From Bacteroidota bacterium (lineage in GTDB: Bacteria; Bacteroidota; Bacteroidia; 2-12-FULL-35-15), in NCBI GenBank assembly GCA_947504725.1, contig CANNHN010000008.1, forward strand, positions 1-64,000: DNA of 64,000 nucleotides. The letters run 5' to 3'. Made by a program: the position numbers and the translations under genes. Of this stretch, positions 1-64,000 are shown piece after piece. Position 1 is the first letter of the stretch, and every line of letters begins with the position of its first letter. The notes below the pieces were generated by a model that was not told the origin of the DNA, did not search any database, and was given only the letters and a program-made list of their open reading frames with translations.

Positions 1-94
1 AAAGAGAACGAATAAAACAAAATTGTATTAGGAGCAGAAAAATGGAATACGAAAAATTAAAATTGAAAAACAAAAAAAATAACTTAGCTTTGAA

Positions 95-532
95 TTAACA
101 ATAAACACTCCTTAATGAAAAGTTCAAATTACTTTGAAGACATACACTTTTTTGTATCGATAAAACATCAAAAAAACGATTCATCAATTCAGGAGCATAA
201 TGCTTATAGATTTCTTCGAATTTAATTTTTGGAATACGGTATGTGAAGTCAAATGCTGCACGAGTGAATATTTTTTGCTGAATGGTTTCCGTAATTCTCA
301 TTTGCATCAACTGCATATATCCACCTAATGCAATTCCTAATGTTACAATCAAAACTAATACCATCCAGGATGCTGAAACACTTCCTCCTTGAATCAGATT
401 AATGATTGATTGGATACCAATTGGTAGAGAAAGTGCAATAACTCCCTTAAAAAAGGCATACGTGTATACCTGATATATTTCTTTATTATCAGGTTTTAAT
501 AATAACCAAAAGCGTTGATAGGGTGTTTTCAT
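95..532 (-). pseudogene. Truncated ABC exporter (N-terminal fragment)
   Basis: A 145-residue fragment matching the start of Bacteroidota ABC exporters (fused permease/ATPase, normally about 550 residues) that sit between a TetR regulator and an HlyD-type adaptor. Two membrane segments are visible (about residues 25-48 and 55-75), followed by the cytoplasmic helix ending FFDVLSIQK near residue 128. After that the sequence stops resembling the family and ends in an unrelated 17-residue tail. No frame of the bases 1-150 restores the homology, so this is a structural break rather than a simple frameshift. Its ATG overlaps the stop of the TetR gene by 4 bases (ATGA), implying coupled translation. 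No ATPase domain is present, so it should be non-functional. Bases 1-94 are AT-rich and show no gene. Confidence 0.7.
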
Positions 533-1212
533 TTGGAATTTTTGATAGAGAGTAAACCTAATTGTGTATAAAATTTCGTTATATAATCGGAAGATTTTTG
601 TTTGTTGGTTAAACGTGGCAGGTGTTCCGCGAAAAACTCTTGCAAATGTGCCCCTTCTATAATTGTGGAAAGAAGCATGTGTGGGTATTTATAGTTCGGA
701 TTAATTTCTTTTATGGTTTCTGCCAAACGAGCAATAAATTGTTTGTAATTCAAAAAGGCTCCTTCTTTATTCGATTTATCTACATCCTTCGTTAAAAATG
801 ATTTGGAAGATTCTGAAATTAAAATCTTGTGCAACTTGCCAACCTTCAATCCTTCAATAATTAATTTATCATATTTTGTTGAAGTTATCAAGGCAATGCT
901 TTTTTCAAATCTCATTTCCGCAGATGGAATATTTGCCGTCTCGAGTACAAGTCGATATTCCATCCAGCCCCAATACCATGAAGTAATGTATACCAAGAGT
1001 TGATTCTTGCTTTCGAAATATCTATAAATAGATGCTTCAGGAGAGTCAATTTTTTGTCCTAGTTTTCTGAATGTGAAATTTTCGAAACCGATTTCATCAA
1101 TCATATCAATAGCATTGGTGAGAATCTTTTTTCCTAAATCACTGGATGACGGATCTTTGATATAAAGATTATCATTGATAGAGATTTTGAAGTTAGATAG
1201 TAATAATAACAT
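529..1212 (-). CDS. TetR/AcrR family transcriptional regulator
   Basis: 227 residues with a TetR-type N-terminal DNA-binding domain. The helix-turn-helix is about residues 46-66 (FTFRKLGQKI...SIYRYFESKNQLL), and the variable helical C-terminal half would bind a ligand. The first about 25 residues precede the usual TetR start, but the ATG fits the promoter found upstream. It is the first gene of a two-gene unit with the truncated exporter, overlapping by 4 bases, so its natural target was probably that exporter operon. A palindrome inside its own promoter suggests autoregulation. It is divergent from fabG. The ligand is unknown. Confidence 0.9.
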   Translation of the reverse strand: MLLLLSNFKISINDNLYIKDPSSSDLGKKILTNAIDMIDEIGFENFTFRKLGQKIDSPEASIYRYFESKNQLLVYITSWYWGWMEYRLVLETANIPSAEMRFEKSIALITSTKYDKLIIEGLKVGKLHKILISESSKSFLTKDVDKSNKEGAFLNYKQFIARLAETIKEINPNYKYPHMLLSTIIEGAHLQEFFAEHLPRLTNKQKSSDYITKFYTQLGLLSIKNSK

Positions 1213-1229
1213 TGTGTTTTATTTTAATG

Positions 1230-1254
1230 CAAATGTAATAGTAATACTATCAAA
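1230..1254 (-). promoter_or_regulatory. TetR gene promoter with embedded palindromic operator candidate
   Basis: On the minus strand an exact Bacteroidota -7 box (TACATTTG, plus-strand 1230-1237) lies 17 bases before the TetR ATG. A TTTG occurs at 1251-1254. The 13 bases between them (1238-1250) form a palindrome, ATAGTA-A-TACTAT. An inverted repeat filling the promoter spacer is what an autoregulatory TetR operator would look like. The spacer is shorter than the usual 17-21, so the -33 call is weaker than the -7 call. Confidence 0.5.
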
Positions 1255-1347
1255 TCTGCTAATAAATAATGTTAAATTTTATTAAATCGTTCTTGTGTAT
1301 TGAAAATCAATGTGTTAATTTTATTAAAAATGACTTGAATTTTGTTT

Positions 1348-1355
1348 TATCTTTG
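1348..1355 (+). promoter_or_regulatory. fabG promoter -7 box
   Basis: An exact TATCTTTG match to the Bacteroidota TAnnTTTG -7 consensus, 28 bases before the fabG ATG. No TTG stands at the expected -33 distance, so only the -7 element is supported. Confidence 0.55.
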
Positions 1356-1383
1356 TTTCATAACTTATTAGAAACAGATTTTT

Positions 1384-2130
1384 ATGAAATTATTAGAAGG
1401 AAAAGTTGCTTTAATAACAGGTGCATCTCGCGGAATTGGTCGCGGTATTGCCTTGAAATTTGCTGAACAAGGAGCAAATATTGCGTTCACTTATTTATCA
1501 TCAGTAGAGAAAGGTGAAGCTTTAGCAAAGGAATTGGAAGCTTTTGGAATTAAAGCAAAAGGATATCAATCAGATGCTGCTGACTTCAAAGCATCAGAAG
1601 AATTAGTGAATAGCGTTGTTGCTGATTTTGGAACTGTGGATGTACTTGTAAACAACGCAGGTATTACTCGTGATACCCTTTTGATGCGTATGAGTGAACA
1701 ACAATGGGATGAAGTAATGAATGCGAATTTGAAATCGGTATTCAATTTAACAAAGGCGGTTCAAAAACATATGCTGAAACAACGTAAAGGTTCTATTATC
1801 AATATGAGTTCAGTTGTTGGTTTAAAAGGAAATGCCGGACAATCAAACTACGCAGCTTCAAAAGCTGGGATCATTGGTTTTACTAAATCTGTTGCATTGG
1901 AATTGGGTTCACGAAACATTCGTAGCAATGCAATTGCTCCAGGATTTATTGAAACTGAAATGACTGATGCTCTGGATCCGAAAGTTGTTGCTGGTTGGAG
2001 AGATAGTATTCCTTTGAAACGTGGTGGAACGTCAGAAGATGTTGCGAATGCTACTGTGTTTCTTGCATCTGATATGAGTGCTTATATTACGGGACAAGTA
2101 ATTAGTGTTTGTGGTGGAATGTTGACATAA
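1384..2130 (+). CDS. fabG: 3-oxoacyl-[acyl-carrier-protein] reductase
   Basis: 248 residues, full length for FabG, which reduces 3-oxoacyl-ACP with NADPH in fatty-acid elongation in the cytoplasm. The Rossmann glycine motif TGASRGIG is at residues 12-19 and NNAG at 90-93. The catalytic residues are N115, S143, Y156 and K160 (YxxxK), and the NADPH-type loop follows strand 2. The C-terminus VISVCGGM is close to the family's usual VxGGM end. Short-chain dehydrogenases are numerous, but the length and the LNNAG/Y-K context favour FabG. It is monocistronic here, divergent from the TetR gene. Confidence 0.92.
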   Translation: MKLLEGKVALITGASRGIGRGIALKFAEQGANIAFTYLSSVEKGEALAKELEAFGIKAKGYQSDAADFKASEELVNSVVADFGTVDVLVNNAGITRDTLLMRMSEQQWDEVMNANLKSVFNLTKAVQKHMLKQRKGSIINMSSVVGLKGNAGQSNYAASKAGIIGFTKSVALELGSRNIRSNAIAPGFIETEMTDALDPKVVAGWRDSIPLKRGGTSEDVANATVFLASDMSAYITGQVISVCGGMLT

Positions 2131-2136
2131 TTCGTT

Positions 2137-2152
2137 CCCGATATTTATCGGG
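2137..2152. repeat. Short palindromic hairpin after fabG
   Basis: CCCGATA-TT-TATCGGG is a perfect 7-base-pair inverted repeat, followed by a further ATCGGGAA that can pair alternatively with the TTCCCGAT start at 2135. It has no U-tract and looks like a REP-type element rather than a classical terminator, though it lies just after the fabG stop. Confidence 0.6.
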
Positions 2153-2242
2153 ATCGGGAATTTAGTTTCGGAAGTCAAAAATTTTATGTCAATAGTCAAA
2201 AAATCTTTGTGCCTTCATAACGACCTCTTCGGTTAAATTACA

Positions 2243-4318
2243 ATGAATATAGTTTTCGAGTATCCTTCCTGGTTTGTAATTTTCTGCTTGATAGCAGGAT
2301 TTGGATATGCTTTTATTCTTTACAGAAAGGATAGAAAGTTTTCTGAAATAAATATTTGGCTTGTAAGAATCATGGCTACCTTTCGTTTTTTAGTAGTTGC
2401 ATTTCTTTGTTTTCTTTTATTATCTCCACTTTTAAAAACCGTTAATCGTAGTATTGAAAAACCTGTTATTATTGTTGCTCAAGACAATTCAGAGTCGCTT
2501 GTGGTTGGTAAAGATTCCGGTTTTTACAAAAAAGAGTACAAACAAAATCTTCAGAAATTAGTTGATGTATTGAGTGATAAGTATGACGTGCGTTTGTATT
2601 CTTTCGCTGATAAAATAAAATCTATTTCCTCCATTGATTCTTTGTCTCTTAACGAAAAGCAAACCGATATTTCCGCCTTGTTTGATGAAATAGAAACGCG
2701 TTATAGCAATAGGAACTTAGGTGCGCTTATTCTTGCTTCCGATGGTTTGTATAATAAAGGTGCTAACCCGGTTTTTACTTCGGATAAACTTAAAATCCCA
2801 ATCTATACTATTGCGTTGGGCGATACAACTGTTAAAAAAGATTTAATCCTTACTAAAGTTGAACACAATCGTCTGGCTTATTTTGGAAATGATTTTCCTA
2901 TGGAAATTGTAGTGACTGCAAAACGACTGAAAGGAAAATCCTCGGTGCTGACCATTTCAAAAAACAATGCAACATTGTTCACACAATCTATTAACTTAAA
3001 TTCGGATGCTTTTACGATTACCATTCCAGTTTTGCTTCAAGCAAAGGAAGTAGGATTGCAACATTATAAAGTCCGACTCTCTTCTATAGACGGAGAGATG
3101 AGTCTTGCCAACAATGCGCGGGATGTTTTTGTAGATGTGTTGGATGCGCGACAAAAAATTGTAATTCTATCAGATGCTCCTCATCCTGATGTTGCTGCTA
3201 TAAAAAGTTCCATTGAATCAAATCAGAATTACGAAGTAGAGAGTTATACACTTGACAATTTTGATAAGCCTTTAAAAAAGTACAACCTTGTTATTCTTCA
3301 TTCCTTGCCAAGTGCTCGAAATGCAGCTTCAAAAATCCTTGCTGAGCTGAGTGCTTCTTCTGTTCCAGTATGGTCATTCTCCGGAGCGAATATAATTTTG
3401 CGCAACGATTTTTCTATTTCTTTAAAAGCAAATAAAACAAATGAAGTTGAACCTGTTTTAGCAGAAAATTTTCCTTTGTTTACAATAAGCGAAGAGTTAA
3501 GAAAAGCAATTAAAGATTTTCCTGCAGTAGCCTGTCCGTTTGGCACTTATCAAAATGATAACAATAGCAATGTATTATTTTATCAGCGAATAGGAATAGT
3601 AGACACCAAAACTCCATTGATGATTTTTAATTCTATTGCTGAAGTAAAAACCGCTGTATTTACAGGAGAAGGCATTTGGCGTTGGCGATTACAAAATTTT
3701 GCAGCAAATGGTAATCATCAATTGTTTGACGAATTTCTGTCAAAAACAGTTCAATATTTATCGGTTAAGGTGGATAAAAGTTTTTTTAAAGTGCTTGGAA
3801 AAAATAATTTTTTCGAAAACGAAATCATTGAAATGGAAGGGGAGGTTTATAATGAAAGTTACGAACTCATAAATGAACCGGAAGTAAATATTGTTATTAC
3901 GAATTCCGACAATAAAAAGTTTAATTATACTTTTAGTAAGACAACCAATGCTTATCGCTTGAATGCCGGTATGATGCCGGTTGGTGAATATTCCTACGAA
4001 GCAAAAGTAAAAGTAGGTGAGAAAATTTACCAACAGCGTGGAACATATAGCGTTACTGCACTTCAAGTTGAACTCACCAATACTGTTGCTGATCACCAAT
4101 TGTTGTACAGTATTGCAAAAAAGCACGATGGCGAATTGATTTATCCTCAACAATTAGAACAGTTGGCTACTAAATTAAATGCACGCGAAGACATCAAAAC
4201 TGTTTCCTATTCTGAAAAAAAATTAAAAGAGGTCATTAATTTAAAATGGATTTTCTTTTTATTGTTGACCTTAATAAGTTTTGAATGGTTTATGCGCAAA
4301 CGAAATGGCGCATATTGA
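2243..4318 (+). CDS. Membrane-anchored VWA-domain protein
   Basis: 691 residues. Two N-terminal membrane helices (about 8-27 and 42-62) precede a von Willebrand A-like domain with a MIDAS-type DxSxS (D81-N-S-E-S85). A long periplasmic region with beta-rich segments follows, and a C-terminal helix (about 669-686) ends in a positive RKRNG tail. This is the architecture of Bacteroidota BatA/BatB-neighbour proteins, which have an aerotolerance-type VWA domain with a C-terminal Ig-like part. Its exact role is unknown. No MoxR ATPase or bat gene lies beside it, so it is separated from the usual bat operon. It is likely a scaffold at the cytoplasmic membrane. Confidence 0.75.
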   Translation: MNIVFEYPSWFVIFCLIAGFGYAFILYRKDRKFSEINIWLVRIMATFRFLVVAFLCFLLLSPLLKTVNRSIEKPVIIVAQDNSESLVVGKDSGFYKKEYKQNLQKLVDVLSDKYDVRLYSFADKIKSISSIDSLSLNEKQTDISALFDEIETRYSNRNLGALILASDGLYNKGANPVFTSDKLKIPIYTIALGDTTVKKDLILTKVEHNRLAYFGNDFPMEIVVTAKRLKGKSSVLTISKNNATLFTQSINLNSDAFTITIPVLLQAKEVGLQHYKVRLSSIDGEMSLANNARDVFVDVLDARQKIVILSDAPHPDVAAIKSSIESNQNYEVESYTLDNFDKPLKKYNLVILHSLPSARNAASKILAELSASSVPVWSFSGANIILRNDFSISLKANKTNEVEPVLAENFPLFTISEELRKAIKDFPAVACPFGTYQNDNNSNVLFYQRIGIVDTKTPLMIFNSIAEVKTAVFTGEGIWRWRLQNFAANGNHQLFDEFLSKTVQYLSVKVDKSFFKVLGKNNFFENEIIEMEGEVYNESYELINEPEVNIVITNSDNKKFNYTFSKTTNAYRLNAGMMPVGEYSYEAKVKVGEKIYQQRGTYSVTALQVELTNTVADHQLLYSIAKKHDGELIYPQQLEQLATKLNAREDIKTVSYSEKKLKEVINLKWIFFLLLTLISFEWFMRKRNGAY

Positions 4319-4475
4319 TCCAATTGGTAGTGTTTTTACTCAAGATTTGTCCCTTTTTTAGGCCTTTTGGCTTTTTAATCTGTATTCTTACTGCTTTCGT
4401 CTAAATTTAACATTCATATTATTTGTTTAAATAAATTAAATACTTATTTTTATAAAATACATAAACTAAAATTAT

Positions 4476-5549
4476 ATGGTAACAACAGCCATTCAACCTA
4501 TTAAAGTAGAAAAGTCGGCTCAACTCCGAATTAAAGAATTAGACTATAACAACATTACTTTTGGTAAGTTATTTTCTGATCATATGTTCTATGCCGATTT
4601 TAAAAAGGGACAGTGGACTGATGCTCAAATTTTACCATATGGTCCCATTCCTATGAGTCCGGCTACTTCTGCATTACATTACGGACAAGCTATTTTTGAA
4701 GGTATGAAAGCCTATAAAAATGATAAAGGTGAAGTGTTTTTATTTCGTCCGTTAGACAATCATAAACGTATTAATATCTCTGCTGAACGTATGGCTATGG
4801 CTACTATACCGCAAGAAGTTTTTATGTCGGGGTTAACAGCTTTGATTGATTTGGATAGAGATTGGGTGCCAGATACTGATGGGTCATCTTTATATATTCG
4901 TCCATTTATTGTTGGAACAGATGAGTTTATTGGTGTAAAACCTTCTGATAATTATCGCTTTTATATTATCACTTCTCCAGCAGGAAAATATTATAATGAA
5001 CCAGTAAAAGTATTGGTTGAAACAAATTATATACGTGCAGTTGAAGGTGGAGTAGGTTATGTAAAAGCGTCTGGAAATTATGGTCGTTCTTTATTCCCTG
5101 CAAAACTTGCTCAACAAAGAGGTTATCACCAAATTATTTGGACAGATGCCCGTAACCATCGTTATTTAGAGGAGTCTGGAACAATGAATTTGTTTGTTGT
5201 TATAGATGATGTACTCATTACTCCACCACTTGGTGATACTATTTTGGCAGGCATTACTCGTGATAGTGTTTTGACTTTGGCTCGCGATTGGAAAATGAAA
5301 GTTCAAGAACGCAAGATTAGTATTGATGAAGTTCTTGATGCTCATAAAAATGGAACGTTAGAAGATGCTTTTGGGACTGGGACGGCAGCAACTATTGCAC
5401 AAATAGCTCAAATAGGTTTCGAAGGAAAAGATTATGTGCTTCCTCCTTCTGAAGGAAGAATCTTCTCTAACAGAGTAGCTAAAGAATTGGATGATATTCG
5501 TAAAGGGAAAATTGCTGACAGACATCATTGGATGTATAAAGTTGGGTAA
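4476..5549 (+). CDS. ilvE: Branched-chain amino acid aminotransferase
   Basis: 357 residues, the size of the bacterial/eukaryotic large-type BCAT (PLP fold type IV). It transfers the amino group between glutamate and the 2-keto acids of Leu, Ile and Val. K197 in GYVKASGNYGRS is the PLP-binding lysine. The signature YLEESGTMNLFVV and the later TGTAATI phosphate-binding segment are intact. No ilv or leu genes are adjacent, so it stands alone here. The ATG start leaves the usual N-terminal extension. The 157-base upstream gap shows no clear TAnnTTTG box. Confidence 0.94.
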   Translation: MVTTAIQPIKVEKSAQLRIKELDYNNITFGKLFSDHMFYADFKKGQWTDAQILPYGPIPMSPATSALHYGQAIFEGMKAYKNDKGEVFLFRPLDNHKRINISAERMAMATIPQEVFMSGLTALIDLDRDWVPDTDGSSLYIRPFIVGTDEFIGVKPSDNYRFYIITSPAGKYYNEPVKVLVETNYIRAVEGGVGYVKASGNYGRSLFPAKLAQQRGYHQIIWTDARNHRYLEESGTMNLFVVIDDVLITPPLGDTILAGITRDSVLTLARDWKMKVQERKISIDEVLDAHKNGTLEDAFGTGTAATIAQIAQIGFEGKDYVLPPSEGRIFSNRVAKELDDIRKGKIADRHHWMYKVG

Positions 5550-5571
5550 TTCAAACCTTTCATGATAAAGT

Positions 5572-5604
5572 AAACTTCGGACAATTTTGTTCGAAGTTTT
5601 TTTA
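5572..5604. terminator. Convergent terminator after ilvE
   Basis: An AAACTTCG...CGAAGTTT 8-base-pair stem around a 12-base loop, followed by a T-run on the plus strand. It lies between the ilvE stop and the stop of the convergent J-domain gene and overlaps the latter's end. Confidence 0.75.
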
Positions 5605-6189
5605 TTTCCTAAATCGTTTCATTAAACTACTAAAGATAGAACTCTTTCGCATCATGCCTTTCCAACCTTCTTTAACCAATATAAATCCTGTAATACTAAT
5701 TAATACAAATGGAAGTGGCCACAAGTTTTTTAATGTGCCATATATCGTCACTATTATAATGATGAATCCGATAAACATTCCACTTGCAAAAAATAGATTA
5801 TATAAAAAGGGAGCCTGTTTGTAATAATCATCATCCGTTTTTTCTTTATATGCATATTGATTGAAGCTATTCCAGTCGTAATTAAAATTGGCGTTTGTAG
5901 GATTGCTAAAACTATCATTCTTTATAGAAGACCCATAATATTGTCGCTTCCGCTCTGCATTTATTCTTTCTGAATCGATATAATTTAGTTTTATATCGTG
6001 CATATATCTTCTTTGTTCATCACAAAGCACTTCATACGCTTCACTTACAACTGCAAAAACCTCATTTGCTTTAGGTGAATTATTTACGTCTGGATGAACC
6101 AATTTAGCCTTTAAACGGTATGCTTTTTTAATGTCTTCTAGGTTTGCCGTCCTAGGAATATCTAATATTTTATAATAATCGTACAGCAT
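5602..6189 (-). CDS. J-domain (DnaJ-like) membrane protein
   Basis: 195 residues. The N-terminal J domain (about 3-66) has an intact HPD motif (H32-P33-D34), the residues that stimulate DnaK ATPase. A polar linker follows. Two hydrophobic segments (about 130-150 and 157-174) lie near the C-terminus, and the basic tail GMMRKSS...MKRFRK should be cytoplasmic. There is no zinc-finger or C-terminal substrate domain, so this is a type III J protein that probably recruits DnaK to the membrane. The client is unknown. It is transcribed alone. Confidence 0.88.
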   Translation of the reverse strand: MLYDYYKILDIPRTANLEDIKKAYRLKAKLVHPDVNNSPKANEVFAVVSEAYEVLCDEQRRYMHDIKLNYIDSERINAERKRQYYGSSIKNDSFSNPTNANFNYDWNSFNQYAYKEKTDDDYYKQAPFLYNLFFASGMFIGFIIIIVTIYGTLKNLWPLPFVLISITGFILVKEGWKGMMRKSSIFSSLMKRFRK

Positions 6190-6280
6190 TTAAGTGGTAT
6201 TCGAAAACTTTATGAATGTTTGTTATAATGATACATGCTAATTTATGGAAAATAGTTGGTGAAAACGTCTATCAGTTAAA

Positions 6281-6287
6281 AAGGAGG
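6281..6287 (+). promoter_or_regulatory. Strong Shine-Dalgarno sequence
   Basis: AAGGAGG, five bases before the ATG of the following gene, is a perfect anti-SD match. Such sequences are rare in Bacteroidota and absent from nearly all other starts in this window. It decides the ATG at 6293 as the start. Confidence 0.7.
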
Positions 6288-6292
6288 TCTTT

Positions 6293-7354
6293 ATGCGTTA
6301 TGTTTTACTTTTCTCAATTGCTTTTTTTTCTTTCCTTTCACTTAAAGGTCAAAAGACTTACGAATTACCAGAAGTTTCGGTTTTTAATAAAGGAAAAGTG
6401 GATACTGTTTTTGGTACTTGGAAATATAGCGTAGCAGATTATGAGTTTATAGATGATAAAATATTAATTCTTACTTTTAAAAAGAGCCTTGAAAAGCCGT
6501 CTCTTCGTTTAATTGATATGAATCAGAAAGTTCTTTCTTCTTTTGATTTGCCAGATGTAGCACAAAAATTCTACAAAGATTATATGGGGTATGTGAATGT
6601 ATTGTGTGCGAATCATATCTATAGGGTTATAATTAAAAATGATGTTTTGCATTTAGTTTCATTGCCTGTGGAAGATTACAAGAAATTCATTATGCCATGT
6701 GTTGATAGTGCTCACAGCTCCATCTATTTTTCAAACTATCAACGTGATTATCCTGAGTTTACATATTATGCATATAATTCTTCTGAAAAAATATTTCAGC
6801 CTATTAAAAAAGTGGGTGACCCAGAGGTAATTCACGATTATAATATGGAATACTATTTTTTGCAATCAAAAGAAAGACTTCAAGTTCGTAAAATTGCAAA
6901 TTATTATGGAATTGATTTTCATCGAGTAGCTGCAACAATGAATGGTTATACCAACAGTATTTATTATACGCCTTTATATTCACCACTTTTTGTTATGGAT
7001 GACACAATTTGCGTGTTTGATCATAGCAGTAATGCTATTTTTAAGTACGATGGGAAATTGAAACTATTAGATTCGATACCAATTGTATACAATCATCCGA
7101 AAAGTTGGAGAGAATGGAAAAATGAGGTAATTATTGATAAAGAAGCAAATAAAGCCTATGCGTTGTACCAAAAAAATGGTTTCTACTATTTAAAACGCAT
7201 AAATATGTTTACAGGTAAGATTGAAGGCTCTTTCAAATTAACGAATCAATATGTAGAAAAAATTAAAATTAAAGGAAATTACGTTTATTACATCTATCGT
7301 CCCTTTGAATCTTTGCAAGAAAAATTCATTTATAAAGAGTTAATAACAAATTAA
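6293..7354 (+). CDS. Secreted protein of unknown function, possible beta-propeller
   Basis: 353 residues with an N-terminal signal peptide (hydrophobic about 3-18, then LKGQ). The rest is rich in alternating beta-strand patterns with aromatic residues, such as YSVADYEFIDDKILILTF and YVVYIYRPFES-like segments. This is suggestive of a six-bladed beta-propeller, as in many periplasmic Bacteroidota proteins with TolB-like folds. I recognise no catalytic motif. It has its own strong ribosome-binding site and is followed 57 bases later by a secreted thioredoxin-fold gene on the same strand. Function is not assigned. Confidence 0.7.
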   Translation: MRYVLLFSIAFFSFLSLKGQKTYELPEVSVFNKGKVDTVFGTWKYSVADYEFIDDKILILTFKKSLEKPSLRLIDMNQKVLSSFDLPDVAQKFYKDYMGYVNVLCANHIYRVIIKNDVLHLVSLPVEDYKKFIMPCVDSAHSSIYFSNYQRDYPEFTYYAYNSSEKIFQPIKKVGDPEVIHDYNMEYYFLQSKERLQVRKIANYYGIDFHRVAATMNGYTNSIYYTPLYSPLFVMDDTICVFDHSSNAIFKYDGKLKLLDSIPIVYNHPKSWREWKNEVIIDKEANKAYALYQKNGFYYLKRINMFTGKIEGSFKLTNQYVEKIKIKGNYVYYIYRPFESLQEKFIYKELITN

Positions 7355-7411
7355 TGGTTTTTGGCTTGTTTTTTGTAAATTTAGCATTGTAATTATAAAA
7401 ACAAACTCAAA

Positions 7412-8026
7412 ATGAAAACAAAGATCAAAGTTTTATCAGCGATTGCACTAGTATTTTGCACAGCTACTGCTTTTAAGTTAGCCGATTATACTGAATTGGA
7501 AATAGGTAAAGCTATTCCAAGCGCAGACGTTAAAATGATGGATGTTAGTGGTAAAGAGATTTCTTTATCTGATGCTAAAGGTGAAAACGGATTGTTGGTC
7601 ATGTTTTCTTGTAATACTTGCCCGTACGTTAAACTTAGTGAATCTCGCATAAAAGAACTTTCAAAGCTTACAAAAGCTAATAAAGTTGGTTTTATTTTAT
7701 TGAATTCCAATGAAGCTCAGAGAGGTGATGAAGATTCGTTTGATGAGATGAAAAAATATGCAAGATCTCAAGGATACGACTTCTATTATACTTTAGATAA
7801 GAATTCAGCTGTCGCTAATGCATTTGGTGCAAGTCGCACTCCTCATTGTTTTTTGTTTGATAAAAAAGGGTTGGCGTATAGAGGAGCAATTGATGATAAT
7901 ATCAAATCGGCAAGTGAAGTGAAAGAACATTATTTAAATGATGCAATTGTATCCGTTGGAACTGGTAAAGCAGTGAAAACTAATTCTTCTAAATCAGTTG
8001 GTTGCTCTATTAAGAGAGTTGAGTAG
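7412..8026 (+). CDS. Secreted thioredoxin-fold (redoxin) protein
   Basis: 204 residues. A signal peptide (about 1-21) is followed by an AhpC/TSA-redoxin fold. The active-site motif CNTC (C67, C70) sits in the form FSCNTCPYVK, characteristic of a Bacteroidota thioredoxin-like family. The cis-proline loop SRTPHCFLFD has a third cysteine beside it. It probably reduces or scavenges oxidants in the periplasm. The C-terminal tail carries one more Cys (VGCSIK). It is monocistronic and closed by a strong terminator. Confidence 0.85.
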   Translation: MKTKIKVLSAIALVFCTATAFKLADYTELEIGKAIPSADVKMMDVSGKEISLSDAKGENGLLVMFSCNTCPYVKLSESRIKELSKLTKANKVGFILLNSNEAQRGDEDSFDEMKKYARSQGYDFYYTLDKNSAVANAFGASRTPHCFLFDKKGLAYRGAIDDNIKSASEVKEHYLNDAIVSVGTGKAVKTNSSKSVGCSIKRVE

Positions 8027-8080
8027 GCAATTTGGAAATTTGAAAATTTGGAAATGATTCAATTGTTGAATTCTAATATT

Positions 8081-8117
8081 AAAAATCCCTTTCATTCATG
8101 ATGAAAGGGATTTTTTA
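8081..8117. terminator. Bidirectional rho-independent terminator
   Basis: A perfect 15-base-pair stem (8081-8095 with 8101-8115) with a 5-base loop. It has A5 on the left and T6 on the right, so it works in both directions between two convergent genes. Confidence 0.92.
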
Positions 8118-8143
8118 TGTTCCTGTATTTTTTAATTTTCAAA

Positions 8144-8809
8144 TTACCTTCCTTTATAATGATGCTCTGCCAATAATAGATCAATATCTTTAATGAGTTG
8201 ATTCATTTGAGTTGAATCAGTTCCATCATAATAACCTCTGATGCGTTTATTTTTATCAATCAAAGCGAAATTCTGAGTATGAATAAAGTCATCGGGTCCA
8301 CCATTTCCTTCTGATGCATCCAACAAATAGCCTGTTCTCGCAATTTCATAAAGCGATTGTTTTTCACCTGTTACAAACATCCATTGTTTAACATTAGCGT
8401 TGTGTTTTAAAGCATACGATTTCAGTTGTTCTACTGTGTCAATTTCTGGATCTACCGTGTGAGATAAAAATTTCACTTCTGAATTTCCTTTAAAATTGGC
8501 TGCTACACGCTCCATTTGAGTGCTCATAATCGGGCAAATAGAATGGCAGGTTGTAAAAAAGAAATCTGTTACATATACACTTCCTTCAAAATCTTTTTCT
8601 GTAATCGTTTTTCCGTCTTGATTTATAAAGCTGAAATTTTGAATGGTGTGATAGGTTGTATCTGTTTTTCCGTTTTTTGATTCATATGTTTTGTTGCCAA
8701 AGATTGGCAAATATCGAAGTGGTTTTTGATTGTCGAAAATAAAAAAAGCATAAATAAAAACACCAGTGGCAATCACTAGCAAAGCAACATTAAGAAATTT
8801 AGGTTTCAT
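8144..8809 (-). CDS. SCO1/SenC family copper chaperone-like protein
   Basis: 221 residues. One N-terminal membrane anchor (about 7-24) is followed by a thioredoxin-like SCO domain. The copper ligands are visible as C88-H-S-I-C92 (CxxxC) and H177 in DDFIHTQNF. SCO proteins deliver copper to cytochrome c oxidase or act as periplasmic thiol reductases. It is second in a two-gene unit, starting 2 bases after the stop of a TlpA-like thiol-disulphide protein. That pairing is common and suggests reduction of the SCO cysteines. Confidence 0.92.
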   Translation of the reverse strand: MKPKFLNVALLVIATGVFIYAFFIFDNQKPLRYLPIFGNKTYESKNGKTDTTYHTIQNFSFINQDGKTITEKDFEGSVYVTDFFFTTCHSICPIMSTQMERVAANFKGNSEVKFLSHTVDPEIDTVEQLKSYALKHNANVKQWMFVTGEKQSLYEIARTGYLLDASEGNGGPDDFIHTQNFALIDKNKRIRGYYDGTDSTQMNQLIKDIDLLLAEHHYKGR

Positions 8810-8811
8810 TG

Positions 8812-9315
8812 TTATTTATCTGTTAGTTCAATTTCACTTTTTAAAAATTCAAACGTGAGTTTTTTTTCAAAAAAATGATTTATTTTTTTCTTTTGATTTA
8901 TGATTAGAGTAGCAGGTAGTGCGCCTGACCAAGCATCTGATATTTTCGGTATAAAATAATTTCCATTTACTTCATCTAGCAAAACAACTTCAGAAAATAT
9001 ATTTTTTGATTTAATAAAAGGAGCGACTTTTGTTTTGACTTCTTCTTTAAAGTCCATCGTTACCAAAAGCACTTTTATTTTTTTGTTGGCATACACTTTT
9101 GAAATACTATCAAAATCTGGCAACTCTTTTACACAAGGAGCACACCAGGTTGCCCAAAAATTTACAATATAGGTTGTGTCAGAATCATTTTTTATTCGTT
9201 TTTCTAAATCTGCAATTTTTAAAATTGGTACATTTTGAGCAATTATACTGCAACTAAAAAGAAGAAATAAAACTAGAATTTTGACCGTTTTTGTAAAGAA
9301 TAGTGGCTGTTTCAT
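8812..9315 (-). CDS. TlpA-like thiol-disulphide oxidoreductase
   Basis: 167 residues. A signal peptide (hydrophobic about 11-26, LFSCSIIAQ) could be a lipoprotein signal with C22, or a normal signal cut after the AQ. The thioredoxin domain has NFWATWCAPC (C58, C61) and a cis-Pro region ALPATLII. It is first in the operon with the SCO protein, so it is probably the periplasmic electron donor for copper-site maturation. Identity to TlpA/ResA is by motif only. Confidence 0.88.
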   Translation of the reverse strand: MKQPLFFTKTVKILVLFLLFSCSIIAQNVPILKIADLEKRIKNDSDTTYIVNFWATWCAPCVKELPDFDSISKVYANKKIKVLLVTMDFKEEVKTKVAPFIKSKNIFSEVVLLDEVNGNYFIPKISDAWSGALPATLIINQKKKINHFFEKKLTFEFLKSEIELTDK

Positions 9316-9489
9316 GAGAATCTAATAATCTGTGTCTTTAAGCAATTAAAAGGCCAAAAAAAAAGCAAAAGCCTACTGTAATTTACCTATTTCAAAGGTA
9401 TTCATTATTCTCATTGTTTATGAGTAAAATAAACGTTAATCCCGAATATTTTCATAATTTTAGCTTTTGATAAAACTAAAGTTGAAAAA

Positions 9490-9921
9490 TTGGGCACAGT
9501 TGAAGAATATGCTATAACCGCTCCTGCAATAAGTACTGCAGGTGTCTACTATTTTACTACTGATAGTGAGATTAATTATGAGGTGCGTTTCGGTCGTAGG
9601 CAAGATAATATCTTGCATGCTACAATTGTTTTTGGTGTTATAAATGATGAATTCGAAGGAGAAGAGTATACCGTAACAAATAAAGGAGAATTATACAGAG
9701 TAATGACAACCATTGTAAAAGTAGTAAAGATGTTTATGGTTGAACATCCTAAAATGGTAACCTATGAATTTACAGGTTTGGCAAAAGACTCAGAGCCAGA
9801 AGATAAATTAACATCTCGAATAAATCTTTACAAAAGATATTTACCTCATATATTTGAAAAGGGAGAATGGAAGTTCGATTATTCAAGAGGTAATACAATT
9901 TTAGTTACTCGCATAAAATAA
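9490..9921 (+). CDS. Conserved-looking protein of unknown function
   Basis: 143 residues, mixed alpha/beta, with no signal peptide, membrane segment or motif I recognise. The open frame begins after a stop at 9430-9432 and contains no ATG near its 5' end, so the start is TTG (9490) or another non-ATG codon. Coding character is good throughout: Lys/Glu/Tyr balance, no internal stops, and a strong terminator directly after the stop. TAATTTTA at 9455-9462 is one mismatch from a -7 box. Its acidic Glu/Asp clusters and phage-like size allow many possibilities; no function is proposed. Confidence 0.65.
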   Translation: MGTVEEYAITAPAISTAGVYYFTTDSEINYEVRFGRRQDNILHATIVFGVINDEFEGEEYTVTNKGELYRVMTTIVKVVKMFMVEHPKMVTYEFTGLAKDSEPEDKLTSRINLYKRYLPHIFEKGEWKFDYSRGNTILVTRIK

Positions 9922-9956
9922 AAAATCCTTCCAGAATTTACTGAAAGGATTTTTAT
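9921..9956. terminator. Bidirectional terminator
   Basis: AAAAATCCTT pairs with AAGGATTTTT around a short CAG/CTG-closed loop. T-tracts lie on both sides, between convergent genes. Confidence 0.85.
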
Positions 9957-10030
9957 TTTTTCTTCTCTGTTTCCCTGAGCCTTGTTGAATGAGTGGGTGA
10001 ATTTTCCTTCTAAAGCGGGGCGGATGAGAC

Positions 10031-11476
10031 CTATTTCTTATTCTCTTTTTCCAATCTCTCTTTCTCAAACATCTCAATCAAATTACCTAATTGCTCAACA
10101 TCGATTCGCTTTGCTTTAATGACTTTATTTTCATCTAAGAGATATATTACTGGAGTGCTGTAAATGTCGTATATCTTTTTTGTAACGGCTCGCTTGTATT
10201 GATCAGGTTGATATACATTGATAAAATCTAGATTGTGTTCTTTAATATATTTCTTCCAAGCTTTTACATTGTCCTCTGTTTCAACTGCATAAATTTGAAC
10301 TCCTTTTGGTTTCAATTTTTTATACAATTCAACCATTTTCGGCATTTCTTTTTTGCAGTGTCCGCATCCTTCATCCCAAAATAACAAAATGGTATATCTT
10401 GCTTTTACTTCATACAATGCAACTTCTTTTCCAAGTGTATCTTGCATAATAATTGCAGGTGCTTTTTTTCCTATCAATAATGGTTTTAAAATAAAAGCAC
10501 GATTTACAACTTTATATAATTGTGTAGAATCAATCCAAGGTGTTTGTTTTTTAGCATGGTAGCGATCAACTAAATGAACAAATACGGCATCCATTCCCAT
10601 AATTGCAGAGCTTTCATACGTATAGGTGATCCAGTTTACTAAGTATTTAAATACTTCTTCATTCGCACGACCTTTTTCAATTATCAAATCAGTTGAAATA
10701 TTTATTGAATCCGGTGTTTGTGGCGTTAATTTATCCAAGTATTGTTTGATTTTGTTGTTAAAAATTGGAGTGCGTAGAAGTCGGTCGTCACTGAAATCGA
10801 TGTTGTCAAAAAAATGAGATTTGTAATAACGATAGCCAAATGTACTGTCTTTTCTTCCGTTTGCTAAAATAGGAGCTTCAGGAACTGTTGGTTCTTCCAT
10901 TGCTCTAAATATTTTGGATACAAAAGTTGTAGGATGGTTTTTTATAAAATTGGTTTTATAATTTGCTACTTCTTTATCAATAATTGAAATTTTATCTGCA
11001 ACAATTTTAGCAGAATCTTTATTGTCTTTTACTTTTTTATATTGGTCACGTAATGGTTCAATTTGTTTTTGTTTGCCACCCATGAAGTTTTGATATTCAT
11101 AAAAGAATTTGTTTTCATCTGAACCTTTAACTTTCATATACTTTATGTAATCTAATGTATCTGTTTCAAGGGTGAAATTTTGTTCAGCATCCATTACAAA
11201 ATCGAAATACTTTTTATTTGGAGGAACAAATAAATATATTCCTTGGTCATACTTTTCGGTTGCAGTAAAAACTACTTCTCCTTTTGCATTAGCTTTCGCA
11301 GAATCTTTAATGTAGTTTTTGTCACCATAGTAACATGCAAGCAAGCACGTTGACCCTTCTTTTAGTCCTTTTGAAGTTATTTTGATAGTACATCCAGGAG
11401 TAGGAGGGGTTCCTGCAAATGCAGTTGAACTAATTAATAGGCAAGTAGCAAAGAGCGTTTTGAAAAAATGTTTCAT
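10031..11476 (-). CDS. DUF4369/DUF5106-type thioredoxin protein
   Basis: 481 residues, periplasmic. A signal peptide (1-21, ends AFA) is followed by a beta-rich DUF4369-like domain (about 25-125) and a helical middle of DUF5106 type (about 130-320). The C-terminal TlpA/AhpC domain has the active-site motif C371-G-H-C374 in FWDEGCGHCKKEM and a cis-Pro loop YSTPVIYLL. The domain order is typical of Bacteroidota secreted disulphide reductases of unknown substrate. It ends in a charged Lys/Glu tail. It is downstream of, and 14 bases from, a small secreted-protein gene, so the two are likely one transcript. Confidence 0.9.
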   Translation of the reverse strand: MKHFFKTLFATCLLISSTAFAGTPPTPGCTIKITSKGLKEGSTCLLACYYGDKNYIKDSAKANAKGEVVFTATEKYDQGIYLFVPPNKKYFDFVMDAEQNFTLETDTLDYIKYMKVKGSDENKFFYEYQNFMGGKQKQIEPLRDQYKKVKDNKDSAKIVADKISIIDKEVANYKTNFIKNHPTTFVSKIFRAMEEPTVPEAPILANGRKDSTFGYRYYKSHFFDNIDFSDDRLLRTPIFNNKIKQYLDKLTPQTPDSINISTDLIIEKGRANEEVFKYLVNWITYTYESSAIMGMDAVFVHLVDRYHAKKQTPWIDSTQLYKVVNRAFILKPLLIGKKAPAIIMQDTLGKEVALYEVKARYTILLFWDEGCGHCKKEMPKMVELYKKLKPKGVQIYAVETEDNVKAWKKYIKEHNLDFINVYQPDQYKRAVTKKIYDIYSTPVIYLLDENKVIKAKRIDVEQLGNLIEMFEKERLEKENKK

Positions 11477-11490
11477 AGAATTTATTCTTT

Positions 11491-12114
11491 TTATTTTTTA
11501 TTAGTTGAAATTTTAGTGATTTTTCTTTCCACAAATTCAGTTTCAGCAGATACAATTACTTGCTTTTCAGCAATTTTTACGCCACAATTGATAGGGTGGC
11601 AATAAATTGTTTTAGTAGTGCCGTCTGGTAAGTTAAAAACCATTTCGGTGCCCATAGTAAGTGGTCCTTCAAAGGTAAATGGTGTTTCAAAATATTTTTT
11701 CAAATCCACATCCCATAAATGTCTTTCTTTGCCTAAGGCCATTATGTTTAAAGGGAATAGGGCTTCAGTAATTTCTATGTAGATTAAATTGGTCGTGGGT
11801 TCATAACAAATTTCCACAATCCCATTTACTTTGGTGGTATAATCAAATTTCCCGACTGTTACTTTTACATCGGTTTCAAAATTGGCTTTGTTGGGGTGTA
11901 ATTTTATCTGAGGTTTTACTAAAGTCCAGTTATAAGTGCCTTCAATAAGCATAAATGAATAAGTAGACGTCCCTTTAATTTCTCCAATAGCAGCAAACAT
12001 TTTATTTAAAGTAGACTCTTTAAGAGCAACTATTAAATCGGCATTTTGCCCCTTTCCAAAGCTGGAACAGAAAGAAAACAAACAAATAAAAACTGTTTTT
12101 GTATGAAAGTTCAT
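11491..12114 (-). CDS. Secreted protein of unknown function
   Basis: 207 residues with a signal peptide (hydrophobic about 6-20, then GKGQ). The body has alternating beta-strands and patches that recall lipid- or ligand-binding beta-sheet proteins (DUF1439/LEA-like), but no family is recognised. Three cysteines lie in the middle and late part (EICYEPT, IYCHPINCG). It is first in a likely two-gene operon with the large thioredoxin-domain protein downstream, which may act on those cysteines; that link is inference. Confidence 0.75.
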   Translation of the reverse strand: MNFHTKTVFICLFSFCSSFGKGQNADLIVALKESTLNKMFAAIGEIKGTSTYSFMLIEGTYNWTLVKPQIKLHPNKANFETDVKVTVGKFDYTTKVNGIVEICYEPTTNLIYIEITEALFPLNIMALGKERHLWDVDLKKYFETPFTFEGPLTMGTEMVFNLPDGTTKTIYCHPINCGVKIAEKQVIVSAETEFVERKITKISTNKK

Positions 12115-12135
12115 TTTTTAATAGAAATGAGAGCC

Positions 12136-12143
12136 CAAAAATA
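12136..12143 (-). promoter_or_regulatory. Promoter -7 box for the 12114-10031 unit
   Basis: An exact TATTTTTG (TAnnTTTG) on the minus strand, 21 bases before the ATG at 12114. No convincing -33 TTG at normal spacing. Confidence 0.5.
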
Positions 12144-12316
12144 AGTATTATACCAATTACTTGGCTTAACAAATAGTCCATAGATGTTATATTCTTTGTA
12201 AAGTAATTCAAAGGACTCTACAAATGAAATATGTACGTGATTTGTATCGTAAAATATAGTATTAAGCTCATTTAAAAGCCTTTATTATAGAATTTAAAGA
12301 GTTTTAAAAATATTTT

Positions 12317-12344
12317 TTTGTTTTAAAATTTATCCTTAAATTTG
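12317..12344 (+). promoter_or_regulatory. Promoter for the T9SS cargo gene
   Basis: TTTG at 12317-12320, a 16-base spacer, and an exact TAAATTTG at 12337-12344, giving a leader of about 30 bases before the ATG. Both elements match the Bacteroidota sigma-ABfr consensus. Confidence 0.75.
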
Positions 12345-12380
12345 TATACTTTATTTATAAACCAAGTAAAATCCTAACAA

Positions 12381-13448
12381 ATGAAAAAAATTTACCTTTT
12401 ATTATCAATGTTCCTATTAACAGGAACTTTCGTAAAAGCACAAGATACATTGCTTTTCGAAGATTTCGAATTAACACGTTTTTATGATACTTTATTAATT
12501 GACTGTCAAGTTACTGGAACACCTCCACCTGCTGTTACTGGTGATATGAACTGGTACAACATGGATTCTGATGGAGATCCTGATGGTTCAGGTGGAAGTC
12601 GTCCTGATGGTTGGTTTGCACTTCAACCATTTTCTGATGTTGATGCTTACGAAACAGTATACGGTGGAACTCCTCCTGATACAAACACAGTTATTGGTTC
12701 TAACTCATGGACTTCAGGTTTAATGCCTCAATTTAACTGGCTAATCACTAGCAGTGTGAATTTAGGTTCAGCTGATACATTGTTCTGGAAATCAGCTCCA
12801 CGTCAAACTCCACGTTATTTAGATGGTTACCAAGTTCGTTTATCAACAACTACAAATGCTGATAACGTTGGAACCTTCTCAAATGTATTATTTAATGCTT
12901 CTGAAATGACAGCTTTAGGTACTGATACAACTTTTAGTACTTTTACTTTTGCTCCAACAGCAGCATCTGGTGCATTTGTTCATGGTTTAGATGGTACATA
13001 CATTGATCCTACATTGGGTGCAAATTCTCACCAAGGTCGTTTACGTACATTTTCAGCTCCATTGAATGCTTATGCTAACATGGCAGTTTATATTGCATTT
13101 TTAGGAACTTCTACTGATGATAACTTAATCTCTTTAGATGACGTTTTAATCCGTGGAACTCTTTCTACAATTGGAATCAACGAAAATGCTAACGATTTAG
13201 CTTTAAACTTATTCCCTAACCCAGCAACTGATAACGTTCAAGTTAACTATACTTTGACTGCTGAAACAACAGTTACTGTTGCTTTGTATGATGTTACTGG
13301 TAAATTAGTAGCTTCTGAGTCAAAAGGAGAACAAGCACAAGGTCGTCACTTCGCACACATCAATACTTCTAGCATAGCTAAAGGTTTCTATACTGTGAGA
13401 GTAACAACTAACTTCGGTCAAAGCACTTCTAAATTAATCGTAAGATAA
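12381..13448 (+). CDS. T9SS type A cargo protein, choice-of-anchor J-like
   Basis: 355 residues. A signal peptide (1-20, ends VKAQ) precedes an extracellular beta-sandwich of cleaved-adhesin/choice-of-anchor J type, with LLFEDFE near the start, WITS/WLITSSVNL and a Trp- and Asp-rich body. The last about 80 residues are a type A sorting domain: LNLFPNPATDNVQVNY, then YDVTGKLV, and a final STSKLIVR. It should cross the outer membrane by T9SS and be fixed to the surface, typically through A-LPS. Codons are richer in GCT/GGT/CGT than the neighbours, suggesting high expression, which agrees with the strong promoter and terminator. Confidence 0.9.
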   Translation: MKKIYLLLSMFLLTGTFVKAQDTLLFEDFELTRFYDTLLIDCQVTGTPPPAVTGDMNWYNMDSDGDPDGSGGSRPDGWFALQPFSDVDAYETVYGGTPPDTNTVIGSNSWTSGLMPQFNWLITSSVNLGSADTLFWKSAPRQTPRYLDGYQVRLSTTTNADNVGTFSNVLFNASEMTALGTDTTFSTFTFAPTAASGAFVHGLDGTYIDPTLGANSHQGRLRTFSAPLNAYANMAVYIAFLGTSTDDNLISLDDVLIRGTLSTIGINENANDLALNLFPNPATDNVQVNYTLTAETTVTVALYDVTGKLVASESKGEQAQGRHFAHINTSSIAKGFYTVRVTTNFGQSTSKLIVR

Positions 13449-13470
13449 TTTAAGAATATAAAAAAATAAA

Positions 13471-13508
13471 AATCCCGTCAAGAGCAATCTTGACGGGATT
13501 TTTTTTAT
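13471..13508. terminator. Strong bidirectional terminator with GNRA loop
   Basis: A perfect 13-base-pair stem (13471-13483 with 13488-13500), a GCAA tetraloop, a T8 tract to the right and an A-rich left side. It lies between the cargo gene and convergent prfC. Confidence 0.95.
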
Positions 13509-13517
13509 GCATTTATT

Positions 13518-13563
13518 TGTCATTTCGAGCGTCACCCTGAGCGGAGTCGAAGGGCGAGAAATC
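13518..13563. repeat. Dispersed intergenic repeat (CTGAGCGGAGTCGAAG family)
   Basis: Contains GTCATTTCGAGCG, CACCCTGAGCGGAGTCGAAG and GGCGAGAAATC. This is the intact form of a motif seen again in degenerate or inverted form near 9973, 19364, 45408, 49360 and 54760. GATTTCTCG-type ends pair with CGAGAAATC-type ends elsewhere, so it behaves like a REP element. It holds no gene. Confidence 0.75.
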
Positions 13564-13576
13564 TTTTTTTAATTGT

Positions 13577-15166
13577 CTACTCCTCCTTAAACTCAGAAAT
13601 AAAGTGAAACTTAATATCAGGATTTTTCTCCTGCGCCATCTGCAAAGCCCAAGCCGATTCTGCTAAAAACACTGGGCGTTCTTCCTTATCGGTAGCCATG
13701 TGATGTGCTTTTTCAAAGATAAATTCTTGAAGTTTCTTTTGGTCTTTACAGCTTATCCAACAAGCTTTAAATAAAGAGATGTGTTCGAAGTTACAGGAAG
13801 CTGAATATTCGCTTTTTAAACGATGTTGAATAACTTCGAACTGCAATGCACCAACGGTTCCTAAAACCTTACGATTGTCTGTTTTTTTGGTAAATAATTG
13901 TGCTACTCCTTCATCCGTCAATTGTTCCAAACCTTTATTCAATTGTTTGGTTTTCATTGGATCTGCATTCACAACATATTTAAATAGTTCGGGAGAGAAT
14001 TGAGGAATTCCTTTGAAATTCATTTTTTCACCTTCCGTTAATGTGTCTCCAATTTTAAAATTACTTGAATCATACAAGCCAATAATGTCGCCAGGAAACG
14101 CCTCATCAACAACGTTCTTGTCCTGTGCCATAAATGCAGTAGGATTGGAAAACTTCATACTGCGATTTTCACGAACATGAAAATAGTTTTTGTTGCGTTC
14201 AAATTTCCCTGAAACGATTCTAAGAAATGCAATTCTATCGCGATGCTTCGGATCTAAGTTCGCATGTATCTTAAAAACAAAACCAGTGAAATTTTTATCT
14301 TCAGGGTTTATTTCTTTCGTATCTGTAGTTCTTCCTTTTGGATGAGGTGCAATTTCAATAAAGCTATCTAGCAATTCACGCACACCAAAATTATTAACAG
14401 CACTACCAAAAAATACAGGGGAAACCATCGCTTCGGAATATTCTTCTTTGTCGAATTTCGGATAACCAGCTTCTAATAATTCAACATCACTTCTTAACGT
14501 ATTGGCATAATCTTCACCAATTATTTTATCAAGTGTGCCATCATTCAAATCTTTAATCGCAACCGAGTTCTCATCCGTTTGTTTTTCACCTGAATTAAAA
14601 AGTGTTAAGCTTTTTTCATAAAGATTATAAACACCTTTGAATGTTTTACCAATACTGATAGGCCAACTTAAAGGCCTTAAATCAATACGTAATTCTTTTT
14701 CAATTTCTTCTAACAAATCAAAAGGATCTTTTCCTTCACGATCCATTTTGTTGATGAATACGATTACGGGCGTACTGCGCATGCGACAAACTTCTAATAG
14801 TTTGCGAGTTTGAGGCTCTACACCTTTAGCACAATCGATTAGCATCACAACACTATCCACAGCTGTTAGTGTACGATACGTATCTTCAGCAAAATCTTCG
14901 TGACCAGGAGTATCCAACAAATTTATTTTAACGCCTTTGTATTCGAAACCCATTACAGAAGTAGCAACGGAGATACCACGCTGGCGCTCAATCTCCATAA
15001 AATCGGAGGTAGTATGCTTTTTAATTTTATTGGACTTAACAGCACCTGCAGTTTGAATTGCCCCACCGAAAAGCAATAGCTTCTCCGTTAATGTAGTTTT
15101 ACCTGCATCTGGATGGGCAATGATGCCAAAGGTTCTGCGTCTGTCTATTTCTTCTTTAATTGTCAT
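13577..15166 (-). CDS. prfC: Peptide chain release factor 3
   Basis: 529 residues, the usual RF3 length. It is a translational GTPase that recycles RF1/RF2 from the ribosome. The P-loop AHPDAGKTT is at about 17-25, followed by the G2 region with ERQRGISV, G3 DTPGHEDF and G4 NKMD. The RF3-specific C-terminal domains contain GTVGALQFEV. All motifs are intact. It lies downstream of rplS on the same strand but is separated by a terminator and a repeat, so it is probably independently transcribed. Confidence 0.96.
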   Translation of the reverse strand: MTIKEEIDRRRTFGIIAHPDAGKTTLTEKLLLFGGAIQTAGAVKSNKIKKHTTSDFMEIERQRGISVATSVMGFEYKGVKINLLDTPGHEDFAEDTYRTLTAVDSVVMLIDCAKGVEPQTRKLLEVCRMRSTPVIVFINKMDREGKDPFDLLEEIEKELRIDLRPLSWPISIGKTFKGVYNLYEKSLTLFNSGEKQTDENSVAIKDLNDGTLDKIIGEDYANTLRSDVELLEAGYPKFDKEEYSEAMVSPVFFGSAVNNFGVRELLDSFIEIAPHPKGRTTDTKEINPEDKNFTGFVFKIHANLDPKHRDRIAFLRIVSGKFERNKNYFHVRENRSMKFSNPTAFMAQDKNVVDEAFPGDIIGLYDSSNFKIGDTLTEGEKMNFKGIPQFSPELFKYVVNADPMKTKQLNKGLEQLTDEGVAQLFTKKTDNRKVLGTVGALQFEVIQHRLKSEYSASCNFEHISLFKACWISCKDQKKLQEFIFEKAHHMATDKEERPVFLAESAWALQMAQEKNPDIKFHFISEFKEE

Positions 15167-15173
15167 ATACTTT

Positions 15174-15192
15174 CCCTCTCCTTTGAAGAGGG
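15174..15192. repeat. Short inverted repeat of a common Bacteroidota intergenic type
   Basis: CCCTCT-CCTTTGA-AGAGGG, then GGTTAGGGTGAGG. It lies directly upstream of the prfC start codon and may be part of its 5' leader. Confidence 0.55.
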
Positions 15193-15205
15193 TTAGGGTG
15201 AGGTG

Positions 15206-15243
15206 AAATAAAAAACCCTATCCTGCAAAAGCGGGAAAGGGTT
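15206..15243 (-). terminator. rplS terminator
   Basis: Read on the minus strand, AACCCT-TTCCCGC is joined by a TTTT loop to GCAGGATAGGGTT, with one internal mismatch pair on each side. A T-rich tract follows. It sits just past the rplS stop. Confidence 0.8.
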
Positions 15244-15263
15244 CAATTGAATATTTTAAAAAA

Positions 15264-15614
15264 TTAATGCTTTTTCTCAGCGATACGAGCAGCTTTACCA
15301 GTCAATGCACGTAAGTAGAATAAACGAGCTCTACGAACAACACCTACTTTGTTAACTTCGATACTATCAATGTATGGAGAATTAACTGGGAAGATACGCT
15401 CAACACCAACACTGTTACTAATTTTACGAACCGTAAATGATTCAGTAACTCCAGAACTGTTACGTTGAATAACAACACCTTGGTATTGCTGAACACGTTC
15501 TTTTTCGCCTTCTTTAATTTTATAGTTTACAGTAATCGTATCACCTGCTTTGAAAGCTGGGTGCTTTGCTTTTACTGTCATTTGCTCTTCTGCGTATTTT
15601 AATAATAGACTCAT
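15264..15614 (-). CDS. rplS: 50S ribosomal protein L19
   Basis: 116 residues, normal size for bL19, which bridges the 30S and 50S subunits. The family segments are plain: [44 protein letters not shown] and [18 protein letters not shown]. It has its own promoter and terminator. trmD lies upstream on the same strand, as in many bacteria. Confidence 0.97.
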
Positions 15615-15664
15615 AACTCTTTGTTTTATAATGTATTAAACATATCTTCCTCTAAAAAGGATTG

Positions 15665-15672
15665 CAAATATA
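15665..15672 (-). promoter_or_regulatory. rplS promoter -7 box
   Basis: An exact TATATTTG on the minus strand, 51 bases before the rplS ATG. The roughly 45-base leader has no obvious stable hairpin. Confidence 0.6.
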
Positions 15673-15749
15673 AGATTTTTTTAGAATGGGAAAGAAAAAC
15701 AAGCGAAATTTTTGCTTTTTTCTTTAAAATCAAGGCAAAAATGGCTGTT

Positions 15750-16424
15750 TTACTTCAATAAATCTGGTCTGCGCTCTTTAGTTCGCTTCAAACTCTCTTC
15801 GTGTCGCCAATTCTCAATATTCGCAGCATGTCCTGATAGCAATACTTCTGGAACTTTTATTCCATTGTAATCGGCTGGACGAGTATAAACTGGCGGAGCT
15901 AAAAGATTGTCCTGAAAAGAATCAGTTAAAGCCGATGTTTCATCTGAAATTGCTCCAGGAATCAAACGAATAATACTGTCGCTAATTACTGCCGCTGCTA
16001 ATTCTCCTCCTGACAAAACATAGTCCCCAATCGAAATTTCCTTTGTAATAAAATGATCACGTACCCTTTGGTCAACTCCTTTATAGTGCCCACAAAGGAT
16101 AATAATATTCTTCAAAGTCGACATATGATTCGACATTTTTTGATTCAATAATTCGCCATCGGGAGAAGTATAAATAACTTCATCGTACATTCTTTCTGCT
16201 TTCAAGGCATTGATACAATTAGCAATTGGCTCAATACTCATCACCATTCCTGCGCCTCCGCCAAAGGCATAATCGTCCACACTTTTTTGTTTGTGGGTAG
16301 AGTAATCGCGGAGGTTAATTAAATTCACTTCCACCAATCCTTTGTCGATAGCTCGTTTTAAGATGCTATGGTCGAAAGGGCTTCGTAATAATTCTGGTAA
16401 AACAGTGATAATGTCGATACGCAT
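15750..16424 (-). CDS. trmD: tRNA (guanine(37)-N1)-methyltransferase
   Basis: 224 residues, the usual TrmD length. It uses S-adenosylmethionine to methylate G37 next to the anticodon and prevents frameshifting. SPOUT-class knot signatures are visible: [27 protein letters not shown], and [14 protein letters not shown] with IPGAI. It is followed by rplS on the same strand. A -7 box lies only 5 bases before the ATG, so its mRNA may be leaderless. Confidence 0.96.
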
Positions 16425-16428
16425 GCTG

Positions 16429-16436
16429 CAAATGTA
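16429..16436 (-). promoter_or_regulatory. trmD promoter -7 box, possibly leaderless
   Basis: An exact TACATTTG on the minus strand ends 5 bases before the trmD ATG. Transcription would therefore start at or next to the A of the start codon. Confidence 0.5.
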
Positions 16437-16472
16437 AGAATAATGTATAAGATTTTTGTTGTGATGAATCCG

Positions 16473-16502
16473 TTGGCAGTAAAATTTAAAACTTTATATT
16501 TG
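16473..16502 (+). promoter_or_regulatory. bio operon promoter
   Basis: TTG at 16473-16475, a 19-base spacer, and an exact TATATTTG at 16495-16502. Both elements and the spacing fit the Bacteroidota consensus. Transcription should start near 16508, which excludes the GTG at 16502 as the bioB start. Confidence 0.8.
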
Positions 16503-16522
16503 TGATTATTAAATTGGAATCT

Positions 16523-17533
16523 ATGACCGCAATCAAACATAACTGGACCGTTGAAGAAATACTGGATATATACAATATGCCATTATTGGATTTAGTGTAT
16601 AAAGCACAAACCGTGCACCGTGAGTTTAACGATGCTAGTGAAGTGCAAGTAAGTTCATTACTTTCAATCAAAACAGGCGGTTGTGCAGAAGATTGCAGTT
16701 ACTGTCCGCAAGCTGCTCGCTACAATACAGGTATAGAAGTTCATAAATTAATGACCGTTAATGAAGTAAGTGAAGCAGCTGATAAAGCAAAAGAAGGTGG
16801 AGCATCTCGTTTATGTATGGGTGCTGCTTGGCGCGAAGTACGTGATAACCGTGATTTTGATAGAGTGTTGGAGATGGTGAAAACGGTAAATGAAAAAGGA
16901 TTAGAAGTTTGTTGCACACTTGGAATGTTAACAGAAAATCAAGCTCAAAAGCTCGCTGATGCAGGTTTATATGCATACAATCACAATTTAGATACATCCG
17001 AAGAAAGCTATAAAAAAATTATTACTACTCGTACTTACGATGATCGTTTAGATACAATCAAGAATGTTCGTAAAGCAAAAGTATCTGTTTGTTCGGGCGG
17101 AATCATTGGATTAGGAGAAACAACAGAAGACAGAGTGAAGATGTTAAAAACATTATCATCTATGGAAGTGCATCCAGAATCAGTACCTATCAATGCATTG
17201 GTTCCAGTTGCGGGTACACCATTAGAAGATCAACCTTTGGTTCCAATCTGGGATATGGTTCGTATGATTGCAACAACAAGGATTGTAATTCCTAAAACAG
17301 TAGTGCGTTTATCAGCAGGTAGGACACAGATGAGTTTGGAAGGACAAGCATTGTGTTTTATGGCTGGAGCAAATTCTATTTTCGCTGGAGATAAATTATT
17401 AACCACTCCAAATCCAGATTTCAATACAGATATGGAAATGTTTAAATTGTTTGGATTAACTCCTCGTAAAGCATTTAAAGGAACAACACAACCGGTATCA
17501 AAAATAAAAGCAGAGAAAGTTGAGTCGCTCTAA
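16523..17533 (+). CDS. bioB: Biotin synthase
   Basis: 336 residues from the ATG. An in-frame GTG 21 bases upstream overlaps the -7 box and should not be transcribed. Radical-SAM enzyme that inserts sulphur into dethiobiotin. The [4Fe-4S] motif is C54-AED-C58-SY-C61, with further family segments [18 protein letters not shown] and RLSAGR. It is first gene of bioB-F-D-A, with its end overlapping bioF by 14 bases. Full length for the family. Confidence 0.96.
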
Positions 17534-18695
17534 ATTTTCAGCCGACCAATTTTTATCTTCTTCACTTGAAAAACGGCAAGAGCAAAATGCCTTGCGCAAG
17601 TTAGTTGTTCATAAAGATCTCGTTGATTTTTGTAGCAATGATTATTTAGGTTTTGCTCGTTCCGAAAAATTATCAAAAAATATTTCCAAAGCATATTCAA
17701 AGCTTAATCCATCTAATGGTTCGGGTGGATCCCGTTTGTTGGCAGGTAATACAACATATGCCGAAAATTTAGAAATATATATCGCAAAATTTCACAACGC
17801 AGATGCAGGGTTGATTTATAACTCGGGTTATGATGCTAATGTGGGTTTGTTTTCGGCAATCGGACAAAAAGGAAATACGATAATTTATGACGAACTCATT
17901 CATGCATCCGTTCATGATGGAATGAAGATGTCGTCTGCAAGTACTTACGCTTTTCGTCATAACGATTTAAAGCATCTAGAAGAGCGATTGAAAATTGCGG
18001 TGGGCATTATTTATGTTGCCGTAGAAAGTGTTTATTCGATGGATGGAGATTATGCATCTTTGAAAGAAATAACTGTGTTATGTAAAAAGTACAATGCCAA
18101 TTTAATTGTAGATGAAGCGCATGCAACTGGCATAACAAGCAATAGAGGAGAAGGTAGAGTTCAGGAGCTGAAATTAGAAAAAGAGGTGTTTGCAAGAGTA
18201 CACACTTTCGGGAAAGGATTAGGTTGCCATGGAGCTATAATTTTAGGAAGTTCTTTGCTCCGAGATTATTTAATTAATTTTTCTAGAGCGTTTATTTATA
18301 CCACTGCTTTGCCAATAAAAAGTTTAGTAGCGATTCATGAATCCTATAAATTTCTTCAAAAAAATGAAGGAGAAATAAAAACATTGATTAAGCATATTGT
18401 TGTTTTTAAGGCAGCAATTTCAAATAAAGCAAGACCTTTTTTAATTGAAAGCGATAGTCCAATTCAATGTATTGTGGTAGGAGGAAATGGACGGGTTAAA
18501 AAAATAGCGAATCAACTTCAACAAAAAGGATTAGATGTTCGTCCAATTCTAAATCCAACTGTAGCAAAAGGCAAAGAACGCTTAAGAATTTGCATCCATT
18601 CTTACAATACAAAAAGCGAAATTATGGATCTTTCTAAAGCAATAAATGAGCATTTTAACGTAAAAAACAATGCTTTCGTAACTAAAAAGTTATAA
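17520..18695 (+). CDS. bioF: 8-amino-7-oxononanoate synthase
   Basis: 391 residues. PLP enzyme that condenses pimeloyl-ACP (or CoA) with alanine. The PLP lysine is K232 in [12 protein letters not shown], with DEAH at 198-201 and the glycine loop [15 protein letters not shown]. There is no ATG near the start. The TTG inside the last codons of bioB gives the expected N-terminus ([13 protein letters not shown]), so translation is probably coupled to bioB. It could be another alpha-oxoamine synthase by family, but the operon fixes it as BioF. Confidence 0.94.
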
Positions 18696-18726
18696 TTTCG
18701 TTAAAAAGTACAATACTCTAAAATTT

Positions 18727-19344
18727 ATGAGAAAGATATTTATTACTGGAATTGGAACGGATGTTGGAAAAACAGTTGTTTCGTCAGTTTTGGTTGAAGC
18801 TTTAAAAGCCGATTATTGGAAACCTGTTCAAACAGGAAGTTTCTTTTCTACAGACACTGCAAAAGTTCAAAAATGGGTTACAAACTCAAATAGCAAGTGT
18901 CATCCCGAAGGTTATTTGTTAAAACAGTACATGTCGCCACATGCTGCAGCTGAATTAGAAGGTATTGATATTGACTTAAATCAACTCAATATGCCTGCCA
19001 CAGATAATGGGACTTTAATTATGGAAGGCGCTGGAGGTTTAATGGTTCCTTTGAATCGTAAGGAATTTATGGTAGATTTAATCAAGAAGTTTGATGCAGA
19101 GGTGGTTTTAGTTATTCAAAATTATTTAGGAAGCATTAATCACTCTCTTTTATCCATAGATGTTTTGAAAGGAAGAGGTGTGAATATTTTAGGAATTGTT
19201 TTTAACGGAGCTCCTCATCAATTATCAGAAGAAATTATTGTTGATTATAGCGGACTAAAAGTTTTAGGTCGTATAAATAAAGAAAAAGATTTAAACGCAG
19301 AAGTGATTTCTCGCTATGCGAAGGAATTCGAATATCTGAAATAA
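18727..19344 (+). CDS. bioD: Dethiobiotin synthetase
   Basis: 205 residues, the usual length. ATP-dependent closure of the ureido ring of 7,8-diaminononanoate. The P-loop GIGTDVGKT is at 8-16, followed by WKPVQTGS and MEGAGGLMVPL, which bind substrate and nucleotide. It lies 31 bases after bioF and is co-oriented with the rest of the operon. A palindromic repeat separates it from bioA. Confidence 0.95.
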   Translation: MRKIFITGIGTDVGKTVVSSVLVEALKADYWKPVQTGSFFSTDTAKVQKWVTNSNSKCHPEGYLLKQYMSPHAAAELEGIDIDLNQLNMPATDNGTLIMEGAGGLMVPLNRKEFMVDLIKKFDAEVVLVIQNYLGSINHSLLSIDVLKGRGVNILGIVFNGAPHQLSEEIIVDYSGLKVLGRINKEKDLNAEVISRYAKEFEYLK

Positions 19345-19363
19345 ATAGTACTAATATTAAAGT

Positions 19364-19421
19364 CTTCGACTCCGCTCAAACTGATCCCGCACGTGCGGGA
19401 CCACACTGATCGGAGTCGAAG
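19364..19421. repeat. Nested palindromic repeat between bioD and bioA
   Basis: The outer arms CTTCGACTCCG (19364-19374) and CGGAGTCGAAG (19411-19421) are perfect reverse complements. The centre carries a 16-base perfect palindrome TCCCGCACGTGCGGGA (19385-19400). It belongs to the CTGAGCGGAGTCGAAG family. It is within the transcript, so the RNA would fold into a long hairpin just before bioA, without a U-tract. Confidence 0.85.
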
Positions 19422-19436
19422 TATTTATGGAGTTCA

Positions 19437-20720
19437 ATGGCGACTATCCAAGATAGAGATAAAAATGTGGTGTGGCATCCGTTCACACAAATAAAAACTG
19501 CTCCATTACCAATTGCGATTGTAAAAGGTGAAGGTGCTTATTTTTATGATGATAAAGGAAAACGTTACATCGATGGAATTGCATCTTGGTGGGTGAATAT
19601 ACATGGGCATTCACATCCTTATCTCGCTAAGAAAGTTTCGGAACAATTGCAAATATTAGAACATGCAATATTTTCAGGTTTCACTCATGAACCTGCTGTT
19701 CGTTTAGCGGAAAGATTGTTGCAACGCTTACCTCAAAATCAATCCAAAATATTTTATTCCGATAACGGCTCAACGGCTGTAGAAGTGGCATTAAAAATGG
19801 CGTTTCAGTATTGGAGCAATCAAGGGATTTCTAAAACAAAAATCATTGCATTTGAAAATGCCTATCATGGAGATACGTTTGGTGGAATGAGTGTGGGTGC
19901 TCGAAATGCTTTTAATCTTCCATTCTCAAAATTGTTATTTGAAGTAATTCATATTCCAGTTCCAATAAAAGGAAAGGAAAAAGAAAGTCTGAAGGCTTTA
20001 GCAGAAACATTAATGCAAGATGATATAGCAGCATTTATTTTTGAACCATTAGTTCAAGGTGCAGGTGGAATGGTTATGTATTCATCTGAATCTCTGGATA
20101 TAATGATAGAACAATGTCGAGCTAAAAATATTATTACTATTGCTGATGAGGTGATGACAGGTTTTGGACGTACAGGAAAGTTTTTTGCTAACGACTATCT
20201 AAATAACAAGTCAGACATTATTTGTTTGAGTAAAGGATTAACAGGTGGAGTAATGCCACTAGGTGTAACGAGTTGTACAAAATTTATTTACGATGCATTT
20301 TTGAGTGATGATAAAATGAAAACCTTTTTTCATGGACACTCTTACACAGCAAATCCAACTGGTTGTTCGGCAGCATTAGCAAGTTTAGATTTGTTTGATC
20401 AACCCGAAGCATTTGAAAATATTTCGAGAATAGAAAAAAAACACAATTCCTTTTTGAATAAAATAAAAGAGCACAAAGCATTGGTAGAAGTGAGACAATT
20501 AGGAACTATCATCGCTTTCGAAATAAAAACAAATGAAGAAACAAATTACTTAAATTCATTAGCCGAACGTATCTCTGGGTTTTTTATTGAGAAAGGAATC
20601 ATTCTTCGTCCGCTTGGCAACATTGTTTACATCTTGCCACCTTATTGCATCAAAGACGAAGATCTGGATTATATTTATAATAATGTTGAGGAGTTTCTGG
20701 ATAGCTTATTGAAAGAATAA
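19437..20720 (+). CDS. bioA: Adenosylmethionine-8-amino-7-oxononanoate aminotransferase
   Basis: 427 residues. PLP enzyme that makes 7,8-diaminononanoate, using SAM as amino donor in typical BioA. PLP lysine is K266 in CLSKGLTGG, D237 binds the ring nitrogen, and the BioA signature W51-W52 (GIASWWVN) and VWHPFTQ support the assignment over other class III aminotransferases. Last gene of the operon; 92 bases from bioD, the gap being a palindromic repeat, so part of the transcripts may end before it. Confidence 0.94.
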   Translation: MATIQDRDKNVVWHPFTQIKTAPLPIAIVKGEGAYFYDDKGKRYIDGIASWWVNIHGHSHPYLAKKVSEQLQILEHAIFSGFTHEPAVRLAERLLQRLPQNQSKIFYSDNGSTAVEVALKMAFQYWSNQGISKTKIIAFENAYHGDTFGGMSVGARNAFNLPFSKLLFEVIHIPVPIKGKEKESLKALAETLMQDDIAAFIFEPLVQGAGGMVMYSSESLDIMIEQCRAKNIITIADEVMTGFGRTGKFFANDYLNNKSDIICLSKGLTGGVMPLGVTSCTKFIYDAFLSDDKMKTFFHGHSYTANPTGCSAALASLDLFDQPEAFENISRIEKKHNSFLNKIKEHKALVEVRQLGTIIAFEIKTNEETNYLNSLAERISGFFIEKGIILRPLGNIVYILPPYCIKDEDLDYIYNNVEEFLDSLLKE

Positions 20721-20734
20721 TCACACTTTTAACT

Positions 20735-20820
20735 GTCATCCCTTGCCACGACACGGGATCTCCTCAATAGGAAGACAGTAGTTACTAACAAGGAGATGCC
20801 GTGTCGTAGCACGGCATGAC
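20735..20820. repeat. MITE-like element with 30-base imperfect terminal inverted repeats
   Basis: The left arm (20735-20764) and right arm (20791-20820) match as reverse complements at 26 of 30 positions, beginning GTCAT and ending TCTCCT at the inner side. The loop is 26 bases. There is no coding sequence. The GTCAT...CACGGGAT core reappears near 45520-45535. Confidence 0.8.
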
Positions 20821-20848
20821 GATATGAAGGGAAGTATAGCAAACACAG

Positions 20849-20877
20849 ATTCGTAATTCGCTATTATTCGTAATTCG
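20849..20877. repeat. Two direct copies of a 12-base repeat
   Basis: ATTCGTAATTCG occurs at 20849-20860 and 20866-20877, immediately upstream of the transporter gene. Confidence 0.7.
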
Positions 20878-20882
20878 TAGTT

Positions 20883-21587
20883 ATGTTTAAAACAAAAAAA
20901 GAATTAGTATTCATCCTACTTGCTGGAATCTTCATCACCAATGCAATTGTTGCAGAGTTGATAGGTGGGAAGTTGATTTATTTGGGCCCGTTTATTATGA
21001 GCGTAGGAATTCTTCCTTGGCCCATTGTGTTTTTAGCAACCGATTTAATTAATGAATATTATGGAAGAGCTGGAGTTAAAAAATTATCTCTCCTTACCGC
21101 TTCTCTCATTGTATATGCTTTCGTGATTTTATTTTTTGCTATGAGTGTTCCTGCTGCTGAAGGAATTTCTGTAGTTTCTGATAGTCAATTTACAGCGGTA
21201 TTCGGACAAAGCATGTGGATTATTGTTGGTAGTGTTATTGCTTTTTTAGTATCTCAATTTATTGATGTTAGTGTTTTTTGGTTGTTAAGAGACAGAACAG
21301 GAGGTAAAATGATTTGGCTGAGAAGTACTGGTTCTACTGTTGTTTCGCAATTAGTGGATACATTTATTGTAGCAGGAATTGGGTTTTGGTTGCCAGGGAA
21401 AGTAGATACAGCAACATTTATTAATATGGCTTTGACAGGATATGCTGCAAAATTAATTTTAGCAATTATTCTAACTCCTGCTATTTATGCCGGACATGCC
21501 GGAGTGAAAAAATATTTAGGTAAGGAGGCGAATGAAATTATTAAACATACAGCTGAGGAATCATTGCTTCATAAAGTGGAAGATTAA
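20883..21587 (+). CDS. Queuosine precursor transporter (YhhQ/VUT family)
   Basis: 234 residues, about six membrane helices, no signal peptide. The family pattern includes AELIGGKL, PWPIVFLATDLINEYYG and FIDVSVFWLLRDRTGGKMIWLRSTGSTVVSQLVDTF. YhhQ proteins take up preQ0/preQ1 for queuosine tRNA modification; COG1738. No que gene is adjacent in the window. Its last 4 bases overlap the end of the convergent OmpA gene. Confidence 0.92.
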   Translation: MFKTKKELVFILLAGIFITNAIVAELIGGKLIYLGPFIMSVGILPWPIVFLATDLINEYYGRAGVKKLSLLTASLIVYAFVILFFAMSVPAAEGISVVSDSQFTAVFGQSMWIIVGSVIAFLVSQFIDVSVFWLLRDRTGGKMIWLRSTGSTVVSQLVDTFIVAGIGFWLPGKVDTATFINMALTGYAAKLILAIILTPAIYAGHAGVKKYLGKEANEIIKHTAEESLLHKVED

Positions 21588-22075
21588 TTTACACCCGTCA
21601 CAACCAATTCTGTTCTGTTGTTCATTTGATGCAACGTCTCTTTTTCTTTTTTCGTTTTTCCTTTTTTTATTTCTTCTTCATCAACAAGTAAAAAATATTC
21701 TCCACAACCTTTTGGTGTAACCTTTGTTGGGTCAACATTCTTCTCTAATGTTAAGTAGTTTACGCAGGCCCTAGCTTTTTCTTGAGATAAACGCATATTG
21801 TATTCTTCAGAACCTCTAAAGTCAGTGTGGTTTGTTAATTCAATCGTTAAGTTTGGGTATTTAAGTAAAAAATCACCAACGGTATTCAATGAATCTATTG
21901 TTAGTTTATTTACTTCTCCGTATTCTGTAGGTGGAAAAAATAAAATGGTTGGAAGTTTAATGATATCTCCAACTATAAAAATGCTGTCGTTAATTGTTTT
22001 GTTTGCCTTTTTAATATATGAGGGATCTTGAAAAGAAAAACATAAAATCAAACTTAAGAGTGCGATATATTTCAT
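21584..22075 (-). CDS. Small OmpA-family periplasmic protein
   Basis: 163 residues. A signal peptide (1-14, LSLILCFSF) is followed by an OmpA C-terminal-like domain (about 45-160). The peptidoglycan-contact motif is intact: ELTNHTDFRGSEEYNMRLSQEKARA, with the TD and the later Arg positions present, and NNRTELVV at the end. An insertion rich in Lys/Glu (EEEIKKGKTKKEKE) lies near the C-terminus, as in many Bacteroidota OmpA domains. It overlaps the upstream hydrolase stop by 4 bases (ATGA), so the two are translationally coupled. Confidence 0.88.
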   Translation of the reverse strand: MKYIALLSLILCFSFQDPSYIKKANKTINDSIFIVGDIIKLPTILFFPPTEYGEVNKLTIDSLNTVGDFLLKYPNLTIELTNHTDFRGSEEYNMRLSQEKARACVNYLTLEKNVDPTKVTPKGCGEYFLLVDEEEIKKGKTKKEKETLHQMNNRTELVVTGVN

Positions 22076-22755
22076 TTGAAAAATGTTTTTATTTCCATAC
22101 CCAAATTATCTACAACCACTTTTTCAATTGGGTGAAGTGTGTCTTGTAAAATTAATAATTCACTGTTTTTAAGGTTTTGTGCTACCTCTTTTGTTTCACC
22201 TAGTGTAACCATATTGTCATTATCACCCACACTAATCATTGCTCTAGTAGAAATGCTTGTAAGGTCTTGTAATGTTAAACAGTTTTTGTTTCCAAGAGCG
22301 ATCATCATCTCGGACGTTTTTTTTAATAAAACTTTCCAGTCGTTGGGGTGATGACGTTTTTCTAGAAGAAGTGCGAATGCTGGAATTTTTTCTTCTATTT
22401 TATTTGGCTCCAACATCTTTATTTCTTTTGAAGAAATATCAGGATTCCATGAGAATTTCGTTGCAAGAGTAAATATTTTTTCAATTTTATTGGGGTAATA
22501 TTTAGCTAAGTAGAGTGCAACATATCCGCCCATGCTGTAGCCAAAAATATTTATTTTTGTGATGTTGTTTTGTTCTAAATATGTCAAAACATTATTTGCA
22601 AATAATTCTATGCTGAAAAATTCAGGCATCTTTTCTCCGCCATGACCCGCAAAATTGAGTGTATGCACTTCGAAGTCAGATTTAAGCAAATCTGCTAAAG
22701 GTTGTAATTGATCTTTTGCTCCAATGGCTCCGTGAAGTAATAGCAGCTTTTGCAT
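22072..22755 (-). CDS. Alpha/beta hydrolase
   Basis: 227 residues from the ATG; a TTG three codons upstream is possible but less likely. The alpha/beta fold has an oxyanion-region HG (LLLHGAIGAK), a nucleophile elbow GYSMGG with the catalytic Ser, a late Asp (GDNDNM) and a His near TLHPIEK. It is compact, with a cap of average size, like BioH, MenH or YbfF. The substrate is not evident. It reads away from the biotin operon, so a BioH role is only a possibility. Translation is coupled to the small OmpA gene downstream. Confidence 0.88.
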   Translation of the reverse strand: MQKLLLLHGAIGAKDQLQPLADLLKSDFEVHTLNFAGHGGEKMPEFFSIELFANNVLTYLEQNNITKINIFGYSMGGYVALYLAKYYPNKIEKIFTLATKFSWNPDISSKEIKMLEPNKIEEKIPAFALLLEKRHHPNDWKVLLKKTSEMMIALGNKNCLTLQDLTSISTRAMISVGDNDNMVTLGETKEVAQNLKNSELLILQDTLHPIEKVVVDNLGMEIKTFFK

Positions 22756-22823
22756 TTTGTACAAATCGTATTTTATTTTGTCTAATAGGTCCGCTGTATA
22801 ATGCCGATGCTACAGTCAAATAG

Positions 22824-22848
22824 TTCAATATGTTTGAGCTATATTGAA
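22824..22848. repeat. Small inverted repeat after the M23 peptidase gene
   Basis: TTCAATAT and ATATTGAA flank a 9-base loop. No U-tract is present. It lies between two genes on the minus strand and could be a weak terminator or a protein site. Confidence 0.4.
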
Positions 22849-22861
22849 TGTGCTTTCGTTA

Positions 22862-24592
22862 TTATCTTTTAAATATCAGTGTTAAGATAGATTTATTTTC
22901 TTTGTCGTCAGTCACTTCGATTTTAAATTCGTGTATGCCTTCTGCTATTTTGTCGTCAAATGTATAAAACAATAAATTCTGTTTGAATTCATATTCTATT
23001 AAAACCCATTTTCCATCTATAGTTGCACGGTATTTTCGTATTCCGGAAAGATTATCACTTGCAATAATTCCTATTTTTTTTGCTTTACTTAAATCCGTTA
23101 TTTGTTCTTTCACAGTTTTAAAAGCAGGTTTTAATTTCGGAGCGATTGTGTCTATTCCAATTGCAAATGTTCCGAATTCTTTTGTTTTAGTTGTTACCCA
23201 GCCATCGGAATAAGCCCCTCCCTCATATGATTTTCGTCCTTTATCACTTACCGAAACAATACACACTTTCGTTTTTAATGAGTCGTTTAATCGAATTGGT
23301 TTAAGACTGAGTGTATACGATTTTTGAAGAGCAATTTCATCTTTCAATACTTGTTGCAAAGGAGAAAATGTTTCTTTTGTTGATACAATACGTGGGTAGG
23401 AGTAAAATGCAACATCATCGTAAAGTGCATCTGGTGGAATTGTAATTAATGCTTCGGGTGAAACAAATTTATTTTCTTTTCCACAATCGAAATAGTTATT
23501 TGGAATTGGTTTTGTTAAATCACTTTTTTTATTTGACGTATTACCTTTTACTTTCAGCATTAGTTCAGTAGTATTGCCTACATAATCTTTAATTATGAAT
23601 TTTATCCAGTGGATTGAATCGTCATCAAATTCAATGACTCCAGAGTTTACTACATCCTTGTAAATTCCAATTTTATTATTTTTTGAGATGTAACACTTTT
23701 GAATTTTCGTGCCATATTTTTGTTTGGATCCGTAATCGATGTGTGCATTAACATATCTGGAATTTTCAAAAGTGAACGTTTCCAATTCGTGATAATATAT
23801 TCGCTTTCCTCCTGATTGAAGTTCTATTGAGAACACTCCATTTTTATTTGTTGATTTTGTCTCGGTGTCGTAACATTCAATTCCAAATCCAATTTTCCCA
23901 TTAACAGAAATGGAGTCTTGTTTCAAATAAGTGTATTTCCCTTTTTTATAAACAGGAGCAATTTTTTTTGAAAGATTTTTTCCATTTATTGTTGTTGTTT
24001 CATTCAAAGGGTAAATGGCCAATTGAGTAATTCGCGGTTTAACCGTATCTGAGATTAAATAACCAAAGTAATAAGGGTTAATAGGCATTTCGGTTTTAGA
24101 ATCACGTATTTCAAAATGAAGATGAGGGCCTTGAGAACCTCCTGTATTTCCTGACAATCCAATTAGTTCACCCTTTTTTACTGGTAATAGAGTTGGAGCT
24201 AAAATGGTGTCAATTTCGTAGGATTCATTTAAATATTGAACTTTTTTAGTAAAAGCATCTATATCTCCATCTAAATTTTTCAGATGACCGTATACGCTTG
24301 TGTATCCGTTCGGATGTTCTATGTACAATGCTTTTCCATAACCATAAGCAGAGATTTTAATGCGAGAAATGAAGCCGTCTGCTATAGAATAAATAGGCAT
24401 TCCTTCACGGTTGTTGGTGCGAATGTCGAAACCTGCGTGAAAATGGTTAGGGCGAATTTCTCCAAAATTACCAGCCAAAGTCAATGTGGTATCGACTGGA
24501 GATCGGAAATCGTTTTTTGGATAGAAGTTTTGAGCAAAAACAGAAAATTGAATAAAAAAGAGGCTGAAAGCCAGAAAAATAGGTTTTTGCAT
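22862..24592 (-). CDS. M23 family metallopeptidase
   Basis: About 576 residues from the ATG; an in-frame TTG seven codons upstream lies before the promoter box and is discarded. A signal peptide (ends VFAQ) is followed by a LytM domain. In numbering from the upstream TTG, the zinc ligands are HxxxD (H59, D63 in NHFHAGFD) and HxH (H164, H166 in GPHLHFEIRD), with the core GYGKALYIEHPNGYTSVYGHL. It probably cleaves peptidoglycan cross-bridges or acts in envelope remodelling. The long C-terminal part is beta-rich with Ig-like strands; the last is a bacterial Ig-like SGIRKYRATIDGKWVLIEY module. Confidence 0.92.
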   Translation of the reverse strand: MQKPIFLAFSLFFIQFSVFAQNFYPKNDFRSPVDTTLTLAGNFGEIRPNHFHAGFDIRTNNREGMPIYSIADGFISRIKISAYGYGKALYIEHPNGYTSVYGHLKNLDGDIDAFTKKVQYLNESYEIDTILAPTLLPVKKGELIGLSGNTGGSQGPHLHFEIRDSKTEMPINPYYFGYLISDTVKPRITQLAIYPLNETTTINGKNLSKKIAPVYKKGKYTYLKQDSISVNGKIGFGIECYDTETKSTNKNGVFSIELQSGGKRIYYHELETFTFENSRYVNAHIDYGSKQKYGTKIQKCYISKNNKIGIYKDVVNSGVIEFDDDSIHWIKFIIKDYVGNTTELMLKVKGNTSNKKSDLTKPIPNNYFDCGKENKFVSPEALITIPPDALYDDVAFYSYPRIVSTKETFSPLQQVLKDEIALQKSYTLSLKPIRLNDSLKTKVCIVSVSDKGRKSYEGGAYSDGWVTTKTKEFGTFAIGIDTIAPKLKPAFKTVKEQITDLSKAKKIGIIASDNLSGIRKYRATIDGKWVLIEYEFKQNLLFYTFDDKIAEGIHEFKIEVTDDKENKSILTLIFKR

Positions 24593-24595
24593 GTA

Positions 24596-24603
24596 CAAAA
24601 GTA
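24596..24603 (-). promoter_or_regulatory. M23 peptidase promoter -7 box, possibly leaderless
   Basis: An exact TACTTTTG on the minus strand, its G 4 bases before the A of the ATG. Transcription from this box would start at or next to the start codon. Confidence 0.5.
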
Positions 24604-24626
24604 TAAAAACCAATGTTAAGAAATAT

Positions 24627-24657
24627 TTTGTAGTTCAGATATTCAGTGTTATATTTG
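24627..24657 (+). promoter_or_regulatory. Promoter of the coiled-coil/zapA unit
   Basis: TTTG at 24627-24630, a 19-base spacer, then an exact TATATTTG at 24650-24657, 36 bases before the ATG at 24693. Confidence 0.8.
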
Positions 24658-24692
24658 TAAAAACTTGAAATGAACAGATTTAATACTTGATT

Positions 24693-24977
24693 ATGAACGA
24701 CTTAACTTTAAACATAGGTGATTTAAAAGGGAAAATTGAAAAACTAGTTAAATTGCACCAAGAGCTTAAAAAAGACAATGAACAATTAGCTTCTGATAAA
24801 GAAAACTTACAAAAAACGATTGACGAACAAAAAGTAACAATTGAAGCCTTAGAAAAAAATAATAAAGCAATAGAGGCAACAAAAAACGAAGAAAAGAGTA
24901 AAATAGTAACTGATACAAAAGAAAAGATTAATGAGTTAGTGCAGGAAATTGACAACTGTATTGCTCTTTTGAAGTAG
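24693..24977 (+). CDS. Small coiled-coil protein upstream of zapA
   Basis: 94 residues from the ATG; a TTG two codons earlier is less likely. Almost entirely a coiled coil, with heptads from about 10 to 90, rich in Lys, Glu, Asn and Ile. It is acidic and lacks any membrane segment. Its place directly before zapA and its coiled-coil form suggest a ZapB-like partner in Z-ring regulation, but ZapB homology cannot be claimed from the sequence. A 14-base direct repeat (CAGGAAATTGACAA) links its end (24942) with the gap before zapA (25017). Confidence 0.8.
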   Translation: MNDLTLNIGDLKGKIEKLVKLHQELKKDNEQLASDKENLQKTIDEQKVTIEALEKNNKAIEATKNEEKSKIVTDTKEKINELVQEIDNCIALLK

Positions 24978-25072
24978 ATAAAACAGTTCAAAGCTGAAAG
25001 TTTGAAAGTTTTATGTCAGGAAATTGACAAAAAGCTCGAATGGCAAAAAGCTAAGAACTCGAAACTATAGAA

Positions 25073-25366
25073 ATGGCTGAAATATCATTAAAAGTAATCA
25101 TTGCTGGACGCACTTATCCTCTTACTATTAAGCAGGAAGATGAGCAGTCTGTTCAATATGCAGCGAAACTAATTAATGAGAAAGTGAAAGAATTTGAGCA
25201 AAATTATTCAGTACGTGATAAGCAGGATTTGCTTGCTATGAGTGCACTGAACCTATTAGCTGCTAAAGAAAACGCTTCCCCTAAAAAATCGCCTGAGTTA
25301 GAAAGTGAAATCAATCAACTCGACCTATTTGTTTCCGATTATCTCCAAAAAGAGTCCAATCCCTAG
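25073..25366 (+). CDS. zapA: Cell division protein ZapA
   Basis: 97 residues. The N-terminal beta-hairpin/FtsZ-binding part IKVIIAGRTYPLTIKQEDEQSVQYAAKLINEKV is followed by a coiled-coil dimerisation helix. ZapA cross-links FtsZ filaments at the division site. Size and layout match the ZapA family. It is followed by a probable 6S RNA and then rny, a familiar order in Bacteroidota. Confidence 0.92.
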   Translation: MAEISLKVIIAGRTYPLTIKQEDEQSVQYAAKLINEKVKEFEQNYSVRDKQDLLAMSALNLLAAKENASPKKSPELESEINQLDLFVSDYLQKESNP

Positions 25367-25394
25367 TCGGTTTGCTTTTTGTTAACAACAAAAT

Positions 25395-25490
25395 GTAAAC
25401 AAAAATTTCCTTCATGAGTTTTAGAGTGCCCCGCAGCGTCTATTTTGGCTGTTGAAAGCTATGTGCGGGTGAAAGGAATATGAACAATTT
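25395..25490 (+). ncRNA. ssrS: Probable 6S RNA (SsrS, Flavo-type)
   Basis: The 140-base gap between zapA and rny is coding-poor and folds into one long hairpin. TTCCTT (25407-25412) pairs with AAGGAA (25473-25478), followed by a large asymmetric bubble. Then CCCGCA (25430-25435) pairs with TGCGGG (25464-25469) around a purine-rich loop. A long stem with a large bubble that mimics an open promoter is the hallmark of 6S RNA, which binds the housekeeping RNA polymerase. As I recall, 6S RNA lies next to zapA in many bacteria and between zapA and rny in Bacteroidota; ends are approximate. Confidence 0.65.
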
Positions 25491-25506
25491 AATATTTAAT
25501 TAATTT

Positions 25507-27048
25507 ATGGACAAAATAATAATAGCAGTAGCAGGTTTAGGCGGGTTGATTTTAGGAGCCATCATCACATTTTTAATGGTGAAACTGGCAAATAAAGGAA
25601 AAGCGAGCAGCATTATAAAAGATGCAGAGGCAAAGGGTGATGTGATAATCAAAGAGAAAAACTTGTTGGCTAAAGAAAAGTTTTTGCAATTAAAAGCAGA
25701 ACATGAAAAATCTATCAACGAAAAGAATGTAGCTGTTCTTCAAGCTGAAAATAAGATTAAACAAAAAGAACAATCACTTTCTCAAAAGCAAGAACAAGTT
25801 ACTCGTAAAGATGCTGAGCTGGATACTGTTCGCCAAAATTTAACGCATCAATTGGATTTGCTGAATGCTAAACAAGCTGATGTAGAGAAATTTCACCGTA
25901 GACAAGTAGAACAATTAGAAACGTTGAGTGGAATGAAAGCTGAAGATGCAAAAGCTCAATTGGTTGAATCTTTAAAAGCAGAAGCAAGAACGCAAGCAAT
26001 GTCGCACATCAAAGACATTGTTGAAGAGTCTAAAATTTCTGCGAACATGGAAGCAAAGAAAGTGGTTATCCAAACCATTCAAAGAGTAGCTACTGAACAT
26101 GCAATTGAAAATTCTGTTTCTATTTTCAACATTGAAAATGATGAAATAAAAGGGAGAATTATTGGTCGCGAAGGCCGTAATATCCGTGCTTTGGAAGCAG
26201 CAACAGGAATTGAGATTATTGTTGATGATACACCAGAAGCAATTATTTTATCAGGATTTGATCCAGTTAGAAGAGAAATTGCGCGTTTATCCTTGCATCA
26301 ATTGGTTACGGATGGACGTATTCATCCTGCACGTATTGAAGAGGTAGTTGAAAAAGTAAAAAAACAGATTGAAGACGAGATTATAGAAATTGGAAAACGT
26401 ACAACTATTGATTTAGGGATTCATGGATTACATCCCGAATTGATTCGTATGGTTGGAAGAATGAAATACCGTTCTTCTTACGGACAAAATTTATTACAAC
26501 ACTCCCGTGAAGTAGCAAACCTTTGTGCTACAATGGCAGCTGAGTTAGGGTTGAATGTAAAGATGGCAAAACGTGCTGGATTGTTACACGATATTGGTAA
26601 AGTGCCAGATGATTCTCCAGAAGTTCCTCACGCGATTTTGGGAATGCAGTTGGCTGAAAAATATAAAGAGAAACCAGAAGTTTGTAATGCAATTGGTGCT
26701 CACCACGATGAAATAGAAATGACAACTTTGCTTTCTCCGATTGTACAAGTATGTGATGCAATAAGCGGAGCTCGCCCTGGTGCTAGACGTGAAGTTGTTG
26801 AACAATATATCAAACGTTTGAAAGATTTAGAAGCGTTAGCAATGTCTTATCCTGGAGTTGATAAAACGTATGCTATTCAAGCTGGACGTGAATTACGTGT
26901 ATTGGTAGCATGTGATAAAGTTACTGACAAAGAAGCAGAAACTCTTTCTTTTGATATATCACAGCGCATTCAAACTGAAATGACATATCCTGGACAAGTT
27001 AAAGTAACTGTGATTCGTGAAACAAGAGCTGTTAATTACGCTAAATAA
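25507..27048 (+). CDS. rny: Ribonuclease Y
   Basis: 513 residues, the usual length. An N-terminal membrane anchor (about 4-22) is followed by a long coiled coil (about 30-190), a KH domain with [17 protein letters not shown], and an HD domain with HDIGK and HHDEIE metal ligands. Membrane-bound endoribonuclease that starts mRNA decay. All domains are intact. Confidence 0.96.
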
Positions 27049-27123
27049 GATTTTAGTATTGAGATAGTAGATGTTAGACTTTTTTGACTTTTAACTTTTC
27101 AACTTTAAACTTTGAACTAAAAA
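27049..27123. repeat. Low-complexity 10-base periodic sequence before the polysaccharide locus
   Basis: A degenerate run of the form AACTTTNAAC (GACTTTTAACTTTTCAACTT and following) occurs between rny and the ABC permease. It holds no gene. It marks the left boundary of the locus. Confidence 0.5.
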
Positions 27124-27966
27124 TTGAGTAAACACCGAATCATAATTGAACCAGGTACTGAAAACAGTAACTATTGGAAAGACCTCTGGAATTACCGGGG
27201 GCTTTTCTACTTTTTGGCTTGGCGCGATATTTTGGTGAGATACAAACAAACGGTGATTGGTATTGCTTGGGCATTAATTCGCCCCCTACTAACTATTTTT
27301 GTGATGGCATTTATTGGATGGTTATTTGAATCGAGAGTTCCAGACAATGTTCCTCGTTTAGTTTTTGTTGCAGCTGCAACATTACCCTGGCAATTTTTTT
27401 CGTCATCATTTAGTGAAACGAGTAATTCATTAATTGCAAATTCTAATTTGCTAACGAAGGTTTATTTTCCAAGATTAATTGTTCCTGCTAGCACAGTAAT
27501 TGTTTGTTTGATTGATTTTTTTGTTTCAGTAGTTATTCTAATTGGAATTATGATTTATTACCAGTATGTGCCTGGAGTCGAAGTTATAATGTTGCCATTG
27601 TTCTTGTTACTTGCTCTTGTTACGGCTTTGGGTACGGGTTTATATATTGCAGCGCTTAATGTAAAATATAGGGATTTTAGATACATTATTCCGTTTATTG
27701 TTCAATTTGGATTGTATGTTTCTCCTATTGCATTTAGCAGTAATGATATTTATAGCAGTGAAAAAATTCCGCAAGTAATCAAATATATTTATTCAATGAA
27801 CCCAATGGTTGGTGTTATTGACGGATTTCGCTGGTGTATTTTTGGTGGAGCTTCCCCAATAAATACATCAGGGTTTATTATATCTGTAGCGATAAGTATT
27901 TTATTTTTAATAATAGGTATTTGGTATTTCCGTAGAATGGAAAAATCATTTGCTGATGTTATTTAG
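27124..27966 (+). CDS. wzm: Polysaccharide ABC exporter permease (Wzm-like)
   Basis: 280 residues, ABC-2 type permease with about six membrane helices. Family features are the amphipathic N-terminal WRDILVRYKQTVIGIAWALIRP and the YFPRLIVP and YVSPIAFS motifs. It forms the channel that exports lipid-linked polysaccharide across the inner membrane. A stop lies just upstream and no ATG is available, so TTG is the start. It precedes its ATPase (Wzt) by 9 bases. First gene of the 20-gene locus. Confidence 0.93.
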   Translation: MSKHRIIIEPGTENSNYWKDLWNYRGLFYFLAWRDILVRYKQTVIGIAWALIRPLLTIFVMAFIGWLFESRVPDNVPRLVFVAAATLPWQFFSSSFSETSNSLIANSNLLTKVYFPRLIVPASTVIVCLIDFFVSVVILIGIMIYYQYVPGVEVIMLPLFLLLALVTALGTGLYIAALNVKYRDFRYIIPFIVQFGLYVSPIAFSSNDIYSSEKIPQVIKYIYSMNPMVGVIDGFRWCIFGGASPINTSGFIISVAISILFLIIGIWYFRRMEKSFADVI

Positions 27967-27975
27967 TATTGAAAA

Positions 27976-29235
27976 ATGAGCAATAGTATTATAAAAGTAG
28001 AAAATATTTCAAAGAGCTATATTCTGAAGCATCAGAATAATCAGTCGTATACTGCTTTGAGAGACGTTATTGCTAATAATGCAAAAAAAATATTTAATCC
28101 TAAGAAAGCACAAAATAATAATTCGAAAGAAGAGTTTTGGGCATTGAAAGATGTTTCATTTGAAATTAATCAAGGAGATCGAGTAGGGATTATTGGAAGA
28201 AACGGTGCTGGAAAATCTACGCTATTAAAAGTACTAAGCCGAATTGTTACTCCAACCAAAGGGAGGATAACAATAGACGGAAGGATTGCTAGTTTGCTTG
28301 AAGTAGGAACTGGATTCCATCCGGAGCTGAGTGGTAGAGAAAACATATTTCTTAATGGCTCAATTTTAGGAATGGCAAAATCGGAGATTCGGAAAAAATT
28401 TGATGAGATTGTTGATTTTGCTGAAGTAGAACAATTTTTGGATACTCCTGTAAAACGATATTCTTCCGGAATGTACGTTCGTTTGGCCTTTGCTGTTGCT
28501 GCACATCTTGAACCAGAAATTTTAATTGTGGATGAAGTACTTGCTGTTGGAGATTCTGAATTTCAAAAAAAATGTTTGGGAAAGATGAAAGATGTTGCTG
28601 GCCAAGGGCGAACCGTTTTGTTTGTTAGTCATAATATGGCTGCGATTCAAAATTTGTGTGACAAAGCCATTGTTATGAAAAAGGGGCAAGTAGATTTTCC
28701 AATTGGGGATGTCAACAATGCGGTGAGACATTATATGCGATCTGTCCAAGAAAGTTCTAAAGTTGACTTAAAAGAACGTAAAGACAGGCAGGGTGATGGT
28801 AATATTAAATTTGTTGATTTTGAATTTTTAAATGAAAATGATGAATCACAAGTAGAATTAATTACTGGGCAATATGTAAAAATGAAATTTGATTATGAAT
28901 GTGTCAATGACAAAGTTCTTTCAAATATAACTGTAGCTGCTGCGATTTATGGTGATGATGGCATTTTATATACAGTGGTTGGTAATGAGTTTTCATCAGG
29001 CCCATTTTCTTCCGTTAAATCTAAGGGAACCTTTATTTGCGAATTAAAAAAATTACCAATTGTTGCAGGTAAATATATAATGAATATTGTAATTAGTCAG
29101 AATGGAATTATGGAAGATTGGGTGCAAGAGGCTATTACCTTTGATGTTGAAGATGGCGATTATTACGGAACAGGAAAGATAATTCCTTCATCACATAAAA
29201 GCATTTTAATTGAAAATAGTTGGTTCAACAAATAA
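27976..29235 (+). CDS. wzt: Polysaccharide ABC exporter ATPase with Wzt C-terminal domain
   Basis: 419 residues. The N-terminal ABC domain has Walker A GRNGAGKST at 74-82, signature YSSGM near 163 and Walker B ILIVDEVLAVGD. The C-terminal about 150 residues form a beta-sandwich Wzt_C-type domain. In known systems such as E. coli O9a, this domain recognises the non-reducing end of the finished glycan. Its presence predicts that the polymer is made fully in the cytoplasm and carries a terminal cap, which fits the methyltransferases in the locus (inference). Confidence 0.93.
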   Translation: MSNSIIKVENISKSYILKHQNNQSYTALRDVIANNAKKIFNPKKAQNNNSKEEFWALKDVSFEINQGDRVGIIGRNGAGKSTLLKVLSRIVTPTKGRITIDGRIASLLEVGTGFHPELSGRENIFLNGSILGMAKSEIRKKFDEIVDFAEVEQFLDTPVKRYSSGMYVRLAFAVAAHLEPEILIVDEVLAVGDSEFQKKCLGKMKDVAGQGRTVLFVSHNMAAIQNLCDKAIVMKKGQVDFPIGDVNNAVRHYMRSVQESSKVDLKERKDRQGDGNIKFVDFEFLNENDESQVELITGQYVKMKFDYECVNDKVLSNITVAAAIYGDDGILYTVVGNEFSSGPFSSVKSKGTFICELKKLPIVAGKYIMNIVISQNGIMEDWVQEAITFDVEDGDYYGTGKIIPSSHKSILIENSWFNK

Positions 29236-29238
29236 CGG

Positions 29239-29940
29239 ATGTCATTTTTAAAAAAAATATTAAAAGGTTTTTCTTCCAATAATACATTGCAAGTAGATGG
29301 TTCTTTCGAGAAACATACATCAGCTCGTGTTGTTAATTCTAGCATTCGTATAGGAAAAAAAGCAAAAGTTGTTTTATTAGAAAATTCTGTGATTTCAGGT
29401 TATGATATTTTTATAAATGAAGGCGTTTTATTGATTGGTGGAAATACAAAACTAGAGCAAGGTGCTAATTCTTTAAAACCAACAATAAGTATAGAGAATG
29501 GTCGATTGGAAATTTTAGATCATTGTATAATTCGCGCTGATTTTTCAATTCGTTTTGGTGGTCAATGTAAAATTGGAAGCTATTCTGGATTAATGGAAAA
29601 AACGGAGATTCGGGTAGATGAATCTGTATCAATAGGTGATTTCAATATGATTTCATACGAATGCATGGTGTACGACACCAATACTCATTTTATTTATGAT
29701 TCGGCTACAAGAAGAAAAATGACTATCAAAGATTTTCCTTCTATTGGCTCAGAACCCGTGAAGCCAGAAACAAAACCAGTTATAATTGGAAATGATTGTT
29801 GGTTAGGTAAAAGAGCTGTCGTTTTAAAAGGTGTTACTTTGGGAAATAATTCTACGGTTGCAACTTGTTCAGTGGTTACTAAAAGTGTTCCAGCTGATTC
29901 AATTGCTTATGGAAATCCTGCAACATATAAACTTAAATAG
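29239..29940 (+). CDS. Left-handed beta-helix acyltransferase
   Basis: 233 residues with hexapeptide repeats in the second half (IGDFNMI, IGNDCWLGKRAVVLKGVTLGNNSTVATCSVVTKSVPADSIAYGNPA). The NodL/WbbJ-like end matches the maltose/sugar O-acetyltransferase group, which uses acetyl-CoA. The first half has degenerate LbH coils (SVISGYDIFINEG). It probably O-acetylates a sugar of the glycan. Three bases after wzt. Confidence 0.88.
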   Translation: MSFLKKILKGFSSNNTLQVDGSFEKHTSARVVNSSIRIGKKAKVVLLENSVISGYDIFINEGVLLIGGNTKLEQGANSLKPTISIENGRLEILDHCIIRADFSIRFGGQCKIGSYSGLMEKTEIRVDESVSIGDFNMISYECMVYDTNTHFIYDSATRRKMTIKDFPSIGSEPVKPETKPVIIGNDCWLGKRAVVLKGVTLGNNSTVATCSVVTKSVPADSIAYGNPATYKLK

Positions 29941-29947
29941 TTGATGA

Positions 29948-31054
29948 TTGATGAAAATCCAATTTTTAACAACTTATTATCCTCCTTTTCTAAAATCATT
30001 CTACTCTCAAAACCCTGATTTTTATTCACTTTCGTATTCGAAAATGTTGGAGCGCTTGTTATCAGAACATTTTGCTGATACTGGTGCGCTTCATGAACAG
30101 ATGCTGCAACAAGGCTATGATTCATTTTTGATAATAGCAAATGTTGAACCTTTGCAAAAAAAATGGGCAAAGGAAAACAAGATTATTTATAGTGAATCAA
30201 ACTGGCAAAAGGAAATTGCGTTTGCTCAAATTAAAACATTTACGCCAGATGTGTTTTATATTGAAAGTGTGTTTGATTATTTTGGAAGTTTTCTTTCTGA
30301 AGTAAAAGTATATTGTAAGAATGTTGTTTCATGGATTTCAACACCTTTTAATGATTCATTAAAACTAAATGATATAGACTTAATTCTTTCTTCAACTCCT
30401 GACTTCGTATCTAATTTTCGAAAAATGGGAATTATGTCAGAATATATGTTGCCAGCTTTTGATTCCAGAATATTGAACAAAATTGATTGCAATTCAAAAA
30501 AGGATATTTCGCTTTCATTTGTTGGTGGCTGGAGTGACGTGCATGTCAATCGAAAAAAAGCGTTAAAGTTTTTAGTTGAACAAACAAGCATTCAATTGTG
30601 GGGATATGGTTTCAGACGAAAACAATACAGTAAAAAAAATATTAAATATTATACTTCTAAATTGTTTCCCGAAAAGGACCCAATTGTCGATGCCTGTAGA
30701 GGTGAAGTTTGGGGGCTTGAAATGTATAAAATTCTGCAGCGTTCATTAATAACATTTAACATTCATGAATCATTGTTAAAAGGCAGAGTAGGGAACATGC
30801 GAATGTTTGAGGCAACGGGAGTTGGAACCATGATTTTAAATGATAACGGTACAAATCTGTCAGAAATATTTGTTCCAGGCAAAGAAATTGAAGTTTATAA
30901 TTCCTTGGATGAAGCAGTTGAAAAAATATCCTATTATATTAATCATCCTGAAAAGGCTGTAGAAATTGGGAAAAATGCTCAAATACGAACGATTGCCGAT
31001 TATACTTACGAAAAATTTGCTATTCAGCTTAGTGATTATTTAAATAAACTTTAG
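29948..31054 (+). CDS. CgeB-like glycosyltransferase
   Basis: 368 residues. GT-B fold protein; the C-terminal region GNMRMFEATGVGTMILNDNGTNLSEIFVPGKEIEVY matches the Glyco_trans_1_2 (CgeB-type) domain. The N-terminus is YYPPFLKSFY..., with no signal peptide. Donor and acceptor are unknown. The next gene follows with no space, starting at TTG right after the TAG. Either of the first two Met residues may be the start. Confidence 0.8.
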   Translation: MMKIQFLTTYYPPFLKSFYSQNPDFYSLSYSKMLERLLSEHFADTGALHEQMLQQGYDSFLIIANVEPLQKKWAKENKIIYSESNWQKEIAFAQIKTFTPDVFYIESVFDYFGSFLSEVKVYCKNVVSWISTPFNDSLKLNDIDLILSSTPDFVSNFRKMGIMSEYMLPAFDSRILNKIDCNSKKDISLSFVGGWSDVHVNRKKALKFLVEQTSIQLWGYGFRRKQYSKKNIKYYTSKLFPEKDPIVDACRGEVWGLEMYKILQRSLITFNIHESLLKGRVGNMRMFEATGVGTMILNDNGTNLSEIFVPGKEIEVYNSLDEAVEKISYYINHPEKAVEIGKNAQIRTIADYTYEKFAIQLSDYLNKL

Positions 31055-32098
31055 TTGATTAACTTGACTTCACAAAAAAAGATATCATTTTATACAAAAG
31101 CTTCTTTAGTTCCTAAAGGGAAAAATCACGCAACGATATTATTCCCGTTTTATGGTAATTACGAAACGAATCAAGTGGATACTGATTTTGGAAGGTTTGA
31201 TGAATATACTAGAGAAGGAGATCGTCTTTTTTCAATAACAGATTCTCCTGAAGCTTGCGATTTTTTTTTATTGCCATTCGAGTTTTCTTTTGAGCCAGAG
31301 GATGTGAAAGAATCTCAATCTTTTGCATTGGAAGCCGAAAAATTCAACAAAAAAGTAATTATTTTTTTTAATTCCGATTCTTTCGAACAGATTCCAATAT
31401 ATAATTCAATTGTTTTTAGAACATCTTTCTATAAAAGTAATCAGAAAAAAAATGAATTTTCTGTGCCTGGATGGAGTCGTGACTTTGGTTTTTTTAAAAC
31501 AAATACAAAAAAAACAGTATTACCTACTGTTAGTTATTGTGGTTATGTTGATTACCTTAATTTTTCTGATCGTTTTAATTGGTGGCGTTTGCTCCGAAAA
31601 TTTACAGGAAGAGCAAATGCGGTAAATGAATACGGTCCTATATTAAGAGGAAAAGCTGTTCGTAAATTAGTTTCAGACAATCGGATAGATGCAAACTTCA
31701 TTATTCGTCAAGGATTTTGGGCCGGAGGGATGGACAAAAAATTGGCTCGAAAACAATATGTTGAGAATATGCATAGCTGTGATTATGCATTGGTTGCTAG
31801 AGGAGCTGGAAATTTTTCTTATAGGCTATATGAAGTATTGAGTTGTGGTAAAATTCCTATATTTATTAATTCAGATTGCGTATTGCCATTTGATAATATT
31901 ATCGAGTGGAAAAAATATGTTATTTGGATTGAGGAAAATCAAGTTGATCAAATTGCACAAAAATTGCTGGACTTTCATGCTGGTATTTCAGATGAAGAAA
32001 TGATTGAAAAGAAGTTACTATCTAGGAAATTATATGATGAATGGATTTGCCCTCTGGCCTTTTTTAATAATATTCATAAATGCTTAAACCCGATTTGA
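31055..32098 (+). CDS. Exostosin-like glycosyltransferase (GT47-type)
   Basis: 347 residues. The C-terminal segment CDYALVARGAGNFSYRLYEVLSCGKIPIFINSD and the following PFDNIIEWKKYVIWIEE match the exostosin domain, named for eukaryotic heparan sulphate glycosyltransferases and also found in bacterial glycan loci. No transmembrane segment. The start is TTG, next to the preceding stop; a second in-frame TTG lies 9 bases on and no ATG is near. Its last 19 bases overlap the next gene. Confidence 0.8.
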   Translation: MINLTSQKKISFYTKASLVPKGKNHATILFPFYGNYETNQVDTDFGRFDEYTREGDRLFSITDSPEACDFFLLPFEFSFEPEDVKESQSFALEAEKFNKKVIIFFNSDSFEQIPIYNSIVFRTSFYKSNQKKNEFSVPGWSRDFGFFKTNTKKTVLPTVSYCGYVDYLNFSDRFNWWRLLRKFTGRANAVNEYGPILRGKAVRKLVSDNRIDANFIIRQGFWAGGMDKKLARKQYVENMHSCDYALVARGAGNFSYRLYEVLSCGKIPIFINSDCVLPFDNIIEWKKYVIWIEENQVDQIAQKLLDFHAGISDEEMIEKKLLSRKLYDEWICPLAFFNNIHKCLNPI

Positions 32099-32919
32099 AG
32101 AAAGCAATTATAAATATGATTCCCGGGCCACTAAAAAAAATGTATCATATTTTCTTTGATGCAAGAGCTCAACTTGCCTGGACAGGAAACTATGCGGATT
32201 GGTCTTCAGCATTGAAGAAATCTCTAGGTTATGATAACGCTGTAATTCTTGAAAAAGTAAAAGCAAGTGTATTAAAAGTAAAAAATGGCGAAGCTGCTTA
32301 TGAGCGAGATTCTGTGGTGTTCGATAAAATTGAGTATGAATCTCAATTGGTAAAAACCATTAATCAATGTGCAAAAGAAAACAATGGGATATTGGATGTT
32401 ATCGATTTTGGTGGCTCACTGGGAAGTTCTTATTTCCAATATAAAACCGTTTTAACAGATGCTAAAGAAATTCATTGGAATGTAGTGGAGCAAGCTCATT
32501 TTGTTTATTGCGGCAAAAAGTTTATTGGAGATAATTCTTTGAAATTTTTTGATACAATTGAAGAAGCAATGGGAAATAGGAAAGCTCATGTTCTATACTT
32601 GGCTAGTGTCATTCAGTATTTTGAAGAACCTTACGACTTAATCGAAAAGTGTCTTCGTTATAACTTCGAGTATATCATTATCGACAGAACCGCATTTATT
32701 GATGATAGCAAAGATCGAATTACCGTTCAAAAAGTGCCTGAAAGTATCTACAAAGCGTCATATCCTGCTTGGTTTTTCTCTGAACAAAAATTTATTGGCG
32801 CTTTCACTGGGAAATACCAATTGTTGGAAACTTTTGTAAGTGAAGTGTCGAAGCCGATGCAGTTAAAAGATAATAAAAGAGTATATTGGAAAGGTTTTAT
32901 TTTGAAAAAAAAGCAATAA
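32080..32919 (+). CDS. TIGR04325-type putative methyltransferase
   Basis: 279 residues. It matches the family defined by WTGNYADWSSALKKSLGYD near the N-terminus and by the SAM-binding VIDFGGSLGSSYFQ motif. The later region is conserved too (YPAWFFSEQKFIG). This is a putative SAM-dependent methyltransferase of surface polysaccharide loci with no known acceptor. It overlaps the exostosin gene by 19 bases and is 1 base from the next methyltransferase gene, so these are translated as a set. Confidence 0.85.
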   Translation: MLKPDLKKAIINMIPGPLKKMYHIFFDARAQLAWTGNYADWSSALKKSLGYDNAVILEKVKASVLKVKNGEAAYERDSVVFDKIEYESQLVKTINQCAKENNGILDVIDFGGSLGSSYFQYKTVLTDAKEIHWNVVEQAHFVYCGKKFIGDNSLKFFDTIEEAMGNRKAHVLYLASVIQYFEEPYDLIEKCLRYNFEYIIIDRTAFIDDSKDRITVQKVPESIYKASYPAWFFSEQKFIGAFTGKYQLLETFVSEVSKPMQLKDNKRVYWKGFILKKKQ

Positions 32920-32920
32920 A

Positions 32921-33742
32921 ATGACTGTATTACCTTATTTGAATTTAGGTTGTGGGGCAACCTATCATAAAGACTGGACAAATGTTGATTTTGTTTCCAA
33001 TTCAGAAGAAGTGTTGGCTCATAATTTATTGCTAGGAATTCCTTTTCCCGACAACAATTTTTCTGTTGTATATCACTCTCATGTTTTAGAACATTTTCCA
33101 AAAGACAAAGCACGGGAGTTTATTAAAGAATGTTATCGTGTTAGTAAGCCCGGGGCCATAATTAGAGTAGCAATTCCTGATTTGGAACAAATAGCACTGA
33201 ATTATATCAAATATTTGAATGATAGTTTGAGTGGGTTGTCAGGTGCAGCAGAAAAATACGATTGGACAATGCTTGAGTTGTTTGATCAAGTTGTGCGTTC
33301 AAAAACGGGAGGAGAAATGATTGAATACATAAAAGATACTTCCAATCAAAACGATTCATTTTTATTGGAAAGAAATGGGCAGGAAGTAAAGCGCATTATG
33401 GATATGTACCGTAATAATTCACCCGTTTCTTTAGAAAGTTTTTCATTTACCAAGCGAATTGCTGGAATACCTAAGCGTGTGAAAAGAAAATTAATAGCGT
33501 TATTGTTAGGCAAAGAGGATGTTGCCTATCAAATTGGTAAATTCAGAATGGAAGGCGAAATTCATCAATGGATGTATGATCGTTATTCATTAAAAAAAAT
33601 ATTGGAAGACGCAGGATTTAAAAATGTGCAAGTAAAAAATAAGTTTGAAAGCAGTATTCCAAATTGGGAGCTGTTTAACTTGGACGGGAAAGATAACATC
33701 TTGAGAAAACCAGATTCATTATTTATGGAAGCTATTAAATAA
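32921..33742 (+). CDS. SAM-dependent methyltransferase
   Basis: 273 residues. Class I methyltransferase with the glycine motif LNLGCGATYHKDWTNVDF, the post-motif HVLEHFPKDKAREFIKECYRVSKPGAIIRVAIPD, and a C-terminal insertion (about 90-190). It is of the type that methylates glycan or acts on a glycosyl acceptor. It follows the TIGR04325 gene, and the two may cap the same glycan. No signal peptide. Confidence 0.85.
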   Translation: MTVLPYLNLGCGATYHKDWTNVDFVSNSEEVLAHNLLLGIPFPDNNFSVVYHSHVLEHFPKDKAREFIKECYRVSKPGAIIRVAIPDLEQIALNYIKYLNDSLSGLSGAAEKYDWTMLELFDQVVRSKTGGEMIEYIKDTSNQNDSFLLERNGQEVKRIMDMYRNNSPVSLESFSFTKRIAGIPKRVKRKLIALLLGKEDVAYQIGKFRMEGEIHQWMYDRYSLKKILEDAGFKNVQVKNKFESSIPNWELFNLDGKDNILRKPDSLFMEAIK

Positions 33743-33743
33743 C

Positions 33744-34781
33744 ATGAAGCTTAATTTTTGTACTTTATTTAATTCAAGTTATCTCTCAAGAGGGGTTGTT
33801 ATGTATCAATCGTTGTTGAAACATTGTGATGATTTCCATTTGTATGTTTATGCTTTTGATGATGCCTGTTACGAATATTTGAGCAACCAAAAATTTAAAA
33901 ACTTAACCGTAATTTCCTTAAAAGAGTTTGAGAACGAAGAGTTGCTTAGAATTAAACCATCGAGAACTGCAGGCGAATACTGCTGGACATGCTCTTCCTC
34001 AACAATAGATTATTCCATCAATCATTTTAATCTTGATAACTGCACGTATGTTGATGCGGATATGTTGTTTTATTCCAATCCTCGAGTTTTGATTGATGAG
34101 ATGGGCACAAATTCTGTTTTAATAACATCGCATAGATACACAAAGGAATATGATCAATCTGCAGTGAGTGGTAAATATTGTGTTCAGTTTATGACTTTTA
34201 AAAACACAAAAGAAGGAATGGCTGTTTTGAATTGGTGGAAAAATGCTTGTATCGATTGGTGTTACGGAAGAGTTGAGGATGGGAAATTCGGTGATCAAAA
34301 ATATGTAGATGAATTTCAAAAACGCTTTACTGGTGTTCATGAACTGCATCATTTGGGTGGTGGTGTCGCTCCATGGAATGTTCAACAATATAGTTTTTCA
34401 TCAAAAGATGAAAAAATTATTGGAAAAGAAATTGTCTCAGGCAAAGAATTTGATTTGGTATTTTTTCATTTTCATGGATTGAAATTTTATGATAATTATA
34501 TTGTTGGATTAACTGGTGAATTATATGAAATAAAAAAAGAAATTCAATCGAAATTCTATTTTCCTTATATCACTTTGTTAAATGATTCAAAAAAGAACAT
34601 ACTTTCCGATTTTAAAAATGTCGACCCCAATGGAAACGCAGGTGTTGCACCTTATAAGCCTCTGAATTTTAGTTTACTATTGAGATTTTATCTTTCTGGG
34701 CTAAAACAATCGTTGACAAATATCTTAGGAAAAAGCCTAAAAAAACGCATCAATCACCATTATTTTTTCTATAATAAATGA
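33744..34781 (+). CDS. Glycosyltransferase, GT-A fold (nucleotide-diphospho-sugar transferase)
   Basis: 345 residues. The N-terminal FCTLFNSSYLSRGVVMYQSLL is typical of the nucleotide-diphospho-sugar transferase superfamily. The metal-binding DxD is in YVDADMLFYSNP. HLGGGVAPWN and FHFHGLKFY, near residues 205 and 240, are conserved. Acceptor unknown; cytosolic. Confidence 0.82.
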   Translation: MKLNFCTLFNSSYLSRGVVMYQSLLKHCDDFHLYVYAFDDACYEYLSNQKFKNLTVISLKEFENEELLRIKPSRTAGEYCWTCSSSTIDYSINHFNLDNCTYVDADMLFYSNPRVLIDEMGTNSVLITSHRYTKEYDQSAVSGKYCVQFMTFKNTKEGMAVLNWWKNACIDWCYGRVEDGKFGDQKYVDEFQKRFTGVHELHHLGGGVAPWNVQQYSFSSKDEKIIGKEIVSGKEFDLVFFHFHGLKFYDNYIVGLTGELYEIKKEIQSKFYFPYITLLNDSKKNILSDFKNVDPNGNAGVAPYKPLNFSLLLRFYLSGLKQSLTNILGKSLKKRINHHYFFYNK

Positions 34782-34817
34782 GTCTAAATTAGTAACTTAG
34801 CCTCTTAAAACAACCGT

Positions 34818-35192
34818 ATGGCTCACATCATTGATTTGAAAACTTTTACCGATAAGAGAGGAAATCTTACCGTTATCGAAAAGGTTATTCCATTTGATAT
34901 TAAACGCGTTTTTTATATTTATGGTGTAGATGATTCAAAAAGAGGAGGCCATCGTCATCATAAGACAATACAAGCCGCTATTTGTATCAAAGGTTCTTGT
35001 GTTATTTATAATAATGATGGAAATACTGAAACTGATTTTGAATTGAATCAACCTAATAAATGTTTGATTTTGGAACCTAAAGATTGGCATACAATGTATA
35101 ACTTTTCACCAGATGCTATTCTGATGGTATTTGCCTCTGAATATTTCGAAGCAGCTGATTATATTCACGAACCTTATGTATCTAATAAATGA
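34818..35192 (+). CDS. fdtA: dTDP-6-deoxy-hexulose 3,4-ketoisomerase, FdtA-like
   Basis: 124 residues, a single small cupin of the WxcM/FdtA type. The active-site segment [20 protein letters not shown] is intact. Such enzymes move the keto group of dTDP-4-keto-6-deoxyglucose from C4 to C3, the step before 3-amination. It overlaps the following DegT aminotransferase by 4 bases. Together they would make dTDP-3-amino-3,6-dideoxyhexose. RmlA and RmlB are not in the window. Confidence 0.85.
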
Positions 35193-36274
35193 TTGAATAC
35201 GAAAATTTAGGTAAACTAAATGCTCCTTTTTTCGAAGAATTTGAAAAATCATTCAAAGAAACGCTTGAAGGTGGATGGTATATTCTAGGAAATAAAGTGC
35301 AAGCATTTGAAACGGAGTTCGCTTCTTATTGTAATACAAAATATTGTATTGGAGTTGCAAATGGTTTGGATGCTTTGATATTGGCCCTTAGAGCTTTTGG
35401 CTTTGAAAAAGGAAGTGAAGTAATTGTTCCTTCTAATACATACATTGCTACCATTCTTTCTATTATACATAATGGATTAACTCCCGTTTTGGTAGAGCCA
35501 GATATTTCAACTTATAATATTGATCCGAAAAAAATAGAAGAGAAGATTACAGTTAATACGAAAGCTATTATGGTTGTGCATTTGTATGGAAAGATGTGTG
35601 AGATGGATGCAATTATGACTATTGCAAAAAAGCATAATTTAAAAGTTATCGAAGATTGTGCTCAAGCTCACGGTGCGTCCTTTAAAAATATTAAAGCTGG
35701 AAATTGGGGAGATTTTGGTGCATTTAGTTTTTATCCTACTAAAAATTTAGGAGCTATAGCAGATGCTGGAGCTATGACAACAAATGATTTAGAATTGTCA
35801 GATAAAATTAAAACACTCCGTAACTATGGTTCTAAAACTAAATATTATAATGAGGTAGTTGGTTATAATTCTAGATTAGATGAAATTCAAGCTGCATTTC
35901 TTTCCATTAAATTAAAAAAACTAGAAAATATTAATGAGCACAAAAGGAAATTGGCAAAATTATATTTGAATGGATTAAAATCTGATTTCATTAAACCTAT
36001 TGTGCAATCTGATTATTCAGATGTGTATCACATTTTTAATATTAGACATGAAAAACGAGATGCCTTGAAAGATCATTTGTTGTCAAATCAAATTAAAACA
36101 GAGATTCATTATCCTGTTGCTCCCAATAAACAGAAAGCAATGATTGGTATTCTTGATAATCAAACAACACCAATTGCTGAAAAAATTCATCAAACAACTT
36201 TGAGTTTGCCCATTTCATTTTACCATTGTGAAGACGATGTTGTTAGAGTAATTGAAATAATGAACAAATTTTAA
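35189..36274 (+). CDS. fdtB: DegT/DnrJ/EryC1 aminotransferase (FdtB-like)
   Basis: 361 residues, PLP fold type I. The PLP lysine lies in [18 protein letters not shown], and [10 protein letters not shown] is the substrate loop. [10 protein letters not shown] near the start is replaced here by [16 protein letters not shown]. In the presence of FdtA the natural role is 3-amination of the isomerised dTDP-sugar. The symbol is assigned from context, not from a closest-homologue search. Confidence 0.85.
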
Positions 36275-36276
36275 GC

Positions 36277-36993
36277 ATGCCACAACTTTCTGTTATTACA
36301 ATTAACTTCAATAATGCCTCAGGATTGGAAAAAACTATTTCTTCTCTTGTTTGTCAATTGTATCAGGATTTTGAATTGATTGTAATTGATGGAGGTTCTG
36401 TGGATGAGAGTGTTGATATTATTAAAAAATTTTCAAATAAAATTGCTTATTGGGTTTCAGAAAATGACAAAGGAATTTACAATGCGCAGAACAAAGGCAT
36501 TGAAAAGGCAAAAGGAAACTATTGTCTATTCTTGAATTCAGGAGATTATCTTGTAGATGAAACAGTTTTAAAAAATGTTTTCGATAAAAAAATAACTGAA
36601 GATATTGTGTTTGGTGATATGATTACTGTTGATGCTTCAGGAGTTAAGAAGAGGATGAATATGCCTGATTCTGTTGGCATGAAAAGAATGTTGGCTGATA
36701 CGGTTTGGCATCCTGTTACGCTTATAAGTAGGAAGTTGTTTGTGAAGTATGGCTCTTATAATGAAAACTACACCATTGCATCTGATTATGAATTTTTTGT
36801 TAAAGTTCTTATTGAAAAAAAATGTTCATATAAACATTTGCCGATTGCAATAAGTGTTTTTGATAGAACAGGAATTAGTTCTGATAAATCCAATATGAAA
36901 TCACTGATTGAAGAAAGAAATATAATTCAAAATAAATATTTCAATCCGATAGTGCTTTTTTTATTTAGATTGTATAGTAAGCTAAGAAATTAA
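36277..36993 (+). CDS. Glycosyltransferase family 2
   Basis: 238 residues, GT-A fold. SVITINFNNASGLEKTISSLV is the nucleotide-binding start, followed by LIVIDGGSVDES and the metal-binding region CLFLNSGDYL (DxD variant). It is of the type WcaA. A Trp-His motif (TVWHPVTL) lies before the C-terminal part. No transmembrane segment. First of three consecutive GT2 genes, each starting 1-2 bases after the previous stop. Confidence 0.87.
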   Translation: MPQLSVITINFNNASGLEKTISSLVCQLYQDFELIVIDGGSVDESVDIIKKFSNKIAYWVSENDKGIYNAQNKGIEKAKGNYCLFLNSGDYLVDETVLKNVFDKKITEDIVFGDMITVDASGVKKRMNMPDSVGMKRMLADTVWHPVTLISRKLFVKYGSYNENYTIASDYEFFVKVLIEKKCSYKHLPIAISVFDRTGISSDKSNMKSLIEERNIIQNKYFNPIVLFLFRLYSKLRN

Positions 36994-36994
36994 A

Positions 36995-37894
36995 ATGGTA
37001 TCGATTATTATTCCAACATTTAACTATGCTCATTACTTGGCGAATACGCTTAATTCAATATGCAATCAAACGTATACCGATTGGGAATGTATTATTATCG
37101 ATGATGGTTCAAGCGATAATACAAAAGAGGTTGTTGAGCAATTTGTAATCAAGGATAATCGATTTAAGTTCGTAGTTCAAAGTAATCAAGGGGTTTCTAT
37201 TGCCAGAAACAATGGATTAAAATTGGCTATAGGAGAATTTATTCAGTTTTTAGATGGAGACGACCTGTTGCAACCAAATAAATTGTTGTCGCAATTAACA
37301 GTTTTTGAAAACAATAAAAACGTGGATGTAGTATATAACGATGTGCGTTTTTTTGATGATGAAAATACAACTGTTTTAAAGACTTCATTGAAAGGAAATA
37401 AAGATGAAAATTGGCTTCCAAAAATATCTTCAAAAGGAGCAATTGTTGTTGGATTGTTTTCTAGTATCAATTTTATGGTTATAAATGCTCCTCTAATTAA
37501 AAAAACTGTTTTTGAGAAAGTTGGATTCTTTAATGTTGACATGAAAGCGCTCGAAGACTGGGATTTTTGGATGAGATGTGCGTTAAATGATTGCTTTTTT
37601 CAGTATAATGATTCGCCCAATTCTTTTGCTTTGGTCCGAGTACATGATGGCAGTTTGAGTACAATCAAGCCGTTGATGAATAAAGGTCATTTTCTATTTT
37701 TAAAAAATGCTTTGCTTCATAAAAAAACAACAATAAATAATCGATTGATTCTATTTGTTAAATATGTTGAACTGTTTTGGGATAGTGTTTTTTCAAAAGG
37801 ATATATTAGTTTTAGTTCAATCGGATTAACATTGCTTTCGATTATACTTTTTCCTTTTTTCTTAATAATTAAACTAGTTAGATTAATAAAATAA
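36995..37894 (+). CDS. Glycosyltransferase family 2
   Basis: 299 residues. SIIIPTFNYAHYLANTLNSI, IDDGSSDNT and the metal site QFLDGDDLL are textbook GT2 elements. The EDWDFW motif (ALEDWDFWMR), the catalytic-base region, is intact. A hydrophobic stretch closes the protein (about 275-297, LTLLSIILFPFFLIIKLV) and may anchor it to the membrane. Donor unknown. Confidence 0.88.
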   Translation: MVSIIIPTFNYAHYLANTLNSICNQTYTDWECIIIDDGSSDNTKEVVEQFVIKDNRFKFVVQSNQGVSIARNNGLKLAIGEFIQFLDGDDLLQPNKLLSQLTVFENNKNVDVVYNDVRFFDDENTTVLKTSLKGNKDENWLPKISSKGAIVVGLFSSINFMVINAPLIKKTVFEKVGFFNVDMKALEDWDFWMRCALNDCFFQYNDSPNSFALVRVHDGSLSTIKPLMNKGHFLFLKNALLHKKTTINNRLILFVKYVELFWDSVFSKGYISFSSIGLTLLSIILFPFFLIIKLVRLIK

Positions 37895-37895
37895 T

Positions 37896-38828
37896 TTGTC
37901 CGCTCACATTCATATATCTATTGTCATAGTCAATTACAATGTAAAAGACTTGCTATTGCAGTGCTTAAATTCTATTTATTCTAATTGCGGAAACACTTTA
38001 GTTATAGAAACGATTGTTGTAGATAACAATTCAGTTGATGGGAGCCTTGTTGCTGTTAAAAAAGAGTTTCCTCAAGTTGTTTTGATTGAAAATGAATTTA
38101 ATGCCGGGTTTTCTGGGGCAAATAATCAAGGTATAGCTATTGCAAGGGGGGAATATGTGTTTTTGTTAAATCCAGACACGGAAATTATAGGAAATGCTAT
38201 TCAACAGTTGTATGAATTTGCGTTGTCACATAAAGAATACTCGATTGTTGTTCCTCGATTGTGGAATACTGATAAAACAATTCAAATCTCAGTCTGGAAA
38301 AATCATGCTCCTGTAGATTTGATTTTAGAGACTTTTTTTCTTAATAAAGTTTTTCATCGTCTTGATTTTACCAGTGAGCAAATGAATTCTACATTTGAAA
38401 TTAAAACAGCATCTGGTGCCGCTTTGTTTTTTAAAAAGGATTTGATCACCAAGATTGGAATGTTGGATGAAACTCTTTTTTGGATGGAAGATATCGATTT
38501 CAGTAAGAGAGCACAAGAGTTTGGTAAATTGATTTATCTACATACTGCTGAAGTTATTCATCATAGTGGTCAAAGCCAGAAAAAAAATTATAACGTAGCG
38601 ATTGCAAACCAATTGTTAAGTAAATTGAAATATTACAAGAAGAGAAATTCTATTTTCGGATTTGTAATTGCTACTTTTTTTTGTTTTATTTTTATATTAT
38701 CTCGTTTGTTAGCTTTTGGATTTTTGAGTCCTATTAAAAGAGTGTATGTGTTAAAAGCTCAAGCATATTTGTATACATTAAAACGATATTTCAAATATTT
38801 AATATTGAACGATAAAAAATTAGTATAA
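37896..38828 (+). CDS. Glycosyltransferase family 2, rhamnosyltransferase-like
   Basis: 310 residues. SIVIVNYNVKDLLLQCL, VDNNSVDGS, NAGFSGANNQGIAIA and LLNPDTEI match the bacterial rhamnosyltransferase-type GT2 group; WMEDIDFSKR follows. One helix (about 250-270) lies toward the C-terminus. The start is TTG; no ATG is near. Ends 1 base before the next gene. Confidence 0.87.
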   Translation: MSAHIHISIVIVNYNVKDLLLQCLNSIYSNCGNTLVIETIVVDNNSVDGSLVAVKKEFPQVVLIENEFNAGFSGANNQGIAIARGEYVFLLNPDTEIIGNAIQQLYEFALSHKEYSIVVPRLWNTDKTIQISVWKNHAPVDLILETFFLNKVFHRLDFTSEQMNSTFEIKTASGAALFFKKDLITKIGMLDETLFWMEDIDFSKRAQEFGKLIYLHTAEVIHHSGQSQKKNYNVAIANQLLSKLKYYKKRNSIFGFVIATFFCFIFILSRLLAFGFLSPIKRVYVLKAQAYLYTLKRYFKYLILNDKKLV

Positions 38829-38829
38829 A

Positions 38830-39909
38830 ATGAAAATCTGCTATTTCGCTGATGGCGAGAGTATACATGTTGTTCGCTGGTGCAAGCATTTTGCCTTGCA
38901 AGGTCATGATGTGCATCTGATTTCATTTAAAGACGTTCAAATTGAAAATGTTACCACCCATTTTGTGGATACAGGAAAAATTTCTGTTGGAGGGGGGAAT
39001 TGGAAAGTTTTATTCAAATATAAACACGTTAAAAAACTGCTTAAGCTAATAGAACCCGATGTTTTCCATTCACATTATGCTACAAGTTACGGAATTACTG
39101 GTGCTTTATGTGGTTTTCATCCCTACGTTATAACAGCATTAGGAACAGATGTCTTGATAAGTCCGCTTCAATCAAAAACTTACAAATTACTACTGAAATA
39201 TGCTTTTTCAAAAGCTGATTGGATAACAGCAATGGCAGAGCATATGAAAAAAGCTATTGTAGAGCTTGGAGTTGATGCATCAAAAATTCAAACAATTCCT
39301 TTTGGAATTGACCCTATTGTTTTTAATAGTAGCAATAGAAAATTACCAAATGATTCATTTGTGATTACAAGTACACGAAATTTTGAAACAGTTTATAATA
39401 TCCCACATCTAATAAAGGCAGTTGCAATTGCAAAAAAACAAATTAACGGACTCAAATTAAATTTGATTGGCACAGGTACATTAAAAAGTGAAATTGAAGC
39501 CCTTGTTGAATCAGGTGGGTTAAAAGATTCAACAACGTTTTATGGCAAAGTATCACAATCCAATATTTCTGAAGTTTTAAACTGCTCTCATTTATTTGTT
39601 TCTGTTTCTCTTTCAGATGGAAACAACATTTCTTTGAATGAAGCAATGGCTTGTGGAACCTATTGCATTGCAACAGATATTCCCGCAAATACACAATGGA
39701 TAAAAGATGGTGTAAATGGTTTTCTTGTAAAAATGAATGATATTGAAGGATTGGCTAACAAAATTGTAACTTCATATCTTAAATATGAAGAACTTCAAAA
39801 TGTAGCTCGCCCAATTAATGATAAAATCATAATTGAAAAAGCAATTTGGAAAACGAACATGGTAGCAATGGAGAATACCTATAAAAAACTTATATCACAT
39901 GGGAAATAG
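38830..39909 (+). CDS. Glycosyltransferase family 4
   Basis: 359 residues, GT-B fold. ICYFADGESIHVVRWCKHFALQGHDV opens the acceptor domain and the donor domain has LSDGNNISLNEAMACGTYCIATDIPAN with an ExxxxxxE-type pattern. GLANKIV follows. It may use UDP- or dTDP-sugars. Its last 11 bases overlap the acetyltransferase gene. Confidence 0.88.
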   Translation: MKICYFADGESIHVVRWCKHFALQGHDVHLISFKDVQIENVTTHFVDTGKISVGGGNWKVLFKYKHVKKLLKLIEPDVFHSHYATSYGITGALCGFHPYVITALGTDVLISPLQSKTYKLLLKYAFSKADWITAMAEHMKKAIVELGVDASKIQTIPFGIDPIVFNSSNRKLPNDSFVITSTRNFETVYNIPHLIKAVAIAKKQINGLKLNLIGTGTLKSEIEALVESGGLKDSTTFYGKVSQSNISEVLNCSHLFVSVSLSDGNNISLNEAMACGTYCIATDIPANTQWIKDGVNGFLVKMNDIEGLANKIVTSYLKYEELQNVARPINDKIIIEKAIWKTNMVAMENTYKKLISHGK

Positions 39910-40438
39910 AATTGTAATAATTGGTGCTGGTGGACATGCAAAAGTTGTTTGCGATGCAATATTAGCACAGAATGAATACGTTATTAACGGATTTGTCGAT
40001 AGTTCATTGGAGGTTGGAACTACCGTGATAAATGGATATCATGTCATCGCAAATCAAGATGAAGTTGAGTCTTTAAAATCACAAGTAGATTTTTTTATTG
40101 TCGCTATTGGTAATAATAAAATAAGAGAAAAGTTGTTCAGTTCAATTAAAGACATTTTGAAACCAGCGACCGTAATTCATCCATCAGCTGTTATTGGGTC
40201 TGATGTTTTAATTGGTGAAGGAACAGTAATTCTAGCAAATTCGGTTATAAATGCATCATCAAAGATTGGCGAAAATGTAATAGTGAATTCCCGCGTTGTT
40301 ATTGATCACGATTGTGAAATTGGAAATAATATTCATTTGTCTATAGGCACAATGGTAGGCAGCAATTCTACAATTAATGATTATTATTTAAGTGCGATTG
40401 GCGAAAGTATTAACTCTTTTTCAAATATTGGTTCGTAG
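39899..40438 (+). CDS. PglD/NeuD-like sugar acetyltransferase, short form
   Basis: 179 residues against about 200-215 for the family. The N-terminal Rossmann-like part (RIVIIGAGGHAKVVCDAIL) is normal, as are the first LbH coils (IHPSAVIGSDVLIGEGTVILANSVIN, VVIDHDCEIGNNIHLS). The last coils and the family's GNPA-type end are missing; the protein stops at SFSNIGS, one base into the next gene. PglD acetylates the 4-amino group of UDP-4-amino sugars using acetyl-CoA. Here it may be functional but reduced, or a partial decay product. It partners logically with the DegT enzyme at 43578 and the PglC-like enzyme at 44788. Confidence 0.8.
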   Translation: MGNRIVIIGAGGHAKVVCDAILAQNEYVINGFVDSSLEVGTTVINGYHVIANQDEVESLKSQVDFFIVAIGNNKIREKLFSSIKDILKPATVIHPSAVIGSDVLIGEGTVILANSVINASSKIGENVIVNSRVVIDHDCEIGNNIHLSIGTMVGSNSTINDYYLSAIGESINSFSNIGS

Positions 40439-41667
40439 TGAAAATTCTTATTCTCACACAATATTTTCCACCAGAAGTGGGTGCACCGCAAAATCGGCTG
40501 TATGAACTTGCAATTCGATTAAAAGAAAGAGGGGTTGATGTAACTGTATTAACTGCTATGCCTAATTATCCTCAAATGGAAGTTCATTCGCAGTATAGAG
40601 GGAAGTTTTATGCTTTTGAAGATATGAACGGATTAAAAGTTCATCGTTCCTGGATTTATGTAAGCAAGAGTAAAGGGATTTTCAATCGTTTACTTAATTA
40701 TTTTTCATTTGTTAAAACATCTTTTTTTGTTGGCTGGTTTAAATTGGGAAAGTTCGATTACATTGTATGTGAAAGTCCGCCTTTGTTTTTAGGAATTACT
40801 GCTTATTTGTTGAAAAAGATGAAAGGAGCTAAGTTGGTATTCAACGTATCTGATCTTTGGCCTGAAAGTGCTGAGAAGTTGGGCTTGGTGACAAATAAGT
40901 TTTTCTTGAAATCTGCTACAAGATTGGAAGAGTTCTTATATCGAAAGTCAGACTTGATTAGTGGGCAAACTCAAGGGATTTGTGATAACATTTCTAGTCG
41001 ATTTCCAAACAAAAAAATACATTGGATGCCCAATGGAGTTGATTTAAGTTATTATGACTCTAACGCTATAAAAAGCAATTGGAGAAAAGAGAATGCTTTT
41101 GATGAGAACGATTTTCTTTTTTTGTATGCTGGAATAATTGGTCATGCGCAAGGATTGGAAGTGATTATTAAAGCCGCAGAGAAATTAAAGTCGTATCCGA
41201 AAATCAAATTCATTCTATTGGGTTCTGGTCCTGAAAGAGAAAAACTGCTTGCTTTGAAGAAGGAATTAAATGTTGAAAATGTATTTTTTTTCGATTCTGT
41301 ATCTAAAAATAAAATGCCATTAATTATTGCAGATATTGATGTTGCTGTGATTCCTTTAAAACGATTGGATTTATTTAAAGGAGCGATTCCTTCAAAAATA
41401 TTTGAAAATTTAGCAATGAAGAAACCGATTTTACTTGGTGTTGAAGGTGAAGCAAAAGAGCTTTTTATTGATGAAGGTAAATGTGGTTTGGCTTTCATTC
41501 CTGAAGATGAAATAGACTTAAAAAATAAAGCAATTGAATTTTTTGAAAATAATTTGCAATTAACTGAATTCGGTGAAAATGGTTATTTGTATGTAAAACA
41601 AAAATTTACTAGGGATGAAATAGCGGGTAAGTTCTATGATTTTTTAATTCGTAATCATGAAAAGTGA
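40438..41667 (+). CDS. Glycosyltransferase family 4, WbuB-like
   Basis: 409 residues. KILILTQYFPPEVGAPQNRLYELAIRL and LTAMPNYPQ are typical of the WbuB group, which often transfers an amino-sugar as an early step. The donor domain has LYAGIIGHAQGLEVIIKAAEKL and the loop MKKPILLGVEGEAKELF. GTG is the start, overlapping the previous stop by one base. Confidence 0.88.
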   Translation: MKILILTQYFPPEVGAPQNRLYELAIRLKERGVDVTVLTAMPNYPQMEVHSQYRGKFYAFEDMNGLKVHRSWIYVSKSKGIFNRLLNYFSFVKTSFFVGWFKLGKFDYIVCESPPLFLGITAYLLKKMKGAKLVFNVSDLWPESAEKLGLVTNKFFLKSATRLEEFLYRKSDLISGQTQGICDNISSRFPNKKIHWMPNGVDLSYYDSNAIKSNWRKENAFDENDFLFLYAGIIGHAQGLEVIIKAAEKLKSYPKIKFILLGSGPEREKLLALKKELNVENVFFFDSVSKNKMPLIIADIDVAVIPLKRLDLFKGAIPSKIFENLAMKKPILLGVEGEAKELFIDEGKCGLAFIPEDEIDLKNKAIEFFENNLQLTEFGENGYLYVKQKFTRDEIAGKFYDFLIRNHEK

Positions 41668-42328
41668 AATAGATACTATAAAGCAAATATATGCTGATCG
41701 TGATAGTAATATAGACTTGTTGAAAAATCATCAAGGTTTATATCCTCATTATATTGTTGAAGAGCGTGAAAAAATTTATAAGTCGATAATTAACAATCAT
41801 TTTTATAACAAAAATAATCTGAAATTGCTTGAAGTAGGTGCAGGAGTTGGAATGAATTTAAGCTTCTTTCATTCCATCGGATTTGAGTATCCTCATATTT
41901 ATGCAAACGAGCTTTCAGAAGATCGATTTGAAAAATTGAAGAATAGTTTTCCAGAGGTGACTTGTTTTTCAGGTGATGCTTCTGAAATGGAGATGAATCA
42001 GAAATTTGATGTTGTTTTTCAATCAACTGTTTTTAGCTCAATTTTGAGTAATGCACTTAGGATTAAATTAGCAGCAAAAATGTTTGATTTAACGAATGAT
42101 AATGGGATAGTGCTTTGGTACGATTTTATCTATAACAACCCTAAGAATAAAAATGTTAGGAAAGTAACAAAAAGTGAGATCAAGACACTTTTTCCAAATG
42201 CAAAGAAATATGAGTTTTATAAAGTAACTTTAGCTCCGCCAATAGGAAGAAGAGTGGGGAAGTGGTATAGCTTTTTTAATAGATTTAAGTTTTTAAGAAC
42301 CCATGTTATTGCCGTTATTCATAAATAA
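41657..42328 (+). CDS. SAM-dependent methyltransferase
   Basis: 223 residues. Motif I LLEVGAGVGMNLSFF and the acidic loop NELSEDRF fit class I methyltransferases, with DVVFQSTVFSSIL as motif IV region and LYYDF-like WYDFIYNNP at motif V. The acceptor is unknown. It overlaps both neighbours (11 bases before, 26 bases after), so it is tightly coupled. Confidence 0.83.
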   Translation: MKSEIDTIKQIYADRDSNIDLLKNHQGLYPHYIVEEREKIYKSIINNHFYNKNNLKLLEVGAGVGMNLSFFHSIGFEYPHIYANELSEDRFEKLKNSFPEVTCFSGDASEMEMNQKFDVVFQSTVFSSILSNALRIKLAAKMFDLTNDNGIVLWYDFIYNNPKNKNVRKVTKSEIKTLFPNAKKYEFYKVTLAPPIGRRVGKWYSFFNRFKFLRTHVIAVIHK

Positions 42329-43559
42329 GTTGTTTACTAAAAATTTCCATAATAAAGCCCATTATTACTTAGCAATCATTATTGCTTTATGTCTTCCTCT
42401 TGTTCGATTAACTCCTGTTTTTATTTCATTATTTTTGCTAAATTGGTTATTAGAAGGTGATTTTAAAGCTAAATTCCAAAGCGTTTTGAAAAGCAAATCG
42501 GCACTTCTTTTTGTATCCTTTTTTTTAATTCATGTTGCCGGTTTGTCCTATACAGAAAATATGGATGCTGGTTGGTTTGATCTCCAAGTAAAGTTGTCAT
42601 TATTTGTCTTTCCTATTATTATAGTAAGTCGTCCATTTAATCAAGAACAAATTAAAAATATGTTTTTGGCATTTGTTATCGGAGCTGTAGTATGTTCACT
42701 AATATTACTTATCAGGGCTTTTTATACTTATTTTGTTTTTGGTGAAAATAATTTTTTCTATCTTCAGTTATCTTTCTTTACGCATCCAAGTTACATTGCT
42801 ATGTATTTTAACCTGGCAGTAGCTTGGTTGTTGCTTAACCTTTTTAAGAAACAAGAGGAGTATAATCGTTCCACTGTTCTGCTTTCAATTGTTGCAATTC
42901 TGTTTTTTACATTTATGATTGTTTTGTTATCATCAAAAATGGGCTTGCTAGTTTTGTTTTTACTTTTTATTGGCTTTGCGATCTATTTTATAGTTAGCAA
43001 AAAAAAGTATGTTATGGGTTTTGTTGGGCTACTTGTAATTATTTCATCAGTATTTTCTCTTATTCGCTTTGTTCCTGAAATTGGCAATCGGATAAAAACT
43101 GTATTTACGGCAATATCCAGTACCTCAAATAATCAAGAAGAGTCTGAAAGCACTGCAGTTCGAATGCTAATTTGGAGTGCAGCCAATCAGGTTATTTCAG
43201 AGAATATGTTAATTGGAACGGGAACTGGTGATTCAAAAGAATCGTTGATTGTTGAATATGAAAAAAGAGGTATGACAGGAGCTTTGGAGCATAAGCTAAA
43301 TGCACACAATGAATATTATCAGGTATTTGTTAGTTTAGGTATAATTGGTTTAATCATTTTAATGTTGACCTTATTATTGCCATTATACAATGCTTTTACT
43401 TCTTCAAATGCGATTTATGTCTTATTTTTGCTGATAATTATTTTGAATTTTATACCAGAATCAATGTTTGAAACACAAGCTGGAGTTATATACTTTGCTT
43501 TTTTTAATTCGGTACTCTGTTTTAACACAAAATATACAACGAATCACTCAAAAAATTAA
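42303..43559 (+). CDS. O-antigen ligase / polymerase-like membrane protein
   Basis: 418 residues with about ten membrane helices. The conserved Wzy_C/WaaL segment AHNEYYQVFVSLGIIGL contains the key His (H335) in the large periplasmic loop. WaaL transfers lipid-linked glycan to lipid A-core. Since a Wzm/Wzt exporter is present, a ligase is more likely than a Wzy polymerase. A start downstream of the 26-base overlap is possible, but the chosen ATG precedes the first helix. Confidence 0.82.
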   Translation: MLLPLFINKLFTKNFHNKAHYYLAIIIALCLPLVRLTPVFISLFLLNWLLEGDFKAKFQSVLKSKSALLFVSFFLIHVAGLSYTENMDAGWFDLQVKLSLFVFPIIIVSRPFNQEQIKNMFLAFVIGAVVCSLILLIRAFYTYFVFGENNFFYLQLSFFTHPSYIAMYFNLAVAWLLLNLFKKQEEYNRSTVLLSIVAILFFTFMIVLLSSKMGLLVLFLLFIGFAIYFIVSKKKYVMGFVGLLVIISSVFSLIRFVPEIGNRIKTVFTAISSTSNNQEESESTAVRMLIWSAANQVISENMLIGTGTGDSKESLIVEYEKRGMTGALEHKLNAHNEYYQVFVSLGIIGLIILMLTLLLPLYNAFTSSNAIYVLFLLIIILNFIPESMFETQAGVIYFAFFNSVLCFNTKYTTNHSKN

Positions 43560-43577
43560 TATTCAATTATAAAAAAT

Positions 43578-44786
43578 ATGATTCCATTTTCTCCTCCTCA
43601 CATCGATCAAAAAATAGTAGACGAAGTAACAAAAGTGCTTTTATCTGGTTGGATAACAACTGGACCACGCACTAAATTATTTGAAAAGGAGCTTACAAAA
43701 TACTGCGGTAACAAAGCCACATTATGTTTAAACAGTGCAACTGCTGGTTTGGAAATTATGTTGAGATGGTATGGAGTGAAAGAAGGAGATGAAGTAATTT
43801 TGCCTGCTTATACATATACAGCTACAGCAAATGTGGTAATGCATTGTGGTGCTAAGCCTGTTTTTGTAGATGTAAACGCACATGATTTTAATATTTCCAT
43901 AGCTAATATTGAAAAAGCAATTACATCTAACACAAAAGTAATTATGCCAGTTGATTTCGGTGGCCATGTTTGTGATTATGATGAATTAAATGCTTTGGTC
44001 TTAAAACATAAGGATAAATTTTCGGCTAATACGGAAGAGCAAAAAATGTTAGGAAGGATATTAGTGCTTTCCGATTCTGCTCATTCTTTTGGTGCAACCT
44101 ATAAAGGAAAAAAAGCAGGTTCATTAACAGATATTTCTGTTTTTTCATTTCATGCAGTAAAAAATCTTACAACAGCAGAAGGTGGAGGAGTAGCTTTGAA
44201 TTTACCAGCTCCGTTTGACAACGATGCTGTTTATAAAGCTTTATGCATTAAAACATTGCATGGTCAAGATAAGGATGCTTTGGCAAAAACTCAAAAAGGG
44301 AATTGGCGTTATGATATTATTGAGCCAGGTTATAAATGCAATATGACCGACATTATGGCTGCTATTGGTTTAGTTGAGTTAGAACGCTACGATAATTTTA
44401 CTTCAAAAGGAAGAGAGCATATTTTTAAACAATATGATGCCGCATTCTCTAAATACGATTGGGCTCAAATTCCAGAATATAAAACGAGTGATAAACTATC
44501 TTGTTATCATTTATATGCATTAAGAATAAAAGGTGTTACAGAAGATCAAAGAGATGCAATCATCAAAGAAATTTTCGAACACGATGTTTCTGTAAATGTT
44601 CATTTTATTCCAGTTCCAATGATGAGCTTTTATAAAGGCCAAGGATATGATATCAAAAACTACCCAGTCACTTATGATAACTATTCCAGAGAAATTTCAT
44701 TACCGGTTTATATTGATTTAGACGATGAAAAAGTAAAACGAGTGATAGATGCTGTTGTGGCTTCAGTTAAAAAAGTAATTGGTTAA
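43578..44786 (+). CDS. DegT/DnrJ/EryC1 aminotransferase
   Basis: 402 residues. IPFSPPHIDQKIVDEVTKVLLSGWITTGPRT is the usual N-terminus and SFHAVKNLTTAEGGGVAL carries the PLP lysine. NVHFIPVP lies near the C-terminus. The sequence is of the type that aminates UDP-4-keto-6-deoxy sugars (PglE/ArnB-like). It pairs with PglD and PglC-like genes in this locus. The dehydratase is absent. Confidence 0.88.
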   Translation: MIPFSPPHIDQKIVDEVTKVLLSGWITTGPRTKLFEKELTKYCGNKATLCLNSATAGLEIMLRWYGVKEGDEVILPAYTYTATANVVMHCGAKPVFVDVNAHDFNISIANIEKAITSNTKVIMPVDFGGHVCDYDELNALVLKHKDKFSANTEEQKMLGRILVLSDSAHSFGATYKGKKAGSLTDISVFSFHAVKNLTTAEGGGVALNLPAPFDNDAVYKALCIKTLHGQDKDALAKTQKGNWRYDIIEPGYKCNMTDIMAAIGLVELERYDNFTSKGREHIFKQYDAAFSKYDWAQIPEYKTSDKLSCYHLYALRIKGVTEDQRDAIIKEIFEHDVSVNVHFIPVPMMSFYKGQGYDIKNYPVTYDNYSREISLPVYIDLDDEKVKRVIDAVVASVKKVIG

Positions 44787-44787
44787 G

Positions 44788-45378
44788 ATGGGAAAGCGCC
44801 TCTTTGATATGTTTTTTTCATTGGTTGGCTTGATTGTTCTATTTATTCCATTTTTAATTATTGCAATTCTAATTTTGATTGACTCCAATGGTGGTGTTTT
44901 TTACAAACAAACTAGAGTAGGGAAGGATGGAGTTGATTTTGATTTACTAAAATTTCGTTCAATGGCGTCAGGTTCTGATAAATCAGGATTACTAACAGTT
45001 GGCGGCCGTGATAGTAGAATTACTAAAATTGGTTACACGCTTCGCAAATATAAGATAGATGAATTGCCTCAGCTCATAAATGTTTTTGTTGGAGATATGA
45101 GTTTGGTTGGTCCTCGACCTGAAGTTCGTAAATATGTTGAGCTATATAATTTTGAACAGAAGACTGTTTTATCTGTAAAACCAGGAATAACGGATTACGC
45201 GAGCATTGAATACAGAAATGAAAACGATCTGCTAGGAAAGGCAGAAAATCCTGAAGAAGTCTATATAACTGAGATAATGCCTGCAAAATTAAAACTCAAT
45301 CTTAAATACATTGAGGAGCAAGGATTGGGAACTGATTTTAAGATTATTCTTAACACGATTGGAAAGATTGTGCGTTAG
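44788..45378 (+). CDS. Initiating sugar transferase (PglC-like)
   Basis: 196 residues from the ATG; a TTG three codons earlier would overlap the DegT gene. One N-terminal re-entrant/membrane segment (about 5-27) is followed by the catalytic domain with KFRSM and the family signature DELPQLINVFVGDMSLVGPRP, here KIDELPQ. It links the first phosphosugar to undecaprenyl phosphate. Last gene of the locus, with a repeat cluster following. Confidence 0.92.
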   Translation: MGKRLFDMFFSLVGLIVLFIPFLIIAILILIDSNGGVFYKQTRVGKDGVDFDLLKFRSMASGSDKSGLLTVGGRDSRITKIGYTLRKYKIDELPQLINVFVGDMSLVGPRPEVRKYVELYNFEQKTVLSVKPGITDYASIEYRNENDLLGKAENPEEVYITEIMPAKLKLNLKYIEEQGLGTDFKIILNTIGKIVR

Positions 45379-45407
45379 GTGTTTCTCAACGATGTTATTA
45401 TTCCCGT

Positions 45408-45449
45408 CACACTGAGCATTTTGCGTTGAAGCAGACACTATCGAAGTGT
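45408..45449. repeat. 42-base repeat, copy A
   Basis: Starts CACACTGAGCATT and ends ATCGAAGTGT. It matches the reverse complement of 49305-49346 at 40 of 42 bases. The two inverted copies bracket a 3.8 kb block containing four genes. Confidence 0.85.
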
Positions 45450-45535
45450 AAGGGCGAGATCTAACATTATGAAACTGTTAACAACAGGGAGATCCCGAGC
45501 TTGCCCAGAGCGTAGTCGAAGGGTGGCACGGGATG
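45450..45535. repeat. Degenerate repeat stretch beyond the polysaccharide locus
   Basis: Includes GGCGAGATC, GGGAGATCCCGAG, GAGCGTAGTCGAAGGGTGG and CACGGGATGACG. These are pieces of the same families as at 13518 and 20735. No gene is present. Confidence 0.65.
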
Positions 45536-45580
45536 ACGTTTGCTAAAGGAAGAGTTGGTTTAGTTAAACTGATTCTATTC

Positions 45581-46453
45581 TTACCCTAAAGAATTCAACA
45601 AGCCCTTCAATTCTTCACTCTTATCAGGATATCCCAATTTTTCGTATGAAGAAACTAAATTTCGAAGTAATCGTTTTATGATTTCTAGATTAGAACATGG
45701 CTCATAAAAAAGTGCTAAGGGTTCTAATTTTAGTTGTTTTAAAAATGCATCAATCTCTTTTTGTCCGAATACTGCTCCTTTGCTAAACGGATTGATGTAG
45801 AAGAATACATTGCTTCCTTCGTTTCCTGCAGTAGAGGGAACTCCCATGTGTTCGATATCAACATAGCACAAGATAAAATGTTCGGGAAGGTTTACTCCAT
45901 AAATTGGAATGTCTAAGTTTTGTGCAATAATTGTATAAATGATGGAAAGGAGAAGTGGATTACCTTTTTTACTTTCTAAAACATTATTGATGTATGAATT
46001 TTGTGGAGCGTGATAGTTGGTTGTATTTCCACTAAAATTGTGTACGTCAAATAAAATATGGTTGATGATTTTCACCTTCTCAAGTGCAGTTAAATTTTCA
46101 TTCAACTCTAGCCAAACATCTTGCTTTATTTGATCAATTTGTTTTTTAATTTTTGCAATATCAATATCGGGATATTGATAGCGAGCTATTAGTAGAGCAC
46201 CTTCTAGTAGATTTTGTTGTTCGGGGTGCGACCATTCTTTTAATGCATCTTTAATGAGGTCAAATTGAATCTGATGAATAATGTTTTCAATTCGGTTTTG
46301 GATTAAAGTATCGAAGGAATGTTCCCATGCATCTTCTAAAACAGGAATCACTTCCTCGCCAAGAGATAAAAACTTCATACTAACTTCTTTGTATATCATC
46401 TCATCGGGATCATCCAATAAGCTAATAAGTGCGAAGACTTCTTGTTTGTTCAT
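45581..46453 (-). CDS. SirB1-type transglutaminase-like protein
   Basis: 290 residues. An N-terminal helical part (1-110) is followed by a transglutaminase-like core with HNFSGNTTNYHAPQNSYINNVLESKKGNPLLLSIIYTIIA and LPEHFILCY. This is the SirB1/YchA family (COG2912), where the Cys of the transglutaminase triad is usually lost: here the GNP-L-S segment has no Cys. Its function is unknown and it is likely non-enzymatic. It lies downstream of the nucleoside phosphorylase, 77 bases apart. Confidence 0.85.
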   Translation of the reverse strand: MNKQEVFALISLLDDPDEMIYKEVSMKFLSLGEEVIPVLEDAWEHSFDTLIQNRIENIIHQIQFDLIKDALKEWSHPEQQNLLEGALLIARYQYPDIDIAKIKKQIDQIKQDVWLELNENLTALEKVKIINHILFDVHNFSGNTTNYHAPQNSYINNVLESKKGNPLLLSIIYTIIAQNLDIPIYGVNLPEHFILCYVDIEHMGVPSTAGNEGSNVFFYINPFSKGAVFGQKEIDAFLKQLKLEPLALFYEPCSNLEIIKRLLRNLVSSYEKLGYPDKSEELKGLLNSLG

Positions 46454-46530
46454 ACCTTTGGTTAACAGTTTCTACAAAAATAGATTGCCGTTTCAAGGTA
46501 TTTGTCGCCTCATACAAGAAGATTTCAACT

Positions 46531-47406
46531 TTACTTTGTTAATCTCTCAAGCACTAATTGGATTAAATTCTCGACAGCTGCATGGTAATTCTTGCTGTAT
46601 TGCTTTGCAACCCGATTGGCTATAATAGCACACACAGTGCAGGTTTGGTGGCCAAGCAGTGCTCCTAAACCATACAGTGCCGAAGTCTCCATTTCGAAGT
46701 TTGTAATACGGTTTTCCTTGTGTTTGAAATCGGTCAATTGTTGATTAAAATCGGCAACCCAAGGTGTTAATCGCAGTTTTCGGCCTTGCGGACCGTAAAA
46801 TCCTGGAGCAGTGGCAGTTATGCCCTTGATTAAATCGTGTCCTATTTTGTTTATCAATATTTCCGACCCTTTTACGGCATATGGGTAAGGTAAATTTTTA
46901 TCCCAATTTGTTTGTTTAATGAATGCTTCGGAAATTTCACTATCGTTTATTTTTGGTAAATCTTGATAATAATTTAGCAAGCCGTCAAAGCCTAATCCAT
47001 GAGTAGAAACCACAAAGCTGTCAACAGGAATGTTTTCCTGTAATGCCCCAGAAGTGCCTATTCTGACAATGTTTAAGCTCGTATGTTCTTTTTTAATTGT
47101 TCTTGTTTTTAAGTCGATATTAACGGCTGCATCCAATTCATTTACAAGAATATCAATATTGTCAGTTCCTATTCCAGATGATAAAACCATGATTCGTTTA
47201 CCTTTGTAAGTACCTGTGTGTGTTACAAATTCACGGTTTTGAATTTTAAAATCAATCGTGTCAAAAAAACTTGAAACAGTCTCTACACGCCCTTGGTCTC
47301 CTACAATGATAATGTTTTCGGCTATATTCTCAGGCAATAATTGCAAATGATAAACGCTTCCATTAGGATTAAGAATAAGTTCCGTTTCAGCTATGATATT
47401 GTTCAT
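46531..47406 (-). CDS. Nucleoside phosphorylase (uridine phosphorylase-like)
   Basis: 291 residues. PNP/UDP phosphorylase fold: IIVGDQGRVETV near the N-terminus, VRIGTSGALQENIPVDSFVVS, and the substrate-binding FEMETSALYGLGALLGH. It phosphorolyses nucleosides to base and ribose-1-phosphate. The uridine or purine preference cannot be told from motifs, although the FEMETS pattern suits uridine phosphorylase. It starts 91 bases from the divergent usp gene. Confidence 0.88.
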   Translation of the reverse strand: MNNIIAETELILNPNGSVYHLQLLPENIAENIIIVGDQGRVETVSSFFDTIDFKIQNREFVTHTGTYKGKRIMVLSSGIGTDNIDILVNELDAAVNIDLKTRTIKKEHTSLNIVRIGTSGALQENIPVDSFVVSTHGLGFDGLLNYYQDLPKINDSEISEAFIKQTNWDKNLPYPYAVKGSEILINKIGHDLIKGITATAPGFYGPQGRKLRLTPWVADFNQQLTDFKHKENRITNFEMETSALYGLGALLGHQTCTVCAIIANRVAKQYSKNYHAAVENLIQLVLERLTK

Positions 47407-47409
47407 GTT

Positions 47410-47439
47410 TTTGGCTTAAAAAAGGTGAATGTATATTTG
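47410..47439 (+). promoter_or_regulatory. usp promoter
   Basis: TTTG at 47410-47413, an 18-base spacer and an exact TATATTTG at 47432-47439, 58 bases before the first usp ATG. It lies partly beside the divergent phosphorylase start. Confidence 0.75.
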
Positions 47440-47497
47440 TTAAATAGGTTAATAATTGCTTAATTTGTGAGACATACCTCAAAAGTATTTAAAAAAT

Positions 47498-48385
47498 ATG
47501 ATTCAGTCTACTAATAAAATATTAGTTCCAATAGATTTTTCAGAACAGTCGCTTATTGCTCTAGAGCAATCTTTCAATATTGCTCGTGAATACCATGCTG
47601 AAATTACGTTGTTGCATGTAATTGAAGAAGCGAGTGCGTTTGCGAAATTTTTCTCAAGCGAACAATCAGAGGATGTAAAGAAGAATGCACAAAAAGAGCT
47701 TGACAAACTTGCAGATAGTGTAGAAAAGAAGGCAAAAATAACAGTAAATACATTGGTTGCAAAAGGGACCATTTATGAGAAAGTGGCTGAAGTGGCTGAA
47801 TTGATAAATGCAACAATGATTATCATGGGTACAAACGGAGACGAAGGAAAGCGAAAACTTTTCATCGGGTCGAATGCATTGCGTGTGGTTCGTGAGTCTG
47901 TTGTCCCAGTTATTACTATTAAGGGTAAGCATCATCGAAAAGGCTGTAAAAACATTGTATTGCCACTCGATTTATCTAAAGAAACGCGCGAAAAAGTTAC
48001 CAAAGCGATTGAACTTTCAAAATTGTTTGGTGGCGCTTCTATTCGTGTTGTTTCTGTTCTATTTACTACAGATGAATTTGTTGTTAATCGGTTAACACGT
48101 CAACTCGGACAGGTAAAAACATTTCTAGAAAAAGCAGACATTGAGTGTACTGCCGAAATTATTAAAGGAATAAAAGGGGAAGAGACCTTAGCTGAAAATA
48201 TATTAGAATATGCAGGAAAAGTAGAAGGAGATTTAATTATGATTATGACACAGCAAGAGGTTGATTTTACTCAGTATTTTATTGGTTCTTCCGCTCAAGA
48301 GATTATTAATCATTCTAAAATACCAGTTTTAAGTATTCGTCCTTTGCCTAAAAAAGATACCACATTATTTCCAAATCCATATTAA
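47498..48385 (+). CDS. Universal stress protein, tandem-domain
   Basis: 295 residues with two UspA-type domains. The first (1-145) has the ATP-binding pattern MGTNGDEGKRKLFIGSNALRVVRESVVPVITI (G-2x-G-9x-GS/N). The second (150-290) is divergent, ending IGSSAQEIINHSKIPVLSIRP. These cytosolic proteins usually respond to oxygen, energy or redox state. The next usp gene follows 17 bases later and shares the transcript. Confidence 0.9.
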   Translation: MIQSTNKILVPIDFSEQSLIALEQSFNIAREYHAEITLLHVIEEASAFAKFFSSEQSEDVKKNAQKELDKLADSVEKKAKITVNTLVAKGTIYEKVAEVAELINATMIIMGTNGDEGKRKLFIGSNALRVVRESVVPVITIKGKHHRKGCKNIVLPLDLSKETREKVTKAIELSKLFGGASIRVVSVLFTTDEFVVNRLTRQLGQVKTFLEKADIECTAEIIKGIKGEETLAENILEYAGKVEGDLIMIMTQQEVDFTQYFIGSSAQEIINHSKIPVLSIRPLPKKDTTLFPNPY

Positions 48386-48402
48386 ACTCTAAACTAAAAT
48401 TT

Positions 48403-49284
48403 ATGAAAGCGTTCAACATCCAAAAAATTTTAATTCCAATTGATTTTTCTGATACATCCATGTTGGCTATAGAGCACGCAGGTTTTACTGCTCAATTATT
48501 TAAAGCCGAATTGGTTTTACTACACGTAATTGAAAAGCATTGGGAGCAGTTTAGTATTGTTGCTCCAGAGTTAAGAATATCAACTCCTTCAGATTTGATG
48601 AATGCAATAGAAAAAAAATTAGGCGAAGTTGCAGCAGATATTTTAAAAAAATATGGTGTAAAATCAACACATGTCACTTCAAATGGAAATATTTTCAACG
48701 AAATCCTTACTGTTTCGAAGGAACACAATGTTGATCTCGTTGTAATGGGAACGCACGGTACATCTGGTGTTGTTGAGTTTTTTATTGGTAGCAATACTTT
48801 TAAAATGGTTACTCAATCAGAATGTCCAATTATTTCTGTTCAAGCACATGCAAAAAAACTAGGCTTTACAAATATTTTATTGCCAATTGATGACTCAGCA
48901 CATTCTCGTCAGAAAGTAAATCATGCTATTGTTTTGGCTAAACATTTCGCATCCAAAATTCATATTCTTGGCTTATTCGACTCAACTGATGAAACGGATA
49001 GAAAAAAATTCGAAATTAAATTGGATCAAATTGAAGAGTATGTTAAAAAATGTAATCTTCCATATACAAGAAAAACTGTTGACGGAAAAAATCAATCCAA
49101 AACAACATACGACTATGCAAAATCTGTTGATGCGGATTTGATTGTGATCATGACTGATCAAGATGAAGCCATCACCGGAAGATTGATGGGAACATACGCG
49201 CAGCAGATTATCAACCATTCTAAAATACCTGTATTGTCTATTCAACCTACATTAGCGAATATACCTTGGGTGCATCCTTACTAG
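48403..49284 (+). CDS. Universal stress protein, tandem-domain (paralogue)
   Basis: 293 residues, two UspA domains as in the gene before it. First domain motif MGTHGTSGVVEFFIGSNTFKMV; second ends MGTYAQQIINHSKIPVLSIQPT. The same IINHSKIPVLSI run in both genes shows they are duplicates. Expressed from the upstream promoter. It ends before the long inverted repeat that separates it from the convergent giant gene. Confidence 0.9.
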   Translation: MKAFNIQKILIPIDFSDTSMLAIEHAGFTAQLFKAELVLLHVIEKHWEQFSIVAPELRISTPSDLMNAIEKKLGEVAADILKKYGVKSTHVTSNGNIFNEILTVSKEHNVDLVVMGTHGTSGVVEFFIGSNTFKMVTQSECPIISVQAHAKKLGFTNILLPIDDSAHSRQKVNHAIVLAKHFASKIHILGLFDSTDETDRKKFEIKLDQIEEYVKKCNLPYTRKTVDGKNQSKTTYDYAKSVDADLIVIMTDQDEAITGRLMGTYAQQIINHSKIPVLSIQPTLANIPWVHPY

Positions 49285-49304
49285 TATTTAAATAAACATT
49301 CTAT

Positions 49305-49382
49305 ACACTTCGATAGTGTCTGCTTCAGCGCAGAATGCTCAGTGTGACAATCTAGTCGTCACACTGAGCGGAGTCGAAGTGT
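49305..49382. terminator. Long convergent inverted repeat, 42-base repeat copy B
   Basis: The inner stem CTCAGTGTGAC (49338-49348) pairs with GTCACACTGAG (49358-49368); the outer ACACTTCGA pairs with TCGAAGTGT at the other end. A T-run follows on the right. Its first 42 bases are the inverted copy of 45408-45449. It probably ends transcription of the usp genes and of the convergent giant gene. Confidence 0.7.
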
Positions 49383-49413
49383 TTTTAATAATACAGAATA
49401 TGTTGTTTTGGAA

Positions 49414-52400
49414 TTATTGTCTTACAAATCGCGTAGAGGATTCTTTACCTTCTTTAGAAATTACTTTTACTAAATAGATACCTTTTGAAATTGGATTGAA
49501 TTGAATCTTTTGTTGATTCGTGTTAGAAGAATAAACCAGTTCTCCAAGCATATTGTATATTGATATGGCAGAAATGTTTTCAGAAGTGATAATATTTACA
49601 ATGTCGCTGCTCGGATTTGGATAAACATTTATCACTGTGTTTTCAGAAACTTCATTCTCAATTGATATGATATTGGAATACGTGTAATTACCATCAAAAT
49701 CGACTTGTTTCAATCGGTAGTAATTTATTCCATTCAAGCGATTTGCATCAAAATATTGATAGTTTTTTATTGAAGTAGAATTTCCTGCTCCTTCTTGTCT
49801 AGAAATATTTGTAAACTCAATTCCATTATTACTTCTTTCTAAATCGAAATAATTATTATTTGTTTCAGTCGCAGTGGTCCATTCTAATTGGTTACCATCA
49901 GAAGTAGGATATCCAGTGAAGGTTGTTAATTCGATTGGGAGAGGATTAACAGCTGTAGGACCGCTAAATGTAAATGCATTACTTGTACCTCCTGTAAATG
50001 TTGTTGCAACGTTTGAAGTAACTGTTCCAGTTATACCAGCGGTAGTTATTCCTGTCGCACCTCTATCGTTCCATTGTGTAGGTGCAAATTCAGCTACGTG
50101 TAAATCGGCTGCAATAGGAGAAGATATAGCACTACCAAGACTTGCTGACGAAGAATTATTTTCCCAGTACAATTTTACAGAAGGCGTGCTAGTTCCTGCA
50201 GCACGAGCTAAGTTCCAATATTCTTTATAACTAACGTGGTCAATTCCTGCTCCGTAAGTACTAGTAAGAACAGGTGTTAAGCAATTGTCATTAATTTTCA
50301 TATATTCAGCAGTAAAAGCATCCGTCAAATTCGTTGGCGCTGATATTTCTATTCGTGCCCATTTAGCTGTATTAACAGGCCCAGTAGCAATATATACTTT
50401 TCCGGTCGGGAATACAAAAGCAGTATTACCAATTTTTTGAATAGGACCATTAACAAACGCCCCAACAGTCGCGGATGTTAATGACCCTGGACTAGAAGTT
50501 CCACCAGCTCCAATAGTCATTAAATTAGCTGCCGTTGTAATTAATCTACCTCTTGTTAAAATAAGAGAACCAAGTGTGGAAGTTGCTTGCGTTAACGTTA
50601 CACCAGATGTAACTAATGAAGAAGTATTATTAATTGTTAAAACAGATGCCGCTGTCAAAGCAGCAGGCAATCCATTACCTGTCACTTGCGCAACTGTTCC
50701 ATAATACGTATAACTAGCGCCTGCATTATAGTTTCTAGCACCCGTAACTCTCACACAACCAGTTGCACCGCTAGCCAATGTTGTGATTCCTTGAGCATGT
50801 CTTGTCATTAATACTCCATCGGCATTCAAATTAAATATACCAGTACCCGTAGTTGCATCAGTAATGGCATAGGAAATCAAATCTAAAATAGCATCTGCAT
50901 TAACATTCATTGTACCTGATACAGTCAAAATTCCTGTCGCTACAACTTGCAAATCGTAGGTTACGCTTAAAGCATTGTGGTTTACATTAAATGTTGTTCC
51001 AGAATTTACTGCAAAGGTAGCCGCAGCAGGTACGGTTGTTCTTACTGTAGACAGTCCTCCCTGAGAAATATTAAAAGTGATAAGTGTTCCACTAAATCCG
51101 TTAGTACTTTGGATCGTTTGGGGTAGAGTATTTCCATCAATATTAATGGTTGCGATTGCTGTAGCAACTGCAGAAGTTCTTGCAAAGGATGCTGCTACTG
51201 TAACATCATGGCTAAAGTTTCCAGCAACATTTATAGTCCCTGTTCCTCCACCACCAGTTCTTGTAGCTGAAGTTAGATTAATTGTTCCACCGTTAAAGGT
51301 AGCAGCGCCATTTAAATCCAGTAGTCCATTTGCAAAGGTACCAGCACCTGATGATGAGCATAGATTAATTGCTCCACCGCTTTGTAAAAATGCTCCAGTA
51401 ACTGTAAGTGTACCATTTCCACCGCCACCTGTAGTAGATCCGGATGCCATATTCAAAGTTGCAGTTCCGGAGATTGTACAAGTTGAAGAAACGGAAATAC
51501 TACCATTTGAGCCTGCTGTTCCAACAGCCGTACTAGAATTAACATTTATTGTACCAGAAGAGAAAATCATAGCACCAGCAACGTTGATGGTGCCACTGCC
51601 ACCACCGCCAGTAACACTACCTGGAGTTAAATTAACTGTTGCTCCATTCACTGTTAACCCTGCATTAGCGTTGATAATTACAATTGCTGCAGAAAGTGCT
51701 CCTGTTGAGGTAGAACCATTAAGTGTTCCACCAGAGAGTGTCATTAATCCAGTTGAAGTAATGGTCGCATTTCCACCGGTTGTTCTTGTACTTGAAGTTG
51801 TATTTAATGTTCCACTCGACATTGTAAAGGTGCCACTTGTTGTGATAGTTCCATATCCACCAGATCCTGAACCACTACTTGTAGACATATTTACAGTTCC
51901 GCCATTGATTAAAATATTTCCTGTGGAGGCAAGTGTTCCGTATCCTGCAGCACTTGTTGTATTAGAACTGTTGGTTAAAGTTAATGTTCCTCCAGAAATT
52001 GTAGTTGTAGTGCCAACTGAGATTTGCCCATTGCCATTTGCAGTGCCTCCTGCACCTGAATTTTCTGAAACGATGCATGTTCCAGCTGATTGGGAGTAGG
52101 AACCCGTAATATTTAAGGTTATATTCGAATCTGGGAATCCAACAGTACCATTTGTTAATACTAAAATTCCTCCGCTCATAGAAAAATTTCCACCAATGGT
52201 TGTTCCTCCTGCATTGGTCCCTTTGAGAACCAATCTGCCCGCTCCCGTGCTTTTTAATGTAAAATCGCTTCCTACTTTGGTTCCATTGAATGCTCCGGCA
52301 AAATTAATATCTCCAGCTGCTTGACCAGTATTATTCCAAATGAAATGACCAAAATTTTGGCCAATATTTGAAGGTCCAGCACTAGGTCCCAAACAAGCTA

Positions 52401-53121
52401 GAATTTCACAAGTTGAAGTCACGTTCCAGGTAGAAATAGGAATTACTCCAACAGTTGCGGCAAAACTATGTTTGTAAAAACTACCTGGTCCATGTATTAA
52501 AGTTCCTGTAGTTGTTATCGTTCCAAAATTCGTAAGAATTCCATTGTTTGTAATGGTCCGTAAGGAATTAATTATCAGCGTACCAATGTTGGTTATAGTG
52601 CCTGCAGCTGCATTTGTAAATGCACCTGCACCAGCTTGTGTAATAGTTGCTACTGTTGCATTATTAACGGCTAAATTATTTGTAAAAATACCGCTGTTAG
52701 TAATTGATAAGTTATTGTTTATTGTTCCATTATTTATTATGGTACCAGTTGTTGTTAAGGTGTTTAATGTTCCATTGTTAGTAATTAATCCTGCTAAATT
52801 ATTTGTAAGAGTAAAGCCTGTGTTAACTCTTAATGTTCCTCCACTATTAATGACAATACTTGCAGAGTTGGAAACAGCTGCAACAATATTTACGACATTT
52901 GGCGACTGAATTGTAATTGTTCCACTTGCCGCAGTTGGGAATACACCTGCACCAGCTGCAACAAAAGATGTACCATCGTGTATCTGCCATGTAGTATTAG
53001 CATTCCAGTTTCCTGTAGCTATTGAGCGAAAATCACCAGCAACTTGACCAAACGAATTTGAAATAAATAAGACAAAAAAGCAGATTCCGAGTAGAAGCTT
53101 TTTTGATAGTATTTGTAGCAT
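49414..53121 (-). CDS. Giant T9SS beta-helix surface protein
   Basis: 1235 residues. Signal peptide (about 8-25, ending SFG), then a long stretch rich in Thr, Gly, Asn and Ser. The N-terminal section (52500-52900) has GTINN/ITNNG-type short repeats. A central array (about 51210-52040) has about ten imperfect 29-residue repeats of the type GTI..SG..T.SGGT.N..SS...GG, a right-handed parallel beta-helix pattern. The C-terminal part has an Ig/FN3-like LPIELTTFTGYPTSDGNQLEW section, then a type A sorting domain (INVYPNPSSDIVNI). It likely forms a fibre-like adhesin on the surface. Base use is GC-richer than neighbours. Confidence 0.9.
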   Translation of the reverse strand: MLQILSKKLLLGICFFVLFISNSFGQVAGDFRSIATGNWNANTTWQIHDGTSFVAAGAGVFPTAASGTITIQSPNVVNIVAAVSNSASIVINSGGTLRVNTGFTLTNNLAGLITNNGTLNTLTTTGTIINNGTINNNLSITNSGIFTNNLAVNNATVATITQAGAGAFTNAAAGTITNIGTLIINSLRTITNNGILTNFGTITTTGTLIHGPGSFYKHSFAATVGVIPISTWNVTSTCEILACLGPSAGPSNIGQNFGHFIWNNTGQAAGDINFAGAFNGTKVGSDFTLKSTGAGRLVLKGTNAGGTTIGGNFSMSGGILVLTNGTVGFPDSNITLNITGSYSQSAGTCIVSENSGAGGTANGNGQISVGTTTTISGGTLTLTNSSNTTSAAGYGTLASTGNILINGGTVNMSTSSGSGSGGYGTITTSGTFTMSSGTLNTTSSTRTTGGNATITSTGLMTLSGGTLNGSTSTGALSAAIVIINANAGLTVNGATVNLTPGSVTGGGGSGTINVAGAMIFSSGTINVNSSTAVGTAGSNGSISVSSTCTISGTATLNMASGSTTGGGGNGTLTVTGAFLQSGGAINLCSSSGAGTFANGLLDLNGAATFNGGTINLTSATRTGGGGTGTINVAGNFSHDVTVAASFARTSAVATAIATINIDGNTLPQTIQSTNGFSGTLITFNISQGGLSTVRTTVPAAATFAVNSGTTFNVNHNALSVTYDLQVVATGILTVSGTMNVNADAILDLISYAITDATTGTGIFNLNADGVLMTRHAQGITTLASGATGCVRVTGARNYNAGASYTYYGTVAQVTGNGLPAALTAASVLTINNTSSLVTSGVTLTQATSTLGSLILTRGRLITTAANLMTIGAGGTSSPGSLTSATVGAFVNGPIQKIGNTAFVFPTGKVYIATGPVNTAKWARIEISAPTNLTDAFTAEYMKINDNCLTPVLTSTYGAGIDHVSYKEYWNLARAAGTSTPSVKLYWENNSSSASLGSAISSPIAADLHVAEFAPTQWNDRGATGITTAGITGTVTSNVATTFTGGTSNAFTFSGPTAVNPLPIELTTFTGYPTSDGNQLEWTTATETNNNYFDLERSNNGIEFTNISRQEGAGNSTSIKNYQYFDANRLNGINYYRLKQVDFDGNYTYSNIISIENEVSENTVINVYPNPSSDIVNIITSENISAISIYNMLGELVYSSNTNQQKIQFNPISKGIYLVKVISKEGKESSTRFVRQ

Positions 53122-53157
53122 TTTATTGATTAATTAACATGAAAATTTTAATAGCAG

Positions 53158-53184
53158 CAAAAATATACTATTTTTTCACGCAAA
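53158..53184 (-). promoter_or_regulatory. Giant gene promoter
   Basis: On the minus strand TTTG (53181-53184), a 15-base spacer, and an exact TATTTTTG (53158-53165), 37 bases before the ATG. Confidence 0.6.
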
Positions 53185-53238
53185 GCGATTTTTTTGCGAT
53201 AATTATCAACAAAATGGAGGTGTAAATCTAGCTGATAT

Positions 53239-53988
53239 CTACTGAGTTAGACTACCAAAAACACGTTTTAAAATATCAGTAACTCTCGCAACAGGATCTT
53301 TTCGGATTTTTAGCTCTTCCTCAGCGATTAATTTGAACAAGCCTTCCATTGCTCTATCCGTTACATAAGCTGTTAAATCGGGGTTTTGTTTTTCAACAAA
53401 GGGCACTTTGTTGTAGTTATTTATGATTGGATTCCAGTATTTTGTTACTTCTACTTTATTAATGGCATTTTGAACTACAGGAGTGAATTTTACGCGTAAT
53501 TCAGCAGTTGTTTTGTCTTTCAAATATTGGGTTGCAGCATTGTCAGCTCCCTTTAAAATAGCAAATCCATCACCAATGCTCATGCCTTTAATAGCATTTA
53601 CAAAAACGGGAGCAGCATCTTTAGCTGCTTCTTCAGCCGAACGATTCAATGTTTCAACAAATTTGTCGAGCTGAGCTTCCATTTTTAATTTTATTGCCCA
53701 GTCTTTTACCTTTTGTGCTTCCGATGGAAAAGGAATAAAAAGTTTAGGGTTTTTATAAAAGCCATCTACTTTAGATGCAAATGCACTTGAGTTGTTTGTT
53801 CCAACTGTTAACGCATCTCGCAATCCACTGATAACCTCATCATTTGTTAAAGGATTGGCAGCAGGAGTTCCTGTTCCTGCATTGACAGCATTTTTTGCAG
53901 CATCTGCTGTTTGTTGCAATTGTTGTGAAGTACAAGCAGCAATTGTTACTGCAATAACTAATAGCGTTGGGAAGATAATTTTTTTCAT
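53239..53988 (-). CDS. DUF4197 lipoprotein
   Basis: 249 residues. A lipoprotein signal with lipid Cys at 19 (ITIAAC-type VTIAAC) is followed by a DUF4197 domain: helix-rich with LRDALTVGTNNSSAFASKVDGFYKNPKLFIPFP, and a conserved TDRAMEGLFKLIAEEELKIRKDPVARVTDILKRVFG end. The domain's role is unknown. It would sit in the periplasm attached to a membrane. Its 250 bases of upstream sequence include a direct tandem repeat. Confidence 0.9.
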   Translation of the reverse strand: MKKIIFPTLLVIAVTIAACTSQQLQQTADAAKNAVNAGTGTPAANPLTNDEVISGLRDALTVGTNNSSAFASKVDGFYKNPKLFIPFPSEAQKVKDWAIKLKMEAQLDKFVETLNRSAEEAAKDAAPVFVNAIKGMSIGDGFAILKGADNAATQYLKDKTTAELRVKFTPVVQNAINKVEVTKYWNPIINNYNKVPFVEKQNPDLTAYVTDRAMEGLFKLIAEEELKIRKDPVARVTDILKRVFGSLTQ

Positions 53989-54031
53989 GGTTTTTATTTT
54001 TAAAAAGTTTTTCTCTCTTTGTGTGTTATCT

Positions 54032-54106
54032 TGATTTTTGTCATCTCAAACGAAATGGATTTTTGTCATCTCGACCGTAGTGGATTTTTGTCATCTCGAC
54101 CGTAGT
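54032..54106. repeat. Three tandem copies of a 25-base repeat
   Basis: Unit GGATTTTTGTCATCTCGACC plus GTAGT. Copies at 54057-54081 and 54082-54106 are identical; the copy at 54032-54056 is diverged after TCATCTC. The unit carries the common GTCATCTCGACCGTAGTGGA motif. It is in the gap between the FAH-family gene and the DUF4197 gene. Confidence 0.9.
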
Positions 54107-54113
54107 GGAGAGA

Positions 54114-54725
54114 CTATTTTATTTCAAACGTTAATAATGGTTCATTTTCAATAGAAGCTTCTAGCGTGTCTCCAATTACAACTGGTCCAACACCTTCGGG
54201 TGTTCCTGTGTAAATTAAGTCTCCCTTTTTTAAAGTAAAAAATTTAGACACATAAGCAATAACGGCATCAAAAGAAAAAAGTAAATCTTTTGTATTTCCA
54301 ATTTGCACTGTCTTTCCGTTTATTTTCAAATTAAAATTGATAGCATTCAAATCAACAAATTTTTTCTTATCGATAAATTTACCAATAGGAGCGGAGCCAT
54401 CGAAAGCTTTTGCTTTTTCCCATGGCAATCCTTTTTCTTTACATTTTGCTTGAATATCGCGTGCTGTAAAGTCGATCCCTATTCCAATTTCATCGTAATA
54501 TTTGTTTGCAAATTGAATGTCAATGTTTTTTCCTGGCTTATTGATCTTTAATACCAATTCTACTTCGTGATGAATTTCTTTTGAAAAATCAGGATAGTAA
54601 AAAGGTAGATTGTTTTTGATTTGAGCTGTATCAGGTTTTAAAAAAAATACGGGTTCGCTTGGAACTGGCGCATTCATTTCCTTTGCGTGTTCTGCGTAAT
54701 TACGACCAATACAAATTATTTTCAT
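54114..54725 (-). CDS. Fumarylacetoacetate hydrolase family protein
   Basis: 203 residues, a short single-domain FAH fold. The metal ligands are suggested by HHEVELVLKI and by GIDFTARDIQ, with catalytic loop GRNYAEHAKEMN and the late TGTPEGVGPV. Members include acylpyruvases and oxaloacetate decarboxylase (FAHD1-like). The substrate cannot be told here. It is upstream of the DUF4197 gene, but a 125-base gap with repeats lies between them. Confidence 0.9.
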   Translation of the reverse strand: MKIICIGRNYAEHAKEMNAPVPSEPVFFLKPDTAQIKNNLPFYYPDFSKEIHHEVELVLKINKPGKNIDIQFANKYYDEIGIGIDFTARDIQAKCKEKGLPWEKAKAFDGSAPIGKFIDKKKFVDLNAINFNLKINGKTVQIGNTKDLLFSFDAVIAYVSKFFTLKKGDLIYTGTPEGVGPVVIGDTLEASIENEPLLTFEIK

Positions 54726-54808
54726 AGTTATAAATTCTTTTTTATAATTGACAACACTTCGCGCTTCGACTCTGCTCTGGTTGAAAAAGCTCTTTGTGAC
54801 GTTTTTTC

Positions 54809-55621
54809 TTACCGATTAAAAGCCATTCTTAATTTTATTTCAGTCAGCACTTTTTTTGTGTACAATGGAAAGTCACCATTTAGCATCCATGAATAATAAG
54901 ATGGCTCGTCTTTAAAAACTTGCTCAACGGGCTTACCCATATGCTTTCCGAAGTTAAATACTTCCACACCATTTTCATTAAAAATAATTCGACCAACTAA
55001 ATCAGCATTTTTATTAATGTTTGTAAAATCGTGTAAAGCTTTAATATCATTTTTTACTGGCGTTGATTTCACTCCTTTTTTATCTTCAAATTCAACACCT
55101 TCATATTTTTCAAGTTGAGCCATAAAAACTTCAAAGGTTGCTTCAATGTCGGCTTGCGCGCTGTGCGCGTTTTTTATGTCTTTCCCGCAATAAAATTTGT
55201 ATGCAGCTTTTAATGTGCGTTGCTCCATTTGGTGAAAAATGTTTTGAACATCAACAAATCTTCTGCCTTTTATATCGAAATCAATTTCTGCACGCAAAAA
55301 TTCTTCTACTAAAATCGGAATGTCAAATTTATTAGAGTTGTAGCCAGCCAAATCGCAGTCTTTCAGAAACTCAGCCAAGCTTTTTCCAATTCCTTTAAAT
55401 GTTGGTTCGTTCGCAATATCTTTGTCGTATATGCCATGAATTTCTGATGACGTGACTGGAATAGGAATAGTAGGATTTATTCTTTTCGTTTTTATTTCTT
55501 TTGTTCCATCTGGAGAAATTTTCAAAAATGAAAGTTCTACTATTCGATCTGATGCAACATTTACTCCTGTGGTTTCTAAATCAAAAAATGCAATGGGGCG
55601 AGTTAAATTAAGTTGTATCAT
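54809..55621 (-). CDS. DnaQ-like 3'-5' exonuclease with C-terminal DUF3820
   Basis: 270 residues. The exonuclease domain (about 8-175) is of the DEDDh type: D14 and E16 in FFDLETTGV, D100 in YNSNKFD, and H153 and D158 in AHSAQADIE. The C-terminus (about 222-262: FNFGKHMGKPVEQV...YYSWML) matches DUF3820, a short domain of unknown function often joined to exonucleases. It probably degrades single-stranded DNA or RNA ends in repair. No polymerase subunit lies near. Confidence 0.9.
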   Translation of the reverse strand: MIQLNLTRPIAFFDLETTGVNVASDRIVELSFLKISPDGTKEIKTKRINPTIPIPVTSSEIHGIYDKDIANEPTFKGIGKSLAEFLKDCDLAGYNSNKFDIPILVEEFLRAEIDFDIKGRRFVDVQNIFHQMEQRTLKAAYKFYCGKDIKNAHSAQADIEATFEVFMAQLEKYEGVEFEDKKGVKSTPVKNDIKALHDFTNINKNADLVGRIIFNENGVEVFNFGKHMGKPVEQVFKDEPSYYSWMLNGDFPLYTKKVLTEIKLRMAFNR

Positions 55622-55652
55622 CTAAATAAGTTGAGTAAAATATGAATCGATG

Positions 55653-57269
55653 CTATTTCTGGAGGGTAAAAAACTTTTTACTCTCGTTTTGTCCAATGCC
55701 AATATCAAAAATGAAAAATGCATCAGTAAGTGTTTTGTAACCATCGGCTTCAATTGTAATTTGATATTTACTAGGTGTTAGAGCCATTATAAATTTACCA
55801 GTGTTCGGATTATAAGTTAATTCTATTGCATCTTTATTTTTTAAATCTTTTATAGTTACAAAAGTGGCAATATTCTTTGCACTATCAATGGCAGTAATAT
55901 AGCCTTGTAAAATCGTTGTTCTGTCTTCGATATCATCATATTTTATACGATAAAGATCCAAGTCTCCAAATCCGCCTTCTCTGGCAGCAGATATATATGC
56001 TACACGATTGTTTTCTGTGAAAGAAATGCATCGGTCATCACCTACAGAATTTATTGGATAGCCCAAGTTTTTTGGAGCTGTCCAAGTATTTTCTTCTTCA
56101 TTCCAAGTAGATTGAAATAAATCGAAATCACCCATTCCTGCATGACCTTGTGATGAAAAATATAGTGTTTTACCATCAGGAGCAATTTGAGGGAAATCTT
56201 CTTTGTATTTTGTGTTGATTGTATTTCCTAAATTTTGTGCGCGTGCCCATTGTCCGTTGGGTAATTTACGTGACATATACACATCTGTTTCACCTAATCC
56301 TCCTTCGCGTTTGCTCGTAAAAAATATAATGTTACCATCTGGAGTGATGGATCCTGCCGTTTCAAAATCGGAATTGACATTGCTGTTTAATTTTTTCATT
56401 CGTTGGAAAACACCAGCTTTATTCATAGACGAATAAATGTTGCCTAAGCTGTCAATATGGTCAATATACATGAGCATCGTTTGTCCGTCCGGTGTTAATC
56501 CTACTGCTTGTTCGTCATAAAGTGTATTTACAGTTCCGGTCATGTTTTTTGGTTTTGTCCAAACATCGTTTACTGGTAACGAGATATAAATGTCAGAAGA
56601 GTAATAGCCATCAACTTCTACTTGTCCACCGATATTATCTTTTCTTCGAGAGGTAAATACAACAAAACTTTCGTTTGCAGGAACAAAAGGATAATAATCG
56701 GGGTATTCTGAGTTGATTTCTCTGCCAAGATTTTGGAAAGTAACAGATATAGGGTGTTTAATGTATTCTTTCCCATTTTCACACGTTTCTATTTGATGTT
56801 CTACTTCTTCTAATTCAGCGCCTTTTAAAAGTGTTTTGTAGGTAGTATACGTTTTTATAGCATCATCAAATCGACTAGCATATTGGTATGCGAGTCCTAA
56901 ATGATACAATACTTTTTTTTCTGGTTTAGGCGCTTTACTTGCAATCTCTAAATATGGGATTGACAATGATTTATTGATATTCGTGTACAAGTAGGAGATA
57001 CCTAGTCTGTAATTATAATCAGGATTATTGGGTTCTTGCTTTAAAAGTTGTTTGTATGCAGGAATAGCGAACAGAAAGTTCCCATGTGAGAAATGTTCTT
57101 TAGCATCAGCAGGATCGATAACTTTAGACGTTTTTGGTTGAGCACGTAAGCTATTAACAAGCAAAACTGATAGCGCTAAAAAAAGCACTTTGTTAATTGT
57201 TCGAGAAGAAAATGTATTCACCACAAATCTCTTTTTAAGCTTAGTTCCAAGTTTGGTACCAAAGTACAA
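55653..57269 (-). CDS. PorE-like TPR/PD40 protein without OmpA domain
   Basis: 538 residues. Signal peptide or membrane helix (hydrophobic about 27-42, ending LRAQ) is followed by TPR units (about 55-160), a six-bladed PD40/WD40-like region with LTPDGQTMLMYI, ITPDGNIIFFTSKREGG and IAPDGKTLYFSSQGHAGMGDFDLF, and a short carboxypeptidase-regulatory-like domain at the C-terminus. There is no OmpA domain. No ATG occurs before the signal, so the start is TTG or, more likely, GTG 15 or 16 codons further. It is the shortest and outermost of four tandem paralogues. Confidence 0.85.
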   Translation of the reverse strand: MYFGTKLGTKLKKRFVVNTFSSRTINKVLFLALSVLLVNSLRAQPKTSKVIDPADAKEHFSHGNFLFAIPAYKQLLKQEPNNPDYNYRLGISYLYTNINKSLSIPYLEIASKAPKPEKKVLYHLGLAYQYASRFDDAIKTYTTYKTLLKGAELEEVEHQIETCENGKEYIKHPISVTFQNLGREINSEYPDYYPFVPANESFVVFTSRRKDNIGGQVEVDGYYSSDIYISLPVNDVWTKPKNMTGTVNTLYDEQAVGLTPDGQTMLMYIDHIDSLGNIYSSMNKAGVFQRMKKLNSNVNSDFETAGSITPDGNIIFFTSKREGGLGETDVYMSRKLPNGQWARAQNLGNTINTKYKEDFPQIAPDGKTLYFSSQGHAGMGDFDLFQSTWNEEENTWTAPKNLGYPINSVGDDRCISFTENNRVAYISAAREGGFGDLDLYRIKYDDIEDRTTILQGYITAIDSAKNIATFVTIKDLKNKDAIELTYNPNTGKFIMALTPSKYQITIEADGYKTLTDAFFIFDIGIGQNESKKFFTLQK

Positions 57270-57302
57270 AAAATGTTTTTTTTATGAAAGAATTGTTGGG
57301 TA

Positions 57303-57351
57303 TTTAATGCAAAAACCTCCAAAATTTGCTTTTGGAGGTTTTTGCATTAAA
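57303..57351. terminator. 22-base-pair perfect hairpin
   Basis: The arms 57303-57324 and 57330-57351 are exact reverse complements over 22 bases with a 5-base loop. They lie between two genes of the same strand. A T5 tract is inside the arm. It likely ends the message of the 809-residue paralogue and isolates the next. Confidence 0.88.
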
Positions 57352-57371
57352 CGTTGAGTTTCTGATAAGTC

Positions 57372-59801
57372 TTAATTCGCGCCAACTCTTACAAATTGGT
57401 ATTTTTCGTATTGCGCTCTATTTGTTAAAAAGTCTCTTTGATATTGAGGTCCATCTACATAAGCCTTGAATTTTGTGATGACAATATTTTCTTCACTTAT
57501 TCCTCTTTCTTTCAATGCTGTAATAATTTGTTCCTTCATTTTATCATTTCTGGCAATTGATAAAGCTTTGTTTGTTGGATAAGCTTTAGTTGGCACTTGT
57601 GATGCACTAGAAACGATACTTAAATTGATTTTTCCGTTTGTTTTGTAAAGTGCTTCAAGATTATCAATGTAGGCTTTAAATGGAGTATCATTAATATCTG
57701 TCTCCGTTACATTGTATCTAAAATACATTTCAAAGTTTAGTTTATCTGTTTTAGCTAATTGCTCGTGTGGAGCATTCACTGGTTTTACATCTGTTTGCTT
57801 GTATTTGCCTGTTTTAATTGTTACTAAGTTCTTGCCATGTTTGTATTTGTGGCCATCTTTCTTTGTTTTTACAGGATTGCCATCTTGATCTTTAATTTCA
57901 ATGGAAGACTTTTTGCTTACAACAATATCTGCTGCATCAAGTGCAACTAAATAATCTTCATTAGCAGGTAAATTTGTAAAAACAAAAAATCCTAAATCAT
58001 CTGTTGTTGTAGATTGAATGATTTCTCCTTTTGAGTTTAATAGATTTACTTTAAAATTTGGTATTCCTTTTGGCGGATTTTGATCATCAAGCATTTGTCC
58101 GCTTATGTTAATAAAAGCAACTTTATCACTTTTTGTAGTGTTTCCAATAGTGTTGTTGGTGCTATCTTTAGAAGAAGAAATAGGAACTCCTAAATTCACA
58201 CCATTTAACAAAACTTCTTTATTTATTTCTTGATAAGCAGCGCTCATCGGAACTTCAATAATTTCAGAAAAAAACTCTTGTCCTTCATTTGTATAAGAAA
58301 GGGTATAGTTACTTCCTGGAGGAATAATGATTGTAAAGCTTCCATCTCTTAGCATTGGTTTGTAAACTCCAGCAACAACACCTGTTTCGTTATTTGTTGC
58401 AGAGATTTCAAGATTTGGCGGTAAGGGTTGTCCAGGAGCTGGAATAATAAATCCTTTAATTAAAACCAATGGAACTTCTTTTCTTTCAGGCAATGAAACC
58501 ATATAGATGTCCTTTTCTCCGTAGCCTTCTGGGCGAGAAGAAGAAGAATAGTAACCTCTTCTACCGTCTGGAGAGGTCACATAAAAAACATCATCGTCAG
58601 TTGTATTTATTGGGTAACCAATATTTAGAGGTGATTCCCATCCATTTGTTTCTTCATTTTTAGCAGAAAAGAAAATGTCAAATCCGCCAATTGATTGGTG
58701 GCCTGTTGAGCTAAAAAACAACACGTTACCACTTGGGTGAATGAAAGGTGATTCTTCATCGTAAATGGTATTGATAGGTGCTCCAACGTTTACCGACATG
58801 CTCCATTTTCCATTAGGTAATTTAACGCATTTCCAAATATCTCTTCCTCCTAATCCACCTGCTCTGTTACTTACATAGTACAATGTGTTTCCATCAGGAC
58901 TTAAGCAAGCGCTTGTTTCCCAGCCTGCGCTGTTAATGTCGGAACCCAAAGCTTGCGGAAAAGTCCAAGAATTGCCTTCAACAGTACTGAAATAAATATC
59001 TCCTCCGTTAGAATCTTTGTAAATTAAGAGTGTTTGCGCATCAGCCGTTAAACCAACACTTGCTTCATGGTTCACAGAGTTTACATTTGAACTTACTGAT
59101 ACAGGTGTTGTCCAAGTATCGTCAGCTTTTTTATAAGAAATATAAATGTCTTCGTAAAATTGACCATCATCTGTTTTATCCATACCCGTTCCAGTTGATC
59201 TTCTAGAGGTAAAGATTAACGTGTTTTCATCTGCAGAAAGAACGGGACTGTATTCGGGAGATGGAGTATTGATGCTGTCACCTAAGTTTTTGAGAATAAT
59301 ATTCATAGGAGCAATACACAATAATTTTGCATTGTTGCTGATTTCAATTTGTCTGTCAACATCTTTGATGAGCTCAATATTGTTGCTTTTTAAAAAGGAT
59401 TTAAATTTTTCATAATTTGCAATGGCGTCATCAAACTTATAATTGAAATGCAAAGCTTGCCCATAATAGTAATAGGCATTAACAGGTGCCGATTTTTCTG
59501 TTGGTTCAAGATCATTGTAGTTTTTTGAAGTTTTTAAAACAGCTTTTTCAAGGTAATAAAGTGCTTTGCTTTTTTCTGTTTCAGATTTCATATAACATAA
59601 ACCTACTTTAAAGTTGATGTTAGAGTTGGTGGAGTCAATCTGATAAGCTTGTTGGAAGTTTTGTAAAGCTAGTGTGTAATTACCTTCAAGAATAAGATAA
59701 TTTCCTTCAGTGAACTTTTGGCGATAGTCTGCTTTGCTTTGTCCAAATAATGAGACGTTAAAAATAAATAACGAGAAAAATAAAACAAATATCTTTTGCA
59801 T
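57372..59801 (-). CDS. PorE-like protein with non-canonical OmpA-like domain
   Basis: 809 residues. Signal peptide (1-20, ends SLFG), TPR units (about 25-160), six-bladed PD40 region (about 185-430, GLTADAQTLLIYKD, CLSPDGNTLYYVSNRAGG, FIHPSGNVLFFSS), two carboxypeptidase-regulatory-like modules (about 445-640), then an OmpA-like C-terminal part (about 690-805). In the last part the canonical TD..G motif is replaced by SSASQVPTKAY; the later Arg (SIARND) is retained. Likely periplasmic and outer-membrane associated. The paralogues resemble PorE, which helps anchor T9SS or gliding machinery to peptidoglycan. Confidence 0.88.
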   Translation of the reverse strand: MQKIFVLFFSLFIFNVSLFGQSKADYRQKFTEGNYLILEGNYTLALQNFQQAYQIDSTNSNINFKVGLCYMKSETEKSKALYYLEKAVLKTSKNYNDLEPTEKSAPVNAYYYYGQALHFNYKFDDAIANYEKFKSFLKSNNIELIKDVDRQIEISNNAKLLCIAPMNIILKNLGDSINTPSPEYSPVLSADENTLIFTSRRSTGTGMDKTDDGQFYEDIYISYKKADDTWTTPVSVSSNVNSVNHEASVGLTADAQTLLIYKDSNGGDIYFSTVEGNSWTFPQALGSDINSAGWETSACLSPDGNTLYYVSNRAGGLGGRDIWKCVKLPNGKWSMSVNVGAPINTIYDEESPFIHPSGNVLFFSSTGHQSIGGFDIFFSAKNEETNGWESPLNIGYPINTTDDDVFYVTSPDGRRGYYSSSSRPEGYGEKDIYMVSLPERKEVPLVLIKGFIIPAPGQPLPPNLEISATNNETGVVAGVYKPMLRDGSFTIIIPPGSNYTLSYTNEGQEFFSEIIEVPMSAAYQEINKEVLLNGVNLGVPISSSKDSTNNTIGNTTKSDKVAFINISGQMLDDQNPPKGIPNFKVNLLNSKGEIIQSTTTDDLGFFVFTNLPANEDYLVALDAADIVVSKKSSIEIKDQDGNPVKTKKDGHKYKHGKNLVTIKTGKYKQTDVKPVNAPHEQLAKTDKLNFEMYFRYNVTETDINDTPFKAYIDNLEALYKTNGKINLSIVSSASQVPTKAYPTNKALSIARNDKMKEQIITALKERGISEENIVITKFKAYVDGPQYQRDFLTNRAQYEKYQFVRVGAN

Positions 59802-59867
59802 ACTGGGTTTCTTTAAAATAAAAATCCATCCTATTCATGTTAGATTAGGATAGTTATAAAATTCAAA

Positions 59868-59875
59868 CAAAAATA
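59868..59875 (-). promoter_or_regulatory. Possible promoter -7 box for the 809-residue paralogue
   Basis: An exact TATTTTTG on the minus strand, 66 bases before the ATG, with no -33 TTG at normal distance. Confidence 0.4.
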
Positions 59876-59944
59876 TTAAAATTTGAGGGATAAAACGTAA
59901 AGGTAGGAAAAAGAAATTAACAATATTAAGTAGTTGAAATTTAA

Positions 59945-62224
59945 CTATTTAGCTTCAATAATCTTCAGTTCTACCCTTCTGTTCAGTTGCATTCCTTTTA
60001 AGTCAGGTTTGCCATTTGGAAGTGTATTAGGAGCAACAGGGGCTGTTTCGCCATAACCCTTTGCAGCAAGATACTGCGCTTTTATTCCTTTTTTAATCAA
60101 TGCTGCAACTACAGCCTGTGATCTCATTTGAGATAGTTTTAAGTTTGCAGCATCGTTTCCTTTGCTATCAGTATGCCCAGCAACTTCAATTGTTAAATTG
60201 GGATAATCTTTCATTAACTGTAAAAGTTTTTCTAATTCTAAATTTGATTCTTTTCTAAGTATGGCTTTATTTGAATCAAAGAAGATATTATTTAAAACAA
60301 TTTTAGCTCCAATTTCTACCTTTTCTAAAACAATATTTTTTGTTAAAGCTGAGTATTCAGGCTTTTTAGGGACATTCACGTTTTCTGATTGAAACAAATA
60401 TCCTTTTGCTTCATAAGATAGATTGTAATTTTGCCCTCGATTTAAAATAAAATAATAAGAACCAGAATCGGAAGTTGTGTAATACGTATCAATTAATTTA
60501 CCTGTAATATTATCCTTTACAATAATTTGTGCACCTGCAATGGTTTCACCTTTCTGATTTTTTACATTACCTACAATACTTATTGTTCCAAGCGTTTTGC
60601 TTTCCAAGTTGATTGCTTGCATCAAAAGTTCTTTTTCAATTTCTTGATAGGATGAGTTAGGAGGAATCGTTATTGGAATACTGATAGGTTGATATCCTTC
60701 AGCTTCATAACTTACATTGTAGGTTTTTCCTTCATTTCCAGGAGTTAAAATTAAAAGGTATTTTCCGGAAGTAGCATTTGGTTTTACATTTTGAACAACT
60801 AAGCCACTTTCCATATCCGTTGCTACTATTTCAACCATTGTAAGTCCTTTAGTTGAGCCATCGAAAGTAACATACCCTTTTAACAATGTTAAAGGTTCAA
60901 CAATTGTTTTTTCGAAATTAATCATATAAAGATCTTTCTCACCAAAGCCCTCTTTTCTTACCGAAGCAAAATAGCCACGTTTACCATCTGGTGATTGTAC
61001 ATAAAAAATATCATCATCTGGTGTGTTAATTGGAGATCGCAAATTTTCTGGCTGTCCCCATTTCCCATTTTCATCTTTTAAAGATTTGAAAATATCAAAT
61101 CCACCCATGTTTTTATGTCCTTTTGAACTAAAGAAAAGGGTCACACCATCAGGGTGAATAAAGGGTGCTTCTTCATCAAATGCAGTGTTTATTTCCGGAC
61201 CAGCATTTACTGGCATACTCCATTGTCCATTTGGTAATTTCACGCAACGCCAAATATCCCTTCCCCCATAACTGCCTTCTTTTTTGTTGCTTACAAAATA
61301 AAGAGTCGTTCCGTCTACCGATAAAGAAGAATGCGTTTCCCAGTTTGGTGAATTGATGTTACTGCTTAAAGGAGTTAATGCGCTCCAAGTGTCTCCTTCT
61401 AAATTACTATAATAAATATCTCCTCCGTTAATATCTCTGTATACAAATAATTGTTGTCCATCTGCAGAAAGACTTATGTTTGCTTCATTTCCGTTGGTGT
61501 TAATGTTTAGGCCAATTGATTTTGCTGAAGACCAAGTGCCATCTGCTTTTTTATTACTAATGTAGATGTCTTCTAAAAATTGATCATTCTCTGTTTTTTC
61601 TCCGCCAGTGCTACCAAGTCTTCGAGAAGTGAAAATTAAAGTTGATTCATCAGCAGAAATAACTGGGCTATATTCTGGGTAAACAGAATTTACACTGTCT
61701 CCAAGGTTCTTTATTACAACAATTACTGAATCTTTAATTAATTCAACAGCATTAAAGTTTATTTCAACTTGTTTATCTAAATCTTTTGCTAGCTCTTTGT
61801 TTCTATTGCCAACAATGTCTTTAAATTTATTGAAGTAGTTGTTTGATTCTGGAAATCGATAAGCTAAACGATAGGCAACGGCAAGTGAATAGTAAGCCAA
61901 CTCTGGAGCTTTTTTTTCTTTTGGGTCTTCAGGATTGTAATTGTGCCCTACGTTTTGAACGGCTTTCTCTAAATATGTTAACGCTTTGTTTTTTTCGGTG
62001 GCAGATTCTAAATAACAAAACCCGACTTTGTAATTAATATTTGCATTCGAAGAATCTATCTGATAAGCATCTTTGAAATATTTTAAAGCTAAAGAATAAT
62101 TTTGTTCCAATATCAAATAATTTCCTTGTACAAAATTTTCACGATAATCTCCTTTGCTGGTTCCTTGAGAGAAAATAGAAGCAGAAATAAAAATTAAAAA
62201 GAATGAAAGTAAAATTTTCTTCAT
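59945..62224 (-). CDS. PorE-like OmpA/PD40/TPR protein (canonical OmpA domain)
   Basis: 759 residues. Signal peptide (1-19, ends SIFSQ), TPRs (about 25-170), PD40 propeller (about 190-430) with SLSADGQQLFVYRD and FIHPDGVTLFFSSKGHKNMGGFDIF, two carboxypeptidase-regulatory-like domains (about 448-640), and a true OmpA C-terminal domain (about 645-757). The OmpA domain carries IFFDSNKAILRKES, AGHTDSKGNDAANLKLSQMRSQAV and the RR of QLNRRVELK, so the peptidoglycan-binding TD and Arg positions are intact. Best candidate in this cluster for a working cell-wall anchor. Confidence 0.92.
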   Translation of the reverse strand: MKKILLSFFLIFISASIFSQGTSKGDYRENFVQGNYLILEQNYSLALKYFKDAYQIDSSNANINYKVGFCYLESATEKNKALTYLEKAVQNVGHNYNPEDPKEKKAPELAYYSLAVAYRLAYRFPESNNYFNKFKDIVGNRNKELAKDLDKQVEINFNAVELIKDSVIVVIKNLGDSVNSVYPEYSPVISADESTLIFTSRRLGSTGGEKTENDQFLEDIYISNKKADGTWSSAKSIGLNINTNGNEANISLSADGQQLFVYRDINGGDIYYSNLEGDTWSALTPLSSNINSPNWETHSSLSVDGTTLYFVSNKKEGSYGGRDIWRCVKLPNGQWSMPVNAGPEINTAFDEEAPFIHPDGVTLFFSSKGHKNMGGFDIFKSLKDENGKWGQPENLRSPINTPDDDIFYVQSPDGKRGYFASVRKEGFGEKDLYMINFEKTIVEPLTLLKGYVTFDGSTKGLTMVEIVATDMESGLVVQNVKPNATSGKYLLILTPGNEGKTYNVSYEAEGYQPISIPITIPPNSSYQEIEKELLMQAINLESKTLGTISIVGNVKNQKGETIAGAQIIVKDNITGKLIDTYYTTSDSGSYYFILNRGQNYNLSYEAKGYLFQSENVNVPKKPEYSALTKNIVLEKVEIGAKIVLNNIFFDSNKAILRKESNLELEKLLQLMKDYPNLTIEVAGHTDSKGNDAANLKLSQMRSQAVVAALIKKGIKAQYLAAKGYGETAPVAPNTLPNGKPDLKGMQLNRRVELKIIEAK

Positions 62225-62237
62225 AAAAAGAATGTTG

Positions 62238-62264
62238 CAAATTTAAGTGCTGTACGCAAATATA
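62238..62264 (-). promoter_or_regulatory. Two -7 boxes upstream of the 759-residue paralogue
   Basis: Exact TAAATTTG (plus-strand 62238-62245) and TATATTTG (62257-62264) on the minus strand, 14 and 33 bases before the ATG. Neither has a TTG at normal -33 distance, but both match the -7 consensus exactly. Confidence 0.55.
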
Positions 62265-62308
62265 GTATTTATAAGGATTTTAGGAAATTTTTTTTGGTAA
62301 AAAAAGCA

Positions 62309-62350
62309 ATAGAACAAAAAAGCAGAGAAATCTATGCTTTTTTGTTCTAT
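62309..62350 (-). terminator. Terminator between the third and fourth paralogues
   Basis: A perfect 16-base-pair stem (62309-62324 with 62335-62350) and a 10-base loop. On the minus strand GC then T6 follows. It lies just after the stop of the partial gene. Confidence 0.85.
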
Positions 62351-62358
62351 AAATATGC

Positions 62359-64000
62359 TTATTTTTTAGGTCCAGCTTTTATCTTAATGTATTGATATTG
62401 CTCATACACAGCCATGTTTTCAATCGCATCTTTTTTATATTCGGGACCTTGTACTAATGCTTTTGTGTCACTAAAGATAATTTGAGTTTTTTTAACTCCT
62501 TTTTTAGTTAAGGCATTTAAGACCTGTTCTCTTGCATTTTTAGCTCTTAAATTTGCAAGATTTTCGTTTGTTTTAAATGTTCTTGTCGGAACAGTAGACG
62601 CGCTTGATTCAATGATAATTTCAAAATTAGGATTGTTTATTAAACAGCCACTTAGCTCATCAATAAAGGTTTTAAAGTCAGCAGCATCCTTGTCAATTTC
62701 TTTTTTATTGTATTTAAAATACAGTTGAAATGTGGAGTTTTTTGTTTTACAAGGGCTATTCGCATCATTTAACGTGTTGCTATAAGCTAGCATGGAATCG
62801 CGTTGAGCAGTAGTTAATGAATCACCATAATGAATCTGTCTTCTAATAACTTGGTATCCTTTTTTTAATGGAACTTCAATTATTTCAGAAAAAATTGGTT
62901 TTTCATTAATTGTGTAAATGGTTTTATAAGAACTACCTACGGGTAAATTAGCACCGTATTTTCCTGAAGTGCTGTTTGCAGTAAGCGTTTGGATGGTATC
63001 CCCTTTTAAAGTATTAATGATGTAAATCTTATTGTTAGCAATGCTTTCTTTTGTATTGTTAACGATGTTTCCTAAAAGAATAGTGATATCGCGAGGTTCA
63101 TATTCAGGAAATTTGATCATGTAGATGTCTTTTTCTCCAAAACCACCTTCTTTATCTGAAGAAAAGAAAGCACGTTTTCCGTCAGCTGTTGTAATTAAAA
63201 AAACATCATCATCTGTTGTGTTTACAGGGTATCCATAGTTTATTGGGGGAGCCCAATTGCCATTTTCATCATTAATCATGGATGTAAAAATGTCAAATCC
63301 TCCCATTGAATTATGTCCTTTAGATGAAAAGAATATTTGTTTTCCGTCAGGATGAATAAATATTCCGTCTTCATCATATTTTGTATTGATAACATCGCCT
63401 AAATTTTGTGCAGGCCCCCATTCTCCATTCGGTAATTTCAAGCATTTATAAATATCTCTTCCGCCAATTCCTCCCGCTCTATTGCTAATAAAGTAAAGAA
63501 CACGATTGTCAGAACTAAAACAAGCATGAGATTCCCATGAAGAAGAATTGATAGGAGCTGAGACATACTCAGGAGCTCCCCATTCGCTTCCTTTTAATTC
63601 ACTCACATAAATATTTCCGTTTCCACCATCATCTTTGTAGATTAATAGCTTTTGTCCATCAGCTGATAGATTAATAGTTGCTTCGTGTCCAAAGGAGTTG
63701 ATGTTTGTTCCAATCGGTTTTGCTAGTCCCCATTTTTTATCATTTTCAGAAAAAGTAGCAGTGAAAATGTCTTCAAAATGTTCACCAGTTGGAAGTAATT
63801 TATCCGTTGATCCTCCTTTTCTTCTTGTAGTAAAAATGATAGTTTGCTCATCAAGTGAAACAACCGGAGAATAATCTGGATATTTTGAATTTACACCTTC
63901 TCCTAAGTTTTCAACTTCAACTTTTTTGGGTGTTTTAACAAGCTCTTTGCCGTAATTGCAAGTTTCTATATCGTGTTTGATCTCTTCCACCTCTAAAGTT
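62359..64000 (-). CDS. PorE-like protein, partial (5' end outside window)
   Basis: At least 546 residues; the frame is open to the window edge and the true start lies beyond it, so the TPR half is missing. Visible parts are six PD40 blades (from about KYPDYSPVVSLDEQTIIF to the AFFSSDKEGGFGEKDIYMI blade), a carboxypeptidase-regulatory-like section (SIANNKIYIINTLKGDT), and an OmpA-like C-terminus. As in the 809-residue paralogue, the TD motif is replaced by SSASTVPTRTF, while ANLRAKNA retains an Arg. Confidence 0.88.
   Translation of the reverse strand, partial: TLEVEEIKHDIETCNYGKELVKTPKKVEVENLGEGVNSKYPDYSPVVSLDEQTIIFTTRRKGGSTDKLLPTGEHFEDIFTATFSENDKKWGLAKPIGTNINSFGHEATINLSADGQKLLIYKDDGGNGNIYVSELKGSEWGAPEYVSAPINSSSWESHACFSSDNRVLYFISNRAGGIGGRDIYKCLKLPNGEWGPAQNLGDVINTKYDEDGIFIHPDGKQIFFSSKGHNSMGGFDIFTSMINDENGNWAPPINYGYPVNTTDDDVFLITTADGKRAFFSSDKEGGFGEKDIYMIKFPEYEPRDITILLGNIVNNTKESIANNKIYIINTLKGDTIQTLTANSTSGKYGANLPVGSSYKTIYTINEKPIFSEIIEVPLKKGYQVIRRQIHYGDSLTTAQRDSMLAYSNTLNDANSPCKTKNSTFQLYFKYNKKEIDKDAADFKTFIDELSGCLINNPNFEIIIESSASTVPTRTFKTNENLANLRAKNAREQVLNALTKKGVKKTQIIFSDTKALVQGPEYKKDAIENMAVYEQYQYIKIKAGPKK

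Follow-up and report, generated by a model that had tools for sequence, protein, structure and literature searches.

The SSAS.VPT tail is an offshoot of the OmpA C-terminal domain that is old and strictly conserved. It has Ser in place of the Asp that grips diaminopimelate (DAP), with the pocket Asn and the carboxylate-gripping Arg retained. The variant tail ends secreted TPR/beta-propeller proteins that are encoded in tandem with paralogues bearing canonical OmpA tails, and one bacterium probably anchors nearly identical protein bodies by two kinds of tether. We give about an even chance to the reading that the SSAS.VPT tail is a second periplasmic anchor with changed specificity, in which the carboxylate grip has been kept and the amine grip dropped.

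The tandem locus

The window, i.e., the whole stretch of 64,000 nucleotides that was analysed, is contig C8 of a 3.4-Mb genome that is 99.6% complete. Four tandem genes lie head to tail on its minus strand, and a body of TPR and PD40 beta-propeller is common to all of them. The features are as follows.

54809..55621, minus strand: RNase_T exonuclease gene
55653..57269, minus strand: 538-aa TPR-PD40 paralogue without OmpA domain, final member of the tandem set
57372..59801, minus strand: 809-aa secreted protein with signal peptide, TPR, PD40 beta-propeller, CarboxypepD_reg-like domains and variant OmpA tail
57375..57764, minus strand: variant OmpA-derived C-terminal domain (SAS-VPT tail) of the 809-aa protein
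57588..57611, minus strand: SSASQVPT loop of the 809-aa gene, standing where OmpA has GHTD..G
59945..62224, minus strand: 759-aa paralogue with canonical OmpA tail
59948..60319, minus strand: canonical OmpA domain of the 759-aa protein
60167-60178, minus strand: GHTD of the OmpA domain of the 759-aa gene
62359..64000, minus strand: third paralogue with variant tail, truncated by the window end
62362..62760, minus strand: variant OmpA-derived domain of the third paralogue
62584-62607, minus strand: SSASTVPT of the third paralogue

The set is transcribed in the order third paralogue, 759-aa, 809-aa and 538-aa gene, i.e., variant, canonical, variant, OmpA-less. The earlier note gave the order OmpA-less, variant, canonical, variant, which is true along increasing coordinates. 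It had read the loop as SSAS.VPT in the 809-aa protein and the third paralogue and as canonical in the 759-aa protein, and this is confirmed. The third paralogue, which it called partial, is indeed cut by the window end, but the genome holds the whole gene as a 717-codon open frame (L021:1363-3516). The body of the 809-aa protein is 51% identical to that of the canonical 759-aa protein and 42% identical to that of the other variant.

The proteins had also been called PorE-like. This holds for their architecture, since the bodies resemble those of the TPR-PD40-OmpA proteins CHU_0125 and PorE, but not for orthology. The three tandem proteins with OmpA-type tails score 188, 288 and 169 bits with NF052230 (PorE; cut-off 600) and 210, 278 and 201 bits with NF053607 (CHU_0125; cut-off 620), far under both cut-offs. 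PorE orthology of the tandem genes is ruled out by these profile scores; the best PorE candidate of the genome (C19, 526 bits) lies outside this locus.

Apart from the window, 13 complete loci of the same genus show the order variant, canonical (one or two genes), variant, and at 12 loci from other families variant and canonical genes lie near each other. A 2-oxoacid dehydrogenase E2 gene precedes the tandem set in the genome of the window and at eight of the nine other loci checked; at the ninth it is replaced by a NamZ muramidase gene on the opposite strand. In same-genus loci, ORFs that match the RNase_T exonuclease gene in size come after the set. These flanking genes show an old conserved locus but name no function.

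Several other genes were recorded. In a genome from a different family, a NamZ exo-muramidase gene adjoins a gene with the variant tail (L106:2078-3406). The window also encodes a repetitive protein of 1235 aa that ends in a sorting tail for type IX secretion (Por_Secre_tail; 49414-53121) and two universal stress protein genes in tandem with two Usp domains in each (47498-49284). SprA is present in the genome.

Replacement of the TD motif

The canonical 759-aa protein matches the Pfam OmpA profile (PF00691) with 65.5 bits. The third paralogue reaches 22.7 bits, under the gathering cut-off of 27.2, and a PF00691 search of the 809-aa protein gave no match. A profile comparison by hhalign relates the variant to the OmpA C-terminal fold (95.7%). 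MAFFT (209 domains), hhalign and HMMER against solved Pal/OmpA/OprF domains all place Ala-Ser on Thr-Asp; therefore the replacement is real. The loop is two residues longer in the variant, and NxxLxxxR stays in register downstream of it. The earlier note had named misalignment of the motif as an outcome that would undo its claim, and the concordance of the three methods rules it out. A sequencing or frameshift artefact is likewise ruled out, as the motif recurs in dozens of genomes.

The pattern TD(x)7NxxLSxxRA of canonical domains does not describe the variant, which has Ser at the Asp position and, in the proteins of the window, nine rather than seven residues before the Asn. The pocket Asn and Arg are found in 100% of variant domains. 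No other OmpA domain like the variant was found in the genome of the window.

Conservation and distribution

We gathered a set of 72 full variant domains from many Bacteroidia families by whole-domain search, with the motif not required. Within the class, 52 of 119 genomes and 21 of 70 genera yielded relatives. Ser occupies the OmpA Asp position in 72 of 72 of these domains, which do not include the loci found with the pattern SASKVPT, a pattern that itself selects for the motif; with those loci included, the count is 148 of 148. The same loci and genome supplied 61 canonical domains, and every one of them has Asp at this position. Y17, V57, P58, N65, L68, R72, G105, Y119 and Q123 are also invariant in the 72 domains. 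The new residues common to variant domains (VPT, GPxYxxD, Y and Q) are near-invariant; the Asp of GPxYxxD is present in 143 of 148. In a tree built without the motif columns, a single branch separates the variant domains from the canonical ones (SH-aLRT 100); the check that had been proposed, whether SSAS.VPT tails form a clade, thus has a positive answer.

The weak or absent Pfam match in the window could suggest that the variants are degenerate OmpA domains that drift without function. This explanation is very improbable and we regard it as ruled out: ten columns are invariant over 72 divergent domains although synonymous codons vary (the variant Ser uses all four TCN codons, TCA, TCC, TCT and TCG), the predicted fold is confident, and the domain is maintained in many families. 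For the same reason, the earlier statement that the TD motif had been lost is misleading, as it implies decay, while the invariance indicates an ancient conserved replacement.

Named records with the variant come from Flavobacteriales and Bacteroidia MAGs, including Vicingaceae and Crocinitomicaceae. In a phylum-wide profile search of 346 genomes, strong matches were obtained only in the genome of the window and one other; therefore the family looks concentrated in some lineages rather than phylum-wide. It is absent from 11 of 35 genomes of the same genus, some of them nearly complete. One contig with the variant tail (L220) belongs, according to its record, to a Candidatus Kuenenia (Planctomycetota) MAG; a binning error is the probable cause.

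A second family with Asp changed to Ser was noticed. It is a TPR-OmpA protein encoded beside a PorP/SprF gene (L029:940-2949; G000:C2, about 250000), has the motif GFCSPLASTDYN..LAKRR, occurs in nearly all genomes of the genus and has Ser in 12 of 12 divergent relatives. A tree of 70 columns is compatible with a single Asp-to-Ser event common to both families, but the hhalign scores do not support such an event (53.5 for variant and canonical, 35.0 for variant and the PorP/SprF-linked family, 38.2 for canonical and the PorP/SprF-linked family).

Exchange of tails between bodies

Variant tails form one group in the tail tree, but the variant proteins do not form one group in the tree of TPR-propeller bodies. 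Forcing them together in the body tree costs 129.6 log-likelihood units (AU p 1.5e-10). A single variant clade is thus rejected for the body and found for the tail, so tail and body differ in history: canonical and variant tails have been swapped on one kind of TPR/beta-propeller body. As a portable module, the variant tail also caps two paired-CXXCH multihaem cytochromes, found in two genomes of the genus (L134:5658-8477 and L135:1876-4044). Paralogues of the same TPR-PD40 body in the genome of the window end in SPOR-type tails (L022:5864-8686 and L025:992-7003), one over and one under the Pfam cut-off. These other tails of the body belong to wall-binding families.

Predicted structure

The AlphaFold model of the variant domain has a pLDDT of 95.9. 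The 50 best PDB matches listed by Foldseek are OmpA-like domains, among them PorE, OprF, Pal and A. baumannii OmpA, with query TM of 0.42-0.61 and rmsd mostly of 4-8 Å. In an identical run the canonical neighbour gave TM 0.85 at 0.7 Å. The variant is thus a true relative whose shape, as modelled, is substantially rebuilt. It is the second half of the domain that is rebuilt, around GPxYxxD, Y and Q.

The variant is like the PF00691 OmpA C-terminal domains, including that of PorE (6TOP), in fold family, in NxxLxxxR with its pocket Asn and Arg, and in its C-terminal position on TPR/propeller proteins. It differs from them in the Ser for the TD Asp, the longer loop, GPxYxxD, Y..YQY in place of NRRVE, and low structural overlap.

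Protein docking is another role for which portable tails are typical, so the putative anchor would not necessarily bind the wall. The main rival explanation is that the variant tail docks to protein off the wall and holds an outer-membrane protein or the adjoining canonical-tail paralogue. The rebuilt second half, with its new invariant aromatic and Gln residues, would suit such a module, as would the joint occurrence of variant and canonical genes at the 13 same-genus and 12 other-family loci. However, docking would not need a fully conserved pocket Asn and Arg, and the sister bodies bear other wall-binding tails. We consider docking doubtful, though it is the most serious competitor.

Pocket chemistry and candidate ligands

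In PorE with a bound stem peptide, Arg591 forms a bidentate salt bridge with the carboxylate of DAP, and Asp576 and Asn584 hold the DAP amine (PMC7192894). The earlier note stated that the TD Asp helps to bind DAP. In A. baumannii OmpA, the substitutions D271A and R286A served to demonstrate that this Asp and the Arg are both critical for DAP binding (PMC6572160). In Tp0624 of Treponema pallidum, which has a conserved Ala in place of the Asp and retains the Arg, no binding of DAP was detected (PMC5104382). Canonical DAP binding by the variant is therefore unlikely, because the DAP-gripping Asp is gone, and without it a different ligand or wall site is plausible.

Two spirochaete proteins are the closest precedents for a change at this position. 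Domain D3 of Tp0624 has the same conserved loss of Asp, but has E/Q where the variant keeps the pocket Asn. BpiP (BB_0167) of Borrelia has Glu at the Asp position and binds its own ornithine-type wall, not a heterologous wall (PMC8092773). It thus combines a change at the same position with altered wall specificity, but keeps an acidic residue and tracks an ornithine wall, whereas the variant has Ser. Most spirochaete walls contain ornithine, not DAP, and those of Treponema and Borrelia are without DAP.

In contrast, the genome studied here has DAP-type wall genes: dapF is present, and a MurE carries DNPR, a motif typical of mDAP-adding enzymes. It also encodes many canonical OmpA domains, including the one next to the variant. 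The Asp change therefore does not simply track wall chemistry.

These wall genes, the intact Asn and Arg and the new near-invariant Asp would agree with another explanation, in which mDAP is still bound and the Asp of GPxYxxD, or Ser with a water molecule, does the work of the lost Asp. The Asp of GPxYxxD could indeed fold back and stand in for it, which speaks against the changed-specificity anchor. We consider continued mDAP binding unlikely, given the reports on A. baumannii OmpA and Tp0624; a swap that preserves the ligand also poorly explains why both tails are kept side by side.

Under the changed-specificity anchor that we prefer, the Arg of the variant pocket would hold a carboxylate, and judging by the residues present the free amine of mDAP would meet no acidic residue. 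Free mDAP would then not be bound in the way that OmpA binds it, and the tail would take another ligand with a carboxylate. Candidates are a wall state in which the amine is absent or acylated, e.g., cross-linked mDAP, and a different carboxylate of the stem peptide; a protein end is less likely. The tandem set would in this way tether near-identical bodies to different sites.

Implications

OmpA-type domains are widely read as mDAP binding, and automatic annotation would call the variant tail "OmpA family" or miss it. Here a conserved clade always has the mDAP-gripping residue replaced and the rest of the grip kept, with the normal form in the same cells. In part the finding is ordinary: the domain is well known, this branch of it is divergent, and loss of the same Asp has a precedent in a spirochaete (Tp0624). 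What is unusual is the strict conservation of the changed form, its presence alongside the canonical one on the same body in a cell whose wall genes are of DAP type, and its exchange as a module. New are the separate histories of tail and body, the variant on multihaem cytochromes, and the joint presence of DAP-type wall genes and many canonical domains in the genome.

The variant and canonical pair offers a clean test of OmpA-domain specificity, with the adjoining canonical paralogue as a control. More tentatively, and as a rather improbable extension, the variant may represent an undescribed second class of OmpA-derived wall anchor that reads another wall state (e.g., cross-linked mDAP, in which the amine is acylated), so that exchangeable tails on one outer-membrane body distribute paralogues among different sites of the wall within a single cell. 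The findings suggest that the tethering of outer-membrane bodies which are nearly identical differs within some Bacteroidota.
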